Below, in pieces: positions 1 to 64,000 of a DNA stretch of 64,000 nucleotides. The stretch covers positions 857,271 through 921,270 of the forward strand of contig CALSMJ010000001.1 in assembly GCA_943787425.1 (NCBI GenBank). Direction: 5' to 3'. Position 1 is the first letter of the stretch; the number at the start of each line of letters is the position of its first letter. Origin of the DNA: an uncultured Pseudomonadales bacterium (GTDB lineage Bacteria > Pseudomonadota > Gammaproteobacteria > Pseudomonadales > Azotimanducaceae). The notes beneath the pieces are model-generated. The model was not told the DNA's origin. It searched no databases and worked only from the letters and a program-made list of their open reading frames with translations. The translations under genes and the position numbers were made by a program.

Positions 1-35
1 GATCGTGCTTGTTTCAATCTATGCGTCCTTTTTAC

Positions 36-109
36 GGCACTTTTTTAGACTCTTTTTTCAGGCACTTTTTTAAGCACTTTTTTTAGGCACTTTTTTAGGC
101 ACTTTTAGC
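36..109. repeat. T-rich minisatellite, 12-13 bp unit
   Basis: Four to five imperfect copies of a unit close to GGCACTTTTTTA run head to tail, the first with a longer degenerate insert. No gene is supported between 1 and 346. The rest of that stretch holds only a short spurious open frame and the 3' side of the DUF1295 gene. The array resembles in style, but not in sequence, the arrays near 16.2 kb and 31.9 kb. Confidence 0.75.
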
Positions 110-346
110 CCTGATTGAACCCCAATTAAATCCAAGCGGCGATGGACCCTTGGTCATCAAAAAGCGCCGTACTAGCGGGTCGTTGCTCACTGTCAGCCAC
201 TTCAACTTACCAGCTTAATGCCTCATCACCACAGACATTCGCGCAAAAATTAAACAATTCGCCTCTTTTTAACCAGATTAAGGCGCGCGTTACGGACTCG
301 TCAAGCCTAAATCTCAAGTCAAACCCAACGCTTCAACCCTTTGGTA

Positions 347-1216
347 TCAAGCCGGCTTTTTCATGAGCAAAGCAGGCGTGCGGGCTTTATAAGCTTGGTA
401 AGCTTGTTCTTGACCCCATTTACGATCCGCACGGGCCTCGAGCATGCGCACGCCGCTGACGTAGTTCATCAGTACGAATACAAAAAGGGGTGAAATCAAC
501 GCAAAATGCTGGAGTCCTTGAAGCACGGGGTAGGCCATTACCGCGATGCCAAACCACAATAAAATCTCGCCAAAATAGTTAGGATGCCGGGACCAAGCCC
601 AAAGACCTGACTGGATGAACCGCTCGCGATTCGCCGGATCCTTGCGAAATTGCGTCTTTTGCGCGTCTGCAACCACTTCGATGCCGAATCCAAAAACCCA
701 AATCAAAGCACCAATCAGCGCCCAATAATCGAGCGGTAACTTCTCTGAGGCGGTCATCGCCGCCAAGGCCGCCGACAACGTGATTGCAACCCACAAGCCT
801 TGCAACGTCCAGGTCATAAAAAACTGCAGAAAGTCGGTTTTCATTTCACGGAAACGACGATCTTCGCCCGCTGACAATACACGCCGAAACAAAAATTGGC
901 CGAGCCGTGTCGCCCAGATCAGTACCAGCGCCCCGATCAAATAGTCGCGCGGGTTTGAAACAGGCACAAAAATCCAGGCAATCAAAACCAGCGTGATATA
1001 GGTCAAACTGCCGGCCAAATCATAAAATTTTTCCGTACTGAAACCATATGCGGGGACAAACGCGCACCACTGAACCAGAAAACTCAAAGCGACACATCCT
1101 GCAAAAAGCGGCATGCCCTGGACCATCACGCCCTTGTCTGACCCCATATAACTCATTGCTAAGCCCAACAAGATCGCAACCACAGTCCCTATCACCCAAA
1201 TCGCGTTTTTTGACAT
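347..1216 (-). CDS. DUF1295 family integral membrane protein (steroid 5-alpha-reductase-like fold)
   Basis: The 289-residue protein is strongly hydrophobic, with about seven predicted membrane segments starting at residue 6. The C-terminal third carries the family signature: SRHPNYFGE near residue 211, followed by a hydrophobic hairpin and a MLEARADRKW-like segment. These motifs place it in the DUF1295/ICMT/steroid reductase group, whose members bind NADPH or a methyl donor. The bacterial DUF1295 substrate is generally unknown, so no reaction is assigned. It starts at an ATG preceded by a GGAGG-like site (ACGGGAGGTAAGC). It is transcribed alone, away from the repeat-filled gap that separates it from the nuclease gene. 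Confidence 0.85.
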   Translation of the reverse strand: MSKNAIWVIGTVVAILLGLAMSYMGSDKGVMVQGMPLFAGCVALSFLVQWCAFVPAYGFSTEKFYDLAGSLTYITLVLIAWIFVPVSNPRDYLIGALVLIWATRLGQFLFRRVLSAGEDRRFREMKTDFLQFFMTWTLQGLWVAITLSAALAAMTASEKLPLDYWALIGALIWVFGFGIEVVADAQKTQFRKDPANRERFIQSGLWAWSRHPNYFGEILLWFGIAVMAYPVLQGLQHFALISPLFVFVLMNYVSGVRMLEARADRKWGQEQAYQAYKARTPALLMKKPA

Positions 1217-1256
1217 GCTTACCTCCCGTAAGATTCTTAACCGATACTGCTCTTAC

Positions 1257-1457
1257 CACTAATGCCGCCGCGCTTAGCACTAACGCCGCCGCGCTGCTTT
1301 CAAACCATCCAATCCATAGCGGCTTATTCAATCACAGCTTATTCAATCACAGCTTATTCAATAATCGTTTTTACTCGCCGCCTGCTAAGCCATTGAGCTG
1401 TGTCCGTCTCGCTGAAACAATACCCCTTTTACACGCACAGTCTTTACATGCACAGTC
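1257..1457. repeat. Three different short direct repeats in one intergenic gap
   Basis: The 330-base gap 1217-1546 has no supported gene but holds three unrelated tandem duplications. A 21 bp period runs at 1257-1298 (two copies, 18 bp nearly identical, GC-rich). A 15 bp unit GCTTATTCAATCACA runs at 1322-1363 (two full copies and one partial). A 15 bp period runs at 1429-1457 (two copies, one mismatch). Independent tandem duplications so close together suggest repeated replication slippage in a gap under little constraint. Confidence 0.7.
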
Positions 1458-1546
1458 CGTTTGCCCGCATCGCCCGCATGGCCGATGCGGCTCAATAACT
1501 GCTGTCATGCAATCCTTTTTCAAATGCTCTGGCGCTGCGCTTGCTC

Positions 1547-2470
1547 TCATGGCGCCGCCATTAAGGTGTTCATTAACCCTGCCAACCGGTATCCCGCCTG
1601 GGCAAGACGCAATTTGGCAACAGGCCAGTTGATTGCTTGATAATCAGGACTCAGGGCGTAACGCTGACTCGACCAAGGTTCGCAGCCCGACTCCGATTTA
1701 CGACAGTACTGAACCCTCGGATGGGTCACCAAATCCAGAGACTCTTGTGCCCAAATCAAGGTCGTTCCCTGATCAAAGTCGTCGGCGCCAGGCAGCGCCA
1801 GTAATTCGATCAAAAGATCAGAACGTGACTTTCCAGTTGAGGCCACCAAGCAAAAATCCCAAACCCCATGAAGATTGGTGCAATCCTCATAACCGGTCAC
1901 CTGCGTGCGATTGCCACCTAGGTCCTCAAAAAAGCTGACGTGGAGCGGCTGATGCAGATCTCCAATCCAATGGCTCAAAAACATCAACGATTGCAATCGT
2001 GGCCAAGGTGAGAGCGCCGCCTGTTGCAGCAAGCCAATGTGCGTTTCAATTGCCGTTAAGAGACAACCCGTTACGCACTTGTCGTAATGGACGGCGGATG
2101 CGTCGCGCGCGACATTGACATAGTGCCAAGACGCAACCGACCTATATTGTTTTAAGGGTCGAACCTGATCCGCCCAAGTACATAAGTCTGCAAACGTCAG
2201 TGCCTTGCCGTCGAACAAATCTGTCCGCTGATCATCGGGCAAGGCTTGCATTAATCCTTGTATTCGGGCCCTGACCTCGGCACTCAATTGGCTTTCAGCA
2301 ACCTCACAGGTCAGTTGATGCCCGGTTGCGGACCAACCCAGCGCAGCAGGCAACCAAAGCAGACTGCCAACCGCCATCAGCGCCGCGATCGTGTGCCGCG
2401 CTTGTCGCGAGAAAGGGTTTTTTGCCCTATTTTGAAGCCGAGGTCTCAAGGGTTTAACCGTTGTCATCAT
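1547..2470 (-). CDS. S1/P1-type nuclease, secreted
   Basis: A zinc-dependent single-strand nuclease/3'-nucleotidase of the S1/P1 family, expected in the periplasm or outside the cell. A basic N-terminus and hydrophobic stretch (about residues 26-44) form a signal peptide. Cleavage after AALG would expose a mature N-terminal Trp in WSATGHQL, and the family uses exactly that residue as a zinc ligand. Further ligand motifs are visible: WADQVR, WHYVN, LSHWIGDLHQPLH and NLHGVWD. Family length is about 260-300 aa; this is 307 aa with its leader. A longer frame opens with TTG at 2515 inside bcp; I prefer the ATG at 2470, 16 bases after the bcp stop, so the two genes probably form one transcript. Confidence 0.88.
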   Translation of the reverse strand: MMTTVKPLRPRLQNRAKNPFSRQARHTIAALMAVGSLLWLPAALGWSATGHQLTCEVAESQLSAEVRARIQGLMQALPDDQRTDLFDGKALTFADLCTWADQVRPLKQYRSVASWHYVNVARDASAVHYDKCVTGCLLTAIETHIGLLQQAALSPWPRLQSLMFLSHWIGDLHQPLHVSFFEDLGGNRTQVTGYEDCTNLHGVWDFCLVASTGKSRSDLLIELLALPGADDFDQGTTLIWAQESLDLVTHPRVQYCRKSESGCEPWSSQRYALSPDYQAINWPVAKLRLAQAGYRLAGLMNTLMAAP

Positions 2471-2486
2471 GTTGCACCGTGTGTTG

Positions 2487-2951
2487 TTAACTGCTCGACT
2501 GCGCCTGCGATTCAATGAAGCGCTTCAAAAAACGCAAGTGTTCGTTCACTCGAAAATCGGCCTGAAGCGCGTCCATAATAATGCCCTCGGGACTAATCAA
2601 ATACGTCACTCGGCGCACCCCGAGGCCCAAAGGACCATTCACTTTATAAGCCTTGATGACCGATTTGTCCGTATCCACCAACAGCGGAAACGGTAATTGG
2701 TGCTGCCTCGCAAAACGCGCATGACTGTCTTCGCTCTGCGGGCTGATCGCCACCACGGGTAACGACAGGGCTTCGAACTCTTCGTGCATATCACGTATGC
2801 CACAAGCCTGCTTAGTTCATCCCGGCGTAAAATCAGCGGGATAAAAGTACAAAACCAAAGCCCGGCTACTGAGAAAGTCTGCCAAACTCAGCACAGTACC
2901 CGATTGATCTGGTAGCGAAAATGCCGGCGCTGTATCCCCTGGATTTAACAT
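2487..2951 (-). CDS. bcp: Peroxiredoxin Bcp/PrxQ, probable selenoprotein (UGA at codon 45)
   Basis: A thiol peroxidase of the Bcp/PrxQ family that reduces hydroperoxides at the expense of thioredoxin. Translation from the ATG at 2951 (GAGGTAGAG upstream) gives a 154-codon protein of normal family length, but codon 45 (2817-2819) is TGA. It falls in FTPG-x-TKQACGIRD, exactly where the family has its peroxidatic Cys (Cys45 in E. coli Bcp); the resolving Cys50 is kept. The C-terminal part is intact (VDTDKSVIKAYKV, GVRRVTYLI). Selenocysteine-containing peroxiredoxins are a known bacterial group, and a SECIS-like hairpin follows the codon, so readthrough as Sec is the best reading. The alternatives are a Cys-to-stop mutation or a sequencing error. 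A conventional call would begin at the internal Met55 and lose the active site. Confidence 0.82.
2784..2803 (-). promoter_or_regulatory. Candidate bacterial SECIS element of bcp
   Basis: In the mRNA, positions +14 to +33 after the UGA can form a seven-pair stem with one bulged G and a five-base loop CGUGA (inner arms CAUA/UAUG, outer arms GUG/CAC). Bacterial SECIS elements sit within about 16-37 nt of the UGA and carry a G in the first bases of a small apical loop. Here the loop begins at +22 and its second base is G. Folding was done by eye. A covariance or bSECISearch run would test it. Confidence 0.6.
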
Positions 2952-3226
2952 TGCTCTACCTCAATTTTGGGCCCTAATAGCCCATCACGCTTATTCAACA
3001 GTACCTAACCGAGCAGCGCTGATTCGTGTGCCATTAATTAGCCTGACCGTCTACCGCGACCGTGCGTCTCACCTCAGCAAGACGCAACCGCTGACTTGAT
3101 GCTAACACTGTCGACCCCGAGGTCATAGCCGGTTGGGGGGACGAAGCAAACCAATGCAAAGATGCCAATCTCGAATAGATTGGGCGATAATAACGGCGCC
3201 TTAATCGCCAATCTGGAAGCAACCTG

Positions 3227-3895
3227 ATGGAAACTTACGAGGTCATGAAAACCACCTTTGCTGCACGATCTTTTACCGATCAAATCGTTTCGAATGAGAC
3301 CCTGTACCGGATATTAGACCATGCCAGATTCGCCCCGAGTGGCGGTAATCGCCAGGGCTGGAAAGTCTTAGTGATTACCGAGCCCTCGATCAGGACCGAT
3401 TTACAAACCCTTATGGCACCCACAATTCAAGCTTACAAAGCGATGGCAGTCGCCGGCGAAACACCTTTTAACAGCATTTCACCTTCTTCTGTAACACAGG
3501 CCAGCATCGATGCGATGTCCCCTGACATGCCCTTCACAGGACAACTCTCGCAAGCGCCGGTTGTGCTGGTGGTCACGGTTGATCTGAACCTGGTGACTGC
3601 GTTCGACAAGGATCTCGACCGCGTCGGCGTCATCGCCGGCGCCTCAATCTATCCCTTTGTCTGGAACATTTTGCTCGCAGCACGCAACGAAGGTTTAGGC
3701 GGTGTCCTGACAACGTTTCTCAGCCATAAAGAGCCCGAGGCAAAACGACTTTTGGGCATTCCAACCGACCATGCTATCGCGGCCCTCGTCGGCATTGGTG
3801 AACCAACTCGGCAGCTCACCAAGCTAAAACGCCATCCGGTGACTGCTTTCACCGCTGTAAATCATTTTTCAGGAGCGCCGCTCGATGCCTCATGA
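3227..3895 (+). CDS. Nitroreductase-family FMN oxidoreductase
   Basis: The 222-residue protein belongs to the nitroreductase fold, which binds FMN as a dimer and reduces nitro compounds, quinones or related substrates with NAD(P)H. The N-terminal FMN-phosphate region AARSFTDQIVSNETL, followed by ARFAPSGGNRQGWKV, is typical. The C-terminal GLGGVLTTFLSH and GIPTDHAIAALVGIGEP segments match the family's second flavin contact. Its last 11 bases overlap the start of trhO, so the two are likely cotranscribed. The physiological substrate cannot be read from sequence. A role as a stand-alone dehydro-F420 reductase is conceivable given the F420 genes at 32-38 kb, but nothing here proves it. Confidence 0.88.
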   Translation: METYEVMKTTFAARSFTDQIVSNETLYRILDHARFAPSGGNRQGWKVLVITEPSIRTDLQTLMAPTIQAYKAMAVAGETPFNSISPSSVTQASIDAMSPDMPFTGQLSQAPVVLVVTVDLNLVTAFDKDLDRVGVIAGASIYPFVWNILLAARNEGLGGVLTTFLSHKEPEAKRLLGIPTDHAIAALVGIGEPTRQLTKLKRHPVTAFTAVNHFSGAPLDAS

Positions 3896-4910
3896 CACCG
3901 ACACCTCCGAACCCTTTGTCATCTCGGCCTTTTATCTCTTTGCCAGGATTGAATCGCCCGAGACGCTGCGAAAAACCCTTCTAAGGTTAGTGGGCCGCTT
4001 TAATATTCTGGGCACGATACTGGTCGCTCCGGAGGGCATTAATGGCACCGTCGCAGGCGCCCGGCGCGAGACAGATCAGCTGTTTGACGCCATTCGAGAA
4101 GATCCCCGCCTGTGCAAACTGCAAACCAAAGAGTCCTACTGCGCTGAGGCACCGTTTCTGCGCGCGAAGGTGAAGTTGAAAAAAGAAATCGTCACCATGG
4201 GTCAACCCGACCTGGATCCGGCGCAGGATACTGGCACGTACATCGCGGCAGAGGACTGGAACGCGTTGATTCAAGACCCTTCTGTGATGTTGATCGATAC
4301 GCGCAATGATTACGAAGTCGAAGTGGGTACGTTTCAAGGCGCTCTGAACCCAAAAACCCAGTCCTTTCGCGACTTTCCTGATTATGCCGCACGCACCCTA
4401 CCAGCCAACAAGGATCAGAAAATTGCGATGTTTTGCACGGGCGGAATTCGGTGCGAAAAATCAACCGCCTACCTCAAGTCGCAAGGCTACTCTGAGGTCT
4501 ATCACCTTGAAGGTGGGATACTAAAGTATCTGGAAACGGTGCCAGAATCAGAATCGCTGTGGGAAGGTGCCTGTTTCGTCTTCGACGAGCGCGTGGCGGT
4601 TGACCATCGTTTGCAACCTGCTGGCTACATCCAGTGTCATGCCTGTCGCCGACCCTTAACGGAGGCGGACTTGATGTTAGCGTCGTATGCGCCAGGTTTG
4701 TCCTGTCGGCACTGCATCGACCAATTAACGAGTGATCAACAAACTCGGTTTGCCGAACGCGAAAAACAAGTTCGGTTGGCCAAGGCTCGAGGCGATGCCC
4801 ATATTGGCGATGCCGCCCGCAAGGATCAGGAAAAACGCAAAGCGCTTAAAGTCGCGCTGAAGCAATCTCAATCAGCGCAGCCGGGTAAGCGGCGCCGTCC
4901 ATCGGCATAA
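3885..4910 (+). CDS. trhO: tRNA uridine(34) hydroxylase, rhodanese family
   Basis: TrhO (formerly YceA) catalyses oxygen-dependent 5-hydroxylation of uridine at the tRNA wobble position, a step towards cmo5U and mo5U. The 341-residue protein has the three expected parts. The N-terminal domain carries APEGINGTVAG (about residues 48-58). A rhodanese domain has VMLIDTRNDYEVEVG and the active-site loop CTGGIRCEK. A Cys-rich tail has CHACRRPL and CRHC pairs. Length matches the family. It overlaps the nitroreductase stop by 11 bases, indicating translational coupling. The charged C-terminal extension is often variable. Confidence 0.92.
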   Translation: MPHDTDTSEPFVISAFYLFARIESPETLRKTLLRLVGRFNILGTILVAPEGINGTVAGARRETDQLFDAIREDPRLCKLQTKESYCAEAPFLRAKVKLKKEIVTMGQPDLDPAQDTGTYIAAEDWNALIQDPSVMLIDTRNDYEVEVGTFQGALNPKTQSFRDFPDYAARTLPANKDQKIAMFCTGGIRCEKSTAYLKSQGYSEVYHLEGGILKYLETVPESESLWEGACFVFDERVAVDHRLQPAGYIQCHACRRPLTEADLMLASYAPGLSCRHCIDQLTSDQQTRFAEREKQVRLAKARGDAHIGDAARKDQEKRKALKVALKQSQSAQPGKRRRPSA

Positions 4911-4970
4911 ACACCCGGATCGCGGCACGATAAACTGCGCTTTTAGCCAACTTCTGAGACACCGCCCGCG

Positions 4971-5585
4971 CTATAACCTTAACGCTTGCCCAAAGTGCCG
5001 ACGGGCTTTGAGGCCATCAAAATACGATGCGACCCGAACCAAACCTGGCTCGATCAATCCAAATCGGTCAGCGAGCACCAACGAGTAGCCCATATTAACG
5101 TCTGCCGCCGTAAAGGCATCACCCAACAAATAAGGCCCAGAGCCCATACCCACCTCAAGCGCCTGCAAACAAACGCTTGCCCGATGTCGGGCATCGTCGA
5201 CCACAGCTGGTATTCGCTGAGATTCAGGACGCACAACGGTATGCTGCGCAATATCGCCTAAGGGCCTTGCCAAGGTCGCCTCCGCAAACCAACTCCATTG
5301 CTGAAACATGGCAGCCGCTTGGGTGCCGGCCGTGGGTTGCAGCCGCCCCCCGCCATAAGCATCCAGTAGATACTGCAACATTGCACCGGATTCGAACATT
5401 GTAAAATCACCATCGCGCAGAACCGGCACTTTCCCGGTTGGATTGAGCGCTCGCCAGCGCTCAGAATTCCGAAACTTTGGCGAAAAATCGATGGTTTCAA
5501 TGGTCAAAGGCAGATCCAGCTCGAGACACAGCCAAATCACCCGGAAGGACCGCGATCCTGGGGCATGATACAAAGTCAAAGCCAT
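4971..5585 (-). CDS. Glutathione S-transferase family protein
   Basis: A cytosolic GST-like protein of 204 residues. The N-terminal thioredoxin-like half has LYHAPGSRSFRVIWLCLELD, with Ser rather than Cys near the glutathione site. The cis-Pro/glutathione loop NPTGKVPVLRDGDFTMFESGAM follows, then an all-helical domain with YLLGDAFTAADVNMGYSL, the conserved N-capping box. The open frame extends further upstream but would run into the divergent sirB1-like gene. The ATG at 5585, with AAGGAG nine bases before it, is the better start. Substrate unknown. Confidence 0.87.
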   Translation of the reverse strand: MALTLYHAPGSRSFRVIWLCLELDLPLTIETIDFSPKFRNSERWRALNPTGKVPVLRDGDFTMFESGAMLQYLLDAYGGGRLQPTAGTQAAAMFQQWSWFAEATLARPLGDIAQHTVVRPESQRIPAVVDDARHRASVCLQALEVGMGSGPYLLGDAFTAADVNMGYSLVLADRFGLIEPGLVRVASYFDGLKARRHFGQALRL

Positions 5586-5670
5586 GGGGGGATTACTCCT
5601 TGAAAAAACCACTGCGCGTTGACAGCCACAGTCAACTTGCATAGCCCAAGATCTCTTGTAAAGTGAGCGG

Positions 5671-6483
5671 ATGTCAACCACTCGCACCAAAATCGAAGCG
5701 CTTTGTCTTTTGAATGATGAGGATTTGCCGCTGGACCGATTGGCGCTCTTGTTCGCAGCAGAACATCAAGCCCGCGACATCGATCTTGATGGTTGTCTGC
5801 GCCAATTGGACACCCTTGCAAAGAAGTTCCTCACAATGGTCCAGCCCGCCGGGGCAGAACAATTAGTCTCATTTCTTGCCAACACAGAACAATTTATTGG
5901 CAATACCCAAGACTACGGTCTTGCCGAAAACAGTTATCTGAATCGCGTGCTAGCCGTTCGGCGGGGGATTCCCATCTCCCTGGCGCTAATTTATTTGTCC
6001 GTTGCAGAGCGGGTTGGTATTCCCGCAACTGGCATAAATTTCCCGGGACATTTCCTCATTCGCTTCCCCGAGCAAGACAATATTTTAATTGACCCTTTCG
6101 CAGGCCGTGCGCTGAGCCACTCAGACTGCCAGACCCTGCTTCGCCAGAACCTCGGCCCCGGTGCGACCCTCCAAACGGCCCACCTTGAGCCTGCCAACCG
6201 GCGCGATCTTCTGATGCGTTTGATTGAAAATCTTAAGCAAGGATTTTGGCGCGCCCGCGCTTGGCAGGCGGCGGAACTGTGCCTCGAGCAGCAGCGCCTG
6301 CTTCGACCCAACCAGGCCGCACTGAAACTACAATTGGCCAATATACGAGAATTGCGGGGCGATTTAGAGGCTGCAAAAACCCTTTACACGGGCCTCATCC
6401 AAACGACAAAAGACTCCGATATTGGCAAGCTCGCAGCACAACGTTTAATGGCTATGGGGCAGTCGCGACGTAATCTTCACTAA
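5671..6483 (+). CDS. SirB1-family transglutaminase-like/TPR protein
   Basis: A 270-residue protein of the SirB1 (YchA) family: an N-terminal transglutaminase-like fold followed by a TPR-like helical segment. The family core is clear: NSYLNRVLAVRRGIPISLAL, then YLSVAERVGIPATGINFPGHF and ILIDPFAGRAL. The C-terminal helices (LRPNQAALKLQLANIRELRGD) resemble tetratricopeptide repeats. The molecular role of SirB1 proteins is not established, and enzymatic activity is doubtful. The gene is divergent from the GST gene, with 85 bases between starts. Confidence 0.88.
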   Translation: MSTTRTKIEALCLLNDEDLPLDRLALLFAAEHQARDIDLDGCLRQLDTLAKKFLTMVQPAGAEQLVSFLANTEQFIGNTQDYGLAENSYLNRVLAVRRGIPISLALIYLSVAERVGIPATGINFPGHFLIRFPEQDNILIDPFAGRALSHSDCQTLLRQNLGPGATLQTAHLEPANRRDLLMRLIENLKQGFWRARAWQAAELCLEQQRLLRPNQAALKLQLANIRELRGDLEAAKTLYTGLIQTTKDSDIGKLAAQRLMAMGQSRRNLH

Positions 6484-6496
6484 GCGTGTTAACCAA

Positions 6497-6510
6497 CCTT
6501 GGCGCCAAGG
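6497..6510. terminator. 14 bp palindrome between convergent genes
   Basis: CCTTGGCGCCAAGG is a perfect palindrome in the 46-base gap where sirB1-like and the phosphotransferase gene converge. It could fold as a short hairpin stopping both transcripts. There is no T tract on either side, so this is at most a weak or Rho-assisted terminator. Confidence 0.25.
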
Positions 6511-6529
6511 CGCGCCAAAACAGGCCGGC

Positions 6530-7552
6530 CTATATTTCAAGTAACGAGAGCGCCGCTTCGGCGCGTCGCGCGACACCCAGCTTTTGTTTCTCTAAGTCCA
6601 CGTCTTTCGACTCGCCCATGGCACCCATCAGATAGCGCTTGTAAACGCCCTGCCCAATCGCGGCCAAACGCCAATGCTGGAAGGCGCGATAATAATTGAT
6701 TTGCGATAAATCGCGCCCCGTGCGGTTTTGGTAAATATCGCATAGCGCGTCCCGCGACAGATAGCCGCCAACCGCCGTCGGCGATTGATCGCCCTCACCG
6801 GGGGCTTCGATCTCGCCGGGACTGACCCAGTTGTTGAGCAAATAACCAACATCGGCAAGGGGGTCACCTAATGTGCACAGCTCCCAATCTAAAATCGCTT
6901 CAACCCGATCCTCGGCAACAATCATATTGCCCAATCTAAAATCCCCGTGCACGATGCTTGACCCAATCTGCTCGGGCATCCGCTCGGCGAGTAATTGTTG
7001 GCTGGCTTCCATTTCTGGAATGGGATGCGTTTTTGAGGCCACCCATTGTTTAGTCCAACGATTCAACTGCCGAGACAGATAAGCCTCTTTGCGGCCCAAA
7101 TCCCCTAGGCCAATCGCATCGACATCGACCGCGTGCAAATCGCACAGAATATTCATGACGTGATGGCTGAGGGCCGCCCGGTGACTGGACTGTACCTTTT
7201 CACCCACGACGCTGTCATTCAGCACCAAGCCGTCGACAAAACCCATGATGTAAAAATCAGCCCCGTTGACGCTTGCGTCCTGGCACAACCCATAGGTCTT
7301 GGGTACCGGTATCGTATTGTCTTGCAAGGCATTGATGATCTTATGCTCGCGACTCATATCGTGCGCGCTTTCCAGGACATGCCCCAATGGCGGCCGGCGC
7401 AGGACATAGCATTGACCCCGTCCATCACGACAGCGATAGGTTAAATTTGAGTGCCCACCGGTAATCAAGTCATACTCAACGGGATCTGCCAAATCCGGAA
7501 TCTTGGATCTAATCCATGCCGTAACCGCGGCCTCATCAATACCCTCGATCAT
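6530..7552 (-). CDS. ACAD10/11-like aminoglycoside-phosphotransferase-family kinase
   Basis: A 340-residue protein kinase-like phosphotransferase. Visible motifs are GGHSNLTYR (nucleotide-binding loop, about residue 28), YVLRRPP (Lys/Arg strand), IVHGDFRLGNMIV (catalytic loop HGDxxxxN), and ILDWELCTLGDPLADVGYL (metal-binding DxE and D). This subgroup is homologous to the kinase domain of ACAD10/11, which phosphorylates 4-hydroxyacyl-CoAs so they can enter beta-oxidation, so a similar role on hydroxyacyl substrates is likely. The start is the ATG at 7552 behind a perfect AGGAGG. The longer open frame upstream lacks support. CoA-metabolism genes follow at 7.8-11.8 kb. Confidence 0.85.
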   Translation of the reverse strand: MIEGIDEAAVTAWIRSKIPDLADPVEYDLITGGHSNLTYRCRDGRGQCYVLRRPPLGHVLESAHDMSREHKIINALQDNTIPVPKTYGLCQDASVNGADFYIMGFVDGLVLNDSVVGEKVQSSHRAALSHHVMNILCDLHAVDVDAIGLGDLGRKEAYLSRQLNRWTKQWVASKTHPIPEMEASQQLLAERMPEQIGSSIVHGDFRLGNMIVAEDRVEAILDWELCTLGDPLADVGYLLNNWVSPGEIEAPGEGDQSPTAVGGYLSRDALCDIYQNRTGRDLSQINYYRAFQHWRLAAIGQGVYKRYLMGAMGESKDVDLEKQKLGVARRAEAALSLLEI

Positions 7553-7788
7553 TCCACCTCCTGATTTCATCTTTCCCAGCTTAAACCATACCCTCTTTAA
7601 GCGGTGAAATCCTACAGCGTTATGCCTGACCCTTGTCATGCCTTGTTGAGGTCGCATTTAAAAGCCCGTTTCTCGCGGGTCTCATCCCAGCACGCACTGT
7701 TCTGCGACGCCAGAGATTTGCGGCCAGGCCTCAGGGTAATGCTGTTTTATGATATCTTTTGCTGGCCCTTAATCCGCAGCGAGCCCCG

Positions 7789-8814
7789 ATGAAAACCCGA
7801 TCCTTTTTGTGTCATGAAACAGCCGATTCTATTGATGGGTTAACCCTCGTTGATGCAACCTTGGCAGATCCCGTGGCCGGCGAGGTGCAAATTGAAATCA
7901 AAGCGTGCGCCGTCAACTTTCCAGATATCCTGATGATACAGGGCCGTTATCAATTTAAACCGCCCACGCCTTTTGCACCGGGCGGCGAATTCGCAGGCGT
8001 GGTATCCAAGGTCGGTCCGGGCGTCATGGACCTTAAGGTCGGTGACCGCGTCGTTGCCGGCACTCGGTTTGGCGGCTTTAGCGAGCATGCCAACGTGCCC
8101 GTTGAGCAGGTTCGCGTGCTACCAGCGCATGTGGGCTTTGCCAAAGCGGCAAGCTACGCAACGGCCTATTTGACCGCTTATGTTGCGCTTAAGGTCAGAG
8201 GACAACTGGCCGCATCAGAGACGCTTTTGGTTCACGGCGCAGCCGGTGGTGTTGGCATGGCTGCGGCCGATTTAGGTCAGTATTTTGGCGCCCGCGTCAT
8301 CGCAACGGCAGGCACGGATGAAAAATTGCACGTGCTCAAAGCGCGCGGTGTGCACGGCTTGATCAACTATACCAAAACCGACGGCAGCCTCGGTGGTTTT
8401 CGAGAAGACGTGAAGGCGTTAACCAATGGCAACGGTGCTGATGTGATTTTTGACCCAGTAGGCGGTAGCGTGTTTGATGAATCCATGCGGTGTATCAATT
8501 GGGGCGGGCGTCTGTTAACGATTGGCTTTACGAGTGGCGTCTGGCCCAAAGCCGCCGTCAATCACATTCTGATTAAGCAGATCTCGGTGATTGGCGTTCG
8601 CGCCGGTGAGATTGGTCGTCGCGATCCTGCGCTCGGTCAAGCCTGCCGGGATGCGGTATTCGAACTATTGTGTCAGGGTCATATCGATCCCTACATCCAT
8701 AAAACCTACCCGCTTGAAGACGGCATTGCCGCGATGACATCGCTACAGTCTCGCGCCGTCATCGGCAAAGCAGTTCTGACCATGAACGGTTATGAGGATG
8801 AATCGATCGCCTGA
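7789..8814 (+). CDS. NADPH:quinone oxidoreductase / zinc-independent MDR dehydrogenase
   Basis: A 341-residue member of the medium-chain dehydrogenase/reductase superfamily, quinone oxidoreductase branch. The N-terminal GroES-like domain carries CAVNFPDILMIQGRYQFKPP. The Rossmann domain has LLVHGAAGGVGMAAADLGQYFGARVIATAGT (dinucleotide loop GAAGGVG, about residues 148-154) and DVIFDPVGGSVFDE. The Cys ligands of zinc-dependent alcohol dehydrogenases are absent. Likely reactions are NADPH-linked reduction of quinones or enoyl thioesters. Its 3' end overlaps that of the convergent CoA-transferase gene by 25 bases. The start at 7789 is chosen from family N-termini; the ribosome site is weak. Confidence 0.87.
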   Translation: MKTRSFLCHETADSIDGLTLVDATLADPVAGEVQIEIKACAVNFPDILMIQGRYQFKPPTPFAPGGEFAGVVSKVGPGVMDLKVGDRVVAGTRFGGFSEHANVPVEQVRVLPAHVGFAKAASYATAYLTAYVALKVRGQLAASETLLVHGAAGGVGMAAADLGQYFGARVIATAGTDEKLHVLKARGVHGLINYTKTDGSLGGFREDVKALTNGNGADVIFDPVGGSVFDESMRCINWGGRLLTIGFTSGVWPKAAVNHILIKQISVIGVRAGEIGRRDPALGQACRDAVFELLCQGHIDPYIHKTYPLEDGIAAMTSLQSRAVIGKAVLTMNGYEDESIA

Positions 8815-10019
8815 CGCACGCGCACCACCTTCGAGGCAATCAGTTCGGCGATCCGCGCCTCGGATAACCCCAAGTCTTTCAAGATCGCGTGAGTGTGTTC
8901 TCCCAACTTTGGCGGGTCTGCAACCGGGCGATGGGTCAAAGAAGACAATTTAATGGGATTGGCGACTGTCCATTGAAAATCGGGATCCTCCGACTGCGTT
9001 TCAATGATCACCTCATTTTCAATCAGTTGCGCGCTTTGCACCACCTCAGAGATTTTTTCAATCACGCTGTAACTTAAAGACTCAGCATCCAGGGCCTGGC
9101 AAGCCTCAACCATTGTGAGCGCGCCGATGGCATCTTGAAATAACTGTCGCACCTCATCTCGTCGTTTCATGATGGCGCGCAAGGTTACAAACCGTGGATC
9201 TTCTAACCATTCAGGGTGCCCCAGCGCGCGGGCAATCGCGGGCCATTCTTTATCTGGGTTTGGCGACACCAAAATCAAGAATCGATGATCCGCCGTTTCA
9301 TAAATCATCGCAAAGGGCGAGCGATACCCTTTTTCTTCCAAAATCTCGCTCAGATCAAAGCCCGCGATTGCGCCCTGCAAATGCATGCCATTCGACCAAG
9401 CCCCGTTCGCCACCAGCGAGGTTTCAACGGCGTCACCGAGCCCTGTCTTCTCGCGCTGATACAGCGCCATCATAATGCCCGCATACAGCGTCATCGCAGA
9501 GGCATGGTCGCCAACCCCTCCGACCGGAAAATTTGGCGCGGCGTGCCCTTTTTTCATCAAGTCTAAAATGCCCGCGCTCGACCACCATGCCGTCGTGTCG
9601 TAACCGCGTTTATCGGCATCCGGGCCCTTGGTTCCAAAGCCGGTTAGTTGGGCATAAATTAATCGGGGATTGAACGCTCGGAGGCGGTCATAGGCGACGT
9701 CATAGCGATCGATCTGATCAGATCTGAAATTATGCACGAAGACGTCGGCGGTTTGGATCAATTGATGCAGGATATCGCGACCCGCATCGGTATTGAGATC
9801 CAAGGAGATCGCCTCTTTATGTCTTGAGGTCAGAGCCCAATTGAAATCGAATCGATGCCGGCCATGCAGCAGTCGGTAGGCATCCCCCGCGGGCGCCTCG
9901 ACCTTAATTACCCGAGCACCAAAGTCAGCAAAAATCGTTGCAGCCCCTGGGCCTGCAACGAAGGAGGCGGCATCAATAACAACAAGATCCTTAAAGAGGC
10001 TTTCCATTTCAGTTTGCAT
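8790..10019 (-). CDS. CaiB/BaiF family (class III) CoA-transferase
   Basis: A 409-residue class III CoA-transferase, which moves CoA between carboxylic acids through an aspartyl-CoA/glutaryl anhydride intermediate. Recognised segments are VVIDAASFVAGPGAATIFADFGARVIKVE at the N-terminus, then SLDLNTDAGRDIL, VFVHNFRSDQIDR and LTGFGTKGPDADKRGYD. VGGVGDHASAM contains the catalytic Asp. Length matches the family. The acid substrate cannot be told from sequence. The divergent acyl-CoA synthetase gene starts 61 bases away, so the two probably share a control region and act on related acids. Confidence 0.9.
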   Translation of the reverse strand: MQTEMESLFKDLVVIDAASFVAGPGAATIFADFGARVIKVEAPAGDAYRLLHGRHRFDFNWALTSRHKEAISLDLNTDAGRDILHQLIQTADVFVHNFRSDQIDRYDVAYDRLRAFNPRLIYAQLTGFGTKGPDADKRGYDTTAWWSSAGILDLMKKGHAAPNFPVGGVGDHASAMTLYAGIMMALYQREKTGLGDAVETSLVANGAWSNGMHLQGAIAGFDLSEILEEKGYRSPFAMIYETADHRFLILVSPNPDKEWPAIARALGHPEWLEDPRFVTLRAIMKRRDEVRQLFQDAIGALTMVEACQALDAESLSYSVIEKISEVVQSAQLIENEVIIETQSEDPDFQWTVANPIKLSSLTHRPVADPPKLGEHTHAILKDLGLSEARIAELIASKVVRVRQAIDSSS

Positions 10020-10080
10020 CGTTTCAGGTAAACCCCTATCTTAGCCCAGTTCCATTTATTTCTGCGAGACGGTAATTGTT

Positions 10081-11772
10081 ATGTACGACGTGTTAAAAAA
10101 AGTTTGGACCGAAATGACCGGACCAGGCGGCGCCTTTGAAATTGAAGAAATCACCGTTCGCGGCTTCCCAATGCGCACCTATAAGGCAGCGCCACCATCG
10201 CTTCGGGAGGTCTGGCTAAGCTCGCGCGCCTTTTCAGAGCGACCCTACTTGGTGTTCGACGACGAAACGTTAACCTACGGAGAGACCCATGACCGCGTCA
10301 ATCGCATGGCCAACTGGATGCGGGCATTGGGTTTAAAGCCCGGGGACCGGGTCGCGATTGCCATGCGTAATTTCCCCGAGTGGATGCAATGCTATTGGGC
10401 CGTGGTCTCATCTGGGCTTACCGTTGTTGGGATGAATGCCTGGTGGGTTGAAGACGAAATGGACTATGCCTTAAACGATGCGAGTCCCAAACTGTTGTTT
10501 GCCGATGAGGAACGATTGGCGCGCTTTGAAGGCCTTCGGGCGAACTACCCAGACTTACCCGTTGTCGGGATTCGGTGTGAAGCGCGTGATTGGGTAACGC
10601 CCTTCGAATCGTTGATGCAGAGCGAACCTCAACTGCCTGATCGGGTCATCGATCCCGATAGTGATGCTTGCATCTTTTATACGTCTGGCACCACAGGACG
10701 ACCTAAGGGTGCACAACAAACCCATCGCGGCTGCGTTCACAACATTCTTAATATGGGATTTTGGGGTGGTTGCCTTGCTCAAACAATGCACCTGGTTAAA
10801 GGCACGCCCTTACCCGATCCGACCACAGCACCACCCGGGTCTGCTCTGGTTACAACGCCTTTGTTTCACGTTACGGCCAACAACTGCTTGGCCCACGCGA
10901 TGACGCTCGGGGGCGGGAAGTTAGTGCACATGTACAAGTGGGACGCGGGTGCCGCCTTGGCGTTGATCGAACGCGAAAAGGTCACAAACCTGACCGGCGT
11001 ACCGGTCATGAGTCGAGAACTGATCACCCACCCCGATTTCGATAAATATGACACCTCGAGTCTGATTTCGGTCGGCGGTGGCGGCGCGCAATTGCAACCT
11101 GACCTCGTGGGTAAAATCGATCAATCCGTCACAAATGCCCGACCTAGCACGGGTTATGGTATGACCGAAACCTGCGGCATCATTACTTCTGTCGGCGGCG
11201 ATTTCTTCGTCGACAAGCCGAACAGCTGCGGCCCGGCAATGCCTTCCTTCGAAGTTAAAACAGTCGACAGCCAGGGTAACCCAACACACGGCACGCCCGG
11301 CGAGTTGCTGGTTCGAGGCGCACCGGTCATTAAAGGGTATTTAAACCGAGCGGACGCAACCGCCGAATCGATTACAGAAGGGTGGCTGCATACGGGCGAT
11401 GTCGCAACGATTGATGACACCGGATTTATTTTCATCGTCGACCGGGTTAAGGACATGGTCTTGCGCGGTGGTGAAAACATCTACTGCTCTGAGGTCGAAA
11501 GCGTCTTGTTTCAAATTGACGCATTAGCGGAATGCAGCGTATTTGGCGTGCCGGATGATCGACTGGGTGAAGAAGTCGGCGCGGCGATCTATTTAAAGCC
11601 AAACCAGACAATTACCCCTGATGAAATTCGAGCCTTTTGCGCCACGCTCATGGCAAAGCACAAGATCCCCCGCTATCTCTGGATTTTGGAAACCCCATTG
11701 CCCCGTAATGCCAGCGGTAAATTCCTGAAACGGGAACTGCGAGATCACCTTGCACTCGGCGACGCAGTTTAA
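10081..11772 (+). CDS. Acyl-CoA synthetase (AMP-forming, class I adenylating enzyme)
   Basis: A 563-residue ANL-superfamily ligase that activates a carboxylic acid to its CoA thioester through an acyl-adenylate. The phosphate loop YTSGTTGRPKG lies near residues 200-210. RPSTGYGMTETCGI is the A5 motif, GWLHTGDVATIDDTGF is A7, and IVDRVKDMVLRGGENIYCSEVE is the hinge A8. NASGKFLKREL at the C-terminus holds the catalytic Lys. It belongs with long/medium-chain or aromatic acid ligases, and the exact acid is not predictable. It ends 12 bases before the convergent ygiQ-like gene. Confidence 0.92.
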   Translation: MYDVLKKVWTEMTGPGGAFEIEEITVRGFPMRTYKAAPPSLREVWLSSRAFSERPYLVFDDETLTYGETHDRVNRMANWMRALGLKPGDRVAIAMRNFPEWMQCYWAVVSSGLTVVGMNAWWVEDEMDYALNDASPKLLFADEERLARFEGLRANYPDLPVVGIRCEARDWVTPFESLMQSEPQLPDRVIDPDSDACIFYTSGTTGRPKGAQQTHRGCVHNILNMGFWGGCLAQTMHLVKGTPLPDPTTAPPGSALVTTPLFHVTANNCLAHAMTLGGGKLVHMYKWDAGAALALIEREKVTNLTGVPVMSRELITHPDFDKYDTSSLISVGGGGAQLQPDLVGKIDQSVTNARPSTGYGMTETCGIITSVGGDFFVDKPNSCGPAMPSFEVKTVDSQGNPTHGTPGELLVRGAPVIKGYLNRADATAESITEGWLHTGDVATIDDTGFIFIVDRVKDMVLRGGENIYCSEVESVLFQIDALAECSVFGVPDDRLGEEVGAAIYLKPNQTITPDEIRAFCATLMAKHKIPRYLWILETPLPRNASGKFLKRELRDHLALGDAV

Positions 11773-11784
11773 ACCCCGTTTGAG

Positions 11785-13944
11785 CTAACCGCGCCCAGAT
11801 GGCTTCGGCTTGGATTTACGGCGATGCTTGGGTACTTTCGGCAAACCCAAATGCTGGGTTTTAAAGGGTTGTCCCATGGCGACCGGACCACCAAACTGGG
11901 TTCGCGGCACAAGATGCGAGCGCGTATTTCCTATCAGATCTGCCCGTCCCATACGTCGAAGGGCTTGCCTTAACATCGGCCAATTATTGGCGTCGTGATA
12001 TCTCAAGAAGGCTTTGTGCAATCGGCGTTGCTCCGGCTTCTTAACACTTTCCACGGGCACAGCACGACGCCCCACCCGATGCAAGGGGTCAGAGCCGCTA
12101 TGGTACATCGCAGTCGCTGTTGCCATTGGCGACGGATAAAACGATTGCACCTGATCTGCCCGAAAGCCATTGGACTTTAACCACAAGGCAAGATTCATCA
12201 TGTCCTCATCGGTGGTGCCCGGATGACCGGCGATGAAATACGGAATGAGGTATTGCTCTTTTTCAGCCTCGGCGGAAAACCGATCAAACAGCGCCTTAAA
12301 GGCATCATAAGTGCCAATACCCGGCTTCATCATCTTTGATAAAGGTCCAGATTCGGTATGCTCAGGTGCAATTTTTAAATAACCGCCGACGTGGTGCTTC
12401 ACCAATTCTTCCACATACTCTGGCGTTTCGACGGCCAAATCGTAGCGCAACCCTGAGGCAATCAAGACCTTTTTCACCCCAGGAATTGCCCGCGCCTTTC
12501 GATAAAGACCGATCAAAGGGGTTTGATCGGTGTTCAAATTCTTACAAATCCCAGGATAGACGCAGGAGGGTCGTTTGCAACTCGCCTCGATCGCTCGATC
12601 TTTGCAGGCCAGCCGCCACATGTTCGCTGTTGGCCCACCCAGATCCGAGATAACCCCAGTAAAACCAGGGGTTTTGTCGCGGATCTGTTCAATCTCATTG
12701 AGAATAGACGCTTCGCTTCGGCTTTGAATAATCCGGCCTTCATGTTCTGTGATCGAACAGAAACTGCAGCCCCCGAAACAGCCCCGCATGATATTCACAG
12801 AAAACCGAATCATCTCGTACGCCGGGATTTTGGCATCGCCGTAACGGGGATGTGGCACCCTTTGATACGGCAACTCAAACACCCGGTCAATCTCGGGTGT
12901 TGAAAGCGGAATGGGTGGCGGGTTCAGCCAAACCCACCGGTTACCGTGCTGTTGCACCAATGGCTTTGCATTTAAGGGGTTCGTCTCGCGATGCAGAATG
13001 CGAGAGGCATGTGCGTACAGTAAGTCATCCGCCACAGCTGCTTCAAAGCTTGGCAATAGAATATAACTTAGCGCTTTTGTGGGTAACGGCTGCAATATCT
13101 CATCTACAGCTTGCGACTTGACGCTCACATGACGGTTAACGGCTTTGGGTTTAACCGACAAGGGTTGTTCCGCCGGACCAGACCGAGCGATTAAGTGCAC
13201 TGACGCGCCCCCTGCACCTTTGGCCTCAGGCAGTTGGCTTTCATCAATCACCGCATAGGCGTCTGGCAGGGTTGAGGTCACAAAGGCGGTTCCCCGAATA
13301 TCCTTAAGATCCTGAATCGCGTCCCCAGCGGCAAGCCGGTGCGTCATCTCAACCAGCGCTCGCTCTGCATTGCCGTACAACAGAAGATCTGCGCCCGAGT
13401 CGAGTAGGATGGAGCGTCGCACTTTGTCGCTCCAATAATCGTAATGCGCGATGCGTCTCAAACTGGCCTCGATCGACCCGATCACCAATGGCACGTGACC
13501 ATAGGCTTCACGGCAACGTTGGGCATAAACAATCACAGCCCGATCCGGGCGCAGACCAGGCGCACCCCCGGGGGAGTAGGCGTCATCGTTCCTTCGTTTT
13601 CGGTCGGCCGTGTAATGATTAATCAAGGAGTCCATATTGCCGGCGGCAACGCCGAAATACAGGCTGGGCGCCCCCAATACCCGAAAGGGCTCAGCCGATT
13701 GCCAATCCGGCTGGGCAATTATCCCGACTCTGAAGCCCTGTGCTTCCAGTACGCGACCGATCACCGCCATACCAAAACTCGGGTGATCAACATAGGCATC
13801 CCCAGTCACGATGATCACATCACATTGATCCCAACCAAGGGCATCCATTTCGGCTCTTGAAGTCGGTAAAAAGGGCGCCGTTCCGAAGCATTCAGCCCAA
13901 TAGGGTTGGTAGTCGAACAAGCCTTGATGGGAATTTGCTGACAT
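11785..13944 (-). CDS. YgiQ family radical SAM protein
   Basis: A 719-residue protein with the YgiQ architecture: an N-terminal conserved domain ([17 protein letters not shown]) followed by a radical SAM domain. The iron-sulfur triad is CFGGCSFC (C389, C393, C396), ahead of [14 protein letters not shown]. The C-terminal segment has [17 protein letters not shown] and [16 protein letters not shown]. YgiQ enzymes are widespread, but their reaction is not established. The open frame begins at a TTG ten codons earlier. The ATG at 13944 gives the usual N-terminus. Confidence 0.92.
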
Positions 13945-14101
13945 GGATGGCTCTCGTGCAAAGGGCTGGAACAACAGCGCCTATTGTAGAGGTTTTACGC
14001 GGTTCCTCAACGTTCCATCTAACACCACCGAATGGATCAACAGCGGGATGGTTTTTTGGCCTTAACCTGCTGATGTCGTGTCGGCACGATCGTTGAGCAT
14101 T

Positions 14102-14118
14102 TAGAATATATTATTCTA
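14102..14118. promoter_or_regulatory. 17 bp perfect palindrome upstream of pckG
   Basis: TAGAATATATTATTCTA has seven-base arms around a TAT centre. It lies in the 391-base divergent region between ygiQ-like and pckG and is followed by a run rich in T. The symmetry and AT content suit a dimeric regulator's operator, but I do not recognise the motif. The rest of this region holds no supported gene. Confidence 0.4.
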
Positions 14119-14234
14119 CTTTTATTCTTTTTTTTATTGCTTTTACCCTTGATATGGTCCTCCGACACATCATCTCCCGCCTCACCGAAGGACCCGCTTA
14201 AACCTTTTATCGAAGGTCGCCAAGGCAAGATGAT

Positions 14235-14251
14235 CCTGTTTTAATAACAGG
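14235..14251 (+). other. Short stem-loop in the pckG leader
   Basis: CCTGTT-TTAAT-AACAGG forms a perfect six-pair hairpin with a five-base loop, 85 bases before the pckG start codon. It might act in the mRNA leader or as a second operator. No riboswitch or attenuator family is recognisable. Confidence 0.3.
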
Positions 14252-14335
14252 CAGGTAAACGGCTATGGAGAACTTCTGAAGCCGAACTGCGAAGGCCAAA
14301 AGCCAAAGCAAAATACTGACTATGGACCCGACATT

Positions 14336-16138
14336 ATGACGCAAAACCCCCGCCTAAACCGATGGATTGAAGAGATCAAAACCCTATGCGAACCAGACGC
14401 GTTGGTTCTTTGCGATGGTAGCCCAGAAGAATATAACCGAATGATGACCGCGCTCACTGACGCGGGCGTGGCAAAGCCATTGAATCCCGGATTACGCCCC
14501 AACAGTTATCTTGTTCGATCTGATCCAGCTGATGTTGCCCGGGTGGAGAGCAGAACTTTTATCTGCAGCGCGCAAGAAGCTGATGCGGGGCCGACCAACC
14601 ATTGGGCAGACCCGGATCAAATGCGCAGCACCCTAACCGACCTATTCAAAGGCTGCATGCGCGGCAGAACCATGTACGTCATTCCCTTCAGTATGGGCCC
14701 CGTTGGATCGCCCATCGCCCATATCGGTGTTGAGATTTCGGACTCGCCCTATGTTGTTGCCAGCATGCACATCATGACGCGGGTTGGACGGGCGGTGCTC
14801 GCAGAATTGGGCACCGACGGCGCCTTCGTACCGTGCTTGCACTCGGTTGGGCAACCCATACCAGACGGCGCAACAAGCGCCCCTTGGCCTTGCAACCCTG
14901 AGAATCTGTACGTCGCGCATTTTCCCGAAACACGAGAAATTTGGAGTTTTGGCTCTGGTTATGGCGGCAATGCCTTGCTCGGTAAAAAATGTTTCGCCCT
15001 TAGAATCGCCTCTGCGATGGCCAGACAAGAAGGCTGGTTAGCCGAGCACATGCTCATTTTGAAGCTTACCAATGCTGCAGGTGAATATCGTTATGTTGCT
15101 GGCGCCTTTCCAAGCGCGTGCGGTAAAACCAATCTCGCAATGCTGGTCCCCAGCATTCCAGGTTGGACCGTTGAAACTGTGGGTGACGATATCTGCTGGA
15201 TGAAATTTGGGGAAGATGGTCAGCTTTACGCCATCAATCCCGAAGCCGGCTTTTTTGGCGTCGCGCCAGGAACCGGTATGGACACCAACCCCAACGCGAT
15301 GGCAGCCCTTCATGGCAATTGCATCTTTACCAACGTTGCTGAAACCGAAGACGGTGATATTTGGTGGGAAGGGATGACGCCGGAGCCACCAGCCCGTCTA
15401 ACCGATTGGCTTGGCAACCCTTGGACACCCGACAGCGGAACGCCTGCGGCGCACCCCAATGCGCGCTTCACCGTGTCGGCGGCGCAATGCCCTGCTATTG
15501 CCGATGAATGGGAAGACTTAAAAGGCGTTCCGATTAGCGCAATTTTGTTCGGAGGCCGTCGAGCATCCGTTGTGCCATTGGTCAACGAGGCAAAGGACTG
15601 GGCTCAAGGCACTTTCTTTGGCTCGATTGTAGCCTCTGAAAAAACCGCTGCAGCGGCTGGAAAAATCGGCGAGTTACGGCGCGACCCCATGGCCATGCTC
15701 CCATTCTGCGGCTACAACATGGCCGACTATTGGCAGCACTGGATTAACATTGGCCAGACGCCTGGGGCAAAATTACCCAAGATTTTTTACGTCAATTGGT
15801 TCCGTAAGGACGATTCCGGTGGCTTTGTTTGGCCAGGCTTCGGTGAAAACGCCCGAGTGCTAGAATGGGTTTTTGAGCGCTGCCTAGGCCGTGCTGAGGC
15901 CATCGATACCCCGATTGGGCGCCTACCCACCTTAACCGGCATCAACTTTGCAAACCTTGATCTGACCGATGACGCTATCTCAACGTTACTGAAGGTTGAT
16001 GTTGGCGGCTGGTTAGCGGAGATTCCGCTCATTGAGGCCTACTACGAAAGCTTCGGTGAGAAAGTGCCTGACGCGCTTTGGGAGCAATTGGCAAGCTTAA
16101 AGCAACGTTTGCTGGCATCAGCTGAACACAGCGCCTGA
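14336..16138 (+). CDS. pckG: Phosphoenolpyruvate carboxykinase (GTP)
   Basis: The GTP-dependent enzyme interconverts oxaloacetate and phosphoenolpyruvate plus CO2, the entry to gluconeogenesis. The 600-residue length fits the GTP class; the ATP class is about 530. Visible motifs are [20 protein letters not shown] (substrate loop), the kinase-1a P-loop [12 protein letters not shown] (about residues 257-268) containing the class-typical reactive Cys, [14 protein letters not shown], and [15 protein letters not shown] with YVNWFRKD. It is transcribed alone from a long leader carrying a palindrome and a hairpin, which suggests its own regulation by carbon source. Confidence 0.95.
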
Positions 16139-16142
16139 GGCA

Positions 16143-16234
16143 CGCGCTTTCTTATGCGCGCTTTCTTATGCGCGCTTTCTTACACGCGCTTTCTTACACG
16201 CGCGCTCTTCCACGCGCACGCTTCCACGCGCTTT
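16143..16234. repeat. 14 bp minisatellite between convergent genes
   Basis: Four clear copies of CGCGCTTTCTTATG or CGCGCTTTCTTACA sit head to tail from four bases after the pckG stop. Two or three degraded copies (CGCGCGCTCTTCCA and CGCGCACGCTTCCA types) follow. The remaining gap to 16321 shows no gene. It lies where two genes converge and could impede transcription, but no terminator structure is evident. Confidence 0.8.
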
Positions 16235-16321
16235 GTTGACCCGCTGCACGCAGCAACACCGCGACCGCTGAACACAGGTTGAAATCAGCCCAGCGCCGTT
16301 TGGCACTGGGCCAGTCGCCTC

Positions 16322-17488
16322 CTAATCTAGCCGCTCAATAATGGTGCCGGTGCCAATACCCCCTCCGCAACACATCGCGATCAAGGCATATCGACCGCCG
16401 GTACGCTCGAGTTCGTGCAGGGCGGTTGTGATCAAGCGCGCCCCAGTGCTCCCCGTTGGATGCCCCAAAGCAATCGCGCCACCATTAACATTCACTTTTT
16501 GATGATCGACCCCAAGGTCTTTCTCCCAAGCAAGGACCACAGATGCAAACGCCTCATTCACCTCAAAGACATCGATGTCCTCCAAGGTCAGGCCCGCGCG
16601 CTCAAGCACTTTACGCGTCGCGGGAATTGGGCCTTTCAACATCGTAACCGGATCAACGCCCACCAAGGTCGTGGCTTTGATCTTTGCGCGCGGCTTCAAT
16701 CCTAATCGTTCACAGGCTGGTCCACTGGCCATGATGACCGCTGCTGCGCCATCGGAGACTTGAGAGCTAGAGCCCGCCGTGTGGATCGCTTGACCCGGCA
16801 CCGGATTCAAACCTGCAAGCGACTCAAGCGTTGTTTCGCGCAAACCCTCGTCTCGATCAACAATCCGCGTCTCACCGGTCGGCTCGAACTTTTCGTTCAA
16901 GACAGGCGCTTCAATGGCCGCCACTTCTCGGTCAAACCGGCCTTCAGCCCAGGCTTGAATGGCCTTTTGCTGACTCTCTAATCCGAATTGATCTGTATCG
17001 GCACGCGTAATCTGATATTCCTCAGCGATCATCGCGGCACCCATAAACTGGCTGGTGGGCTGATAATGCTGGCTGTAGGACTCGCCCATTGGCGAGCCGT
17101 CTTTCATATTGGATCCGAGCGGCACCCGGCTCATCATTTCAACGCCGCAACTCATCACAACGTCTTCAATCCCCGCACCAATCATCGATGCCGCCATGGA
17201 CGTCGCTTGCTGGCTCGAACCGCATTGCGAGTCAACCGTGGTTGAGGCAACTTCTAACGGCAAGCCTTGCGACAGCCAGGCAATCCGAGCAATGTTGAAA
17301 GACTGCTCGCCCACTTGTGAGACACAGCCCCCAACCACCTGATCGATTTCTGCTGGGTTGATGCCGGACCGATCGAGCGCCGCTTTTTGGACTTTGCCTA
17401 GAAGATCTGCTGGTTTTAAGCCCGCAAGTCCTTTGCCGCGCTTACCAATTGCACTCCTGCACGCTTCAACGATATATACCTCACCCAT
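16322..17488 (-). CDS. Acetyl-CoA acetyltransferase / thiolase
   Basis: A 388-residue thiolase that cleaves 3-ketoacyl-CoA or condenses two acyl-CoAs. The acylated Cys is C89 in [12 protein letters not shown]. The second half has [18 protein letters not shown] (active-site His) and ends with [20 protein letters not shown] (second active-site Cys). Length and motifs match degradative/FadA-like or acetoacetyl-CoA thiolases; the chain-length preference is not readable. AAGGAAGAGAAC precedes the ATG. Confidence 0.92.
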
Positions 17489-17616
17489 GTTCTCTTCCTT
17501 ACATTACATTGCGTTAAATTCTACTCGATTCAAAATCCACTTAATGCGCTGGCCCATCAAGCGATGTCAGCGCTCTACTTTAAGTGGCCTTCAGGGCACC
17601 TGCAACCCACGCCCTG

Positions 17617-18987
17617 TCATTTTGCGGCCTGCGCCGCTTGCCGCCTCGCCGGTCCACGCCAATAAAACACGGCGCCGACCGCCGCTGAGACCAGCAACAT
17701 CAACCACTCCTCGGGCCAAAGCAGCGCCGCCGGACTGCCCGGCAAATACAACAGCAACAAGCCAAACGTTAGGATCAGCGCCAGCGAGCCGACAAGGCCG
17801 CCCAGCGGCACCCGAAACGGCCGCGACATCAAAGGCTCAGTCCGTCGCAGCTTCAAAAAAGACGCAACGACCAACAAATAGGCCACAACAATCGCAAAGC
17901 TACCCGCATCCACCAACCAAACCAGAACCGCCCGCCCAAATAACGGCGACAACAAGCTCAGCGCGCCAATGGTGAGAATGCTCACGTAAGGCGTTTGGTA
18001 TTTAGGATGCAACCGTGAAAACACCCGTGGAATCATGCCCGAGGCAGAGAGTGCATAAAGAATACGACTGCCGCCAATAATAAACGCGTTCCAACTGGTT
18101 AAAATGCCGCCCACGCCGGCCAGCAGCATAATCTGCCCCATCAGCGAGCTGCCCCAGACCGCCGTCATTGCATCGGCTGTGGGCATTGTCGAGGCGCCAA
18201 GCCCATCGACGGTCAACGCATTGCCAACCGCAAGGGAGATGGCAATATACCAAGCGCCGGCAAGTCCAACCGACAACACCAGAAGTCGCCCGATTCGATT
18301 CGGCGGCAAATTGATCTCTTCGGCACTCTGCGGAATCACATCAAACCCAACCATCAAGGCCGGCACCATAACCAGAACACTCAATACACCCGGTAGGCCG
18401 TTTGTCCACTGCGGCACTGCCGGCTCGGGTGATGGGTGCAGGCTCACTCCGAAAAAAAACAGGATCCCGACAGCGATAAACAGCACCGTGATCAGCGTTT
18501 GAACGAAGGCTGCAAATCGAATCCCCAGGTAGTTGATATAGGTCATCAGCGCGGTGGCCAGCGCGCCAATCAACACCATGGACAGATAAACCGGCGAATC
18601 CGCCACTTCCCAAAGCAAACCGACAGCGAGATTTGGAAATAAATATTCAAGCGCCGTCGGCAGCGCGGCGGACTCGAAGACGCAGACCGTGACATAGGCC
18701 ACCACCACGGCCCAGCTCGCAACAAAGGATGCTGTATAGCCAAGCGCCCGCTTGGTGTAGTGATGCTCACCACCGGTTAACGGCATCGCCGCGGCCAGTT
18801 CGGCATAGGTCAAACTGATCAGCAGCACGATGCCTGAACCAATCACAAACGCGATCAGGGTACCCAGCGTCCCAGCCCGCGCCAGCCACTCACCGGTCAG
18901 TAACACCCAACTCCAACCGATCATGGCGCCACAGGACAGCGCCAAGACCTCTCTATTGAGTAATGTTTTAGCAAACCCCGTGCTCAT
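17617..18987 (-). CDS. APC superfamily amino-acid/amine permease
   Basis: A 456-residue inner-membrane transporter with about 12-13 hydrophobic segments. The N-terminus ALSCGAMIGWSWVLLTGEWLARAG corresponds to the substrate-binding unwound helix 1. TYAELAAAMPLTGGEHHYTKRALG is the typical APC helix 2-3 region. The first open codon would be 20 residues earlier. The ATG at 18987 has GGAGG seven bases before it and gives the usual N-terminus. It follows the damaged class III aminotransferase gene on the same strand (135 bases), so the pair may once have served uptake and deamination of an amino acid or polyamine. Confidence 0.87.
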   Translation of the reverse strand: MSTGFAKTLLNREVLALSCGAMIGWSWVLLTGEWLARAGTLGTLIAFVIGSGIVLLISLTYAELAAAMPLTGGEHHYTKRALGYTASFVASWAVVVAYVTVCVFESAALPTALEYLFPNLAVGLLWEVADSPVYLSMVLIGALATALMTYINYLGIRFAAFVQTLITVLFIAVGILFFFGVSLHPSPEPAVPQWTNGLPGVLSVLVMVPALMVGFDVIPQSAEEINLPPNRIGRLLVLSVGLAGAWYIAISLAVGNALTVDGLGASTMPTADAMTAVWGSSLMGQIMLLAGVGGILTSWNAFIIGGSRILYALSASGMIPRVFSRLHPKYQTPYVSILTIGALSLLSPLFGRAVLVWLVDAGSFAIVVAYLLVVASFLKLRRTEPLMSRPFRVPLGGLVGSLALILTFGLLLLYLPGSPAALLWPEEWLMLLVSAAVGAVFYWRGPARRQAAQAAK

Positions 18988-19122
18988 CCACCGCCTCCAG
19001 CTGATTGAATTAGGATGGCTGAGCCACCCAGGCTTTGCTCCAATCACACCCTCTTAAACTAATCTCAATTAACAATGCCTGAAATCGATCGTATCCGCCC
19101 CGTAAAATCCTTGCGACGGATG

Positions 19123-20440
19123 TCAAGACAGCTTTGCAACCGCCGCATCCACGGACGCGACCAGGGTTGAGACCATCTCATCAATTTGCGCCCTTGTCAC
19201 AGTAAAAGCCGGCCCTAGGCAAACCACATCCCGCACCACGCCCGTGCCGCCAGCATAGTAAAACACACCGCGCTCAAGCCCTTGATTGACAATCGCGCCG
19301 GTCATTCCGAGGTCTGAGTCAAATTGGGTCAAATCAGATCGATCCGCAACCACTTCAATGGCTGCCAGAAGGCCCCGTCCTCGCACTTCAGCAACATGTG
19401 GATGCTGATCAAACGCAGCATGCAATTGCGCGTGCAAATACGCGCCTTTTTGGGCCGCTTCGGCCACGAGCCCTTCTTCTTTCATAATATTCAAAACCTC
19501 CACAGCCGCCGCGCACGCAGCGGGATGCGCGCCAAAGGTGTTAAACATCACTTGAAAGCCGCTTTCCTGAATGACCGCGCCGACCCGCTCATTCGTAAAC
19601 ACCCCGCCCAAAGGGGCGTACCCCCCAGCCAGCCCTTTACCACTGACTAAAATATCGGGCTCTATCGCCCAGTGCTGATAACCAAAGGCGGTCCCGGTTC
19701 GACCAAAACCCGTCATAACCTCATCCAGGATTAAGATCAAACCAAATTCATCGCATAAAGCCCGTACTTTGGGCCAGTAATCCTCTGGCGGCACGATTGC
19801 GCCGCCGGAAGAACCCGTAATGGGCTCAGCAATAAAGCCCGCAATGGTCCGAGGGTCTTCCGCCAAGATGAGGTCCCGCATTTGATCCACATAATACTGA
19901 CCGAGCGATGCGGTATTCAGACCACTCGGCGCCCGCAGCGGATAAGGTGATGGCACGCTCAGATAGGTCGGCAGGGCATCCTCCAAACCGCGTTTACGTG
20001 TTGGGTGGCCACTGATTGCAGCGGTTGCTAAGGTCGTGCCGTGGTAGGAAATCGAGCGCCCAATGAGTTTGGTTCGTTGAACCTCGCCGATCCCTTGCTG
20101 ATATTGCAGCGCGAGCTTCATCGCCGCCTCATTCGCTTCCGTACCCCCCGACGTAAAGTGCGCCCGGGTTAGGGTCGGCGACAACCAATCAGCGGCAAGG
20201 GTGTCCACAAGGGCTTGGCGACTGGGGGTAATAAACGGTGGCACCACATAACTCGTTGCTTCGGCGGCGCGACCCAAGGCTCTTCGCCACCCGCTGCCGT
20301 CCATGCCCAATATTGGTCACGACGGCGCCGCCTGCCGCATCCAAGATGGGTCTGTCGGCCGCATCATACAGATACAAACCCTCGGTCCGACAAATCGTCG
20401 GAAAAGACCCGGCAGAGTATGGCCAACTCATTTTATTCAT
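19123..20440 (-). pseudogene. Class III (omega-type) aminotransferase, frameshifted near its N-terminus
   Basis: A PLP-dependent aspartate-aminotransferase-like class III enzyme, full length about 438 aa once the frame is repaired. The N-terminus (MNKMSWPYSAG, then YLYDAADRPILDAAGGAVV and NIGHGRQ) is in one frame. The rest (ATSYVVPPFITPSRQALVDT, HFTSGGTEANEAAMKLAL, LILDEVMTGFGRTG, and the PLP Lys in ILVSGKGLAGGYAPLG) is in another. Removing one base from the CCC run at 20273-20275 (plus strand) joins them seamlessly. The ATG at 20440 has GGGAG upstream. Everything else is intact, so this is a very recent pseudogene or a sequencing error. Confidence 0.75.
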
Positions 20441-20639
20441 GTTGCGACTCCCAATCTTGGTCGCAGTATCCCACGATTGCGGACGTTCCATGAAATGATT
20501 TCAAGCTTTCCCAACTGCGAGCCAAGCCGGCGACAGCACTGACCCGGCCGATTTGGCAACCGCCTTGCCAGCTTTGATTGGTCGATACCCGCGCGCAATT
20601 ATGCTATTTTGCCTGTCCCCTTTGCACAGGAAAAATGCC

Positions 20640-22310
20640 ATGAGCGGCCCAACCAAAAGACCCTATTCCTCTCAAGTTGTTGACGGACTCGAGAAAGCCG
20701 CGGCCCGGGCCATGCTCCATGCTGTGGGCTTTTCAGAAGCGGATTTTTCGAAGCCGCAGGTGGGCATTGCCTCGACCTGGAGCAATCTGACGCCGTGCAA
20801 CGTCCACATTAACGAACTCGCTGAAGCCGCCGCGATCGGCGCCGAGGATGCCAACGCTAAAGCGATTACGTTTAATACCATAACGGTCAGCGATGGCATC
20901 TCCATGGGCTCTCCCGGGATGCGCTATTCCTTGGTCTCACGAGAAGTGATTGCAGACTCGATCGAGACCGTGGTCGCAGGTCAAGGCTTTGACGGTTTTG
21001 TCGCCATTGGCGGCTGCGATAAAAACATGCCCGGCTGCGCCATTGCGATGGCCCGACTTAACAGACCGAGCGTGTTCGTCTACGGCGGCACCATCCAACC
21101 CGGTAAAGATCGACGCGATGTGGTTTCGGTTTTCGAGGCCGTTGGCCAATACGCCAGCGGCAATCTATCGGAGCTGGCATTGAAAGATATTGAAGCCACC
21201 GCCATCCCGGGTCCAGGCTCTTGCGGCGGCATGTATACCGCTAACACGATGGCCTCGGCCATCGAAGCGCTGGGTTTGTCTTTGCCAAATTCATCAGCTC
21301 AAGAGGCCATTTCTCCGCAAAAACGCCAGGACTGTCTTGCAGCAGGCGAGGCCGTTGTAAACCTCATTCAAGCCGACATCAAACCCAGCGACATTCTGTG
21401 CCGCGAAGCCTTTGAAAACGCCATCACGGTCACCATTGCCCTTGAAGGTTCAACCAACGCGGTACTGCATTTGCTGGCCATCGCGCATGCAGCGAACGTG
21501 CCCCTGTCAATCGACGACTTCACAACGATCGGAAAACGAGTGCCCGTTCTGGCCGATATGCGCCCAGCTGGACTGTATTCAATGAGCGAACTGATTGCCA
21601 TTGGCGGGATTCAACCGCTCATGAAAACGCTGCTTGAGGCCGGCTTATTGCACGGTGACTGCTTAACGGTCACGGGTAAAACCTTGGCTGAAAACCTGGC
21701 CTCGGTTGCGCCTTACCCGGCGGACCAAAATATCATCCGCCCGCTTTCCAATCCGATTAAGAAAGACAGTCATTTGGTCGTTTTAAAAGGGAACCTTGCA
21801 CCCGGCGGCGCGGTGGCAAAAATCACCGGCCATGAGGGCTTAAAATTCTCGGGAAGCGCCCGCTGCTTTCATGGCGAGGAAGCCGCCCTTGCGGCTATTT
21901 TAGATGGCACGGTCGAACCGGGCGATGTGGTGGTGGTTCGTTATGAGGGCCCAAAAGGCGGCCCCGGTATGCGCGAGATGCTATCACCAACGAGCGCCAT
22001 CAACGGTCGCGGCTTGTCATCAGAGGTTGCCCTGATTACCGATGGCCGCTTTAGCGGCGGCTCCCATGGCTTTGTGATCGGTCACGTCACACCCGAAGCG
22101 TTCGACGGCGGGCCCATCGCGCTTTTACAAGACGGCGATCGCATTGAAATCGATGCCGACGCCAATGAAATGAACGTGCTCGTCAGTGATGCGGAATTGG
22201 CTGAGCGCCGGACCCGATGGCAGGCGCCAAAACCCTATACCGCGCGCGGCGTGCTCGCAAAATACGCAAAACTTGTGAGTTCCGCATCAACGGGTGCGGT
22301 CACCGACTAG
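20640..22310 (+). CDS. ilvD: Dihydroxy-acid dehydratase
   Basis: IlvD dehydrates 2,3-dihydroxyisovalerate and 2,3-dihydroxymethylvalerate to the keto acids, the third step of valine and isoleucine synthesis. It uses an iron-sulfur cluster and Mg2+. The 556-residue protein has cluster motifs [17 protein letters not shown] and [15 protein letters not shown], and the C-terminal [20 protein letters not shown]. The frame opens 29 codons earlier, but AGGA before the ATG at 20640 gives the family N-terminus ([20 protein letters not shown]). The length matches the shorter IlvD/Edd subgroup. ilvC lies apart at 56 kb. Confidence 0.93.
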
Positions 22311-22331
22311 GTTCAAGCGCGCCGCAAGCGC

Positions 22332-22772
22332 CTAACTTTTTGGGAACAAAAACTGTAAGCGGCCGATCGCAATGGGTCGCTCAGGATCATCCTGCCAGAG
22401 TCGCGCTCGAACGTTGGCCATTCGACGGCCAGCTCGGACAATTTCGGCCCGGCCATGGGTTGGCAGCGCTTGTCCGGAACGTAAATAATCGATGTCCATA
22501 TCAACCAGTCGCGGCGATCGATCCAGGGCTTTTAGAAACACCAGGGTCAGCATCCCAGTGATATCCAGCAAACTGCCAACAACCCCGCCATGTAATGCGG
22601 GCAAATTGGTATTACCAATCAAATCAGCGCGATCTGGGGTCAGGGTTTCTAGTCCATCCGGCCCCACCCTAAGCGACACGCCCAGAAACGCGGCATAGGG
22701 CATTTTGTTCAATTGTTCCTGGGCCAACGCAACGCTTGGCGCTGAGCGACCTGCCTGAGCCAGCTTAATCAA
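22332..22772 (-). CDS. PaaI-type hotdog thioesterase (second of pair)
   Basis: A 146-residue hotdog-fold protein, likely an acyl-CoA thioesterase of the PaaI group. The conserved core is NLPALHGGVVGSLLDITGML, where HGG starts the central helix that forms the active site across the dimer. MDIDYLRSGQALPTHGRAEIVRAGRRMANVRARLW is the typical strand pair. Its start overlaps the stop of the neighbouring hotdog gene by eight bases. The two are therefore one transcription unit and may form a heteromer. Confidence 0.85.
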   Translation of the reverse strand: MIKLAQAGRSAPSVALAQEQLNKMPYAAFLGVSLRVGPDGLETLTPDRADLIGNTNLPALHGGVVGSLLDITGMLTLVFLKALDRSPRLVDMDIDYLRSGQALPTHGRAEIVRAGRRMANVRARLWQDDPERPIAIGRLQFLFPKS

Positions 22773-23235
22773 CCGGGCCTCCTAGCGCGTTTGCTGGTGT
22801 TGCAAGGTTTGGCATATCCGGCGTACCCAGCATAAAAGTCGCTTGACCTGTTGCGATCAGAACTTTTGTCTTCAGGGTTTGCGCTGTCGCGCGAACAAAC
22901 GCGATGTCCCCATCAAACCCTTCGCAAACCGCCCGCACGCGGAGCGTCTCACTGAGCCGCGCGGGCGTGACAAAATCAACGCGAAGATCAAGGGTCGCCA
23001 TCGACGTGCCCTCTGCATAATCTGGGTGATCTCGGATGCACCAGCCCGCCGTATTGTCGATGGTTGCCAGGATCACGCTGGTATGAAAGACCGCGTCTTC
23101 TGCGTCGCCGCTCAGGTGTTCAGCACCGGGTAGCAAAACGGCAACGCCAGGACCCGTATCGGCTTCCTCCAAGACCATACCCAGGGCCTGACCAAAAGGC
23201 GGCAGCTCCTTCAACGATTTCAAAAATAGGGACAT
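22765..23235 (-). CDS. PaaI-type hotdog thioesterase (first of pair)
   Basis: A 156-residue hotdog-fold protein paired with the gene at 22332. VAVLLPGAEHLSGDAEDAVFHTSVILATIDNTAGWCI takes the place of the usual HGG helix: the position before the helix is F-H-T, and the catalytic acid is replaced by Asp-Asn. This member may therefore be the structural or altered-activity partner. ATLDLRVDFVTPARLSETLRVRAVCEG and DIAFVRATAQTLKTKVLIATGQATFML are the expected strands. Function inferred only from fold. Confidence 0.8.
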   Translation of the reverse strand: MSLFLKSLKELPPFGQALGMVLEEADTGPGVAVLLPGAEHLSGDAEDAVFHTSVILATIDNTAGWCIRDHPDYAEGTSMATLDLRVDFVTPARLSETLRVRAVCEGFDGDIAFVRATAQTLKTKVLIATGQATFMLGTPDMPNLATPANALGGPVD

Positions 23236-23375
23236 CGGGGTTTCACTTCAACGCGCTGCGCGCTCTGGCGGATTCAACGAAAAGTAGTAAAACCCATTTC
23301 TAGACAAAAATATACAGAACTGGCACCCTGAGGGCTCATCAGAACTCGCCCCAATACCCCATTAGGAATCCCGCG

Positions 23376-24473
23376 ATGACAACCGCTTCCATGAACGAAT
23401 TGGGCTTTTATACGCTAGCCGGCGCACCGGAATCCCCACGGGATTTAATTGCAGAAGTTCAAATGGCGGAAACCCTTGGCCTGGGGGCCTGTTTTATATC
23501 AGAGCGGTTTAATATTAAGGAGATCGCGGCCCTCTCGGGCGCCGTTGGCGCCATCTCAAACAAAATCGGGATCGCAACCGCCGCAACCAATCAAAACACC
23601 CGCCACCCAATGGTGACCGCATCGTTTGCCAGCACCATGCATTTTTTAACCGGCGGGCGGTTTTCACTGGGTCTCGGGCGCGGCATTGAGCCTGTCTTTA
23701 AAGCCTTTGGATTGCCGCCCATCACCACTCGGGCGATGGAAGATTTCGCGGGCATTATGCGCCGCCTCCACCAAGGCGAAACCATTGTGAATCACGCCGG
23801 TCCGGCGGGCGCATGGCCCGCTCTCCGCCTTGATCCCAATTTTGACGAACATATTCCGCTCACGCTGACCGCCTTTGGCCCGAATTCCCTCGCCCTCGGT
23901 GGCCGAGCCTTTGACGCCGTCGTACTGCACACCTTTTTCACGGATGAAACCACCAAAAGGGCGGTAGAGACCGTTAAGCAAGCTGCGGTCACAGCCGGCC
24001 GAAATCCGGACGACGTTCGCGTTTGGTCTTGCCTGGCAACCATTGGGGATCATCTGCCGGCACCGCTGCAATTAAAAAAACGCGTCGGCCGAATGGCGAC
24101 TTATCTGCAGGCCTATGGCGACCTCATGGTCTCAACCAACCAATGGGACCCCGCCGTGCTGGCGCGTTTTCGAGACCATGAATTGGTCCGGAATTTCCAA
24201 GGCGCCCTCGATCAAAATGCCACAACCGAAGCGCTTGAAATTGTGGCAACCCTGATTCCAGACACCTGGCTGGCCCCAGCGGCCTACGGGTCGCCCTCGG
24301 CGTGCGTCGCTGCGATCAACCACCAGTTTGACCTGGGCTGCGACGGCGTCATTCTGCACGGCGCGTCCCCCCAAGAACTTGAACCCATCGTGCAGGCTTA
24401 TGCCGCGCAAAGGGATCCAGAGCGGTTTACCCACCTGCCGGCAAATCCAGCCCTTGCCCCAAACCGGGCTTAG
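23376..24473 (+). CDS. LLM-class (luciferase-like) oxidoreductase, F420-type
   Basis: A 365-residue TIM-barrel protein of the bacterial luciferase-like superfamily, in the branch that usually uses F420H2. Core segments are IAEVQMAETLGLGACFISERFN, IGIATAATNQNTRHPMVTASFASTMHFLTGGRFSLGLGRG and LGGRAFDAVVLHTFFTD. From memory it resembles the mycobacterial MSMEG_2249-type subfamily. I cannot run the model to confirm. Cofactor choice is supported by the complete F420 pathway 8 kb away. Its stop overlaps that of the convergent kinase gene by four bases. Substrate unknown. Confidence 0.85.
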   Translation: MTTASMNELGFYTLAGAPESPRDLIAEVQMAETLGLGACFISERFNIKEIAALSGAVGAISNKIGIATAATNQNTRHPMVTASFASTMHFLTGGRFSLGLGRGIEPVFKAFGLPPITTRAMEDFAGIMRRLHQGETIVNHAGPAGAWPALRLDPNFDEHIPLTLTAFGPNSLALGGRAFDAVVLHTFFTDETTKRAVETVKQAAVTAGRNPDDVRVWSCLATIGDHLPAPLQLKKRVGRMATYLQAYGDLMVSTNQWDPAVLARFRDHELVRNFQGALDQNATTEALEIVATLIPDTWLAPAAYGSPSACVAAINHQFDLGCDGVILHGASPQELEPIVQAYAAQRDPERFTHLPANPALAPNRA

Positions 24474-25513
24474 TTTAAAACCCCCAAGGATCGGCTCATT
24501 TCGATACTGCGTTTTGCCATGACCATAAACATGTCATTGCCGCGCTCCGTTTCGCCGACAATCATCGAAGCAATCAGCGCCATAATCATGCCCGCCGGCG
24601 CATAGTTACGATAATAGGCAAACGCATCATCAAATTTAAGGTCAACACCATAACTTTTTAGGACGTCCAAGTAATGCCGGATCAAAGCAGCTTCTTCTCG
24701 ATCTCGGTCGGGAGCCAAAAGCGACGTTCCCATAAAATAGCTCACATCATTCAGCGGACAGCCCATTGTTAACGATTGCCAATCAACGACCGTCAGCGGA
24801 TAGGGCCCGCCGAACATCATGTTGTCTAGCCGATAATCAACATGAATCAGAACCGGCGGCTTATCGCCGTACAACGCCTGATAGGTTGGGATCAACTCGA
24901 GCAGTTGCTCGGTTGCGGCAACCTCGCCATCAGTCAATTGGGCGCCGTACCGATCGAGATAGCCCGGCATCAGACCTTTGTACAGCTCAGTAATCATGGT
25001 GCTATCTTGCCGATCGGTCGAGCCGAGCAACAAGTCATGCTTGGCCAAGGCCTCATCGCCCCACTTTGGGCCTTGCAAATGCGCCAGCTGTTCGAGCGCC
25101 AGCGCCGCTTGATCCACGCTGCAACCCAGCAATTGATCGCCTTGAACGCCGGGCGCTAAGTCTTCCATCAGCAGTACAAATTCATGGGAGGCTGGATCAA
25201 TTTCAGCATGATAGATTAAAGGCGTCTGAATATTGACTGCCTCTTGTAAGCTTTGGTAGAAAAACACTTCCCGAACATAATTACGCTGCAGAATTCCAGT
25301 TTGCTTGCTCACGGGATCCAAAGACGGGAACTTACCCACCACAGAGGTGGGCACCCCAGGGCCGGTTAAGGTAAATCGGACATTTTCGCCAACCTGGCCA
25401 GTACCAATTGATTCACCCATTAGGCCCGTTACTTCACAACCCGGGCAACGCGTCTGCAGCACCTTGGTCATCCAAACCGGGTCGATCTGGTCTGGATTTG
25501 ATCGAATATCCAT
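24470..25513 (-). CDS. CHK/ACAD11-like phosphotransferase
   Basis: A 347-residue kinase-fold protein of the ecdysteroid-kinase-like (CHK)/aminoglycoside phosphotransferase clan. It has GTGQVGENVRFTL (nucleotide loop), VVGKFPSLDP (Lys strand), FVLLMEDL (hinge), VLIHVDYRLDNMMFG (catalytic loop, HVDxxxxN in place of HGDxxxxN) and LTVVDWQSLTMGCPLNDVSYFMG (metal site). Family members phosphorylate hydroxylated lipids, steroids or hydroxyacyl-CoAs. AGGAG precedes the ATG at 25513. It is the last gene of the minus-strand block that begins with npdG, so a role on the products of the neighbouring F420-type or CoA enzymes is plausible. Confidence 0.82.
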   Translation of the reverse strand: MDIRSNPDQIDPVWMTKVLQTRCPGCEVTGLMGESIGTGQVGENVRFTLTGPGVPTSVVGKFPSLDPVSKQTGILQRNYVREVFFYQSLQEAVNIQTPLIYHAEIDPASHEFVLLMEDLAPGVQGDQLLGCSVDQAALALEQLAHLQGPKWGDEALAKHDLLLGSTDRQDSTMITELYKGLMPGYLDRYGAQLTDGEVAATEQLLELIPTYQALYGDKPPVLIHVDYRLDNMMFGGPYPLTVVDWQSLTMGCPLNDVSYFMGTSLLAPDRDREEAALIRHYLDVLKSYGVDLKFDDAFAYYRNYAPAGMIMALIASMIVGETERGNDMFMVMAKRSIEMSRSLGVLN

Positions 25514-25571
25514 CGCGCGCTCCTTTTTTAACCCAAGTCGAATCCAACGGTTGGATCCATTTATTGCTTCG

Positions 25572-26354
25572 TCACGAGCCCAATTTGGCGAGCAAGCCAC
25601 CAAAAGATCGAATCAACCATCTCGGCTGAAACTGCGCGGCCGTCACCGCGGCCTGATTGAGACGACCGGGGACGCAGACCACCTCACCGTTTGCAAGCGC
25701 TTCAAGGCCGGCCTCAGCCACCACATCGGGGTCGAGCACCAGGGCATCGGGCAACGCCTCAACGGCTGCTTGAATCACGCTGTCGGTCCGAGTCACACCC
25801 GGACACAACGCTGAAACGGATACGCCAGAGCCTTTAATTTCCTCACTCAGCGCTTCGGTCAACGACAATAAGTAGGCTTTGCTTGCCCCATATTGCGCCA
25901 TGCCAGGCACCGCATGAAACCCGGCGATTGAACAGACGTTTAAAATGCGACCGAATCCCCGGCGCTGCATGTTGGGTAAAAAATGTCGAATCAACCGGGT
26001 TGGCGTCAGCACGTTCAATTGCACTAAAGCTTGCTGATCAAGGTCTGAGGCCTCAAGGAATCTGCCATGGGGCGCGTGACCGGCGCAATTCACCAGCACC
26101 TCAACCGTCACCGACAAATCTTGCACGGCTGTCAGCAAATCATCGACACCACTCTGACAAGACAAATCTGCGGCAATCGGCACCACCGTCACCTGCGCGC
26201 TCAACTCCGCAGCCAATGCATCCAGACGATCCTTACGCCGGGCTGTAATAATCAGGTTCACACCCCGGGCCGCCAAACCCGCAGCAAGCGCGTAGCCAAT
26301 GCCCGATGAGGCCCCGGTAACCAGCGCCGTTGTCTCGTTAAATGTAAAGGTCAC
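25572..26354 (-). CDS. Short-chain dehydrogenase/reductase
   Basis: A 260-residue classical SDR. The cofactor loop TGASSGIG is at about residues 14-21, ITARRKDRLDALA suggests NADP(H) preference, LVNCAGHAPHG corresponds to NNAG, and the catalytic Ser and YGASK (Tyr, Lys) are present in CSIAGFHAVPGMAQYGASKAYL. It starts with GTG at 26354, with GGGAG seven bases upstream. It lies in the F420/LLM block between the enoyl-CoA hydratase and kinase genes. Substrate not predictable. Confidence 0.88.
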   Translation of the reverse strand: MTFTFNETTALVTGASSGIGYALAAGLAARGVNLIITARRKDRLDALAAELSAQVTVVPIAADLSCQSGVDDLLTAVQDLSVTVEVLVNCAGHAPHGRFLEASDLDQQALVQLNVLTPTRLIRHFLPNMQRRGFGRILNVCSIAGFHAVPGMAQYGASKAYLLSLTEALSEEIKGSGVSVSALCPGVTRTDSVIQAAVEALPDALVLDPDVVAEAGLEALANGEVVCVPGRLNQAAVTAAQFQPRWLIRSFGGLLAKLGS

Positions 26355-26569
26355 TGACCGACTCCCTTCAAAATTTTCAATCTTAACCCGCAGCCTTCAC
26401 AACCCAGTTCGGCCTTCATGAGCACGCAAGCCACAATGCGCGCTGGCCTGCGGCATCAACGGTTGCGATGATTCGCCAAGGCGTTAATGCCGTCTCTACG
26501 ATCATCCATTCCATCCAAAAACAAAGCCAAAGCTCAAGACTGCAGTATGCGGCCTTGGCTCAGCACGGC

Positions 26570-27331
26570 CTAGAGTCCTTTAAAATCTGGCAATCGTTTT
26601 TCTTGAAAGGCTGTAACGGCTTCTCGATTTGCCGCGCCACCGACGAGCCGATCCAAGGCTGCATTTTCTTCCGCAACCGCTGCTTTAAGTCCGTCTTTTC
26701 GAGTCCGCATCAGCAGCGCTTTGGTCTGAATCAGGGAGGCCAAAGGCAGCGCAGCCAGCGTCTTGGCGTGCGCCATCGCACCGCTCATAAGGTCTTCATC
26801 CGGAAAAACGGTCAACACGAGCCCCACAGCTTGTGCGCGCTGCGCGCTCAACCATTCAGACGATAATAAGATCCAACTGGCCTGCTGATGGCCCATCAAA
26901 TTCGGGAAGGTGATCGTGCTCGCGGCTTCCGCGGTCAAACCCAATGCTGAGAACGGACATTTAAACTTGGCCGACGACCCCGCAAATGCAACATCCGCGA
27001 GACCTAAGATGGTGCACCCAATCCCCACACCCAAACCATTTGCTGCGATTAAAAAGGGTTTTGGGAAGTCGATAATCGTCTCTAACAAGCCCTTCAATCC
27101 ATGCTTCGGCGGCGCGCCTTGGGCGCCCATTGACTTTAAGTCAGCCCCTGAACTGAAGGCTCGGCCCGCGCCCGTTAGCACCAGAACCTTGGTTTCGGGA
27201 TCCGCGGCCGCGGCCATAAAGGCCTCACACAGATCGTCCATCATCTCGGTACTGAAGGCGTTCAAGGCCTCGGGGCGGTTCATCGTGACCAAACAAATAT
27301 GATCGGCGACGGTTGCGGTAATGGTGGACAA
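26570..27331 (-). CDS. Enoyl-CoA hydratase/isomerase family protein
   Basis: A 253-residue crotonase-fold protein. LTGAGRAFSSGADLKSMG carries the first oxyanion-hole strand (about residues 52-68), and ANGLGVGIGCTILGLADVAFAG the second. Phe-Pro residues follow where many hydratases have a catalytic Glu, so isomerase activity (the ECI/PaaG type) is as likely as hydration. It starts at TTG 27331 with an excellent AAGGAG site. The 215-base gap to the next gene downstream (26355-26569) shows nothing recognisable. Confidence 0.88.
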   Translation of the reverse strand: MSTITATVADHICLVTMNRPEALNAFSTEMMDDLCEAFMAAAADPETKVLVLTGAGRAFSSGADLKSMGAQGAPPKHGLKGLLETIIDFPKPFLIAANGLGVGIGCTILGLADVAFAGSSAKFKCPFSALGLTAEAASTITFPNLMGHQQASWILLSSEWLSAQRAQAVGLVLTVFPDEDLMSGAMAHAKTLAALPLASLIQTKALLMRTRKDGLKAAVAEENAALDRLVGGAANREAVTAFQEKRLPDFKGL

Positions 27332-27385
27332 TGTGATCTCCTTTTAACGTGCGGACACCCATCCTGTGATGGCGCCCATTGAGTC

Positions 27386-28528
27386 TCAGCTCGCTCTGAA
27401 GGGCGAGAACTGCTCCAGATAATCAATCTCTTCTGCCACGTGGGTCCGCTCTTCTTCCAAATAACGCCCCACGGCCTCTCTGAAGCCATCATGCACAATC
27501 CAATGCGCACTATAGGTGTGACTGGGCATATATCCGCGGGCCAGCTTATGCTCGCCTTGAGCCCCGGCTTCAACCCTTGATAACCCATGCTCTATGGCGA
27601 ATTCAATGGCTTGATAATAACAAACCTCGAAATGAAGAAAGGGGTGATGTTCGATACAGCCCCAATTTCGGCCAAACAAACAGTCGCCGCCAATGAAATT
27701 GATCGCGCCCGCAATATAGCGCCCGTCGCGGCGAACCATCACGAGCAAGACATCCTCGGCCATGGTGGCACTCATTAAACTAAAAAATGATCGTGTTAAA
27801 TACGGCGATCCCCATTTTCGGGCGCCGGTATCGATGTAGAACTGATAAAACGCGTCCCAATGCGCTTCGGTGATCTCAGCGCCGGTTAATCGCTGTATCT
27901 CCAAATCATTCGCTAAAGCATCTCGGCGCTCGCGTTTAATATTTTTGCGTTTTTTACTCGACAAGCAATCCAGGAAATCATCAAAGGTTTTGTAGCCTTG
28001 GTTTTGCCAGTGATACTGCTTATGCGTTCGCAGCAGCCAGCCCTCATCCCCCCGACGCTGCCAGGCGGCTTGATCTAGAAAATTCAGGTGAACTGATGAG
28101 ATATTCATCTCGCTGGCAAATTGTGCCGCGCCTGAAACCAAGGCCGACTCGTGTTCGCTGGACGCAACCAACAGTCGCCGCCCGGTGGCGGGCGTAAACG
28201 GAATTGCCGACAACATCTTGGGATAATAACGACCGCCGGCGCGCTCGAACGCATCCGCCCAACTGTAGTCAAAAATGTATTCGCCTTGAGAATGTCCTTT
28301 GAGATACAGCGGCATAACGCCCAGCGGCTGCTTTGCCTCATCTTCTAAGACAAGGTGGTAGGGCAGCCAACCCACCTCCGCCGACACCGAGCCGCTTTGC
28401 TCTAACGCGTTGAGAAAGGCATAGGACAGAAAAGGGTCCCGAGGGGACCCTTCAAGGTTGGCAAATCGTTGCCAAGTTGCCTCGCCAATCTCGCGGAGAC
28501 TCTCAACGGCTCGAACACTCAAGACCAT
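27386..28528 (-). CDS. FemAB/GNAT-like acyltransferase (DUF482)
   Basis: A 380-residue protein of the DUF482 (peptidogalycan biosynthesis/recognition) family, which has a doubled GNAT-like fold. Typical segments are DPFLSYAFLNALEQSGSV near the N-terminus, HLVLEDEAKQPLGVMPLYLK, YIFDYSWADAFERAGGRYYPK, and the C-terminal FGRNWGCIEHHPFLHFEVCYYQAIEFAIEHGL with GAQGEHKLARGY. Activity is not established for the family; transfer of an amino acid or acyl group is assumed from the fold. It starts 16 bases after the LLM stop, so it belongs to the same transcript, though the relation to F420 is unclear. Confidence 0.85.
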   Translation of the reverse strand: MVLSVRAVESLREIGEATWQRFANLEGSPRDPFLSYAFLNALEQSGSVSAEVGWLPYHLVLEDEAKQPLGVMPLYLKGHSQGEYIFDYSWADAFERAGGRYYPKMLSAIPFTPATGRRLLVASSEHESALVSGAAQFASEMNISSVHLNFLDQAAWQRRGDEGWLLRTHKQYHWQNQGYKTFDDFLDCLSSKKRKNIKRERRDALANDLEIQRLTGAEITEAHWDAFYQFYIDTGARKWGSPYLTRSFFSLMSATMAEDVLLVMVRRDGRYIAGAINFIGGDCLFGRNWGCIEHHPFLHFEVCYYQAIEFAIEHGLSRVEAGAQGEHKLARGYMPSHTYSAHWIVHDGFREAVGRYLEEERTHVAEEIDYLEQFSPFRAS

Positions 28529-28544
28529 CTAAAATGCGCTTGTA

Positions 28545-29579
28545 TTACAGCATTTCCGAGGCAATCAGCTCCAGCGCTTCGGGCTGACCGGCGCCGATGA
28601 GCATCGAGCCCACATCGCCATTGAGCCCAGCGGCCTTCCAAGCCTTTAACTGCTCTTTAATGTGCTCGGCAGGCCCAACCAAGTGACACGCATCGACCAA
28701 CTCATCCGGCACCGCCGCCATAGCCTCATCCTTACGCCCTGACAGGTAGAGGTCCTGAATCGTCGCTGCTGCGTCTTCGTAGCCCAAGGCTTTGGTGTAA
28801 TCATTGTAAAAGTTCTTGTCCCGTGCGCCCATACCACCGATATACAGCGCCATATTGCCCTTGATCGGCATCCTGCAAGCCTCAAGGTCATCACCCATAA
28901 TGCAGGTCACAAACGGTGCCACATCATAATCGAGCATGGTGCGACCAGACTTGGTTAAGCCTTTTTCGATATGGCCACGGAGCGCTTCTGGCTTGGATGG
29001 GTTCATCCAAATGGGAAAGACGCCATCGGCAACTTCTGCGCTGCCAACAAGTCCATTGGGCGTAATCGAGGCGGTATAAATTGGAATCGACGTATCGGCT
29101 TGTAAAATACTCTTTAACGACTTCCCAAGACCCGTGCCATCCTCGCCATTGTAGGGCAGGCTGTAGTGAAAGCCTTCGTGCTCAACCGGCGCCTCTCGAG
29201 CAAAGATCTTTTTCATGATGCTGACATATTCTTTTACACGCGTGACTGGGCGGCCATACGCCACACCATGCCAACCCTCAACCACTTGAGGTCCTGAGGC
29301 CCCCAGCCCAACCATGAACCGGCCATTCGACAATTGATTCAACGTCATTGCCGTCATCGCGGAACACGCTGGCGAGCGTGCGGGCATTTGCATGATCGCA
29401 GTACCCACCTTGATTTTATCGGTTTGGGCTAGGATCCAGGCAGCCGGTGTCACTGCATCAGAACCGTAGGCTTCAGCAGTCCAAAGCGAGTCGTAGCCCA
29501 AACTCTCCGCCATTTTGATCCGTTGAATATCAATGTTCAGTACTTTGCCGCCATAGCCAGCGAGTATTCCTAGTTTCAT
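28545..29579 (-). CDS. LLM-class F420-dependent oxidoreductase
   Basis: A 344-residue luciferase-like TIM barrel. The N-terminus MKLGILAGYGGKVLNIDIQR is followed by YDSLWTAEAYGSDAVTPAAW, KVGTAIMQMPARSPACSAM and LSNGRFMVGLGASGPQVVEGWHGVAY, the pattern of actinobacterial F420H2-dependent reductases (Rv3520c-type, from memory). FMN-dependent relatives use a partner flavin reductase, and none is encoded nearby. The F420 pathway directly upstream makes F420H2 the likely electron donor. AAGGAAAGAAGGT precedes the ATG. A 173-base gap (29580-29752) without a recognisable feature separates it from the upstream LLM gene. Confidence 0.88.
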   Translation of the reverse strand: MKLGILAGYGGKVLNIDIQRIKMAESLGYDSLWTAEAYGSDAVTPAAWILAQTDKIKVGTAIMQMPARSPACSAMTAMTLNQLSNGRFMVGLGASGPQVVEGWHGVAYGRPVTRVKEYVSIMKKIFAREAPVEHEGFHYSLPYNGEDGTGLGKSLKSILQADTSIPIYTASITPNGLVGSAEVADGVFPIWMNPSKPEALRGHIEKGLTKSGRTMLDYDVAPFVTCIMGDDLEACRMPIKGNMALYIGGMGARDKNFYNDYTKALGYEDAAATIQDLYLSGRKDEAMAAVPDELVDACHLVGPAEHIKEQLKAWKAAGLNGDVGSMLIGAGQPEALELIASEML

Positions 29580-29752
29580 ACCTTCTTTCCTTTTTAATTC
29601 AAACTTTTGTCTTCACGACCATCGCTTGCGCTGCATCCTGCCAGAGACTAAGGCCCGTTACCGTCCCGATCCACTTCTTGATTTTGCTGCATCCCTGTCG
29701 ACCCGAAAACGCCTTGCGGTTTACGCGCTTGTGCCAGCTTACCGATTCGGCG

Positions 29753-30760
29753 CTAGGCGTTTAACCGCGCAAGCAACGCTCGACTGTGATCCTCGTCCTT
29801 ACCCGCAAAATTGCCCATCGTTCGATCAACCACATCACTAAAACGACCTTTGAACACATCAACCGCCGCTTCCGGCTCACCCACAACGGCAAATTCATTG
29901 AGAATATCGTCCGTAATTAAATTAGCCATGTCGTCCCACAAGCCCTGCTTCGATAATTTATTGAGCTCCGGTTGGAGGTCGCCCCAACCATGCACCCCTA
30001 ATACCGGCGCATAAGCGGGCGTTGAACCATAAAAAGCAATCTGCTTCCGGGTGGCTGCCATATTGGCGTTGAACGCCTCTTCGGTATGACCGGTCACTAC
30101 AAATCCGGGGTAGCTAATTTCAAAATCAGCGCGCGAGCGACCTGCTTTTGCAAGGCCTCGATCAATGGCTGGGAGCGTTACCTCTCTTAGGTACTTCTCC
30201 GTTGTGAAGGCGTGGATGATGACCCCATCCGCCACTTCGCCAGCCACTTCTGTCATTAAAGGCCCCACAGCCGCCAGAAACACCTTGGGCGCACCATACT
30301 GCGTGTCTAAAGGCGTAAACATCGGGGTCATCAACGAATGGGTGTAAAAATCACCCTCAAACTGTAAGGACGTCCCTTCATGCCAGCAAGCCCAAATAGC
30401 CCGCATCGCTGAGATGAACTCTCGCATCCGAGCGGCAGGTTTGGACCAAGGCATACTAAACCGCTTGGTGATGTGCGGTCTAATTTGCGACCCCAGCCCA
30501 AGAACAAACCGGCCTTTCGAGAAGCTATTGAGGTCATGACCAATGTTGGCCAAATTCATCGGCGTTCTTGAAAACGCCACTGCGATCGACGTGGTCAACT
30601 CAATCGATTTGGTTTCTTGCGCGGCCAACAACAACGGAAAAAACGGGTCATGCGCCGTCTCCGCTGTGACCACGCCGTTGTATCCTAATGCTTCTAATTT
30701 GGCCGCCTGCTGTCCTGACTGCGCCAAATCTCCCATCATCCCACCATCAATCTTCATCAT
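29753..30760 (-). CDS. LLM-class F420-dependent oxidoreductase
   Basis: A 335-residue luciferase-like enzyme. It has KLEALGYNGVVTAETAHDPF, IELTTSIAVAFSRTPMNLANIGHDLN and FSKGRFVLGLGSQIRPHITKRFSMPW. The latter resembles the MSMEG_2256-type subgroup, a memory-based comparison not tested here. VGPLMTEVAGEVADGVIIHAF is the C-terminal flavin/deazaflavin-site strand. It begins six bases after the stop of the preceding LLM gene behind AGGAG, so the two are cotranscribed. It is clearly divergent in sequence from its neighbours, so distinct substrates are expected. Confidence 0.88.
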   Translation of the reverse strand: MMKIDGGMMGDLAQSGQQAAKLEALGYNGVVTAETAHDPFFPLLLAAQETKSIELTTSIAVAFSRTPMNLANIGHDLNSFSKGRFVLGLGSQIRPHITKRFSMPWSKPAARMREFISAMRAIWACWHEGTSLQFEGDFYTHSLMTPMFTPLDTQYGAPKVFLAAVGPLMTEVAGEVADGVIIHAFTTEKYLREVTLPAIDRGLAKAGRSRADFEISYPGFVVTGHTEEAFNANMAATRKQIAFYGSTPAYAPVLGVHGWGDLQPELNKLSKQGLWDDMANLITDDILNEFAVVGEPEAAVDVFKGRFSDVVDRTMGNFAGKDEDHSRALLARLNA

Positions 30761-30766
30761 CGGCTC

Positions 30767-31762
30767 CTAAACGCTAAATTGGTTGCCCGTAAAGGCATTA
30801 TAAGTTGCTTGCGCATGTTTCCCTGAAACACACGAAATAATGTGGGTGGTGATACCCGCTTCGCCGTAAGCTCTGATCCGATCCTGACACTCTTCTTGAG
30901 TACCAATAATGGCAATGTCGTCGACCAGTTGATCATCCAGCGCCGAGGTGGTCTTAGCTCGATCTTTTGCGGCCCAGCCCTCGCGTATTACGGCGGCGAC
31001 GTCCTCGTACCCTGCCCAAGCCAAAAACGCATTGTAAACCGGGGTGGCATAGTAAGGCGCAAAGGCCGCCCGAATCATGTTCCGGGCGGCTTCCTTATCA
31101 TCGGTGACGATGACCTGATGCCGACAAACGATTTCGACGTCTTCGACAGCTTTGCCCGCACGCTCGGCGCCTGCACGAATGTGGGTCATCATGCGAGGCA
31201 GTGCATCTTTTGGAAATAAATTTAAGATCACACCATCACTACACTCGGCGGCAGCCTCAAGCATCTTGCTCCTCAGCGCCGCCATGTAGACCGGCTGGGC
31301 ACCGGCGTCAAGGGGCAACTGCCGATAACCCCGACTAAACACCGTCTCACCCGAATAGTCAGATTTCTCACCGCGCAGCATGCTCTGGATCAGTTCGACC
31401 GTTTCTTTAACCCGGGTTAACGGCTTTTCAAAGTTCAAGCCATGCCAGTTCTCCATCATGGTTTGGCTTGAAGAGCCCAGTCCCAAAATAAAACGTCCCT
31501 GTGACAACTGGTGCAGCACATGGGCGGTTGACGCTAAGACAGCGGGCGTTCTCGAGAACACCGGAATAATCGCTGTGCCGATTCGACAGCGGTTGGTATT
31601 GAGCGCAACCGCGGCCGCCGTCGTCAACGCATCCACCCCAGAACTGTCCGCAAACCACAAATCATCATAGCCTTCGGCTTCCGCCCATTTTGCCATCTCA
31701 ATGGTGCCCGCAACCCCTCTGGGGTCGGGTAACGTTAATGCCGTTCTTTGGGGTACTGCCAT
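30767..31762 (-). CDS. LLM-class F420-dependent oxidoreductase
   Basis: A 331-residue luciferase-like enzyme. It has MAKWAEAEGYDDLWFADSSGVDALT, CRIGTAIIPVFSRTPAVLASTAHVL and LSQGRFILGLGSSSQTMMENWHGLNF. The C-terminal VYMAALRSKMLEAAAECSDGVILNLFP is characteristic of F420H2-dependent LLM proteins. The open frame starts 17 codons earlier, but AAGGAG sits seven bases before the ATG at 31762. It is the first client-type gene after fbiC, 345 bases downstream with a tandem repeat between, so either readthrough or its own promoter drives it. Confidence 0.88.
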   Translation of the reverse strand: MAVPQRTALTLPDPRGVAGTIEMAKWAEAEGYDDLWFADSSGVDALTTAAAVALNTNRCRIGTAIIPVFSRTPAVLASTAHVLHQLSQGRFILGLGSSSQTMMENWHGLNFEKPLTRVKETVELIQSMLRGEKSDYSGETVFSRGYRQLPLDAGAQPVYMAALRSKMLEAAAECSDGVILNLFPKDALPRMMTHIRAGAERAGKAVEDVEIVCRHQVIVTDDKEAARNMIRAAFAPYYATPVYNAFLAWAGYEDVAAVIREGWAAKDRAKTTSALDDQLVDDIAIIGTQEECQDRIRAYGEAGITTHIISCVSGKHAQATYNAFTGNQFSV

Positions 31763-31840
31763 CAAAACTCTCCTTGCTACCACCTTGAACCGGTGGTTGA
31801 TATTGCCACACACGCCTACTGTTTAACTTTTAGGACTCAC

Positions 31841-31980
31841 GCTTTTTTAGGACTGATGCTTTTTATACCTAGTGCTTTTTATACCTAGTGCTTTTTATAC
31901 CTGATACTTTTTATATCTGACGCTTTTTATATCTGACGCTTTTTATACCTAGTGCTTTTTATACCTGATGGTTTTTGATG
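31841..31980. repeat. 16 bp minisatellite downstream of fbiC
   Basis: Seven regular 16 bp units run from 31858 to 31969, most reading GCTTTTTATACCTAGT, GCTTTTTATACCTGAT or GCTTTTTATATCTGAC. A degenerate unit flanks them on each side. It lies in the 345-base gap between fbiC and the LLM gene. No coding potential or terminator hairpin is evident in the gap. On the transcribed strand the units are A-rich. Confidence 0.85.
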
Positions 31981-32107
31981 CAAGTCGACGCCGTTGCCAG
32001 CGCGCATTCCTATCAATCTCAATAGTTTGCCATAACGATCGCCCGCGAGGCGCAGCTTGCTGAGTCGGTGATACCCCACCATCAGTGTCTGGCATGCGCG
32101 TCAGTCC

Positions 32108-34603
32108 TCAGATAATGTCCGCACTCGACAAGGTTTCTTCGGAAATGAGGCCGGGTCGCACCAAAGGTGCCTTTTTGGTCTTATCACGGTCGTAGCGTTT
32201 GGCAGCGGTGTAGCTCGGCTCGATTAAAACCGATGCGCCAAATGACTTCTGCCGCTGCACTTCTGATACCACCCCGTAATTTGTCGCGCGTTGCCTTGGG
32301 TTGCGGCCCGCAGACCGAATCAACGCTTCCATCTCTTCTGGAGAGGTTTCCTGGCCGTGGGCTGCGCCCGCCGCGCGGGTAATGGTCTCGTTCATCAAGG
32401 TGCCACCGATGTCATTTACACCCGCATTTAAACAAGCTTTAACGCCCTCATGACCCAGCTTGGTCCAAGACGCTTGAATATTTTTAAATACCGGATTCAA
32501 CGTTAGGCGGGCAATGGCATGAATCAGAACCGCCTCTCGAAATGTCGGCCCCTTCCGCGCATTGCCTTTTAGATAAATCGGCGCTTCCATATGGATAAAC
32601 GGCAAGATCACGAATTCGGTGAAACCGCCGGTTTTTTCTTGCAGCGCCCGCACCCGCAATAAATGCCTGGCAACATGCTCATACTGCTCGATGTGGCCAT
32701 ACATAATAGTGGCTGTGGTGTTAAAGCCCACCCCATGGGCGGCCTCCATCACTTCCAACCATTGTGCGGTGTTGATTTTATCCGGGCATAAGGTCGCCCG
32801 GACCTCATCATCAAGAATTTCTGCGGCCGTGCCGGGCAAGGTCCCAAGCCCGGCTTCTTTCAACGCTGTAAGATATTCCGGCAGGGACTGCCCCAAAGTT
32901 TTTGCACCCTGCCAAACTTCTAGCGGCGAAAAGGCGTGAATATGCATATCCGGCACAACCTGCTTAATGGTGTGACAAATGTCCAAATACGTTTGGCCCG
33001 TATATTCCGGATGGATCCCGCCCTGCAGACACACTTCGGAGGCGCCGCGGTCATAGGCCTCGCGCGTTCGTCGCATAATTTCTTCGTGAGACAGATCGTA
33101 CGGTCGGCCCCGAAGATTTTCGCTCATCTTGCCTTTCGAAAAGGCACAGAACTGACATTTGAAATAACACACGTTGGTGTAATTGATATTTCGATTAACA
33201 CAATAGGTCACCTCATCGCCGACCAACTGCTTTCGGACCGTATCAGCCGCTTTGGCAATATGCGTGATCTCATCGCCACGCGCCTTAAACAACCTAACAA
33301 TTTCGCGCTCTGCCAACACCTTCCCTGCAACCGCTTTGTCAAGAATGGTCGCTAAGGTTGCAGAAGCCTGAAGCTTGGGAATGTGCGTTACCCGAGCCAA
33401 ATCGCCCGCCGGCGGGTTTGGTGTTTCACCGGCCGCCCAATCTTCCCCGCGGACATAGCCCTCGCCGTCAATGGCGCCGAGCACCATGGGCCTGAGTTCA
33501 ACATCAATCCATCGATCCATTTGTTTCAAATGCGACGGATACACGGCCAGACGTTCCACCAGGATTTTACCTTCGCGGGCCGTTTCTTCGGCTAAATTTT
33601 TGAGGTGCGGCCAAGGCGCTTCAGGATTGACAAAATCGGGGGTCACCGGGGAAACCCCGCCCCAATCGTTAATACCTGAATCGATAATTCGATGAAACAC
33701 ACCCGGACTTAAGTTCGGCGGTGCCTGCAGATTCATCTCGCTGCCAAAAATAAGCCGAGCCTGCGCGATGGTCCAAAGCAATTCATTCAAATCGGGTTCA
33801 GGCGCATTGACCATCAATGTATCGGGTTTTGCACGGAAATTCTGAATGATCAATTCTTGAATGTGACCGAACGGCTCATTGGCTGTCCGCAAAGCCAGCA
33901 AAGACTCAATGCGCTCGCGACGGGTCTCGCCAATTCCAATTAAAATGCCGGAGGTAAACGGCACGCCCGCTTCGCCAGCTAAACGAATCGTTTCGAGTCG
34001 CTTGGCAGGCGCTTTGTCGGGGGAACCGTAATGCGGCATGCCTTTTTCGGTCAGCCGATCAGATGCCGACTCAAGCATAATCCCCATTGAGATCGATACT
34101 TTTTTCAGCGCCTTAAATTCCGACGCCGTCATCAACCCCGGATTCAGATGGGGCATCAAGCCCGTTTCTTTGAGCACCAATTCCGCCATATCGTGCAGGT
34201 AGCTCAAAGTTGAATCTTGCCCCAAGGCTTTGAGGCCGTCGCGAGCAGCTTTGTATCGTTCCTCGGGCTTATCACCCAAGGTGAACAGCGCTTCCTTACA
34301 ACCGGCTTTAGCCCCGTCGGACGCTATCTTGAGCACCTCCTCCGGTGTTAAGTAGGGGGCTTTTAACTTTCGAGGAACCTGAGCAAACGTGCAGTAATGA
34401 CACACATCTCGGCAGAGATGGGTGAGCGGAATAAACACTTTTCTGGAATAAGATATGGCGTTCGGATGGCTCAGATCACGCACGACGCTGGCATGCCGTA
34501 ATAATGCATCGGTGTCAGTATAGTCGGCAAGCACCAACGCTTCATGATCGGCAAGGCCTTGGCCGACAGCTGCCTTTTGAAGAATCTCTGTTATGGAACT
34601 CAT
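32108..34603 (-). CDS. fbiC: FO synthase, fused CofG-CofH (FbiC)
   Basis: FbiC makes the deazaflavin chromophore FO from tyrosine and 5-amino-6-ribitylamino-uracil with two radical SAM domains in one 831-residue chain. The N-terminal CofG half has the cluster triad CRDVCHYC (C64, C68, C71). The C-terminal CofH half has CYFKCQFC (C479, C483, C486) preceded by YCVNRNINYTNV. Archaea and cyanobacteria usually carry two separate proteins, whereas actinobacteria and F420-producing proteobacteria carry the fusion. The ATG at 34603 follows AGGAGG and overlaps the cofC stop (ATGA), showing coupling. It commits the cell to F420 synthesis. Confidence 0.95.
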   Translation of the reverse strand: MSSITEILQKAAVGQGLADHEALVLADYTDTDALLRHASVVRDLSHPNAISYSRKVFIPLTHLCRDVCHYCTFAQVPRKLKAPYLTPEEVLKIASDGAKAGCKEALFTLGDKPEERYKAARDGLKALGQDSTLSYLHDMAELVLKETGLMPHLNPGLMTASEFKALKKVSISMGIMLESASDRLTEKGMPHYGSPDKAPAKRLETIRLAGEAGVPFTSGILIGIGETRRERIESLLALRTANEPFGHIQELIIQNFRAKPDTLMVNAPEPDLNELLWTIAQARLIFGSEMNLQAPPNLSPGVFHRIIDSGINDWGGVSPVTPDFVNPEAPWPHLKNLAEETAREGKILVERLAVYPSHLKQMDRWIDVELRPMVLGAIDGEGYVRGEDWAAGETPNPPAGDLARVTHIPKLQASATLATILDKAVAGKVLAEREIVRLFKARGDEITHIAKAADTVRKQLVGDEVTYCVNRNINYTNVCYFKCQFCAFSKGKMSENLRGRPYDLSHEEIMRRTREAYDRGASEVCLQGGIHPEYTGQTYLDICHTIKQVVPDMHIHAFSPLEVWQGAKTLGQSLPEYLTALKEAGLGTLPGTAAEILDDEVRATLCPDKINTAQWLEVMEAAHGVGFNTTATIMYGHIEQYEHVARHLLRVRALQEKTGGFTEFVILPFIHMEAPIYLKGNARKGPTFREAVLIHAIARLTLNPVFKNIQASWTKLGHEGVKACLNAGVNDIGGTLMNETITRAAGAAHGQETSPEEMEALIRSAGRNPRQRATNYGVVSEVQRQKSFGASVLIEPSYTAAKRYDRDKTKKAPLVRPGLISEETLSSADII

Positions 34604-35292
34604 TGCAACCCACCTCCTGTGACCGACATTAGTCTGGCGCTCACATCGATTGCCACACAATAACGATAAGTATGGGACTCCGTCCCAAGAAATGCCAGCC
34701 GGTCCATAAACCGCCTCAGATCGTCTGGCGTGTCAATATCCAAGCCCAGGCCCGGCAGTTTTAAGACGGTTGGTTCAACGCCAACCCCTTGGGCGGCTTT
34801 GACATGTTTCCGAAAACTATCAATCCCAAACTGAAACGCCACAACGTCAGGCGGGGCAGCCAACAGGCAGTTCGTGCCACCCAGATCATCTGCCGGCACC
34901 AGCACTAAGGCCGGACCCAAGGGTGCGAAACCGTCTAGAATCGTTTCCAGTTCGTCGGGCGTGACCAAGGGCACGTCACCGGGCAAGAAAAGCATTCGAT
35001 CAATGCCTGCCTCGACGGCGGTTTGACTCGCAAACACCACCGCTGGAATGAGCCCTGCCTCGGCCGGTTCTGACAAAATCATGGCGCCATAGCCTTCGGC
35101 CATCTCAATCGCAGCAGGATCATTGGTAATCACCATAATCTCATCCACCAGTGGGCAGGCTTCGACCGCAATCAAAACATCTTCCACCATTGCTTGGCAG
35201 AGCCTGCGACGCTCCTGGCTCGACAATAAGCTCGACAGGCGCTGCTTGGCATTCTCAAACCCCTTCACGGGAATAATCGCACGCGTTGTCAT
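34600..35292 (-). CDS. cofC: CofC/FbiD guanylyltransferase of F420 synthesis
   Basis: A 230-residue nucleotidyltransferase that activates a three-carbon phosphoacid (2-phospholactate, phosphoenolpyruvate or, in some proteobacteria, 3-phosphoglycerate) with GTP for transfer to FO. Motifs are IIPVKGFENAKQRLSSLLS at the N-terminus, MLFLPGDVPLVTPDELE (metal/nucleotide Asp), VLVPADDLGGTNCLLAAPP and a C-terminal LDIDTPDDLRRF. Which substrate it prefers cannot be read by eye. It sits between cofD and fbiC with one-base and four-base overlaps, so all three are translated from one message. Confidence 0.92.
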   Translation of the reverse strand: MTTRAIIPVKGFENAKQRLSSLLSSQERRRLCQAMVEDVLIAVEACPLVDEIMVITNDPAAIEMAEGYGAMILSEPAEAGLIPAVVFASQTAVEAGIDRMLFLPGDVPLVTPDELETILDGFAPLGPALVLVPADDLGGTNCLLAAPPDVVAFQFGIDSFRKHVKAAQGVGVEPTVLKLPGLGLDIDTPDDLRRFMDRLAFLGTESHTYRYCVAIDVSARLMSVTGGGLQ

Positions 35293-36266
35293 CAGCCCGC
35301 CAACTCGTTAGAAAATCGCAATACCGCTTCTGCAAGCGCTTGCTTGTCATCCAGATTCTTCATCACAGTTTGCGTGACCATTGGCATCAGTCCTAAGGCC
35401 CTAACCGCCTCGGCGCTCAAAGCATCAGCATTATCCAAAACAAATCCATCGACTAGTCCGGGATAGGTTTCTGCATAATATTGCGCCACCGCCAGCGCCG
35501 TGCTCGGCATCTTGAGTTCCAACATCATTTTTGCGGCCGGCCCTTTTAAGGCCATTCCAGCCACGATCGGCGAAACCAGCACAACAGGGCAATCAGCTGC
35601 TTTCAGCGCCTTCCACGTTTCCGCCAAATCTAGAATGGGTGCAACACTGACAAAGGGGTTCGACGGGCAAATGATGATCTGAGACAGTTCATCGAAAGCG
35701 ATTACCCGCTCGAATTCAGGCGCGCGCTGGGCCGACTCGATCCCTTGAAATGATACGCCCTTGATCAAAGGCTCGCAGCGATCGCGGACAAAATAATGCT
35801 GAAAGGACAGTGTTTCGCCGTTCTGACAATGGATTAAGGTTGAGACCGGATCATCGGTCATGGGCACGACTTGCGTTGTCACCCCCAGCGCGCGCATCAA
35901 CCCCGCCGTCACGCGACTCAGCGAGTCGCCTTGCGCAAGCAATGCAGTGCGATGAACATGCGTTGCCAAATCACGATCGCCGAGGCCAAACCAGGTATCC
36001 CCACCCAGACGCTTGAGCGCATCTAGAAACTGCCAAGTCTCATCTTCTTGACCCCAGCCAAGAGATTGATTCGCAAGACCCGATAAGGTGTACATCAACG
36101 TGTCGAGGTCCGGACACACCCGAAGGCCCAGATGCTCAAAATCATCGCCCGTATTCACGACAACGGTGAGCGCATCAGCCGGCACGACCTGAGCGAGACC
36201 CAGCGCCAGCTTCGCACCGCCAACCCCGCCTGATAACGCCAGAACTTTTGGTGGCGAACGCACCAT
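35292..36266 (-). CDS. cofD: CofD/FbiA phospho-lactate (or analogue) transferase
   Basis: CofD joins the guanylyl-activated three-carbon unit to FO, giving F420-0 or its dehydro or 3-phosphoglycerate form. The 324-residue protein has [20 protein letters not shown] (about residues 9-28), [27 protein letters not shown] and [17 protein letters not shown], all signature segments. Its stop shares one base with the cofC start. GAGAGG precedes the ATG. The 87-base gap to cofE is the widest within the biosynthetic set. Confidence 0.94.
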
Positions 36267-36353
36267 AATCCTCTCACTCTTATTTAATACGGCAGTGGGA
36301 CGCTACCACAAAAGCCTTTTTGACTGCCATTGAAACGCAACCTGCAACACCGG

Positions 36354-37133
36354 TTATCGAAACATATCCATGGCTTTGGGCCGAAGCAAAGGTTTAACCC
36401 CAGTCAACTCAGGCGCATTCGGCGCCTGCGGCTGATAGCCGCGAACCAAAACGACGGGGGCTTTTTCGGTTGTTTGCCCCATCACCAAGGAAGCGCCTGC
36501 CGCCAATTCGTCGGCCGCCGCGACCTGCGTCACCAGTAATTCGCGGCCAAAGATGTCCGTGCCGCCGACATAGTCTTCTAACGCGGTAAGACCAGCGACC
36601 CCAATTGCGAGCCCGACCGTTCCAATGCGCCAGGCGCGTCCAATCGAGTCGTTAATAATCACACCGACATCAATGCCTGACCGATCGGCAATGCCCTGCC
36701 GCAGCGCTTGCGCCGATGCATCGGGGTCAACCGGTAAGAGTAAGCACAGATCATCCCCGTCAACACCGGCTTGATAGATATTTGATTGATCAATCCCCGC
36801 ATTGGCCGCAACGAAACCCAGACGGTGCTCAACGATCAAAACGCCCGGGCGTTTACGGACCACTTCATTGGACTCGTTTAAGATCACCTGAACCTTTCTT
36901 GGGTCCTTATCCACCTCCTGACCCAGCAGTACGGCGGCCTCAGACGGGATAATATCGTTGAGATTCACGTACCGGTTTTCAGCTTTTGAGACAATCTTCT
37001 GAGCCAGGACTAACACGTCTCCCGACTGAAGCGTCTCACCCATGCTGGCGAGCCCAGCAAGAATGATCTCAACCAGATCATCCCCTGGCGCCACCATCGG
37101 AATATTATCAATACGGGTCAGTGTCAGCTTCAT
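36354..37133 (-). CDS. cofE: Coenzyme F420:L-glutamate ligase, single-domain CofE
   Basis: CofE adds gamma-linked glutamates to F420-0 with GTP. The 259-residue protein corresponds to the archaeal-type single domain: GDVLVLAQKIVSKAENRYVNLNDI (about residues 39-62), VEHRLGFVAANAGIDQSN, LLLPVDPDASAQALRQG, and IINDSIGRAWRIGTVGLAIGVAG. Actinobacterial FbiB carries an extra C-terminal nitroreductase-fold domain that reduces dehydro-F420. It is absent here. The start overlaps the npdG stop by four bases (ATGA). Confidence 0.93.
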   Translation of the reverse strand: MKLTLTRIDNIPMVAPGDDLVEIILAGLASMGETLQSGDVLVLAQKIVSKAENRYVNLNDIIPSEAAVLLGQEVDKDPRKVQVILNESNEVVRKRPGVLIVEHRLGFVAANAGIDQSNIYQAGVDGDDLCLLLPVDPDASAQALRQGIADRSGIDVGVIINDSIGRAWRIGTVGLAIGVAGLTALEDYVGGTDIFGRELLVTQVAAADELAAGASLVMGQTTEKAPVVLVRGYQPQAPNAPELTGVKPLLRPKAMDMFR

Positions 37134-37801
37134 TCAGCAGCAGGCTCACCCGTGATCACAAGGCCAGCACCATTGATTTTGTGGTGTCGGTTGATCGTAA
37201 TCAAAACCGATGTCAAGGCTTCGGCCGCAGCCGCGTTCTGAATGGGCCCGGCATGCCAACCCTTCAAACCGAGCGCCTCAATCAGCGTGATCACCGTATC
37301 CCGCGCCGCGCGCTTATTACCCGTCACGAGCACATCGCACGCAATCGAGTGATCCTCTTGTAAGTGCATTGCGCCAACATTTTGGAAAGCCGACACAACG
37401 AAAACGTCTTCACCAAGATGATCTTGGGCTTGCTGACCAGCCGAGCCAGAAGCAGGCATCTGGACGGTGCCCACCTTGGGCGGCACCAAAGGCACGGTCA
37501 CATCGATCAGCACTTTTCCGATGAGCGCATGCTTGACCGAATCGAGCGTGCTAAGTTGGTGCGCAAATGGCACTGTCAGCACAACCAAATCGGCTTGTTC
37601 GGCCGCAGCAGGATTGTCTAACCCTGTGACATTAAGGTCAGGGAATTCAGCCAAGAGCGCCGCTGCAGCTTCTTGGCCCTTCTCAAGGGTGCGGCTTCCG
37701 ATCACGATGGTATAGCCTGCTCTCGACCATTGTCTTGCAAGCCCTCCACCCAAATCACCGGTTCCGCCTAAAATTGCAATGGTCTTAATACTGTCACTCA
37801 T
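37130..37801 (-). CDS. npdG: NADPH:F420 oxidoreductase (NADPH-dependent F420 reductase)
   Basis: NpdG/Fno passes hydride between NADPH and F420, here most likely supplying F420H2 to the LLM enzymes. The 223-residue protein has a Rossmann start TIAILGGTGDLGGGLARQW (glycine loop about residues 12-18) and IGSRTLEKGQEAAAAL (NADP phosphate contact). It also has DLVVLTVPFAHQL, VLIDVTVPLVPPKVGTV and VVSAFQNVGAMHLQ (F420-site region). It is the first gene of the block, with AAGGAAAGATC before the ATG, so the promoter should lie in 37802-38000. I see no convincing -35/-10 pair there. Confidence 0.93.
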   Translation of the reverse strand: MSDSIKTIAILGGTGDLGGGLARQWSRAGYTIVIGSRTLEKGQEAAAALLAEFPDLNVTGLDNPAAAEQADLVVLTVPFAHQLSTLDSVKHALIGKVLIDVTVPLVPPKVGTVQMPASGSAGQQAQDHLGEDVFVVSAFQNVGAMHLQEDHSIACDVLVTGNKRAARDTVITLIEALGLKGWHAGPIQNAAAAEALTSVLITINRHHKINGAGLVITGEPAAE

Positions 37802-38604
37802 GATCTTTCCTTTTTTTCAAACGATTCAATTACTGACTTAAATGCTCGACCGTCGCCGGCGAAACACATTCCGAGCAAGTTACCCTGACCGATCCTTCGC
37901 CCACTTTTCACCCACGCCTCCAACCTCACTAATAGACCTCGTGCGTCGCGCCGCGTGACGACCCTGTACCGAGCGGGCTCCTATTATGAAGCAGTTTGAT
38001 CGGCAGTACACCCGTTAGCGCAGGTTCGGAAAAAAATCTAGCTGTCTGCCTAATCGGAACACACGAGTTTCATCACAGGTACTGCCATAAAGATCGGGCG
38101 TCTTGGTTCCTGTACGCAACCAACCGAACTTGGCCCATTACAACGAGACAAAAATGGCCAAGGCCGCTTTTTTTTAAGCAATCGCGCCTCACACCGAAAA
38201 TCCAACCTGAGTCAGCACCTGCCAAAAAGATCGTGACGAGCTTGGGTTATTGACCGTTGTCTCATTTGCGTCTACCAGCGCATCGCGTCTTATCGTCATC
38301 TCCTCAATAATCCAGAACTGACGCTCGACCATACGGTGCATCAGTGGCGTTGTCTCCGGTTTTGTTCAATAAACCCCGAAGGTACAAGATCAGGCCGAAA
38401 GACTTACCCAGGACAGGATCACTCAATACTCGAAGTTGGCGGTCGACACGCCTAGTCCGTTATGTCTGGTTCATAGCATCCGTCAGAGATCGCGCCTGTA
38501 CTCGCAACCCAACCCTTGCCTTGGGGTTCGATTTGACGTCATCGGCGAACCCAGCGCGAGGCAAACGCTTGCGGCGCGTTTCAAGAAAAGGCCCGGTAAG
38601 CCGC
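37802..38604. other. 803-base non-coding gap between the F420 operon and trmY
   Basis: No reading frame here looks like a protein: frames of 60-100 codons exist on both strands but lack ribosome sites and recognisable motifs. trmY ends at 38605, and the npdG promoter must lie near the low-coordinate side. An unrecognised small RNA or a decayed gene is possible. The gap is unusually long for this window, where the longest others are about 300-520 bases. Confidence 0.6.
38156..38175 (+). terminator. Weak Rho-independent terminator candidate
   Basis: GGCCAAGGCC can pair as a very short stem and is followed after two bases by eight T residues (38168-38175). It would stop transcription running to higher coordinates, where no gene has been found upstream, so its role is unclear. 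Confidence 0.25.
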
Positions 38605-39204
38605 TCAATCAAGCGCCGAATCAAAATAACCATGGATCAACGTGAGGCACTGTGAGGCGAACAGCATGTTTCGACCGAGTGACAAAAGGCCCACGCCCTG
38701 CCGCTTTAAACCACTCAAGGCATTTTTAGACAGCGGCACTTGGTCCGTTAGTATAAAGGTTGCCGCCTCATCAGGGCTCGCTTGCGTTAACGATTGCCCC
38801 TTGGGACTCATCAGATAGCACGCAGACGTCAGGCACTGACGCTTGATCAGGCCCTCGAAACTCAACGTTTCAACCACAATACCGTTGGGCGCTGTTATGC
38901 GCTCGGCCTTACCCAAACGTTCGGCGCCTTTGAGCGCGAGCGCACAGCTTGCTATGAGCGCTTGCTCCGTCAGTCCTCCCAAGTCGCCCATCTGGGCGCC
39001 ATCAAAGGTCAATACTCGAGAAAAGTCTGCGCTGTCCTCGAAGACCAAGTGCAGGGTCACGTTGGCGCGGTGTCCTTTAGAGATAAACAGCGCGTTGGTA
39101 ATCATCCCAGCAATAAATTCGACGTGCCCCCCGATACCGACCGCGGCAAGGAAGCGGTCCGCGCGAACGGGGGCTTTTCGACATCGAATCACAAAGCTCG
39201 GCAT
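38605..39204 (-). CDS. trmY: TrmY-family tRNA pseudouridine(54) N1-methyltransferase
   Basis: A 199-residue SPOUT methyltransferase of the TrmY/DUF358 family, which in archaea methylates pseudouridine 54 in the tRNA T-loop using SAM. The fit covers the whole chain: FVIRCRKAPVRADRF at the N-terminus, HVEFIAGMITNALFISKGHRAN, VTLHLVFEDSADFSRVLTFDGAQ and FILTDQVPLSKNALSGL (SPOUT knot). SLGRNMLFASQCLTLIHGYFD carries the conserved Cys. The longer open frame overlaps the divergent MFS gene. The ATG at 39204, with GAGGG upstream, is the family start. Bacterial members are scattered, mainly in gammaproteobacteria, and their target is not settled because bacterial tRNAs normally carry T54. Confidence 0.85.
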   Translation of the reverse strand: MPSFVIRCRKAPVRADRFLAAVGIGGHVEFIAGMITNALFISKGHRANVTLHLVFEDSADFSRVLTFDGAQMGDLGGLTEQALIASCALALKGAERLGKAERITAPNGIVVETLSFEGLIKRQCLTSACYLMSPKGQSLTQASPDEAATFILTDQVPLSKNALSGLKRQGVGLLSLGRNMLFASQCLTLIHGYFDSALD

Positions 39205-39324
39205 AGCAGAATCCCTCAATAAAGCGTTTTGGCAGCAGGCCGCAGCCGCGTGCATGATAAACCGGTTTCGCCCGCGAGAATAATTTACCGACGTTGCTAG
39301 GAATTCGCTATGATCGAACGATGA

Positions 39325-40602
39325 GTGGCTCAAATGCTTAAATTCCCTGCCAATACCGATCTCCAAATGACCTGGTACAACACCAGCCACGCACTCTGGA
39401 TGGCAGGCTTTAGCATACAGCAACTGCTGGTGACCTGGATTTTGGTCGGTATTTTGGCGCAATCCCCAGAAACCGTCGGACTTGCTCAGCTCTTGATTGG
39501 CGTTCCTGCGCTCATTTTCATGCTCTGGGGCGGCGTCATCGGGGACCGAGTTGACGGGCGACAACTTTTAATCCAATCCCATCTGCTCAGTATCATCCCG
39601 CCTTTGGTGCTTGCGCTTGCGGTCTACCTTGACCAATTGGGCGTTTGGATCTTGATCCTGACGGCGCTCATTGCAAATCTATTGAATAGCGCCTCTAATC
39701 CTGCGCGCAACACCATCTTAAATCTCGTTGCGGGCGGACGCCTGCAATGGGCAATCAGTCTATCTACCGGCATTGGCGCCATCGCCACCATGGTTGGCAC
39801 CTGGGTTGCCGGCGGTATCGACAAAATTGGGCTCGTTGAAGTGTTACTACTTCAAAGCGCGTGTTTTGGTGTCGGCGGAATTTTTTTAATCGGATTGCGC
39901 GCCAGCGACCCTTCGACCAAAATCACCTCGCCTAAGACCGAAGCCAGCAGCCCCGCCGTGACGCAGCCGAGCACCTACTCGACTATCCGAGCGGGACTGG
40001 TTTATACCTGGCGGTTTAAATTAGCCAGAGACCTTGTAGGACTTAATTTCTTTTCCAGCTTTTTTAATGCTGGGGCCTGGATGGTTGCAATCCCTTTTAT
40101 CATCAGCCGTGTTTATGCAGGCGATGCCTTACTATTGGCAAATATCACCGTTGTATTCTACTTTGGCTCGCTCATCGCCAATTTTGGTTTGCTCAAGTTC
40201 ATGCCTTTATCTCGCCCTGGCCAGGTTTATTTGATCCTACAGTTGAGCCGGGTCCTGGTGCTCTACCTTATTTGGTATGAGCCCAGCATGACTTGGTTAT
40301 GGATCGCCGCCGCATTTTGGGGATTCAATATGGGCGTAACCAACACCATGTCCCGCGTCATGATTCAGGAAATAGCAGAACCCGCTTATAGAGCACGCCT
40401 TATGTCGGTGTTCACGCTGGGCCTTATGAGCGCAACCCCGATGGGGTCTTTGGTGCTGGGTATCGTGATTGGTCAATTTGGCGAACTCAATGCGCTGATT
40501 CCGGGCATGCTGGCCTCGATTATGATTTTTTACTACGGCTATAAGAGAAGCGATATCTGGCAATATCGCAGTCCCGTCACCGAAGCACCCGACACGGCTT
40601 AG
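39325..40602 (+). CDS. MFS transporter, enterobactin-exporter-like
   Basis: A 425-residue major facilitator with 12 hydrophobic segments. The N-terminus NTSHALWMAGFSIQQLLVTWI, the loop WGGVIGDRVDGRQLLI (motif A, GxxxDRxxRR-like) and LLNSASNPARNTILNLVAG match the MFS_3 group, which includes the enterobactin exporter EntS. An export role is therefore likelier than uptake; substrate unknown. The frame opens with GTG at 39325, and an ATG three codons later (39334) is an equally good start. It is divergent from trmY. Confidence 0.85.
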   Translation: MAQMLKFPANTDLQMTWYNTSHALWMAGFSIQQLLVTWILVGILAQSPETVGLAQLLIGVPALIFMLWGGVIGDRVDGRQLLIQSHLLSIIPPLVLALAVYLDQLGVWILILTALIANLLNSASNPARNTILNLVAGGRLQWAISLSTGIGAIATMVGTWVAGGIDKIGLVEVLLLQSACFGVGGIFLIGLRASDPSTKITSPKTEASSPAVTQPSTYSTIRAGLVYTWRFKLARDLVGLNFFSSFFNAGAWMVAIPFIISRVYAGDALLLANITVVFYFGSLIANFGLLKFMPLSRPGQVYLILQLSRVLVLYLIWYEPSMTWLWIAAAFWGFNMGVTNTMSRVMIQEIAEPAYRARLMSVFTLGLMSATPMGSLVLGIVIGQFGELNALIPGMLASIMIFYYGYKRSDIWQYRSPVTEAPDTA

Positions 40603-40650
40603 CGTTCAGGAAGAGTCCGTGAAACCCGCTTTCACCAAGCCCCGCCTGTT

Positions 40651-40685
40651 TTGTCCACAAAAACTGTGGATAAGTCTGGTGATAA
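40651..40685. promoter_or_regulatory. DnaA-box-like sites beside an AT-rich stretch
   Basis: TTGTCCACA (40651-40659) and TGTGGATAA (40665-40673, a perfect box on the complementary strand) face each other five bases apart, followed by the looser TGGTGATAA at 40677-40685. About 50 bases on comes an AT-rich run (about 40720-40800). A further consensus-type TGTGCATAA lies at 40842-40850. No dnaA, gidA or parAB gene is nearby, so a replication origin is only one option; a DnaA-binding or regulatory locus is another. Confidence 0.4.
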
Positions 40686-40833
40686 CTGTCACCGACAACC
40701 CCCGAAGCCAGTGTTTTCGATGATTTAAGGATTGTTCAATTTTTAGACAATTTCATTTAAATCTAATTAAAACATATAGTTATGGAGCATTTATAAGCGT
40801 GACGTTGGCTTGTGAGTCTAAGTCGAAATCTAA

Positions 40834-40930
40834 GGGTCAGATGTGCATAACTTGGCTATTTTGTTAAGAAAGCACTCGCCAATTTCGTCGAAAACGGCGC
40901 TCTTTTGCGCTTTTAATCAAGGTCTGACCC
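40834..40930. mobile_element. Possible 97 bp MITE/REP-like element
   Basis: GGGTCAGA at 40834-40841 and its exact complement TCTGACCC at 40923-40930 bound a 97-base segment whose inner arms pair loosely (CTCGCC with GGCG about 30 bases apart). GGGTCAGA-type termini recur in small dispersed hairpin elements of marine gammaproteobacteria (from memory). Only one copy is in this window. The rest of the 524-base gap 40603-41126 shows no gene. Confidence 0.35.
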
Positions 40931-41126
40931 GAATCAAGTACTGATAAACCGACTAAAATCAGCCTATTACCGAACTATGAGTTGATTCAAAAACAACCCC
41001 AATGCCACACGCCATCGTGTCCGCTGAATAAAAATTCATGACCTGACCTAGAATTTGCCGATTAACCAATATTGCATTGAAGGCGCTTAGAGCTACTATT
41101 ACCCCTCAGCATCTAGGCGTCATGAC

Positions 41127-41807
41127 ATGATCAATCTGTATACCGCACCGACACCCAATGGCCATAAAGCGTCAGTTACCTTAGAGGAGCTTGGCTTGCC
41201 CTATCACTGTCATGCCATTAACTTGACGGCAAATGATCAAAAGACGCCCGCCTTTTTGACCCTAAACCCAAACGGTAGGATTCCTGTGATCCAGGACCTT
41301 GATACCGAGGCGGTCGTTTTCGAGTCGGGCGCCATCATGATCTATCTGGCTGAAAAAACGGGCCAGCTGTTACCGACCTCAGGGACCCGGCGTTACGAGG
41401 TGCTGCAGTGGCTTATGTTCCAAATGGGCGGCATTGGCCCCATGATGGGCCAAGCCAATGTGTTCTACCGATACTTCCCTGAAAAAATTCAGCCCGCCAT
41501 TGACCGCTATCAGAACGAGAGCCGACGGTTGTTTGAAGTGCTCGATACCGCCCTGAAGGATGCCGAATGGTTGGCAGGTGACTTCTCCATTGCGGATATT
41601 GCAAACTGGTGCTGGGTTCGAACGTATCGCTGGAGCGGCGTTTCCCGAGACGATCTACCGAATCTGGACCGTTGGCTCACGCAAATGAAGTCCCGACCCG
41701 CCTGCAGAGCTGGCATCAACGTGCCTGCCCCGGCACCGAAAAAAATCCTCACGGGCGAGGCCCTTGACACCTTTGCCAAAGGTGCCCAAACCATTTTGCA
41801 GACCTAA
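41127..41807 (+). CDS. YfcG/YghU-like glutathione S-transferase (disulfide-bond oxidoreductase)
   Basis: A 226-residue Nu-class GST-like protein. [20 protein letters not shown] at the start carries the T-x-N glutathione-site pattern of Yfc[16 protein letters not shown] and [21 protein letters not shown] are the cis-Pro and Glu-Ser glutathione contacts. [30 protein letters not shown] is the distinctive Nu-class helical segment. E. coli YfcG reduces disulfides using two bound glutathiones, and the same role is inferred here. It converges on the LLM gene with 10 bases between stops. Confidence 0.88.
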
Positions 41808-41817
41808 AACAACCGAG

Positions 41818-42720
41818 TTAATAAATCGAAAGGAATTCTTGAAAGGCCACCATTTGGCCGCCGCTCGCGGATGAGGGCACAATAATCGGCGTTTTGATCC
41901 CTGCATCAAACCAAGCCTCCACCCCATCTCTGACCATCGAAGCCGTTCCAAATAATGTCGTATCCGCGAGCCAACGATCGGTCAAAAAGTGCGGCACACG
42001 CTCCCGATCCCCCGCGGCAAGCGCCGCTTCAATGCCCTGCATTTCTTCTTCATAACCTGCGGCCTTCCAGTAGGCGCGATAATTCGGGAGCATCGCATAC
42101 GACGTTAAGGTCCGACGATTGACGGCTTTCGCCGCCTCAAGGTCCTCTGAGATACAGGTTGGAATCATGTTTCCGATAAAGAAATCATCTCGTGCGCGCG
42201 TTTCGTCCGTCAGGTAGCCCAAGGAGGTGCCCATATGCGAGCGAGCGCCATTGGCAAACACCATGCCATCACCAATTTCTTCCGCCAGCTCAATCATCTT
42301 ATGTCGAAGCGTTGCCAAAACAACCGGCGGCATGGGCCCAACCCTTGGGACCGCTTTCAGCGCTTCAACGAACGACCGCGTATCGGACAGCGGTTTTCCA
42401 CTACTTAGACCCCGTGACTTTAAGGCCGGTGCATGGCTCACGCCGATACCAAAGCGAAATCGACCTTCTGAAACTTCATGGAGATACCCAGCAGTGCTTG
42501 CAAAATCGACAACCTGCCGAAAATAAATCGGCATAATACTGGTCCCAATCTCAATCTCATTCGTCACATGCGCAAGCGACTGACAGAGCGCGAGCGAGTC
42601 ACCAAGACTCGGGGCATAAATACCGGGATAACCCCGCTTTTCGATTTCTTGGGCTAGATCCAAGGTCGCTTGCCGGCGACCGGGAACGGCCGCTAGGCTT
42701 AACGCTGGCAAACGGGACAT
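41818..42720 (-). CDS. LLM-class F420-type oxidoreductase (short form)
   Basis: A 300-residue luciferase-like protein, shorter than its four paralogues in the window. It has LDLAQEIEKRGYPGIYAPS, EIEIGTSIMPIYFRQVVDFASTA, VSEGRFRFGIGVSHAPALKSRG and VVLATLRHKMIELAEEIGDGMVFAN, matching F420H2-dependent relatives. The region around SGKPLSDTRSFVEALKAVP lacks the usual insertion after the fourth strand. It starts nine bases after the globin-like stop, whose TAG overlaps its AGGAGG site. The two are therefore translated together. Confidence 0.83.
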   Translation of the reverse strand: MSRLPALSLAAVPGRRQATLDLAQEIEKRGYPGIYAPSLGDSLALCQSLAHVTNEIEIGTSIMPIYFRQVVDFASTAGYLHEVSEGRFRFGIGVSHAPALKSRGLSSGKPLSDTRSFVEALKAVPRVGPMPPVVLATLRHKMIELAEEIGDGMVFANGARSHMGTSLGYLTDETRARDDFFIGNMIPTCISEDLEAAKAVNRRTLTSYAMLPNYRAYWKAAGYEEEMQGIEAALAAGDRERVPHFLTDRWLADTTLFGTASMVRDGVEAWFDAGIKTPIIVPSSASGGQMVAFQEFLSIY

Positions 42721-42729
42721 ACGATCCTC

Positions 42730-43179
42730 CTAATTTTGATCCATTCTGATTTCGAGTGCTGTTGCACCACCGTTTTGGGTTATGGCGCGATGAATGGCCG
42801 CCGTCATCGCATCCAAGCGCTGTGATACCGCTTGTTCAACGACGGGACTCCAAACTCGAGCCGCGCTTAACCGCAGTGTTTTTAAAAATGCTGCGCTGAA
42901 GCCCCAGTACATTTCAGGCTGAACAAAATACGAGTTGGCGTGCGTCTTTGTTTCAAACGCCAAGTAGTCGCCATCGCTTGCCGCGACGCCCTCGGTTAGC
43001 AAAAGCCGATAAATTTCCGACATCATTTTGCCGCGAACGCCGTCGTCAACATGGGACATAAGCGCTTCGGCGTCCGGCATCGCGTCATAAAAGTTCTGAT
43101 AAATGCGCGCATTGAGCTGTGGATCGTCCTCTGCCGCACATTCGAGCGCACGCTCAATCAATTCTTGTTCGACAGACAT
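42730..43179 (-). CDS. Globin-like protein
   Basis: A 149-residue all-helical protein. Its pattern is that of a single-domain bacterial globin: an N-terminal helix with IYQNFYDAMPDAEALMSHVD, then KMMSEIYRLLL, THANSYFVQPEMYWGFSAAFLKTLR with a possible proximal His (H80) five residues before a Phe-Val turn, and a long final helix. I cannot see the usual distal pair with certainty, so heme binding is inference. It is cotranscribed with an LLM oxidoreductase gene, which would fit an oxygen- or nitric-oxide-related redox role. Confidence 0.55.
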   Translation of the reverse strand: MSVEQELIERALECAAEDDPQLNARIYQNFYDAMPDAEALMSHVDDGVRGKMMSEIYRLLLTEGVAASDGDYLAFETKTHANSYFVQPEMYWGFSAAFLKTLRLSAARVWSPVVEQAVSQRLDAMTAAIHRAITQNGGATALEIRMDQN

Positions 43180-43255
43180 TGTTCGGATCCCAATTAAGGT
43201 AGGCTAAGCCTAGGCCAATTGACTATAATCGTAATTCCGATGGAGGTACAAATAA

Positions 43256-43966
43256 ATGGTCCGTAGAAAATCGTTCGTGCATCAACAAAAACTCATGGTC
43301 GCTGGCTTTGTTGTCACGATCTTGGCGCTTATCGCCTACCTAACCCTTGAGACGGTTACCGATGAGGGCGCTCAGGGTGATTTCATTGCGGGCATCCACT
43401 ACGTCGAACTGGATAAACCCCGGCGCATTCGAGGCGATGCCATCGAGGTAATGGAGTTCTTTTCCTACGGCTGTATCTTCTGCTATCGATTTGACGCTGA
43501 CCTACAAGATTGGGCTTCTGACAAAGGCGATCAAGTTCGGCTGACCCAGACCCCACTCATCGGATCTGATCAATGGCGATTATTGGGCGCTCATTATTAT
43601 GCGCTACAAGACCTTGATGCCCCGATCGCGCTCCATCAAGGCACCTTTAGAGCGATTCACGACTTGGGCCGAAAACTCAATAATCCTGAGGACCTTGCGG
43701 ATTTTGTCGCCAGTAATTCTGATATTGAGCTCGATCGCTACCTGATTCAGATCGAGTCAGACGCGGTTAAAGCCAAAGTCGGCTTAGCGGATCGACTGTC
43801 TCGGCAAGCACGTATCACCTCCGTGCCACAATTGGTTGTTCAAGGCCGTTATCGAATCAGCAGTACGGTCGACGTTGGCCCAAGCCGCATGCTGGAAGTC
43901 GCAGACTACCTGATCGAAAAAATTCAAGCCGAACGTCTTGCTAGCCGCGACGCGCCTCAGCCCTAG
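43256..43966 (+). CDS. DsbA-like thiol:disulfide oxidoreductase, membrane-anchored
   Basis: A 236-residue thioredoxin-fold protein with an N-terminal membrane anchor (about residues 13-30, MVAGFVVTILALIAYLTL), so the catalytic domain faces the periplasm. The redox pair is C73-I-F-C76 in EFFSYGCIFCYRF. Residues ITSVPQLVVQGRY carry the cis-Pro. E. coli DsbA has CPHC; the CIFC dipeptide suggests a different redox potential. It may oxidise or reduce specific envelope proteins. GGAGG precedes the ATG. Its stop overlaps that of the convergent DUF5916 gene by four bases. Confidence 0.88.
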   Translation: MVRRKSFVHQQKLMVAGFVVTILALIAYLTLETVTDEGAQGDFIAGIHYVELDKPRRIRGDAIEVMEFFSYGCIFCYRFDADLQDWASDKGDQVRLTQTPLIGSDQWRLLGAHYYALQDLDAPIALHQGTFRAIHDLGRKLNNPEDLADFVASNSDIELDRYLIQIESDAVKAKVGLADRLSRQARITSVPQLVVQGRYRISSTVDVGPSRMLEVADYLIEKIQAERLASRDAPQP

Positions 43967-46356
43967 GAGCCAAATCGATACCTGAGTTTGACCACAAAGG
44001 CATCGGTCACTGGCTGCTGATAACTATCTGAAAAGATCGTTTGAAAATCCCGTTGGAGCAATAAGCCGGACTGGTTCGATTGACGGGTATACACCACGAA
44101 CAGATCACTCAAGGGCGCGATCTCCCACCGGTAGCGCCCCTGCAGACTGACCTGAGACACGGCGAAATCGGGCACGCTTGCATCCAGATCAGGGCGACGC
44201 TGCAGGTGTCCAGGCGCATCTAAAATGCCGTACGCGCCGCGCGCGCGCGCTTTAACCCCAACCCACTGCACCACGAACTTCAGTTGCTGTTTCGCGCTGA
44301 TAAAATACTCCAATCCAATGCCCGGCGCCCATTGCTCGGCATCGAACGTACTCATCGTTCGGTCACGGCTATGAAGCAGCCAAGCGCTTCGATCTAAGTA
44401 ATTCAACATGACATCAAGGACCAAACGGTCATCTGGTCGCCACGTCGCATACAGACTGTATACGTAACTATCACCACCCAGCTCCTCGCCTTGATAGCCC
44501 AACTTACCCCCAAGGCTCAGCGGCTTTGAGCGATTCGATGCCCAGCCGACGCTCGCCATTTGGCGCGCCTCGACCCGATAAGTACCGTTGCCAAAGCTAT
44601 TGAGATCATCATAGCTTGCTGCGAGCAGATCTAAGCGCAGCACGACCTGCGACAAATTGTTGAGCACACTCTGATTTGAGATAAACAAACCGCCCTGGGT
44701 AAAAAGATCTTCAGCATTTTTTTGGACAAAGCCTCGAACATCGAGTTGGTTGGATCGAGCCCAACTCAGATCCGAGCGCGTGCGTGTGTGCGCCTGACGA
44801 ATCCGAAAATTATCATTGCGCTGCAAGAAGCCAAGGTCACTCACATCCACCGCATCATCAAAGTATTCGATTCCCAAGCGTTGGGTCACGCCCTGCCGAA
44901 AGGCATATTCGAAGTCTACGAAACCACCAAAGCCACGATCGACGCCATCCTTATCCGATGTGAACACCTGAGCGTCCGCTTTGAACTTTCCATTTTCACC
45001 AAGATAGTGTCCATCGAGACTCTGAACCAGCGCATCACCAGCTTTGTTCAAGACCATCGTCGACAACAGTCCGAAGGATTTGTAGGCGCCGCCAGGCTGA
45101 TCTTCGAAAAGAACCCGCGCGACACCATAATCACTGCCAGCGCCCACAACCCGGCGCGAGCCTTGCGCACCTTGAACCAGAAATTCAGGGTCGTCCTCGA
45201 ACGCCGCCAATACACCGTATCGGATCTGGCCACTTTGGCCCGTCACCTTCACCGCGCCGAGCAAATCATTCGGCTGAATCTGATCCTTCGTGCGGGCCGA
45301 TTCGCCGGCACCCAATACTGGCAAAACCGGCTTGCCGCCTATCCGTCGCGTATTCACCAAGGTGTACGGCGCGCCCTTATTACCAACACCGGCGCCCCGG
45401 GTGTCGGCGCGAGGGGAGGCTGTAAACACATCTTGTCCCTCAAGAAAAAACAGGCGCTTCTCTGGAAAAAACGTCTCGGTTGCGGATAAATTGATGACCA
45501 CGTCATCGGATTCCGCAACCCCAAAATCGGGATTAATCGTCGCGGTTAATTGCAAATTAGTGGACGGCCGCCAAAAAAAATCGGCGCCGGCTCGATAGTT
45601 CGTCTTGCCATCAATTTGATCCTGGGTAACAGATGCTGACGGAAAGATACTGTATTGCTGCTTGGGCTGGACATCATTCACCGAGACCGATTGTAAGGCG
45701 GAGATAAACCGCGGCACCGTGTCTGGTAACGCCGGCCAGCTCCAGCGCTCATCTTTATAGGCAACGAAACGCTCCATGTACAACCCGATGCGCCGTGCAC
45801 CGACCTGCTTCGGCATAGACACCACGCCCCAAGGAATGAACATCTCAGCCGTCCATCCGGTTTGCGTTTCACTCGTTGCGCCTTCCCAAGCCCCGTCCCA
45901 GTCGCTCGTAAACTGTTTTTCCGGCAACAAGGTGCCATCCATTTGCGAATCACCCAAATTGATGCCAAACCAATATCCGTAACGCCCCTCGCCGGAGGTA
46001 TCCAATACCATGCCGACGCTGTCGCGCTTGATTTGACGATTATCCCGGCTGGACAGCCGGGCAATTCGAGTCTCGGGAGGTTGTTCGACCTGAACCCCCA
46101 CATACAATCCGCGTTGGTTATAGAACAAGCTCACCCACGTTGCGTGGGCTGGCTTAACCAGCGTATCCGGCTCAATCACCACAAATTCATCATACTGATC
46201 GAGGCTTGCCCAAACAGGCTCGTTCAACTTGCCATCAATTTTGACGACCTCTTGGCGCTCTGCAATCGGCAGCGTTTCGGTCGGACTCACGGAAACCCGC
46301 AGCGCATGACTCGGCATCACAACCAGTAACGCTAGGACAAATACAGCTCGAGTCAT
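43963..46356 (-). CDS. DUF5916/CBM9-like outer-membrane protein
   Basis: A 797-residue exported protein. A signal peptide (about residues 1-20, MTRAVFVLALLVVMPSHALR) is followed by a carbohydrate-binding family 9-like domain: VKIDGKLNEPVWASLDQYDEF, VSLFYNQRGLYVGVQVEQ, and SVGMVLDTSGEGRYGYWFGINLGDSQMDG. The remaining 550 residues are the DUF5916 region (TATINPDFGVAESDDVVINLSATETFFPEKR...), rich in alternating strands and predicted to be a beta-barrel. Function is unknown; membrane uptake or sensing of glycans or related polymers is possible. A GTG two codons earlier is less likely than the ATG at 46356, behind AGAGG. Confidence 0.85.
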   Translation of the reverse strand: MTRAVFVLALLVVMPSHALRVSVSPTETLPIAERQEVVKIDGKLNEPVWASLDQYDEFVVIEPDTLVKPAHATWVSLFYNQRGLYVGVQVEQPPETRIARLSSRDNRQIKRDSVGMVLDTSGEGRYGYWFGINLGDSQMDGTLLPEKQFTSDWDGAWEGATSETQTGWTAEMFIPWGVVSMPKQVGARRIGLYMERFVAYKDERWSWPALPDTVPRFISALQSVSVNDVQPKQQYSIFPSASVTQDQIDGKTNYRAGADFFWRPSTNLQLTATINPDFGVAESDDVVINLSATETFFPEKRLFFLEGQDVFTASPRADTRGAGVGNKGAPYTLVNTRRIGGKPVLPVLGAGESARTKDQIQPNDLLGAVKVTGQSGQIRYGVLAAFEDDPEFLVQGAQGSRRVVGAGSDYGVARVLFEDQPGGAYKSFGLLSTMVLNKAGDALVQSLDGHYLGENGKFKADAQVFTSDKDGVDRGFGGFVDFEYAFRQGVTQRLGIEYFDDAVDVSDLGFLQRNDNFRIRQAHTRTRSDLSWARSNQLDVRGFVQKNAEDLFTQGGLFISNQSVLNNLSQVVLRLDLLAASYDDLNSFGNGTYRVEARQMASVGWASNRSKPLSLGGKLGYQGEELGGDSYVYSLYATWRPDDRLVLDVMLNYLDRSAWLLHSRDRTMSTFDAEQWAPGIGLEYFISAKQQLKFVVQWVGVKARARGAYGILDAPGHLQRRPDLDASVPDFAVSQVSLQGRYRWEIAPLSDLFVVYTRQSNQSGLLLQRDFQTIFSDSYQQPVTDAFVVKLRYRFGS

Positions 46357-46555
46357 ACTCACCTCTGGTTTCGTTGCAGCCAGCGGCGATATTAACCTGG
46401 CTGCCTAAAGATAGTACGCCCGGTTACCTTTAATCAAATATTTGATTGGCTCAAAAGAGCAGGCCGTTCAGCGATCTTGAACTGGGTCACCCAGATCGTC
46501 AGTGGGCAAGCAATAACGCTAAGACCACACGCGCTGGTTCAGGCAAGATCGCGCG

Positions 46556-48100
46556 TTACTGCGGCGCCGGGCCTGGATGGGATTCGCGCAGCACGCGCTT
46601 GAGCACTTTGCCATTGGCATTTCTTGGGATCACGTCTGTAAACGCGACCCCTTTCGGCAATTTAAAGCGCGCGAGTTTTCCATCACAATAATCTAAGATC
46701 GCCTCGGCTGAGACATCCGGGCCAGTCGGTACAACAATCGCAAAGGGACTCTCGCCCCACTTTTGACTGGGCTGGCCAATGACCGCCACTTCGACCACAT
46801 CGGGATGACTTAAAATGACGTTTTCAATTTCGGCAGGATAAACGTTTTCGCCACCAGAGATGATCATGTCTTTGATCCGATCCTGAATATAGACAAAGCC
46901 CTGTTCATCAATGGCCGCCACATCACCAGTCCGCAACCAACCATCTTGGGTAATGGTGTCGGCTGTGGCCTCGGGCCGATGCCAATACTCGAGCATAATG
47001 TGCCCACCCTTGACCCAAACTTCTCCCTGCACACCTGGGTCACAGTCAGAGCCTGTATCATCCACCACCCGTACTTCCGTGTGAAAAAAAGCTTTTCCAG
47101 TTGATCCGATTTTTTGCAGCGCATTCTCGGCGCTGATCACGCAAGCAGGCCCGCAGGTTTCTGTAAGACCGTAAATCTGATGGATTTCGATGCCCAATTT
47201 TGAATATTGTTCAATCAAGCTGACGGGTAGCGGCGACGCACCACTTTGGATCCACCGCAGATAATCAAATCTGATCTGTTCGCGCGGGACCTGGATCATA
47301 AAGTTGAGCATCGCAGGCACCAACAATGACACGCCAATCGCCTCATCTTGAATCAACTTCCAGGCAGACAATGGGTCGAACTCACGCATCACAACACTGG
47401 TCACCCCACGATAAATATTCAAAGCGACCGGCGTCAGCGCGCCAACATGAAACAACGGCAGCGCCACCAGATACCGATCGCCATCCCGCAGATCGCAGCT
47501 GGCTTCGAAGGTCAATAGTGCCCAAAACGACGTTGTGTGCGAATGCACCACCCCTTTCGGCAGTCCGGTCGTGCCAGAGGTATACATGATATACAAAAGA
47601 TCATCGCCACTGGCGGTGACCTCAGGCTCCGACACCGCGCCCTGAGCGCAGAGCGCTGCATAATCGGTTGCAAAGTCCAAACACACCCCAGTACCAACCA
47701 CTTCCAACCAATGCTGAACATCGGTCTTTTCGCCGCGTCCATGCAAGTCCCCGATGATGGTTTGAAATTCTTGTCCATATATCAAGGTTTCGGCACCACT
47801 ATCCTTGATAATAAACTCAAGCTCATCCGCTACAAGGCGCCAATTCAGCGGCACCACAACCCCGCCAATCTTTGCAACAGCGATAAACGCTTCAATAAAC
47901 TCAATACTATTCATTAAACACAGTGCAACGCGATCGCCCTGCCCCACCCCCAAGCCGAGCAGCTGATGACTGAGCCGGTTGGATCGTACATTGAGTTCCG
48001 AAAAAGTGAATCGGGCGCCGCTCGCCGCATCGACGTAGGCCTCTCGATCCGGGCTAATGTCCGCACGGCGGGTGAGGAAGGATCCGATATTCACATTCAT
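46556..48100 (-). CDS. Acyl-CoA synthetase (AMP-forming)
   Basis: A 514-residue ANL-superfamily ligase. The phosphate loop YTSGTTGLPKG is at about residues 170-180, IYGLTETCGPACV is A5, GWLRTGDVAAIDEQGFVYI is A7, DRIKDMIISGGENVYPAEIE is A8, and RNANGKVLKRVLRE holds the catalytic Lys. The FadD3/long-chain or cyclic-acid type is likely; the exact substrate is unknown. It lies 87 bases downstream of an acyl-CoA dehydrogenase gene on the same strand, so the two likely act in one beta-oxidation-like route. AGGAG precedes the ATG. Confidence 0.92.
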   Translation of the reverse strand: MNVNIGSFLTRRADISPDREAYVDAASGARFTFSELNVRSNRLSHQLLGLGVGQGDRVALCLMNSIEFIEAFIAVAKIGGVVVPLNWRLVADELEFIIKDSGAETLIYGQEFQTIIGDLHGRGEKTDVQHWLEVVGTGVCLDFATDYAALCAQGAVSEPEVTASGDDLLYIMYTSGTTGLPKGVVHSHTTSFWALLTFEASCDLRDGDRYLVALPLFHVGALTPVALNIYRGVTSVVMREFDPLSAWKLIQDEAIGVSLLVPAMLNFMIQVPREQIRFDYLRWIQSGASPLPVSLIEQYSKLGIEIHQIYGLTETCGPACVISAENALQKIGSTGKAFFHTEVRVVDDTGSDCDPGVQGEVWVKGGHIMLEYWHRPEATADTITQDGWLRTGDVAAIDEQGFVYIQDRIKDMIISGGENVYPAEIENVILSHPDVVEVAVIGQPSQKWGESPFAIVVPTGPDVSAEAILDYCDGKLARFKLPKGVAFTDVIPRNANGKVLKRVLRESHPGPAPQ

Positions 48101-48187
48101 GCAAGGCGCTCCTAGTCTTTTTGATTCCGCTCGGCGGGTGTCTGCTCTTAACCTTCCTAGCCCAGCGTTTTGCCGCTCATCTTCAGG

Positions 48188-49339
48188 TCAGTTTACAATG
48201 CTTCTTGATATTAACTCTTTCATAATCTCGCTGGTGCCACCATAAATCCGTTGAATTCTGGCATCCAAATAGGCCCGCGATATCGGGTATTCCGTCATGT
48301 AACCGTACCCGCCAAACATTTGAACGCACTGGTCTGCAACCCGTCCCTGCATTTCACTCGCCGCTAATTTCAGCATTGAGGCTTCAGCGCTGGTGAGGTC
48401 ACCGGCAATGAATTGTGCCGTGTACTTTTCAGCCATGGCCCGACACAGCTCAATATCCGTCTTCATTTCAGCCAACTTGTATCGCGAATTCTGGAAATCC
48501 GAGACAGCTTGCCCGAAGGCCTGACGCTCGGTGATATAGGCGACGGTCAAATCAAACGCCCCTTGAGCTGCACCGACGCAGCCAACCCCAAGAATCAACC
48601 GCTCCCGAGGCAGCTCTTTCATCATATTGACAAAACCCTGACCTTCGCCACCGAGAATATCCGCCGTGGTTACAATCAAATCATCAAAAAACAGCTCTGA
48701 GGTATCCCCGCTGTGGAGCCCCATTTTGTCTAGGTTTCGACCCCTGTTGAAGCCAGCGGACGCGCAGTCGACCGTAAACAACGTCATCCCTTTCGCGCCT
48801 TGGTTTGGATCTGTTTTCGTTGCCAATACAATGAGATCACAATGTTGGCCGTTGGTAATAAACGTTTTCTGACCGTTAATCTTGAACTGATCACCGTCGC
48901 GAGCAGCATGCGTTTTGATGCGCTGGAGATCACTGCCGGCGCTGGGCTCGGTCATGCCGATGGCGCCAACAATTTCACCTGTGACCATGCCCGGCAAATA
49001 TTTTTCTTTCTGAGCCTCGCTACCAAGATTCAAAATATAGGGGGCAACGATATCTGAATGAACCGATAGGCCACTCGCAAGCGCACCAAATCCAAACTTT
49101 GAAACCTCATCAACCACCAAGCAACTCAGCTCAAACGATACCCCATAACCCCCATAGGCCTCAGGCACATCAACACACAAAAAACCCTGCTCGCCGAAGC
49201 GGCGCCAAAGTGACCTCGGCCAAATCCCTGCTTTTTCCCACGCTTCGTAGTGCGGGGCAACCTCATCCTTTAAGAAGCGCTGAAGATTATCAACGAACAA
49301 GCGCTTTTCTTGTGGATCTAAACTAAAAGGCTGATTCAT
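48188..49339 (-). CDS. Acyl-CoA dehydrogenase
   Basis: A 383-residue FAD-dependent acyl-CoA dehydrogenase that introduces the alpha-beta double bond. IGAIGMTEPSAGSDLQRIKT (flavin/substrate loop), YITERQAFGQAVSDFQNSRYKLAEM, and QMFGGYGYMTEYPISRAYLDARIQRIYGGTSEIMKELI with the catalytic Glu in the last segment are clear. It belongs to the long/very-long-chain-like class of about 380 aa. It is upstream of the acyl-CoA synthetase gene. The 201-base gap on its upstream side (49340-49540) contains no gene. Confidence 0.93.
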   Translation of the reverse strand: MNQPFSLDPQEKRLFVDNLQRFLKDEVAPHYEAWEKAGIWPRSLWRRFGEQGFLCVDVPEAYGGYGVSFELSCLVVDEVSKFGFGALASGLSVHSDIVAPYILNLGSEAQKEKYLPGMVTGEIVGAIGMTEPSAGSDLQRIKTHAARDGDQFKINGQKTFITNGQHCDLIVLATKTDPNQGAKGMTLFTVDCASAGFNRGRNLDKMGLHSGDTSELFFDDLIVTTADILGGEGQGFVNMMKELPRERLILGVGCVGAAQGAFDLTVAYITERQAFGQAVSDFQNSRYKLAEMKTDIELCRAMAEKYTAQFIAGDLTSAEASMLKLAASEMQGRVADQCVQMFGGYGYMTEYPISRAYLDARIQRIYGGTSEIMKELISRSIVN

Positions 49340-49540
49340 AAAGTTGCTCGATCAATTCATTGGCGCGTATTATAAGCTGCTCGAACCGGCAGCGTCGAAT
49401 CCCTCAAAATCATCGTTTTATGACTCAAAAATGCCCTCGATTTTACCGGTTGTCTATCTCGATCTGGGCGCGCAAAATGCCACGAAGCGCGTGTCATCCG
49501 TCTGCCGTCATTATCGGCACACCCAACAAAGAGACCGACT

Positions 49541-51688
49541 ATGCCCCAAATTGATATCACCAAACCGGCCAGCGGCAGTCGACTGGTTCAGGCAGCAGGG
49601 CACGCACTTTTAGTCGGACAGCCGCCGGAAGTACTAAAAGGTTTAAAACTTTCCGGGTGCGAGCATTTTGATGGTGTGGTGCTGATCGATACCCGAGAGC
49701 GCGATGGCTCGCTCATGAATCACGTCGAATTTTTGCTCTACCATTTCCTGTTCAACCTGGGCGCTTACACCAGTGGTGAGAAACTGCTGCTTATTGGCGA
49801 TGCCCAAGCGATCAAACAAGCCAAACGACTGATGAAGATCACCTTGCTTGGCCCTGATCCAGATCAATTCAAACTCTGGGGTAGTGATCCGCGGCTGGCA
49901 AAGGAGTGGCTTGGCATCTCTGAAGATGCGGCGTTACGGCGCCCTGATCAAACCATGTTGTCGGTCGATGATTTTTTCACGACCCATACCTTTACTGACG
50001 ACCAAGTCCAAATTGGCGACCTGTTGATCGAGCACACTGGGTTTGATCAATATCGCTTTTCCGATGGTTGCGACAGCCAAGATCTTGATCTCGGCGAGGA
50101 CACCTTAATTCGGCCGAGCTATCCGACGCAAAAAGATTATCATTCTGCCGGCCTGGCAAAATTTTCGCTCGAAGTCTTGGGCGGTGCCTCGGGATTTTCT
50201 CCAAACGAGCCGTGCACCGGACTTGCCCTTTGCCACAACGGTGAATACCTCTTGATCGACGCCATTCCTTTTCTGGATGAGCATTTACGCGCGCGCGGGA
50301 TCTCGAAAAATCAGATTTCAGCCTGCTTTTTGACCCACATCCATGACGATCACTGCGCCCTGTTCCCTCTGATGCAAGCCGCACGCGTCATAGACATCAT
50401 CACATCGACTGAAATTTTTGAAATGGCGATCGAAAAGCTTGCCCTCGGCCTGGGCTGGCAAGAGGCCGTTATCCGAGAACACTTTCGCCATATTCCGATT
50501 GATCCCGACCACGCCATCAATCATTTCGGCTTGATCATCAAAGCCCACCACACCGTGCACAGTATTCCGACCATTGGCGCAACCTTCACCGTTCGCAACG
50601 GTCAGCAGACACACCAAATTTGCGTTGTGGGTGATAATCATGCGCTGCAAAAAGTTCAATCTTTACACGAGGCGGGCATTGTCCGGTCGGAAACGCTCGA
50701 GCCGTTGCAGGCGCTGTATCACACCCAGTTCAACCTACTGATTGCCGATGGGGGAGCCGGCCCCCTTCATGGTGATCCAGCCGAATTCACAACGTCACCC
50801 GCCGAGCGCATTGTTTTTGTCCATATTGATGAACTACCAACGGAATTCGCAGCCACCTTTTCGGTCGCAAGTGCAGGAAAACGTTACACATTAATCGACG
50901 GCGATCTATCACTATACGCGGCCCTGATTCATCACTACTTGAAACTTTGGATTGGGGCGGCGGGTCAGAATCGTTGGCTGCGCAGCTTGGTCACAAACGC
51001 CGCCATCAAAAATTACAACCAAGATGATGTTGTTCTGGTTCAGGGCCATGCGTCTAAGGGGTATGTGTATTTAATTCTGACCGGTTATTGCTCTGTGGTT
51101 CATCACGACGGCCGGGATCTCAAGACGGTTGCCACCCTTCAGGCAGGCGATTTATTGGGCGAAATGGCCGCCCTCACCGATCTCGGTGCACGCAATGCCT
51201 CGATTGTCGCGTTAACGCCCGTTACGGTCTGCCAATTCTCCGAAGATGCCTTTACCGCGTTATCGAATGACCCAACGCTGCGAGCGCAATTAACGAAACG
51301 ATGGCAGCTGCGCCCCGTTATCAAGAACCTTGCATGCTTCAAAACCTTAAGCTCAACTGTCAACGAGCAAATCAGTGCGATTTCTGAACTCGTTGAATAT
51401 TCATCGGGAGATAGCATCATCTTTGATAACGATCATCTTTATTTCAAAATTGACGGCAAGTTGCATGGGGATCACCCCTTGATTGCATCCAGCAACACGC
51501 TGGGCTGGCAGCCTTTTCAGGAAGCCATCCTAGGCACAGCGGTCGCAGAAACTTCAGTCAAGCTTCTGGTTATCCGTCAAGATGATTTCGAAAGAACGCG
51601 GCAGGCGACGCCCCAGCTCAACTATCAGTTACGCAAACAGATCGAGCAGCAATCAGCAGATTCTGTTTCCTGGACGCTTTCGATCTAA
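49541..51688 (+). CDS. Metallo-beta-lactamase-fold protein fused to a cyclic-nucleotide-binding domain
   Basis: A 715-residue multi-domain protein. Residues about 1-220 show no family I recognise, with VVLIDTRERDGSLMNHVEF near residue 45. A metallo-beta-lactamase domain follows, with metal motif THIHDDH (H266, H268, D270, H271), later HTVHSIP, CVVGDNHALQ and LLIADGGAG. A cNMP-binding domain covers about residues 490-590, with the phosphate-binding cassette resembling GDLLGEMAALTDLGARNASIVAL. The C-terminal 120 residues look like a second, degenerate cNMP-like domain. The arrangement suggests a metal-dependent hydrolase controlled by cAMP or a related nucleotide. I infer no substrate. Confidence 0.8.
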   Translation: MPQIDITKPASGSRLVQAAGHALLVGQPPEVLKGLKLSGCEHFDGVVLIDTRERDGSLMNHVEFLLYHFLFNLGAYTSGEKLLLIGDAQAIKQAKRLMKITLLGPDPDQFKLWGSDPRLAKEWLGISEDAALRRPDQTMLSVDDFFTTHTFTDDQVQIGDLLIEHTGFDQYRFSDGCDSQDLDLGEDTLIRPSYPTQKDYHSAGLAKFSLEVLGGASGFSPNEPCTGLALCHNGEYLLIDAIPFLDEHLRARGISKNQISACFLTHIHDDHCALFPLMQAARVIDIITSTEIFEMAIEKLALGLGWQEAVIREHFRHIPIDPDHAINHFGLIIKAHHTVHSIPTIGATFTVRNGQQTHQICVVGDNHALQKVQSLHEAGIVRSETLEPLQALYHTQFNLLIADGGAGPLHGDPAEFTTSPAERIVFVHIDELPTEFAATFSVASAGKRYTLIDGDLSLYAALIHHYLKLWIGAAGQNRWLRSLVTNAAIKNYNQDDVVLVQGHASKGYVYLILTGYCSVVHHDGRDLKTVATLQAGDLLGEMAALTDLGARNASIVALTPVTVCQFSEDAFTALSNDPTLRAQLTKRWQLRPVIKNLACFKTLSSTVNEQISAISELVEYSSGDSIIFDNDHLYFKIDGKLHGDHPLIASSNTLGWQPFQEAILGTAVAETSVKLLVIRQDDFERTRQATPQLNYQLRKQIEQQSADSVSWTLSI

Positions 51689-51739
51689 ACTGCTCAGGAT
51701 AACCGCGTGATCCGTGTTGGCGTTCGCGGCTTACTTGCG

Positions 51740-53335
51740 TCAAGCATTGTTCAAAAACTGCAGATCCGCCGCCAACCGACTGCGCGTTTGGTCAACTTGG
51801 CGCAGCCGTTCGGTCTCATCCCAACCCAGCATCTCGGCCATGATTTCGCTCATTCGCGCAAGCCCACGCGCGCTCAAACTCGGCTCGTAAAGCGGCGTCC
51901 GCAACCGGCGGTACACAACGTCCTCCAAGGTATGCGCATATTCCTGCGAGACCGCCCAACGGACCTGACCTAAGATCATTGTGGCGCCCGGGGCGATCAA
52001 TTCCCGACCACTTGCAAGTACTGCTTGCGCTTCGTCGCCGTAACGACGAACCAACCGCGCCAGAATTTTTGGATCGACATTTTCAGAATCAAGTCGCGAC
52101 CTTAATAAGGTCTCAGATGCCTGAGGCTGACTCGCGCCAGGGAACCAGTTCAAGCGAGCAGGCATTCGATTGCGAAACGCAGTGTGCTGCTGGACCACCT
52201 GCTCAACCACCATCTCAGCCATCTTCAGATAACCGGTTAATTTACCCCCAGCAATCGTAATCAACCCTTTTCGGCTCACCCATACTTCATCTTTACGAGA
52301 AATCTCTGTTGTTTTCTTACCTGGCTGCGCAATTAACGGACGAAGGCCCGCCCAACTACTGAGGACTTCGGACGACTGAAGGCCTAACCCAAAATGGGCA
52401 TTCACCACCCCGAGTAAGTACTGCACTTCGTGATCCAAAACCGGGGGCCAGGTCAAGTCCGACCCGTCATAGATCGTATCAGTGGTCCCAACATAAACGA
52501 CCTCATCAGCCGGAATCGCGAACACAGGCCTGCCATCATCCGCAACCAAAAGGCAGCTCTGATTGATCATGAGATCTGATCGAGCCAGGACAATATGGAC
52601 GCCCTTGCTGAGGATCAACGATTTCAGCGCAGGCCCGTCCATCGCTAAAACATCCGGCACCCAGGGGCCCGCCGCATTCACGACACAGGCGGCTTTCACC
52701 GCAATTGGGTGCTTTGAGCCGCGATGTCGGATCATAACGCCGGCGACGCGACCGGCGTCTTCGAGCAAACCCTCGACCGGACTATAGTTCACAGCAACGC
52801 CGCCCAACGCGCACCCTGCCCGAACATTTGCCAGGACCAGCCGGGCATCATCGGTTAAATATTCTCGATACAGGATCCCATAAGGATATCGATTGCGGTC
52901 CAGGGACGGCTCCACCGCTTCAAGCGCTTTACCCCAAACTAGGCGGTGTCGGTCGTCACGCCGCACCTGTCCCAGAAATTCGTAGAGACGCACCCCGATC
53001 CAGTATTTCAAAAAGGTGTACCAATTCGGTGCGACCAGCAGCAAGTCGATCGGCTCAGCAAGATGGGGCGCGAGCTTAAGCACCCGCTGCCGCTCACGAG
53101 CGCCTTCTCGAACCAAAGCCCATTCTCCATTTTGAAGATATCGGATCCCGCCATGAATGAGCTTCGTCGATCGACTCGATGTGCCGCTGGCGAAATCCTT
53201 GGCTTCCACCAATAACGCTTTTAACCCTTGCAGACCTGCTTGTCGAAAAATGCCCGCACCGGTGATGCCGCCGCCAATGATCACGACATCAAACGGTGCC
53301 TCGGCGAGGGTTTCAACGCTGGGTGAATCCTGCAT
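51740..53335 (-). CDS. glpD: Glycerol-3-phosphate dehydrogenase (FAD, GlpD-type)
   Basis: A 531-residue membrane-associated flavoprotein oxidising sn-glycerol-3-phosphate to dihydroxyacetone phosphate and passing electrons to ubiquinone. FDVVIIGGGITGAGIFRQAG is the FAD-binding start. Further signatures are DFASGTSSRSTKLIHGGIRYL, VVNAAGPWVPDVL, VYVGTTDTIYDG and GLITIAGGKLTGYLKMAEMVV, and LNWFPGA marks the C-terminal domain. The length matches the GlpD/GPO family. No glpF or glpK lies in the window, so uptake is encoded elsewhere. The ribosome site is weak. Confidence 0.92.
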   Translation of the reverse strand: MQDSPSVETLAEAPFDVVIIGGGITGAGIFRQAGLQGLKALLVEAKDFASGTSSRSTKLIHGGIRYLQNGEWALVREGARERQRVLKLAPHLAEPIDLLLVAPNWYTFLKYWIGVRLYEFLGQVRRDDRHRLVWGKALEAVEPSLDRNRYPYGILYREYLTDDARLVLANVRAGCALGGVAVNYSPVEGLLEDAGRVAGVMIRHRGSKHPIAVKAACVVNAAGPWVPDVLAMDGPALKSLILSKGVHIVLARSDLMINQSCLLVADDGRPVFAIPADEVVYVGTTDTIYDGSDLTWPPVLDHEVQYLLGVVNAHFGLGLQSSEVLSSWAGLRPLIAQPGKKTTEISRKDEVWVSRKGLITIAGGKLTGYLKMAEMVVEQVVQQHTAFRNRMPARLNWFPGASQPQASETLLRSRLDSENVDPKILARLVRRYGDEAQAVLASGRELIAPGATMILGQVRWAVSQEYAHTLEDVVYRRLRTPLYEPSLSARGLARMSEIMAEMLGWDETERLRQVDQTRSRLAADLQFLNNA

Positions 53336-53369
53336 GGTACTTAACCTATTCCTTGGCTATTCTAAAGCG

Positions 53370-53873
53370 ATGACCACGACCGTTGAACTTGCCGGCCCGC
53401 CGCAGTTATCTCAGATCAGTGACCTCGCCCATTCGATCTGGCGGGATTACTACCTTGGGATTATCTCAAGGCCACAAATCGAATTCATGCTGGCGGCAGA
53501 TTATAGCCTTGATCAATTAGAAAAGGACCGAGCAAACGGTACAAACTTCCTGATCCTCAAAGAAAACAGGCAGGCCATCGGCTTTGCGGCCTTCCACACC
53601 CTGAATCCATCGGTTGTTAAACTCGACAAGCTCTACCTTGAGACCCAACACCATCGCAAAGGCTACGGGCAGCGTTTGCTGCAGGAAACAGAACGCGCGG
53701 CAACCGAAGGCGGGGCAAGCCGGCTCTTATTAAATGTTAACAAACACAATGTCCGCGCTATTGCCGCCTATCGCCGCGCGGGCTACAGCCATCATCAATC
53801 GATCCTTGCGCCGATCGGCGATGGTTTTTTTGTCGACGATTACGTCCTCCAGAAAGTGCTGACCGCGGCTTAA
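53370..53873 (+). CDS. GNAT-family N-acetyltransferase
   Basis: A 167-residue GCN5-like acetyltransferase. VVKLDKLYLETQHHRKGYGQRLLQETERAA contains the acetyl-CoA loop (HHRKGYGQ). LLLNVNKHNVRAIAAYRRAGY is the canonical second half, where the Asn-x-x-A-x-x-x-Y segment contacts CoA. The open frame extends 71 codons upstream into the antisense of glpD. The ATG at 53370 matches the family N-terminus (TVELAGPPQLSQISDLA). It is divergent from glpD by 34 bases. Substrate unknown. Confidence 0.88.
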   Translation: MTTTVELAGPPQLSQISDLAHSIWRDYYLGIISRPQIEFMLAADYSLDQLEKDRANGTNFLILKENRQAIGFAAFHTLNPSVVKLDKLYLETQHHRKGYGQRLLQETERAATEGGASRLLLNVNKHNVRAIAAYRRAGYSHHQSILAPIGDGFFVDDYVLQKVLTAA

Positions 53874-53939
53874 ACCTCATTCCCGCACGCCAGGGCGTTC
53901 AACCAACCTTAATGTTTCAACAAAACCAGGAGACCAAAG

Positions 53940-54827
53940 ATGGATGACTTTAAAGATAAGGTAGTTGTCGTGACGGGCGCCGGCGGCGGATTGGGTCGCG
54001 CCCACGCCCTTGAATTTGCCCGACGCGGTGCGCGCCTCGTTATCAATGATCTCGGCGGCACCGCCGACGGCACTGGACAGAGCGATATGGCCGACCAAGT
54101 CGTGGCAGAAATTAAAGCCTTCGGCGGCGTCGCGATCGCCAACAAAGCCTCGGTTGCCGATCGCGCTGGGGCCCAGAGCATCATCGATGATGCGGTCGCC
54201 GAATACGGCACGCTCGATATTTTAATCAACAACGCCGGGATTCTACGCGACAAGTCTTTCAAGAATATGACCCTCGACGACTGGGATATCGTTGTAAATG
54301 TTCATTTAAACGGCACCGCTTACGTAACCCATGCGGCTTGGCCGATCCTGTATGAGAAAAACTACGGCCGGATCGTCCTCACCAGTTCAACCTCGGGTAT
54401 TTTTGGCAACTTCGGTCAAAGTAACTATGGTGCAGCGAAAATGGGCATGGTGGGACTGATGAACGTCCTGGCGCTAGAGGGCGCATCTCACAACATTCGA
54501 ATCAATACACTGGCCCCCGCAGCCGCGACGCGGCTCACCAACACCATACCCGGCCGAGACGAGAATCTAGATCAGCCTGATCCAGAAAGAGCACCCCACC
54601 TGGTCACGCCAGCCGTGTTATATATGTGCCGAGACGACGCGCCAACCGGAAAGATTTTCCAGGCCGGGAATGGCCGATTCAGCATGGCCGCCCTATACAG
54701 CAATGCCGGCGTAAACCAAGGCGCGGAAGCTGACTTTGACTCATTTTTAGAAGCTGAAGCGCAGATACTCGATATGAGCACGGCCCAGGCGGGCTGGTGG
54801 CGCAGACGCGGTAACGGCCCTGGCTAA
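53940..54827 (+). CDS. SDR dehydrogenase, 17-beta-HSD type 4/3-hydroxyacyl-CoA-like
   Basis: A 295-residue short-chain dehydrogenase resembling the dehydrogenase unit of multifunctional enzyme 2: VVVTGAGGGLGRAHALEFARRGARLVINDLGG (cofactor loop and acidic NAD site), ILINNAGILRDKSFKNMTLDDWD, and LTSSTSGIFGNFGQSNYGAAKMGMVGLMN with catalytic Ser, Tyr and Lys. Members of this subgroup oxidise 3-hydroxyacyl-CoA or related side-chain intermediates. AGGAG precedes the ATG. It follows the GNAT gene by 66 bases on the same strand. Confidence 0.88.
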   Translation: MDDFKDKVVVVTGAGGGLGRAHALEFARRGARLVINDLGGTADGTGQSDMADQVVAEIKAFGGVAIANKASVADRAGAQSIIDDAVAEYGTLDILINNAGILRDKSFKNMTLDDWDIVVNVHLNGTAYVTHAAWPILYEKNYGRIVLTSSTSGIFGNFGQSNYGAAKMGMVGLMNVLALEGASHNIRINTLAPAAATRLTNTIPGRDENLDQPDPERAPHLVTPAVLYMCRDDAPTGKIFQAGNGRFSMAALYSNAGVNQGAEADFDSFLEAEAQILDMSTAQAGWWRRRGNGPG

Positions 54828-54903
54828 GCCATTGTTTAGCCCTCAGATTGTGATCGGTCAACGCAGGGAATGCCCCAGGGGTTTTCGGAGCACTTTATAC
54901 AGG

Positions 54904-56310
54904 TTACAGGCGCAGGGTGTGCTGAATACTGGGTAGCTGGTCTCGATGATCATGGCTGACATACAAGACTGTTGTTTGACGGCCTTGAATGAGTTTTTCA
55001 ATCAAGGCCAGCACGAGTCCTCGGTTAAAGACATCCAGCCCTAAACAAGGTTCATCAAGAATCAACAAGGCTGGTTGCTTGACCAACGCGCGCGCAATCA
55101 ACACCAACCGCTGATTGCCATAACTTTGCTGGGCAAACGGTTGCTGCCGCGCATGCGTTAATCCGATTAGCGCAAGCCACGCCGACGCAGCCGACTTTTG
55201 CGGCGCCGTTGCCCGTTGATAAACGCCAACACTATCAAAAAAACCGGAGATAATGACGCTCTCAACCGTGCCGCTCACGCGATAGGCTAAATGCAAAGCC
55301 GACGACACATAACCAATGTACTGCTTAATCTGCCAAATGCTCTCACCACTACCCCGTTTGAAACCGAATACGGTCAAATCATTGGTATAGCAATGGGGAC
55401 TGTCGCCCGTGATCAGGCTAAGCAAAGTCGTCTTACCAGAACCATTGGCGCCGGAGACTTGCCAGTGCACGCCTGGATCAATCCGCCAGTTGAGGCCATC
55501 AAAAAGTTGCCGATCCTCAAAGCGGACGCGAACATTTCGCATCTCAACCAGTGCTTGCTCAGCGGAAAGCGCTGGCACCGAACTGGGCAAGGGGACTGGC
55601 AGGCGCTGCGTCGCATTGGTTAAAACAACCATCTGCTGAAGCCAAGCCCTGGCTGCCGCCGAATCCATAGCACCCTGATACGAAAGGCTAGAATCCGACA
55701 AATAAGCGACATGATCCACCCAGTCGGGTAATGCCGTCCAATCGTTTAGTACCAGGAGCACTGTTTTATTGCCGATGAAATCGCTCAAGCTCGCCAACGC
55801 CACCGCTTGACTGGCAGCATCTAGGCCCGCCAAGGGCTCATCTAAAATAAGCACCGGACACTCCGAGGCCAAAGCTCGGACAAAGAGTACTTTTTTGGTT
55901 TCACCCGTTGAGAGCTGGCGAAATGGCTGGTCTAAAAGACCCTGGAGTTGAAAGCGCTGGATGAGTTCGGTTAAAACACGCTCGACCGGATTGAGCTCTT
56001 TGAGCAAATCGGCAACGGACGTGCCTTGCAATGTGTCATCCCCACCATCATATTGCCGCAGCTCACGGTCTACGAGTTCAACCTGCGCGGCGTTGGATAC
56101 CACAACCACCGCTTGCGGGATCCCGAGGATCTCACCTGATCGCGTCCGGCCGCCTTTTTCAATGAGTCCCAATAAGGTCGACTTTCCAGCGCCATTACGG
56201 CCCGCTATAAACCACTTCTGACCACTTTCAAGTTGCCAACTGATGGGCCCGAAGGTGCCCGTTTCGGAAAGGGTAAAGATCGCTTGATCAAGCGTCACAA
56301 GCCGGGTCAC
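54904..56310 (-). CDS. modF: Twin ABC ATPase, ModF/PhrA-like
   Basis: A 468-residue protein of two ABC ATPase domains with no membrane part. Domain 1: IAGRNGAGKSTLLGLIEKGG (Walker A about residues 36-44), RQLSTGETKKVLFVRALA (signature) and LILDEPLAGLDAAS. Domain 2: VSGANGSGKTTLLSLITGD, QQSYGNQRLVLIARALVKQPALLILDEPCLGLDVFN. This matches ModF (formerly PhrA), found near molybdate transport genes in E. coli and of uncertain role. No molybdate permease is nearby. It starts with GTG. Symbol tentative. Confidence 0.75.
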   Translation of the reverse strand: MTRLVTLDQAIFTLSETGTFGPISWQLESGQKWFIAGRNGAGKSTLLGLIEKGGRTRSGEILGIPQAVVVVSNAAQVELVDRELRQYDGGDDTLQGTSVADLLKELNPVERVLTELIQRFQLQGLLDQPFRQLSTGETKKVLFVRALASECPVLILDEPLAGLDAASQAVALASLSDFIGNKTVLLVLNDWTALPDWVDHVAYLSDSSLSYQGAMDSAAARAWLQQMVVLTNATQRLPVPLPSSVPALSAEQALVEMRNVRVRFEDRQLFDGLNWRIDPGVHWQVSGANGSGKTTLLSLITGDSPHCYTNDLTVFGFKRGSGESIWQIKQYIGYVSSALHLAYRVSGTVESVIISGFFDSVGVYQRATAPQKSAASAWLALIGLTHARQQPFAQQSYGNQRLVLIARALVKQPALLILDEPCLGLDVFNRGLVLALIEKLIQGRQTTVLYVSHDHRDQLPSIQHTLRL

Positions 56311-56352
56311 GCAAGCCTCGTCCAGCTGAATGAATCCGACACAATAGACCCT

Positions 56353-57825
56353 TTAAACGATGGCTTTCATCGCCGTCATATAACCCCGAAGCGTTTGACC
56401 AATGGCTTCAACGGGATGGCTTCGGATCTCTTGGTTCACCGCAATCAGTACCTGGTTATCGACCCCTAAGTCATTTAGGCCCAAGCCCCGACCGATGACG
56501 TCGGCCTCAAGGCCGGTCATAAAATCAGCCAGCAATGGCAAACAGGCGTGGTTGTACAAATAACAGCCATATTCGGCTGTGTCTGAGATGGTGCTGTTCA
56601 TCTCAAAAAGTTTTTTTCGCGCAATCGTATTGGCGATCAAAGGGACCTCATGCAGACTTTCGTAATAAGCCGATTCAGCTTTAATCCCTGCGGCGGTCAT
56701 AGTTTCGAAAGCGAGCTCAACCCCGGCTTTGACCATGGCAACCATTAAAATACCGTGGTCAAAGTAGGTTTGCTCAAGAATGTCGGCGTCGGTAACGGCG
56801 GTTTTTTCGAAGGCACTCTGGCTGGTTTCGTGCCGCCAGCCCAACAGTTTTGCGTCGTCATTCTGCCAATCTGTCATCATGCCGCTGCTAAAGTTCCCGG
56901 TCATAATGTCATCCATGTGTTTTTCATACAAAGGACGCATAATCTGCTTCATCTCTTCAGCAAGCTCGAAGGCTCGCAGCTTGGCGGGGTTTGAAAGCCG
57001 GTCCATCATGTTGGTAATGCCACCATGCTTAAGCGCCTCGGTAATGGTCTCCCAGCCGTACTGAACCAATTTCGACGCGTAAGCGGGCTCGATGCCTTTG
57101 TCGACCATTTTATCGAAGCAAAGCAGCGAACCGGTTTGCAACATGCCGCAGAGAATCGTCTGCTCACCCATGAGATCCGATTTGACTTCTGCAACGAAGG
57201 AGCTCATCAAAACTCCGGCGCGATGGCCGCCAGTACCCGCAGCATACGCCTTGGCAATGGCCAGGCCTTCCCCATGGGGATCATTGTCGGCATGCACCGC
57301 GATGAGCGTGGGCACGCCAAAACCGCGCTTATATTCTTCTCGGACCTCGGTCCCGGGGCACTTCGGCGCCACCATAATCACCGTTAGATCAGGTCGTATC
57401 TTTTGACCTTCCTCAACAATATTAAAGCCATGGGAATAGGCCAAACAGGCGTTGGTTTTCATCAAAGGCTCGATATCCGCCACCACCGAACTGTGCTGTT
57501 TATCCGGCGTCAAATTCAACACCAAATCAGCCGTTGGGATCATTTCCTGATAATTGCCAACACGAAAGCCATTACTTTCTGCATTCAAAAATGACTGGCG
57601 CTTTTCGTCAATCGCGGATTGCCGCAGGGTATAGGACACATCCAGGCCGCTGTCGCGCAGGTTTAAGCCCTGATTTAAGCCTTGAGAGCCACAACCGACT
57701 ACCACGATCTTTTTGCCACGCAGATAATCAACGCCATCTTCGAACTCGGACGCACTCATAAATTCGCATTGACCCAATTGCGCCAATTGCGCTCGCAAAG
57801 ACAGAGTATTGAAATAGTTGGCCAC
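56353..57825 (-). CDS. ilvC: Ketol-acid reductoisomerase (NADP+, class II)
   Basis: IlvC converts acetolactate or acetohydroxybutyrate to the dihydroxy acids, feeding the IlvD step. At 490 residues it is the long (class II) form with a duplicated knotted C-terminal domain. Recognised parts are [31 protein letters not shown] (NADPH site), [35 protein letters not shown], and [21 protein letters not shown] with the Mg2+ acidic residues. The start is GTG at 57825 behind AAGGGG. It is transcribed alone. Confidence 0.95.
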
Positions 57826-58029
57826 GTCGCGCCCCTTGAAAAAAAAGAGGCCTAACTCTAAGGGAAAAACGCCTTAAAATAAATTACTTCATCGACTTTG
57901 TTCGACGCTGACCTGGCGTGATGGCAAGAAAAGTCCGCGTTCTCACGCGGCGCCACCCATCCTCTTTGGTCGCAAGGCAGGCGTGAGCGAACCTGATCGG
58001 CTCGACTGAGGCCCGCATTCAGATCAAAG

Positions 58030-58917
58030 TCATCTTCCGGGAGCGGCATCCTTTGGGCGCGTTTGCAGGGATTGATGCGCCTGCAGCGCCTCACCCTCAA
58101 TGGTGATTCGATGCATGCTCCGAGTCTGACCCGGATAGTCGTTCTGAGCAAAATGCCAAGTGGCTCGGTTGTCCCAAAACGCAATGGTCCCAGGACGCCA
58201 ATCCACCACCTGGACCTGGTCGTCAACCACCGCTGATTGATACAGGTAGTTTAATAAGGGCGCCGACTCTTCCTGTGTCCAACCGTCAAACCGGATTGTA
58301 AAGCCCGGGTTGACATACAAAACTGGGCGCCCGCTCAAAGGGTGTCTGACCACAACGGGATGAACCGGGTCCGGTAAGGCATCCGCCAAATCCGGCCGAC
58401 GCATTCTTTTCTGGCTCATATTGGTTTGCATATACTCCGACTGGTTGCCAAAAACATGTTTGGCAGAATGCACGGCGTTCAGGGTCTGGAGCAGCGTTTT
58501 CAATCCATTCGATAACTGATCAAAAGCGCGGTACATGCTTGCAAACCAGGTATCCCCGCCAGTTTCCGGCAACGTTCGTGCGACCAAGATCGACCCAAGC
58601 GCTGGAATCTGATCATAAGAGTGGTCGGTATGCCAGTCACCACCGATGTTCTGAATTTGATCCGGCATTTTTTCAACCAATGCGATTTGTGGGTAATCGG
58701 CATGGGCCTTAAAAAAACGATTGGTATTAATCTGACCCCAACGCTCAGCGAGGGCCACATGGTCGGTCTCCGTCAAATCTTGGCCTCTGAAGATTAAGAG
58801 TCCATGTTGTGCAAAGGCGGCTTTGAGTTGCGCATCCTGCGTATCGGTTAGCGCCCTCACATCTACCTCGGTGACTTCAGCACCGACCGCGCTCAAGGGT
58901 GTAATCTTCACAGGCAT
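58030..58917 (-). CDS. TauD/TfdA-family 2-oxoglutarate-dependent dioxygenase
   Basis: A 295-residue non-heme iron enzyme using 2-oxoglutarate and O2. The iron ligands are H96 and D98 in GDWHTDHSYDQIP, with the distal His in WDNRATWHFAQNDYPGQTRSMHRI near residue 255 and a conserved Arg nearby for 2-oxoglutarate. VDVRALTDTQDAQLKAAFAQHGLLIFRGQ is the typical N-terminal core. Family members act on taurine, herbicides, or gamma-butyrobetaine-like compounds. Substrate not predictable, and no transporter for taurine is nearby. The 204-base gap 57826-58029 holds nothing recognisable. Confidence 0.88.
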   Translation of the reverse strand: MPVKITPLSAVGAEVTEVDVRALTDTQDAQLKAAFAQHGLLIFRGQDLTETDHVALAERWGQINTNRFFKAHADYPQIALVEKMPDQIQNIGGDWHTDHSYDQIPALGSILVARTLPETGGDTWFASMYRAFDQLSNGLKTLLQTLNAVHSAKHVFGNQSEYMQTNMSQKRMRRPDLADALPDPVHPVVVRHPLSGRPVLYVNPGFTIRFDGWTQEESAPLLNYLYQSAVVDDQVQVVDWRPGTIAFWDNRATWHFAQNDYPGQTRSMHRITIEGEALQAHQSLQTRPKDAAPGR

Positions 58918-59031
58918 TGCTCCTATCGGAATTGGTCAATCAACGGTTTCAAGGGATGATGACGAGTCTTGAAATGCGGATCAATCCCTATCGCTTGGCG
59001 TCCCAGCGGCTTGTCATGCGAGCGCACCCCA

Positions 59032-59065
59032 AAGCCTGCACCAACAAGCCTGCACCAACAAGCCG
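59032..59065. repeat. 14 bp tandem duplication in an intergenic gap
   Basis: AAGCCTGCACCAAC is repeated exactly at 59032-59045 and 59046-59059, with the start of a third copy. It lies in the 324-base gap 58918-59241 between the dioxygenase and bax-like genes. No gene is supported in that gap. Confidence 0.7.
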
Positions 59066-59241
59066 CGCTTCACAGCCATAAACCCTGCGCATCCACATCG
59101 CCCTGTCACCAATACGCGCGCTACTGCGGTCATGACATCCAGCACACAATGGCTTCGGTGGCTCGAATTGTGACGCGCTTTTAAAAAAGCCGAATGATCG
59201 CTCAACCCAAGCGCTTTGCTGTCGCGGTATTTAACGCCGCC

Positions 59242-60006
59242 TCATTCAACGCGCGACTCAAGACCGTTGCTGCGAATCATTTGCCTAATTTCATCGACAT
59301 AGTCCTGTCCCCGTTCGGAGTATCGCAGCAACCCTTCCGCCATCGCATCGCCCGTTACGGCTTGACCCGCGACTCGTAGCGCTTGCCGACGCGCTCGCAG
59401 CAACGCGTAGGCCGGGTGCGAATTCAAGGTCAGCAAATAATACGCAACCCCAGCACGCACCGTTTCAAAGGCCGCAACTTGATGTGTTGATTCGGCACTG
59501 GCTTGTCGCGGCTTCACGCCACAGCCTTTGGTAAAACACCAAAGACCAAAGAAATTTCGATGGTCTCGCGCGAATCGCGAGGTGCCCCAGGCTGATTCGT
59601 TCGCAGCTTGCGCCAAGGCTAAGCTTTCGGGCACCACATCGACCCGTGACAATAGATCGTTTACAACGGCATCAATCGCCAGTGTATCGCGATCGGGGAC
59701 CCGATACTTTTCAGCCAACTGCCTGATTTGTTGAATCTCAGCTTCTGCATAGGCGACCTCAAGGGCGGCGCTTGCCTTAATGCCCAAAAGCACTTCTCGC
59801 TCCGCCAGAATCAAGCTGTTTTCAATTTGCAGGCTCGGTCTGACGAAATCAAAAAAAGCCTGCTTTTTCGCTTCAACTGGGGTGTAGGCGGCAAAGTCTG
59901 GCACAACTTCTGGCGGCGCAGACCGTGGCCAGAAATAAACCCCCAACACGACGGCGACCAATACAAAGCCAGCTAAAATAACCTGCTTGGTGTCCAGACT
60001 CGGCAT
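59242..60006 (-). CDS. Bax-like glucosaminidase-domain protein
   Basis: A 254-residue exported or anchored protein. One membrane segment (about residues 8-26, VILAGFVLVAVVLGVYFWP) is followed by a stalk and a glucosaminidase/Bax domain with ESLALAQAANESAWGTSRFARDHRNFFGLWCFTKGCG, the family core with catalytic Glu. Two Cys flank the loop (WCFTKGCG) and may form a disulfide. It probably cleaves peptidoglycan glycan strands. The start ATG at 60006 overlaps the stop of the upstream transporter gene (TGATG), so the two are coupled. A TTG one codon earlier is possible. Confidence 0.85.
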   Translation of the reverse strand: MPSLDTKQVILAGFVLVAVVLGVYFWPRSAPPEVVPDFAAYTPVEAKKQAFFDFVRPSLQIENSLILAEREVLLGIKASAALEVAYAEAEIQQIRQLAEKYRVPDRDTLAIDAVVNDLLSRVDVVPESLALAQAANESAWGTSRFARDHRNFFGLWCFTKGCGVKPRQASAESTHQVAAFETVRAGVAYYLLTLNSHPAYALLRARRQALRVAGQAVTGDAMAEGLLRYSERGQDYVDEIRQMIRSNGLESRVE

Positions 60007-61457
60007 CAAGGTGATGGCACGCTGGTGAGTCGTTCTTTTAATTGGCGTTTGATGTCTTGATGCCGCTGCTCATCAATGCGGTAACCCAAATACATCAAGA
60101 CCCCCAACACCGTAAACACAGAGGTCGCGGGCCCCGCAATAAAACCCAATAACCAAACCGTGTCCTCCGGGACCGAGCCCATCAAAGCACCTCGAGGAAA
60201 GGCGATTAAATCGAGCAGCGTGCCACCAAACACGAGCCCCATGGAGCTGGTGGCTTTAACCGCAAACGATCGCGCCGAGAAAATCACCCCTTCCCGGCGA
60301 AAGCCCGTATCCAATTCATGCTCATCGGCAATATCGGCAAACATTGAATTCAGCGTAGCAAAGATAATCGGCGCCAATACGGCCGTCACCAAACCGCTCA
60401 AAATCAACACGATCAGCAAACTTTGACTGCCTTGCGCAGGAAACCATGAGACCCCGGAAAGCGACAGCACAATCGGGATATTGATATTTAAAATAACCAA
60501 CAAAGCAGACACGATCAGCGTTCGCTTTTTATCCAACCATCGGGTCATGATCGGCATCAGCGCTAACGACAGAAACAGACCAGCAAGCTGCGCCAACGGG
60601 ATCCAGCGCAATTGCTCGGTGGTTAATCCCCAAAAATGGAAACCCATAAAGGGATTAAAAACGCCCTCGACAGACAAAACCAGCGTGCTGAGCATCATGC
60701 CAAAAAAGATGGCTCGAAAAGATCGGTTATTAAAGGCTTCTCGGAATTCTTGAATTAACTCCGATAACCGCATCAGTTGGCGGGCATCTTGATCGACCCG
60801 TTGGACCAAGCGCGGAATCTCCCGGCGCGTCCCAACAACGCAAACTACAATGGCAAAGATCATCAGGCCAGCGGCCATTAAAGACCAAGGCTGATAGGCG
60901 GCTTTATTGAGCAAGGCGGGATTAAAGACGTCCGTTGTTGGGAAAAACAAGGTGTAGGAGACCGGGACAAACAGCGCCCCTCCCAAAAATCCAAAAAAGG
61001 TGCTCATGGCATACAAAGTTGAGCGCTGATGGTAGTCCTCTGCCATCTCCGCGCCCAGGGCCAAATGGGGCACGTGGTAGAGTGTCAACGACGCCCTAAC
61101 TAAAATTGCGAAACTCAGCAGCCAAATAAAATGCGCCCAATCCGATGTCATACTCGGCGGGTTAAACAAACAATAAAAACTCAACCCCAAGGGGAGCGCC
61201 GCCAATAATATCAAAGGGTGCCGGCGCCCATACCGAGTCCGTAACTTATCCGAAAAAGAACCAACCAATGGATCTGAAACGGCGTCAAACATCAGCGCAA
61301 TCGCCAGTGCCACGGATGTCAGCGTTGCCGAAACACCCAGCACTTGATTGTAATAAAACAATAAAAAGACATTGAACCCTGAGTTCTTAATGGCCTCTGC
61401 CAGTTGCCCGAAACCGAAGCTGAACATAGCCGGGAATTTCAATCGATGGACCGTCAT
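60006..61457 (-). CDS. GPH-type sugar:cation symporter (MFS)
   Basis: A roughly 483-residue transporter with 12 hydrophobic segments, of the glycoside-pentoside-hexuronide:cation family (MelB-like). It has LKFPAMFSFGFGQLAEAIKNSGFNVFLLFYYNQVLG, DAVSDPLVGSFSDKLRTRYGRRHPLIL (DxxxDP-type cation site and loop 2-3), and LVRASLTLYHVPHLALGAEMAEDYHQRS. The open frame begins 19 codons earlier without support. I chose the ATG at 61457, preceded by GGAAG. Its stop overlaps the bax-like start. The substrate, probably a glycoside, is not identifiable. Confidence 0.83.
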   Translation of the reverse strand: MTVHRLKFPAMFSFGFGQLAEAIKNSGFNVFLLFYYNQVLGVSATLTSVALAIALMFDAVSDPLVGSFSDKLRTRYGRRHPLILLAALPLGLSFYCLFNPPSMTSDWAHFIWLLSFAILVRASLTLYHVPHLALGAEMAEDYHQRSTLYAMSTFFGFLGGALFVPVSYTLFFPTTDVFNPALLNKAAYQPWSLMAAGLMIFAIVVCVVGTRREIPRLVQRVDQDARQLMRLSELIQEFREAFNNRSFRAIFFGMMLSTLVLSVEGVFNPFMGFHFWGLTTEQLRWIPLAQLAGLFLSLALMPIMTRWLDKKRTLIVSALLVILNINIPIVLSLSGVSWFPAQGSQSLLIVLILSGLVTAVLAPIIFATLNSMFADIADEHELDTGFRREGVIFSARSFAVKATSSMGLVFGGTLLDLIAFPRGALMGSVPEDTVWLLGFIAGPATSVFTVLGVLMYLGYRIDEQRHQDIKRQLKERLTSVPSP

Positions 61458-61689
61458 GGGCTTCCACATTGCGCGAAGACTGCTCAGTCTCTGCCAAATC
61501 CGATGCCAGCACAACGGTCATGATGCCTCATTGGCGAAATCACCGGTTGTGATCCCCCGTCTGTTTGGTCCTGCGCCCGCCCTGAGCGAGAAAGAACCGC
61601 ACTTACCAAACTAGGGCGCCATGCTCAGCTACAGTCCTTGGACGACCGTGGTCCGACCTCCGTCGGTATCGCGAAACAACCTTTTACGA

Positions 61690-63032
61690 TCAGGTCGCAA
61701 GGCCCGAGATCAAAATGACCAAAATGATGCCGGGCAAAGGGTACTTGAGCAGCGCGTACCAAAACCGAAACTGCCAAGCCCGAGGAAAGACCACCTCCGC
61801 GGCGAGCTGATCGCGTTTGAGAATCCAGCCTGCGAAGACAGCAATGAGTAATCCCCCCACGGGCAACAGCACTTGATTGGAAATGAAGTCGATCAACCCG
61901 TTTAAATCACGGCTGAATATTTGGAGGCTGGACCAGGCGCTGTAAGTCAAAATACTCACGAGTGACACGATACGATTAAGGCCAATATCATCAACCAAGT
62001 GCTCTTCAAACGACTCCAACCCGACAACCGTGCAAGGGTCGCAACTAACGGCTCCACAAACCCAACCATTGACGTCATCGCAGCAACCGACAACAACAAA
62101 AAGAACAGGCCACCGACCAGCACGCCATAGGGCAGCTGACCAAAAGCAATGGGCAACACTTTAAAGATCAGTCCAACGCCGCCAGCCGGATCCAACCCGT
62201 ACCGAAAGACCAATGGGAAAATCATCAAACCCGCCAAGAGTGCAATGGCGGTATCGGCAACAATAATCAAGAACCCGTAACGCACGATGGACTGCCCGGG
62301 CGGTAAGTAGGCCCCAAAGATCATGAGCCCGGCCATGGCAACGCCGATTGAAAAAAAGGCTTGACCGATTGCAGCTAAAAACACCTGCGGGGTGATCTTC
62401 GAAAAATCTGCTTGAAACAGATAGTCCCAACCCGCCCAAAAACTTGGATGAAACGCGTTGTACACAACCAGCCCGACCATCAACAAAAACAACAATGGCA
62501 TCAGCACCCGGACGGCGCGTTCAATGCCTTTTTGAACGCCCCCCGAAATAATAATGCCGGTCAAGGTCATCGCGAGTGCCATCCATCCAAACATGACCAG
62601 CGGACTGGCCAGCAGGGTCTCGAAATACACATTGGACGCGTTCTGATCGATCGCTGAGAAAGCCCCGCTTGATGCCGACCAAAGGTAATAAAGCACCCAG
62701 CCCGCAACCGTTGCATAGGTCGCCATAATTAAAAAGGCGGTCAATAGGTTTAAACCACCCACCCAGCGCCAGAGCGGTGCCGCGCCAGAAGCCTTGGCAA
62801 GTCGGCCGAAGGTTTGAAGCGGGTCCCCTTGGCCCCGTCGACCGAGCGCAATCTCGGACATGACAATCGGCAGCCCGATTATGAGCACACACGCAAGGTA
62901 CACCAGTACAAACGCCGCACCGCCGTTTTCCCCTGTAATATAGGGGAAGCGCCAGATATTACCGAGGCCAACCGCAAAGCCGACCGCAGCCATTAAAAAC
63001 CCTAAAGGCGTTTTAAACGTTTCTTGTTTGAT
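61690..63032 (-). pseudogene. Sodium-dependent (NSS/SNF) transporter, frameshifted and lacking a canonical start
   Basis: A Na+-coupled amino-acid or amine transporter of the LeuT fold in two frames. The first part (MAAVGFAVGLGNIWRFPYITG, AAMTSMVGFVEPLVATLARLSG) runs from about 62993 down to 61956, and the second (VSILTYSAWSSLQIF to a normal C-terminus) runs 61690-62019 in another frame. A 5-base tandem duplication, ATCGT-ATCGT on the coding strand (61967-61976), explains the shift exactly: removing one copy joins the frames as LIVSLVSILTY. The family's usual KQETFKTPLGFL precedes residue 1, but its expected start codon position reads ATC (63030-63032), 8 bases after an AAGGA site, with no ATG, GTG or TTG. 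This is a probable pseudogene with two lesions. Confidence 0.8.
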
Positions 63033-63043
63033 AAGCCTAATCC

Positions 63044-63232
63044 TTACTCATTGATGGCATGTTGCGATGGCGTGTTGCTGGCCAATCCGCTGGTTTCAAA
63101 GCCGCAATACCCCCAAAGCCCTACCGTCTTAGTGCACCCAACAGGAGGATCCTTTTTACCTCGAAGATCGGTCATCACCATCCGATATTCGAATTCGTGG
63201 CCCGCACCCAACAACCCTTCGCGTCTAAACAT
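63044..63232 (-). CDS. Possible small protein upstream of the NSS transporter
   Basis: A 62-codon frame starting MFRREGLLGAGHEFEY and ending SNTPSQHAINE. Its TAA stop lies immediately ahead of the ribosome-binding site of the damaged transporter gene, which is the position a coupled small gene would occupy. It contains two Cys (VGCTK, YCGFE) and has no match I recognise. There is no clear ribosome site, and overlapping frames exist on the other strand. The remaining gap to htpX (63233-63388) shows no other gene. A chance open frame is quite possible. Confidence 0.22.
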   Translation of the reverse strand: MFRREGLLGAGHEFEYRMVMTDLRGKKDPPVGCTKTVGLWGYCGFETSGLASNTPSQHAINE

Positions 63233-63388
63233 CGTACAAGGAACCATCCCTTTAAAGAAAGGGTAAACCTGCGCGCTCTGATGTCTAATGATCATTCAAT
63301 GCAACCCGAACTTGACTTGAAAGGCTTTTAAAAGCCTTGAAATCTGCAGCCGTCAACCCAATAGTTTCTTCAAAGAGGAGTCACTAAC

Positions 63389-64000
63389 ATGTTCCGAGTT
63401 ATTATCTTCGCCGCCGCAAATCTGGGCATCCTGCTGGTCATGGGCGTTGTCTTTCAGCTCATTGGACTCGACATCTGGCTCGTCCAAAGCGGCACTGGGT
63501 TTAATACCGCGGGCGTTTTAGCCTTTGCGGCCTGCTTCGGTTTCGGAGGCGCCTTCATCTCGCTCGCCTTGTCGAAATTCATGGCGAAACGCGGCATGGG
63601 CGTTCAAATGATTACCACCCCCCAAAACGCTCAGGAGCGCTGGTTGCGGGATACGGTTCACCGCCAGGCCAAAAAAGTCGGGATCGCTGCACCCGAAGTC
63701 GGCATCTTTCAACAAGCGCAACCCAATGCTTTTGCAACGGGCATGACCCGAAACCGATCTTTAGTGGCTGTGTCAACGGGCCTTCTGACCACAATGACCC
63801 AAGATGAGGTCGAAGCTGTTTTAGGGCATGAAGTCGCACATGTTGCCAATGGCGATATGATCACCATGGCGCTGTTACAAGGCCTGCTCAACACCTTCGT
63901 CATTTTCCTGTCTCGTCTGGCCGGTTTTTTTGTGGACAAGGTTATTCTCAAGAATCAGCGCGGTTTGGGCATCGGCTATTTTATCACCTCGATCATTGCG
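63389..64000 (+). CDS. htpX: HtpX membrane zinc metalloprotease (3' end beyond the window)
   Basis: HtpX is an inner-membrane zinc protease of quality control that degrades damaged membrane proteins together with FtsH. The visible 204 codons include two N-terminal hydrophobic segments (about residues 2-26 and 38-58), PQNAQERWLRDTVHRQAKKVGI, PNAFATG, and the metal motif HEVAHVANGD (about residues 148-157; HExxH). GAGGAG lies eight bases before the ATG. The gene is truncated by the window end, with roughly a third of the family's usual 290 residues missing. Confidence 0.92.
   Translation, partial: MFRVIIFAAANLGILLVMGVVFQLIGLDIWLVQSGTGFNTAGVLAFAACFGFGGAFISLALSKFMAKRGMGVQMITTPQNAQERWLRDTVHRQAKKVGIAAPEVGIFQQAQPNAFATGMTRNRSLVAVSTGLLTTMTQDEVEAVLGHEVAHVANGDMITMALLQGLLNTFVIFLSRLAGFFVDKVILKNQRGLGIGYFITSIIA

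Follow-up and report, generated by a model that had tools for sequence, protein, structure and literature searches.

Selenocysteine (Sec) is the catalytic residue of PrxU, a peroxiredoxin of Eubacterium acidaminophilum. Sec-containing peroxiredoxins of the Bcp type form an established family, well represented in ocean metagenomes and in agreement with the first-pass annotation of the locus described here, which had noted that Sec-containing peroxiredoxins exist in bacteria: an excerpt of PMC9312934 has the entry 'Peroxiredoxin (Prx), COG1225 (Bcp), TxxU' in its table of established selenoprotein families, an excerpt of PMC13188914 lists Prx with TxxU and gives the motif as PxxxTxxU, and excerpts of PMC2398784 and PMC1794560 report, respectively, 253 sequences of Sec-containing Prx (pfam00578, TxxU) from 34 samples of the Global Ocean Sampling and, for several deltaproteobacteria and clostridia, a selenoprotein set that includes peroxiredoxin. 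For bacterial SECIS elements, the excerpt of PMC13188914 gives a loop of 3-9 nt, a stem of 4-16 bp, a spacing of 16-37 nt from the UGA, a G within the first two loop positions and a folding energy <= -7.5 kcal/mol, and a section of PMC4607533 describes for epsilonproteobacteria an apical hairpin of 5/6 bp in which a G is invariant. No paper on the genus studied here was found in the literature searched, though one may exist.

We analysed a stretch of 64,000 nucleotides (the window) which contains, on the minus strand, a Bcp reading frame of 154 codons with an ATG start and a TAA stop (translation of the window), interrupted solely by one in-frame TGA. The features discussed below are:

2487-2951, minus strand: coding sequence of the putative Sec-containing Bcp/PrxQ-type peroxiredoxin (frame, PF00578, structure alignment, start shared with relatives)
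2817-2819, minus strand: TGA codon 45 at the site of the peroxidatic Cys (TPGU motif), predicted to encode selenocysteine (5epf alignment and conservation)
2802-2804, minus strand: resolving Cys at codon 50 (TGT), located five residues past the predicted Sec (alignment, homologue comparison)
2786-2800, minus strand: candidate apical SECIS hairpin GCAUA-CGUGA-UAUGC, arms 2796-2800 and 2786-2790, loop 2791-2795 (pairing, covariation, model match 2771-2819)
1547-2470, minus strand: S1/P1-type nuclease gene, directly downstream on the same strand, a syntenic neighbour outside the recoding (domain match, synteny)
3227-3895, plus strand: nitroreductase-family gene, the divergent upstream neighbour and a synteny marker (domain match, synteny)
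3885-4910, plus strand: UPF0176/rhodanese-domain protein, a synteny marker (domain match, synteny)

It is highly probable that this gene encodes a Bcp/PrxQ-type peroxiredoxin in which selenocysteine, decoded from UGA, would be the peroxidatic residue; the sequence shows the frame, the position of the UGA and its conservation, the hairpin with its covariation, and the presence of selC and selD. The active-site stretch reads FTPG-U45-TKQAC50 in a protein that starts with M and holds a single U. In a profile search with C put for U, PF00578 (AhpC-TSA) scored 127 bits over residues 4-126 (cut-off 26), and the nearest solved structures in a PDB comparison are the Bcp/PrxQ-type peroxiredoxins 5epf and 3drn. 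On 5epf, codon 45 (2819-2817) aligns with the C of TPGCT and C50 with the second Cys, so that frame and structure agree with the first-pass annotation in placing the single TGA at the peroxidatic Cys codon. The ATG start and an upstream TTGAGG stretch are common to the gene and its four closest relatives. An ORF listing without recoding returns just the 100-aa tail (2487-2789), as had been predicted for standard gene callers.

An orthologue was sought in 58 genomes, of which 15 belong to the same genus (the genome under study, G000, is included in both numbers). It was found in 12 of the 15, each a separate assembly, and codon 45 is TGA in all of them; the orthologues of the 11 same-genus relatives share 52-90% identity with the window gene and have one TGA each. 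No orthologue was found in the same-genus genomes G003 (73% complete), G009 (84%) and G012 (72%), and one further genome, G034, from a different genus of the family, also has a TGA-bearing Bcp gene. Across 110 homologous loci (30 from the 58-genome search and 80 of the 469 matches listed in a wider search), 22 have TGA at codon 45 (nine of them second copies, which leaves 13 distinct genes), and 88 have TGC or TGT there. The conservation claimed earlier for the resolving Cys50 holds, as residue 50 is Cys in 12 of the 13 TGA genes (Arg in G034) and in all 72 Cys homologues compared. Between G000 and its closest relative, G010, dN is 0.073 and dS 0.52 before the TGA, and dN is 0.029 and dS 0.952 after it; judged by these rates the segment past the TGA is under strong purifying selection, and its low dN/dS indicates that it is translated.

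A nonsense mutation, a sequencing or assembly error, or a fresh pseudogene, with TGC or TGT as the true codon, would likewise leave ordinary gene calling with only the 100-aa tail, and the lack of selA and selB in the assembly (see below) would be in line with it; however, TGA in 12 of 12 separately assembled same-genus orthologues, together with dN well below dS on both sides of the TGA, rules this reading out for all practical purposes, and we give it next to no chance.

The neighbourhood of the TGA-bearing gene is conserved as well. The nitroreductase gene, the S1/P1 nuclease gene and the next ORF flank it in all seven closest named relatives (L082-L088), and the rhodanese protein does so in six of the seven, L083 running out of contig; gene order is partly lost in more distant relatives. 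By their record titles the relatives are metagenome-assembled Pseudomonadales or Gammaproteobacteria. A protein tree (101 rows, 13 of them Sec) needs three changes between Sec and Cys, its bootstrap being unsettled, and it places the G034 gene on a long branch amid Cys forms. That gene (L018, G034:C106:9385-9819), a TGA-bearing Bcp from another genus with Arg instead of the resolving Cys50, would be a one-Sec enzyme as predicted from its sequence; its genome has 8% contamination. Viral contigs (one relative) and phage records (20, all below 60% identity) were uninformative.

The candidate SECIS hairpin begins its loop 21 nt after the UGA and has a 5-nt loop, a 5-bp stem and a G at the second loop position followed by U, in agreement with the published criteria for shape, G and spacing. 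Codons 52-55 read ATA CGT GAT ATG in all 13 TGA genes. Among the 72 Cys homologues with >50% identity (the 16 more distant of the 88 were dropped for this count), ATA, CGT, GAT and ATG were found in 3, 13, 32 and 15, respectively, and all four together in none. All five apical pairs form in 13 of 13 TGA genes versus one of the 88 Cys homologues (L012, from the same family), and four of the five form in five more Cys homologues. The Cys-type L012 (5/5 pairs) and L152, L159, L160 and L161 (4/5 each) thus have at this position a sequence that comes close to a SECIS, which may be a remnant of a former Sec state or may be due to chance.

A second TGA-bearing peroxiredoxin of the relatives (Prx2) shares the CGUGA loop and its distance from the UGA but has a different stem. 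In a set of 12 Bcp and four Prx2 sequences all 80 pair cells are standard, four of the five pairs show changes in both partners, and neither any of the 500 shuffles nor any slid version reaches the covariation score of 0.665, while two of five shuffle measures are unexceptional (149 and 152 of 500); the double changes count as few events because they are located between two gene families. An 8-bp version of the hairpin was rejected, with 70.3% of cells paired, the two outer pairs forming in 5 of 16 sequences and the innermost in none of the 16. Among the 2,436 TGA trinucleotides of the window, both strands taken together, a CGUG loop at this place with at least 4 bp follows only this one, by a rule that is post hoc, having been written after the loops had been seen.

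Several measures do not favour the hairpin. In G000 the free minimum-energy fold lacks it (-11.7 kcal/mol, versus -8.7 kcal/mol for the best fold that holds it), the apical pair probability in the stretch is about 0.02, and the value of -7.5 kcal/mol is reached for the hairpin only by the fold holding it (-8.7), the free minimum being another fold. Folding energy does not separate the groups, with a mean of -8.0 kcal/mol in the 13 TGA genes versus -9.9 in the 72 Cys homologues, and in synonymous resampling of one sequence the amino acids alone gave a 5/5 stem in 2-3%. An Rfam scan of window positions 2600-3000 (evalue mode) returned three matches with E from 0.18 to 8.1, none of them a SECIS family. 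When a SECIS model was run on G000, scoring 150 of 717 candidates from a first look, it found the Bcp site with 64 bits, itself a training sequence, and a chance-level place with 17.9 bits (E 0.54), and it missed all three other TGA frames of G000 that are described below.

The first-pass annotation had expected selA, selB, selC and selD elsewhere in the genome, and two of the four were found. In the G000 assembly (8 contigs, 93.66% complete) a tRNA-Sec with anticodon UCA lies at G000:C6:96744-96834; ARAGORN calls it tRNA-SeC, and its Rfam tRNA-Sec score of 45.8 bits is slightly below the gathering score of 47. SelD lies at G000:C6:89267-90169, within a 740-aa frame (G000:C6:88052-90274; L063:5679-7901) that carries an N-terminal pyridine nucleotide-disulphide oxidoreductase domain (PF07992) and a CRGC motif, and is of the Ndh-SelD type; Ndh-SelD fusions with CxxC are known from ocean metagenomes, as an excerpt of PMC2398784 relates. 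Less in line with this, elsewhere in the genus ARAGORN names no tRNA-Sec at the G009, G011 and G014 loci examined, where the top Rfam places are tRNA-Ser or tRNA-Leu, and calls the G001 place tRNA-Lys, yet Rfam scores it at 49.8.

These tRNAs also bear on a general reassignment of UGA (e.g., to Trp) or a non-specific read-through of stops, for which nothing speaks besides the in-frame TGA itself. TGA is the stop in four of the nine window genes examined (the Bcp gene included), so UGA is not a general sense codon; among eight own tRNA loci scanned, tRNA-Trp has the anticodon CCA and the tRNA with UCA is tRNA-Sec; and the aligned codon is Cys in all 88 homologues without the stop and Trp in none. 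UGA as Trp is ruled out on these three grounds, and the probability that we attach to reassignment or read-through in general is negligible.

The other two genes expected, selA and selB, are missing from the assembly: SelA was not found in its 8 contigs, and no SelB exceeded the curated cut-off (best 188 bits versus 242, in an EF-Tu-sized frame). This comes close to the absence of all sel genes from a complete genome, which the first-pass annotation had named as evidence against Sec, but falls short of it, as two of the four are present and the assembly is incomplete. SelA is present in 10 of the 15 same-genus genomes and in 21 of 22 other genomes of the family (in two as fragments), so the Sec trait is normal for the family. 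The contig that carries selC and selD (C6) breaks off at the border of the block in which relatives carry selA-selB: its colinearity with G001:C42 runs to the contig's end (C6:120952-121737 pairs with C42:118229-119011, which leaves 0.6 kb of C6), and selA-selB of G001 lies at C42:94917-97936, about 20 kb beyond the point that matches the end of C6. A DNA search of G000 with the selA-selB block G004:C80:1-40000 returned short, paralogue-like matches only, and the block searches each gave two short stretches, of 39 and 40 bases in one and of 306 and 247 bases (67-68%) in the other. The clpA gene of the block was found in 11 of the 15 same-genus genomes (in G012 in two pieces) and is absent from G000, G003, G005 and G014. 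Since C6 ends at the edge of the block and other genes of the block, clpA among them, are missing too, the lack of selA-selB in G000 is probably an assembly gap. G014 (80% complete) fits less well, having the TGA gene without selA, selB and selD.

In G006 (96% complete), which has the TGA-bearing Bcp gene, SelA and SelB were not found either; its selC and selD are on C24 and its clpA on C9, which ends within a gene that lies about 12 kb from selA in G004. Two fairly complete genomes thus break near the selA-selB block (end of G000:C6, 122373; end of G006:C9, 81170), a region that may be hard to assemble.

The failure to find SelA and SelB in both G000 (93.66% complete) and G006 (96%) would also be expected of a relict selenoprotein, with selA and selB truly lost and the UGA ending translation, leaving a dead gene or one that yields a fragment. 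We consider this very improbable, because what is missing from G000 is the whole neighbouring block (the counterpart of G004:C80:1-40000, clpA included) and not selA-selB alone, because C6 ends where that block should start and the clpA contig of G006 likewise ends short of selA, and because G000 keeps selC, selD, the SECIS stem and three other TGA frames. If G000 (and G006) truly had no SelA and SelB, Sec would have to be made and inserted by other enzymes, since tRNA-Sec, SelD and the SECIS hairpin are kept along with at least four UGA-interrupted redox genes in G000; to this we would assign an exceedingly small probability.

The preferred reading, a functional selenoprotein whose selA and selB we infer to lie in an unassembled part of the genome, suggests the following mechanism. 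The proposal made at first sight that this organism decodes UGA as selenocysteine gains support, at the sequence level, from tRNA-Sec(UCA), SelD, the conserved SECIS hairpin and the genus-wide TGA. UGA codon 45 would be decoded by tRNA-Sec(UCA), on which SelA would make Sec from the selenophosphate supplied by SelD, and SelB, bound to the CGUGA hairpin 21 nt past the UGA, would deliver the Sec-tRNA. In two-Cys Bcp enzymes peroxidatic attack is followed by the action of a resolving Cys, and on this basis we infer a cycle in which Sec45 would attack and reduce the peroxide, becoming a selenenic acid, the selenenic acid would form a selenenylsulphide with Cys50, and thioredoxin or another thiol donor would then regenerate the enzyme.

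The Bcp gene is accompanied by other redox genes with an in-frame UGA. A PF00578 search of G000 gave eight places, four of which (the Bcp gene included) have one in-frame TGA; none of the other seven resembles Bcp by eye, and there is no second Bcp-class gene among the matches listed, below which rank two further G000 matches to the Bcp query. The three further TGA-bearing frames are:

G000:C1:1376226-1376567: AhpC/TSA frame L206, motif APYUGC (PF00578 52 bits, U read as Cys)
G000:C5:71744-72085: AhpC/TSA frame L210, motif SSWUGC (PF00578 26.5 bits, cut-off 26, U read as Cys)
G000:C4:443773-444135: AhpC/TSA frame L207, motif GHWUPYC (PF00578 54 bits, U read as Cys)

In each, the TGA stands 34-37 residues into the PF00578 match, at a Cys-like active-site place. 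L206 and L210 have a CGUGU loop 20 nt past the UGA, with stems of 6 and 4 bp, and in L207 inspection revealed no hairpin satisfying the G rule. Their sequences suggest that all three are probably further selenoproteins of G000. In 15 regions of relatives with TGA-bearing Prx-like frames, the stop aligned to the Cys of a query in six and to Ala in one, and eight had no match with the queries L206, L210 and L207. Prx2, with TGA at FTGGU (L065, L068, L069, L076; G001:C42:105754-106128 and equivalents), has a hydrophobic N-terminus that by eye resembles a signal peptide; in relatives the gene's distance to selB is about 8 kb. Its carriers are G001, G004, G007 and G013; it was not seen in G000, whose corresponding block is missing.

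In this uncultured gammaproteobacterial genus, the one Bcp-class gene found in the G000 assembly would thus be a selenoprotein, and at least four AhpC/TSA-fold genes of G000 would be truncated by ordinary gene calling. The common CGUGA/CGUGU loop, whose distance from the UGA hardly varies, provides a simple, testable rule for finding more selenoproteins of the lineage.

The Sec-containing Bcp-type peroxiredoxin is a known family, and what is new is a member in an uncultured lineage; the gene founds no new class of system. With the Sec-Prx family (COG1225 Bcp, TxxU; excerpts of PMC9312934, PMC13188914 and PMC2398784) it shares PF00578, a TPGU motif that fits TxxU, a hairpin right past the UGA and the existence of Cys homologues elsewhere, and it is placed there by tabulated motif and family. 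PrxU of E. acidaminophilum (NF040737; cited in the excerpt of PMC13188914) is likewise a peroxiredoxin, but its model has 233 positions and gives the window protein 43.8 bits, the cut-off being 270, so the gene is no PrxU orthologue. The bSECIS model (excerpt of PMC13188914) is matched in the 5-nt loop, the 5-bp stem, the second-position G followed by U and the 21-nt spacing, whereas the CGUGA/CGUGU loop shared within the lineage and a G000 hairpin that is not the free minimum-energy fold set the present element apart. Among NCBIfam models the thioredoxin-dependent thiol peroxidase of Bcp/PrxQ type (NF006960; structures 5epf and 3drn) scores highest, at 111.2 bits and under its curated cut-off of 140, so the gene is filed as Bcp/PrxQ-type only and not as that equivalog; the two are alike in length, in a TPGCTKxAC-type site and in a resolving Cys at +5, and they differ in that the peroxidatic residue is Cys there and, as predicted, Sec here.
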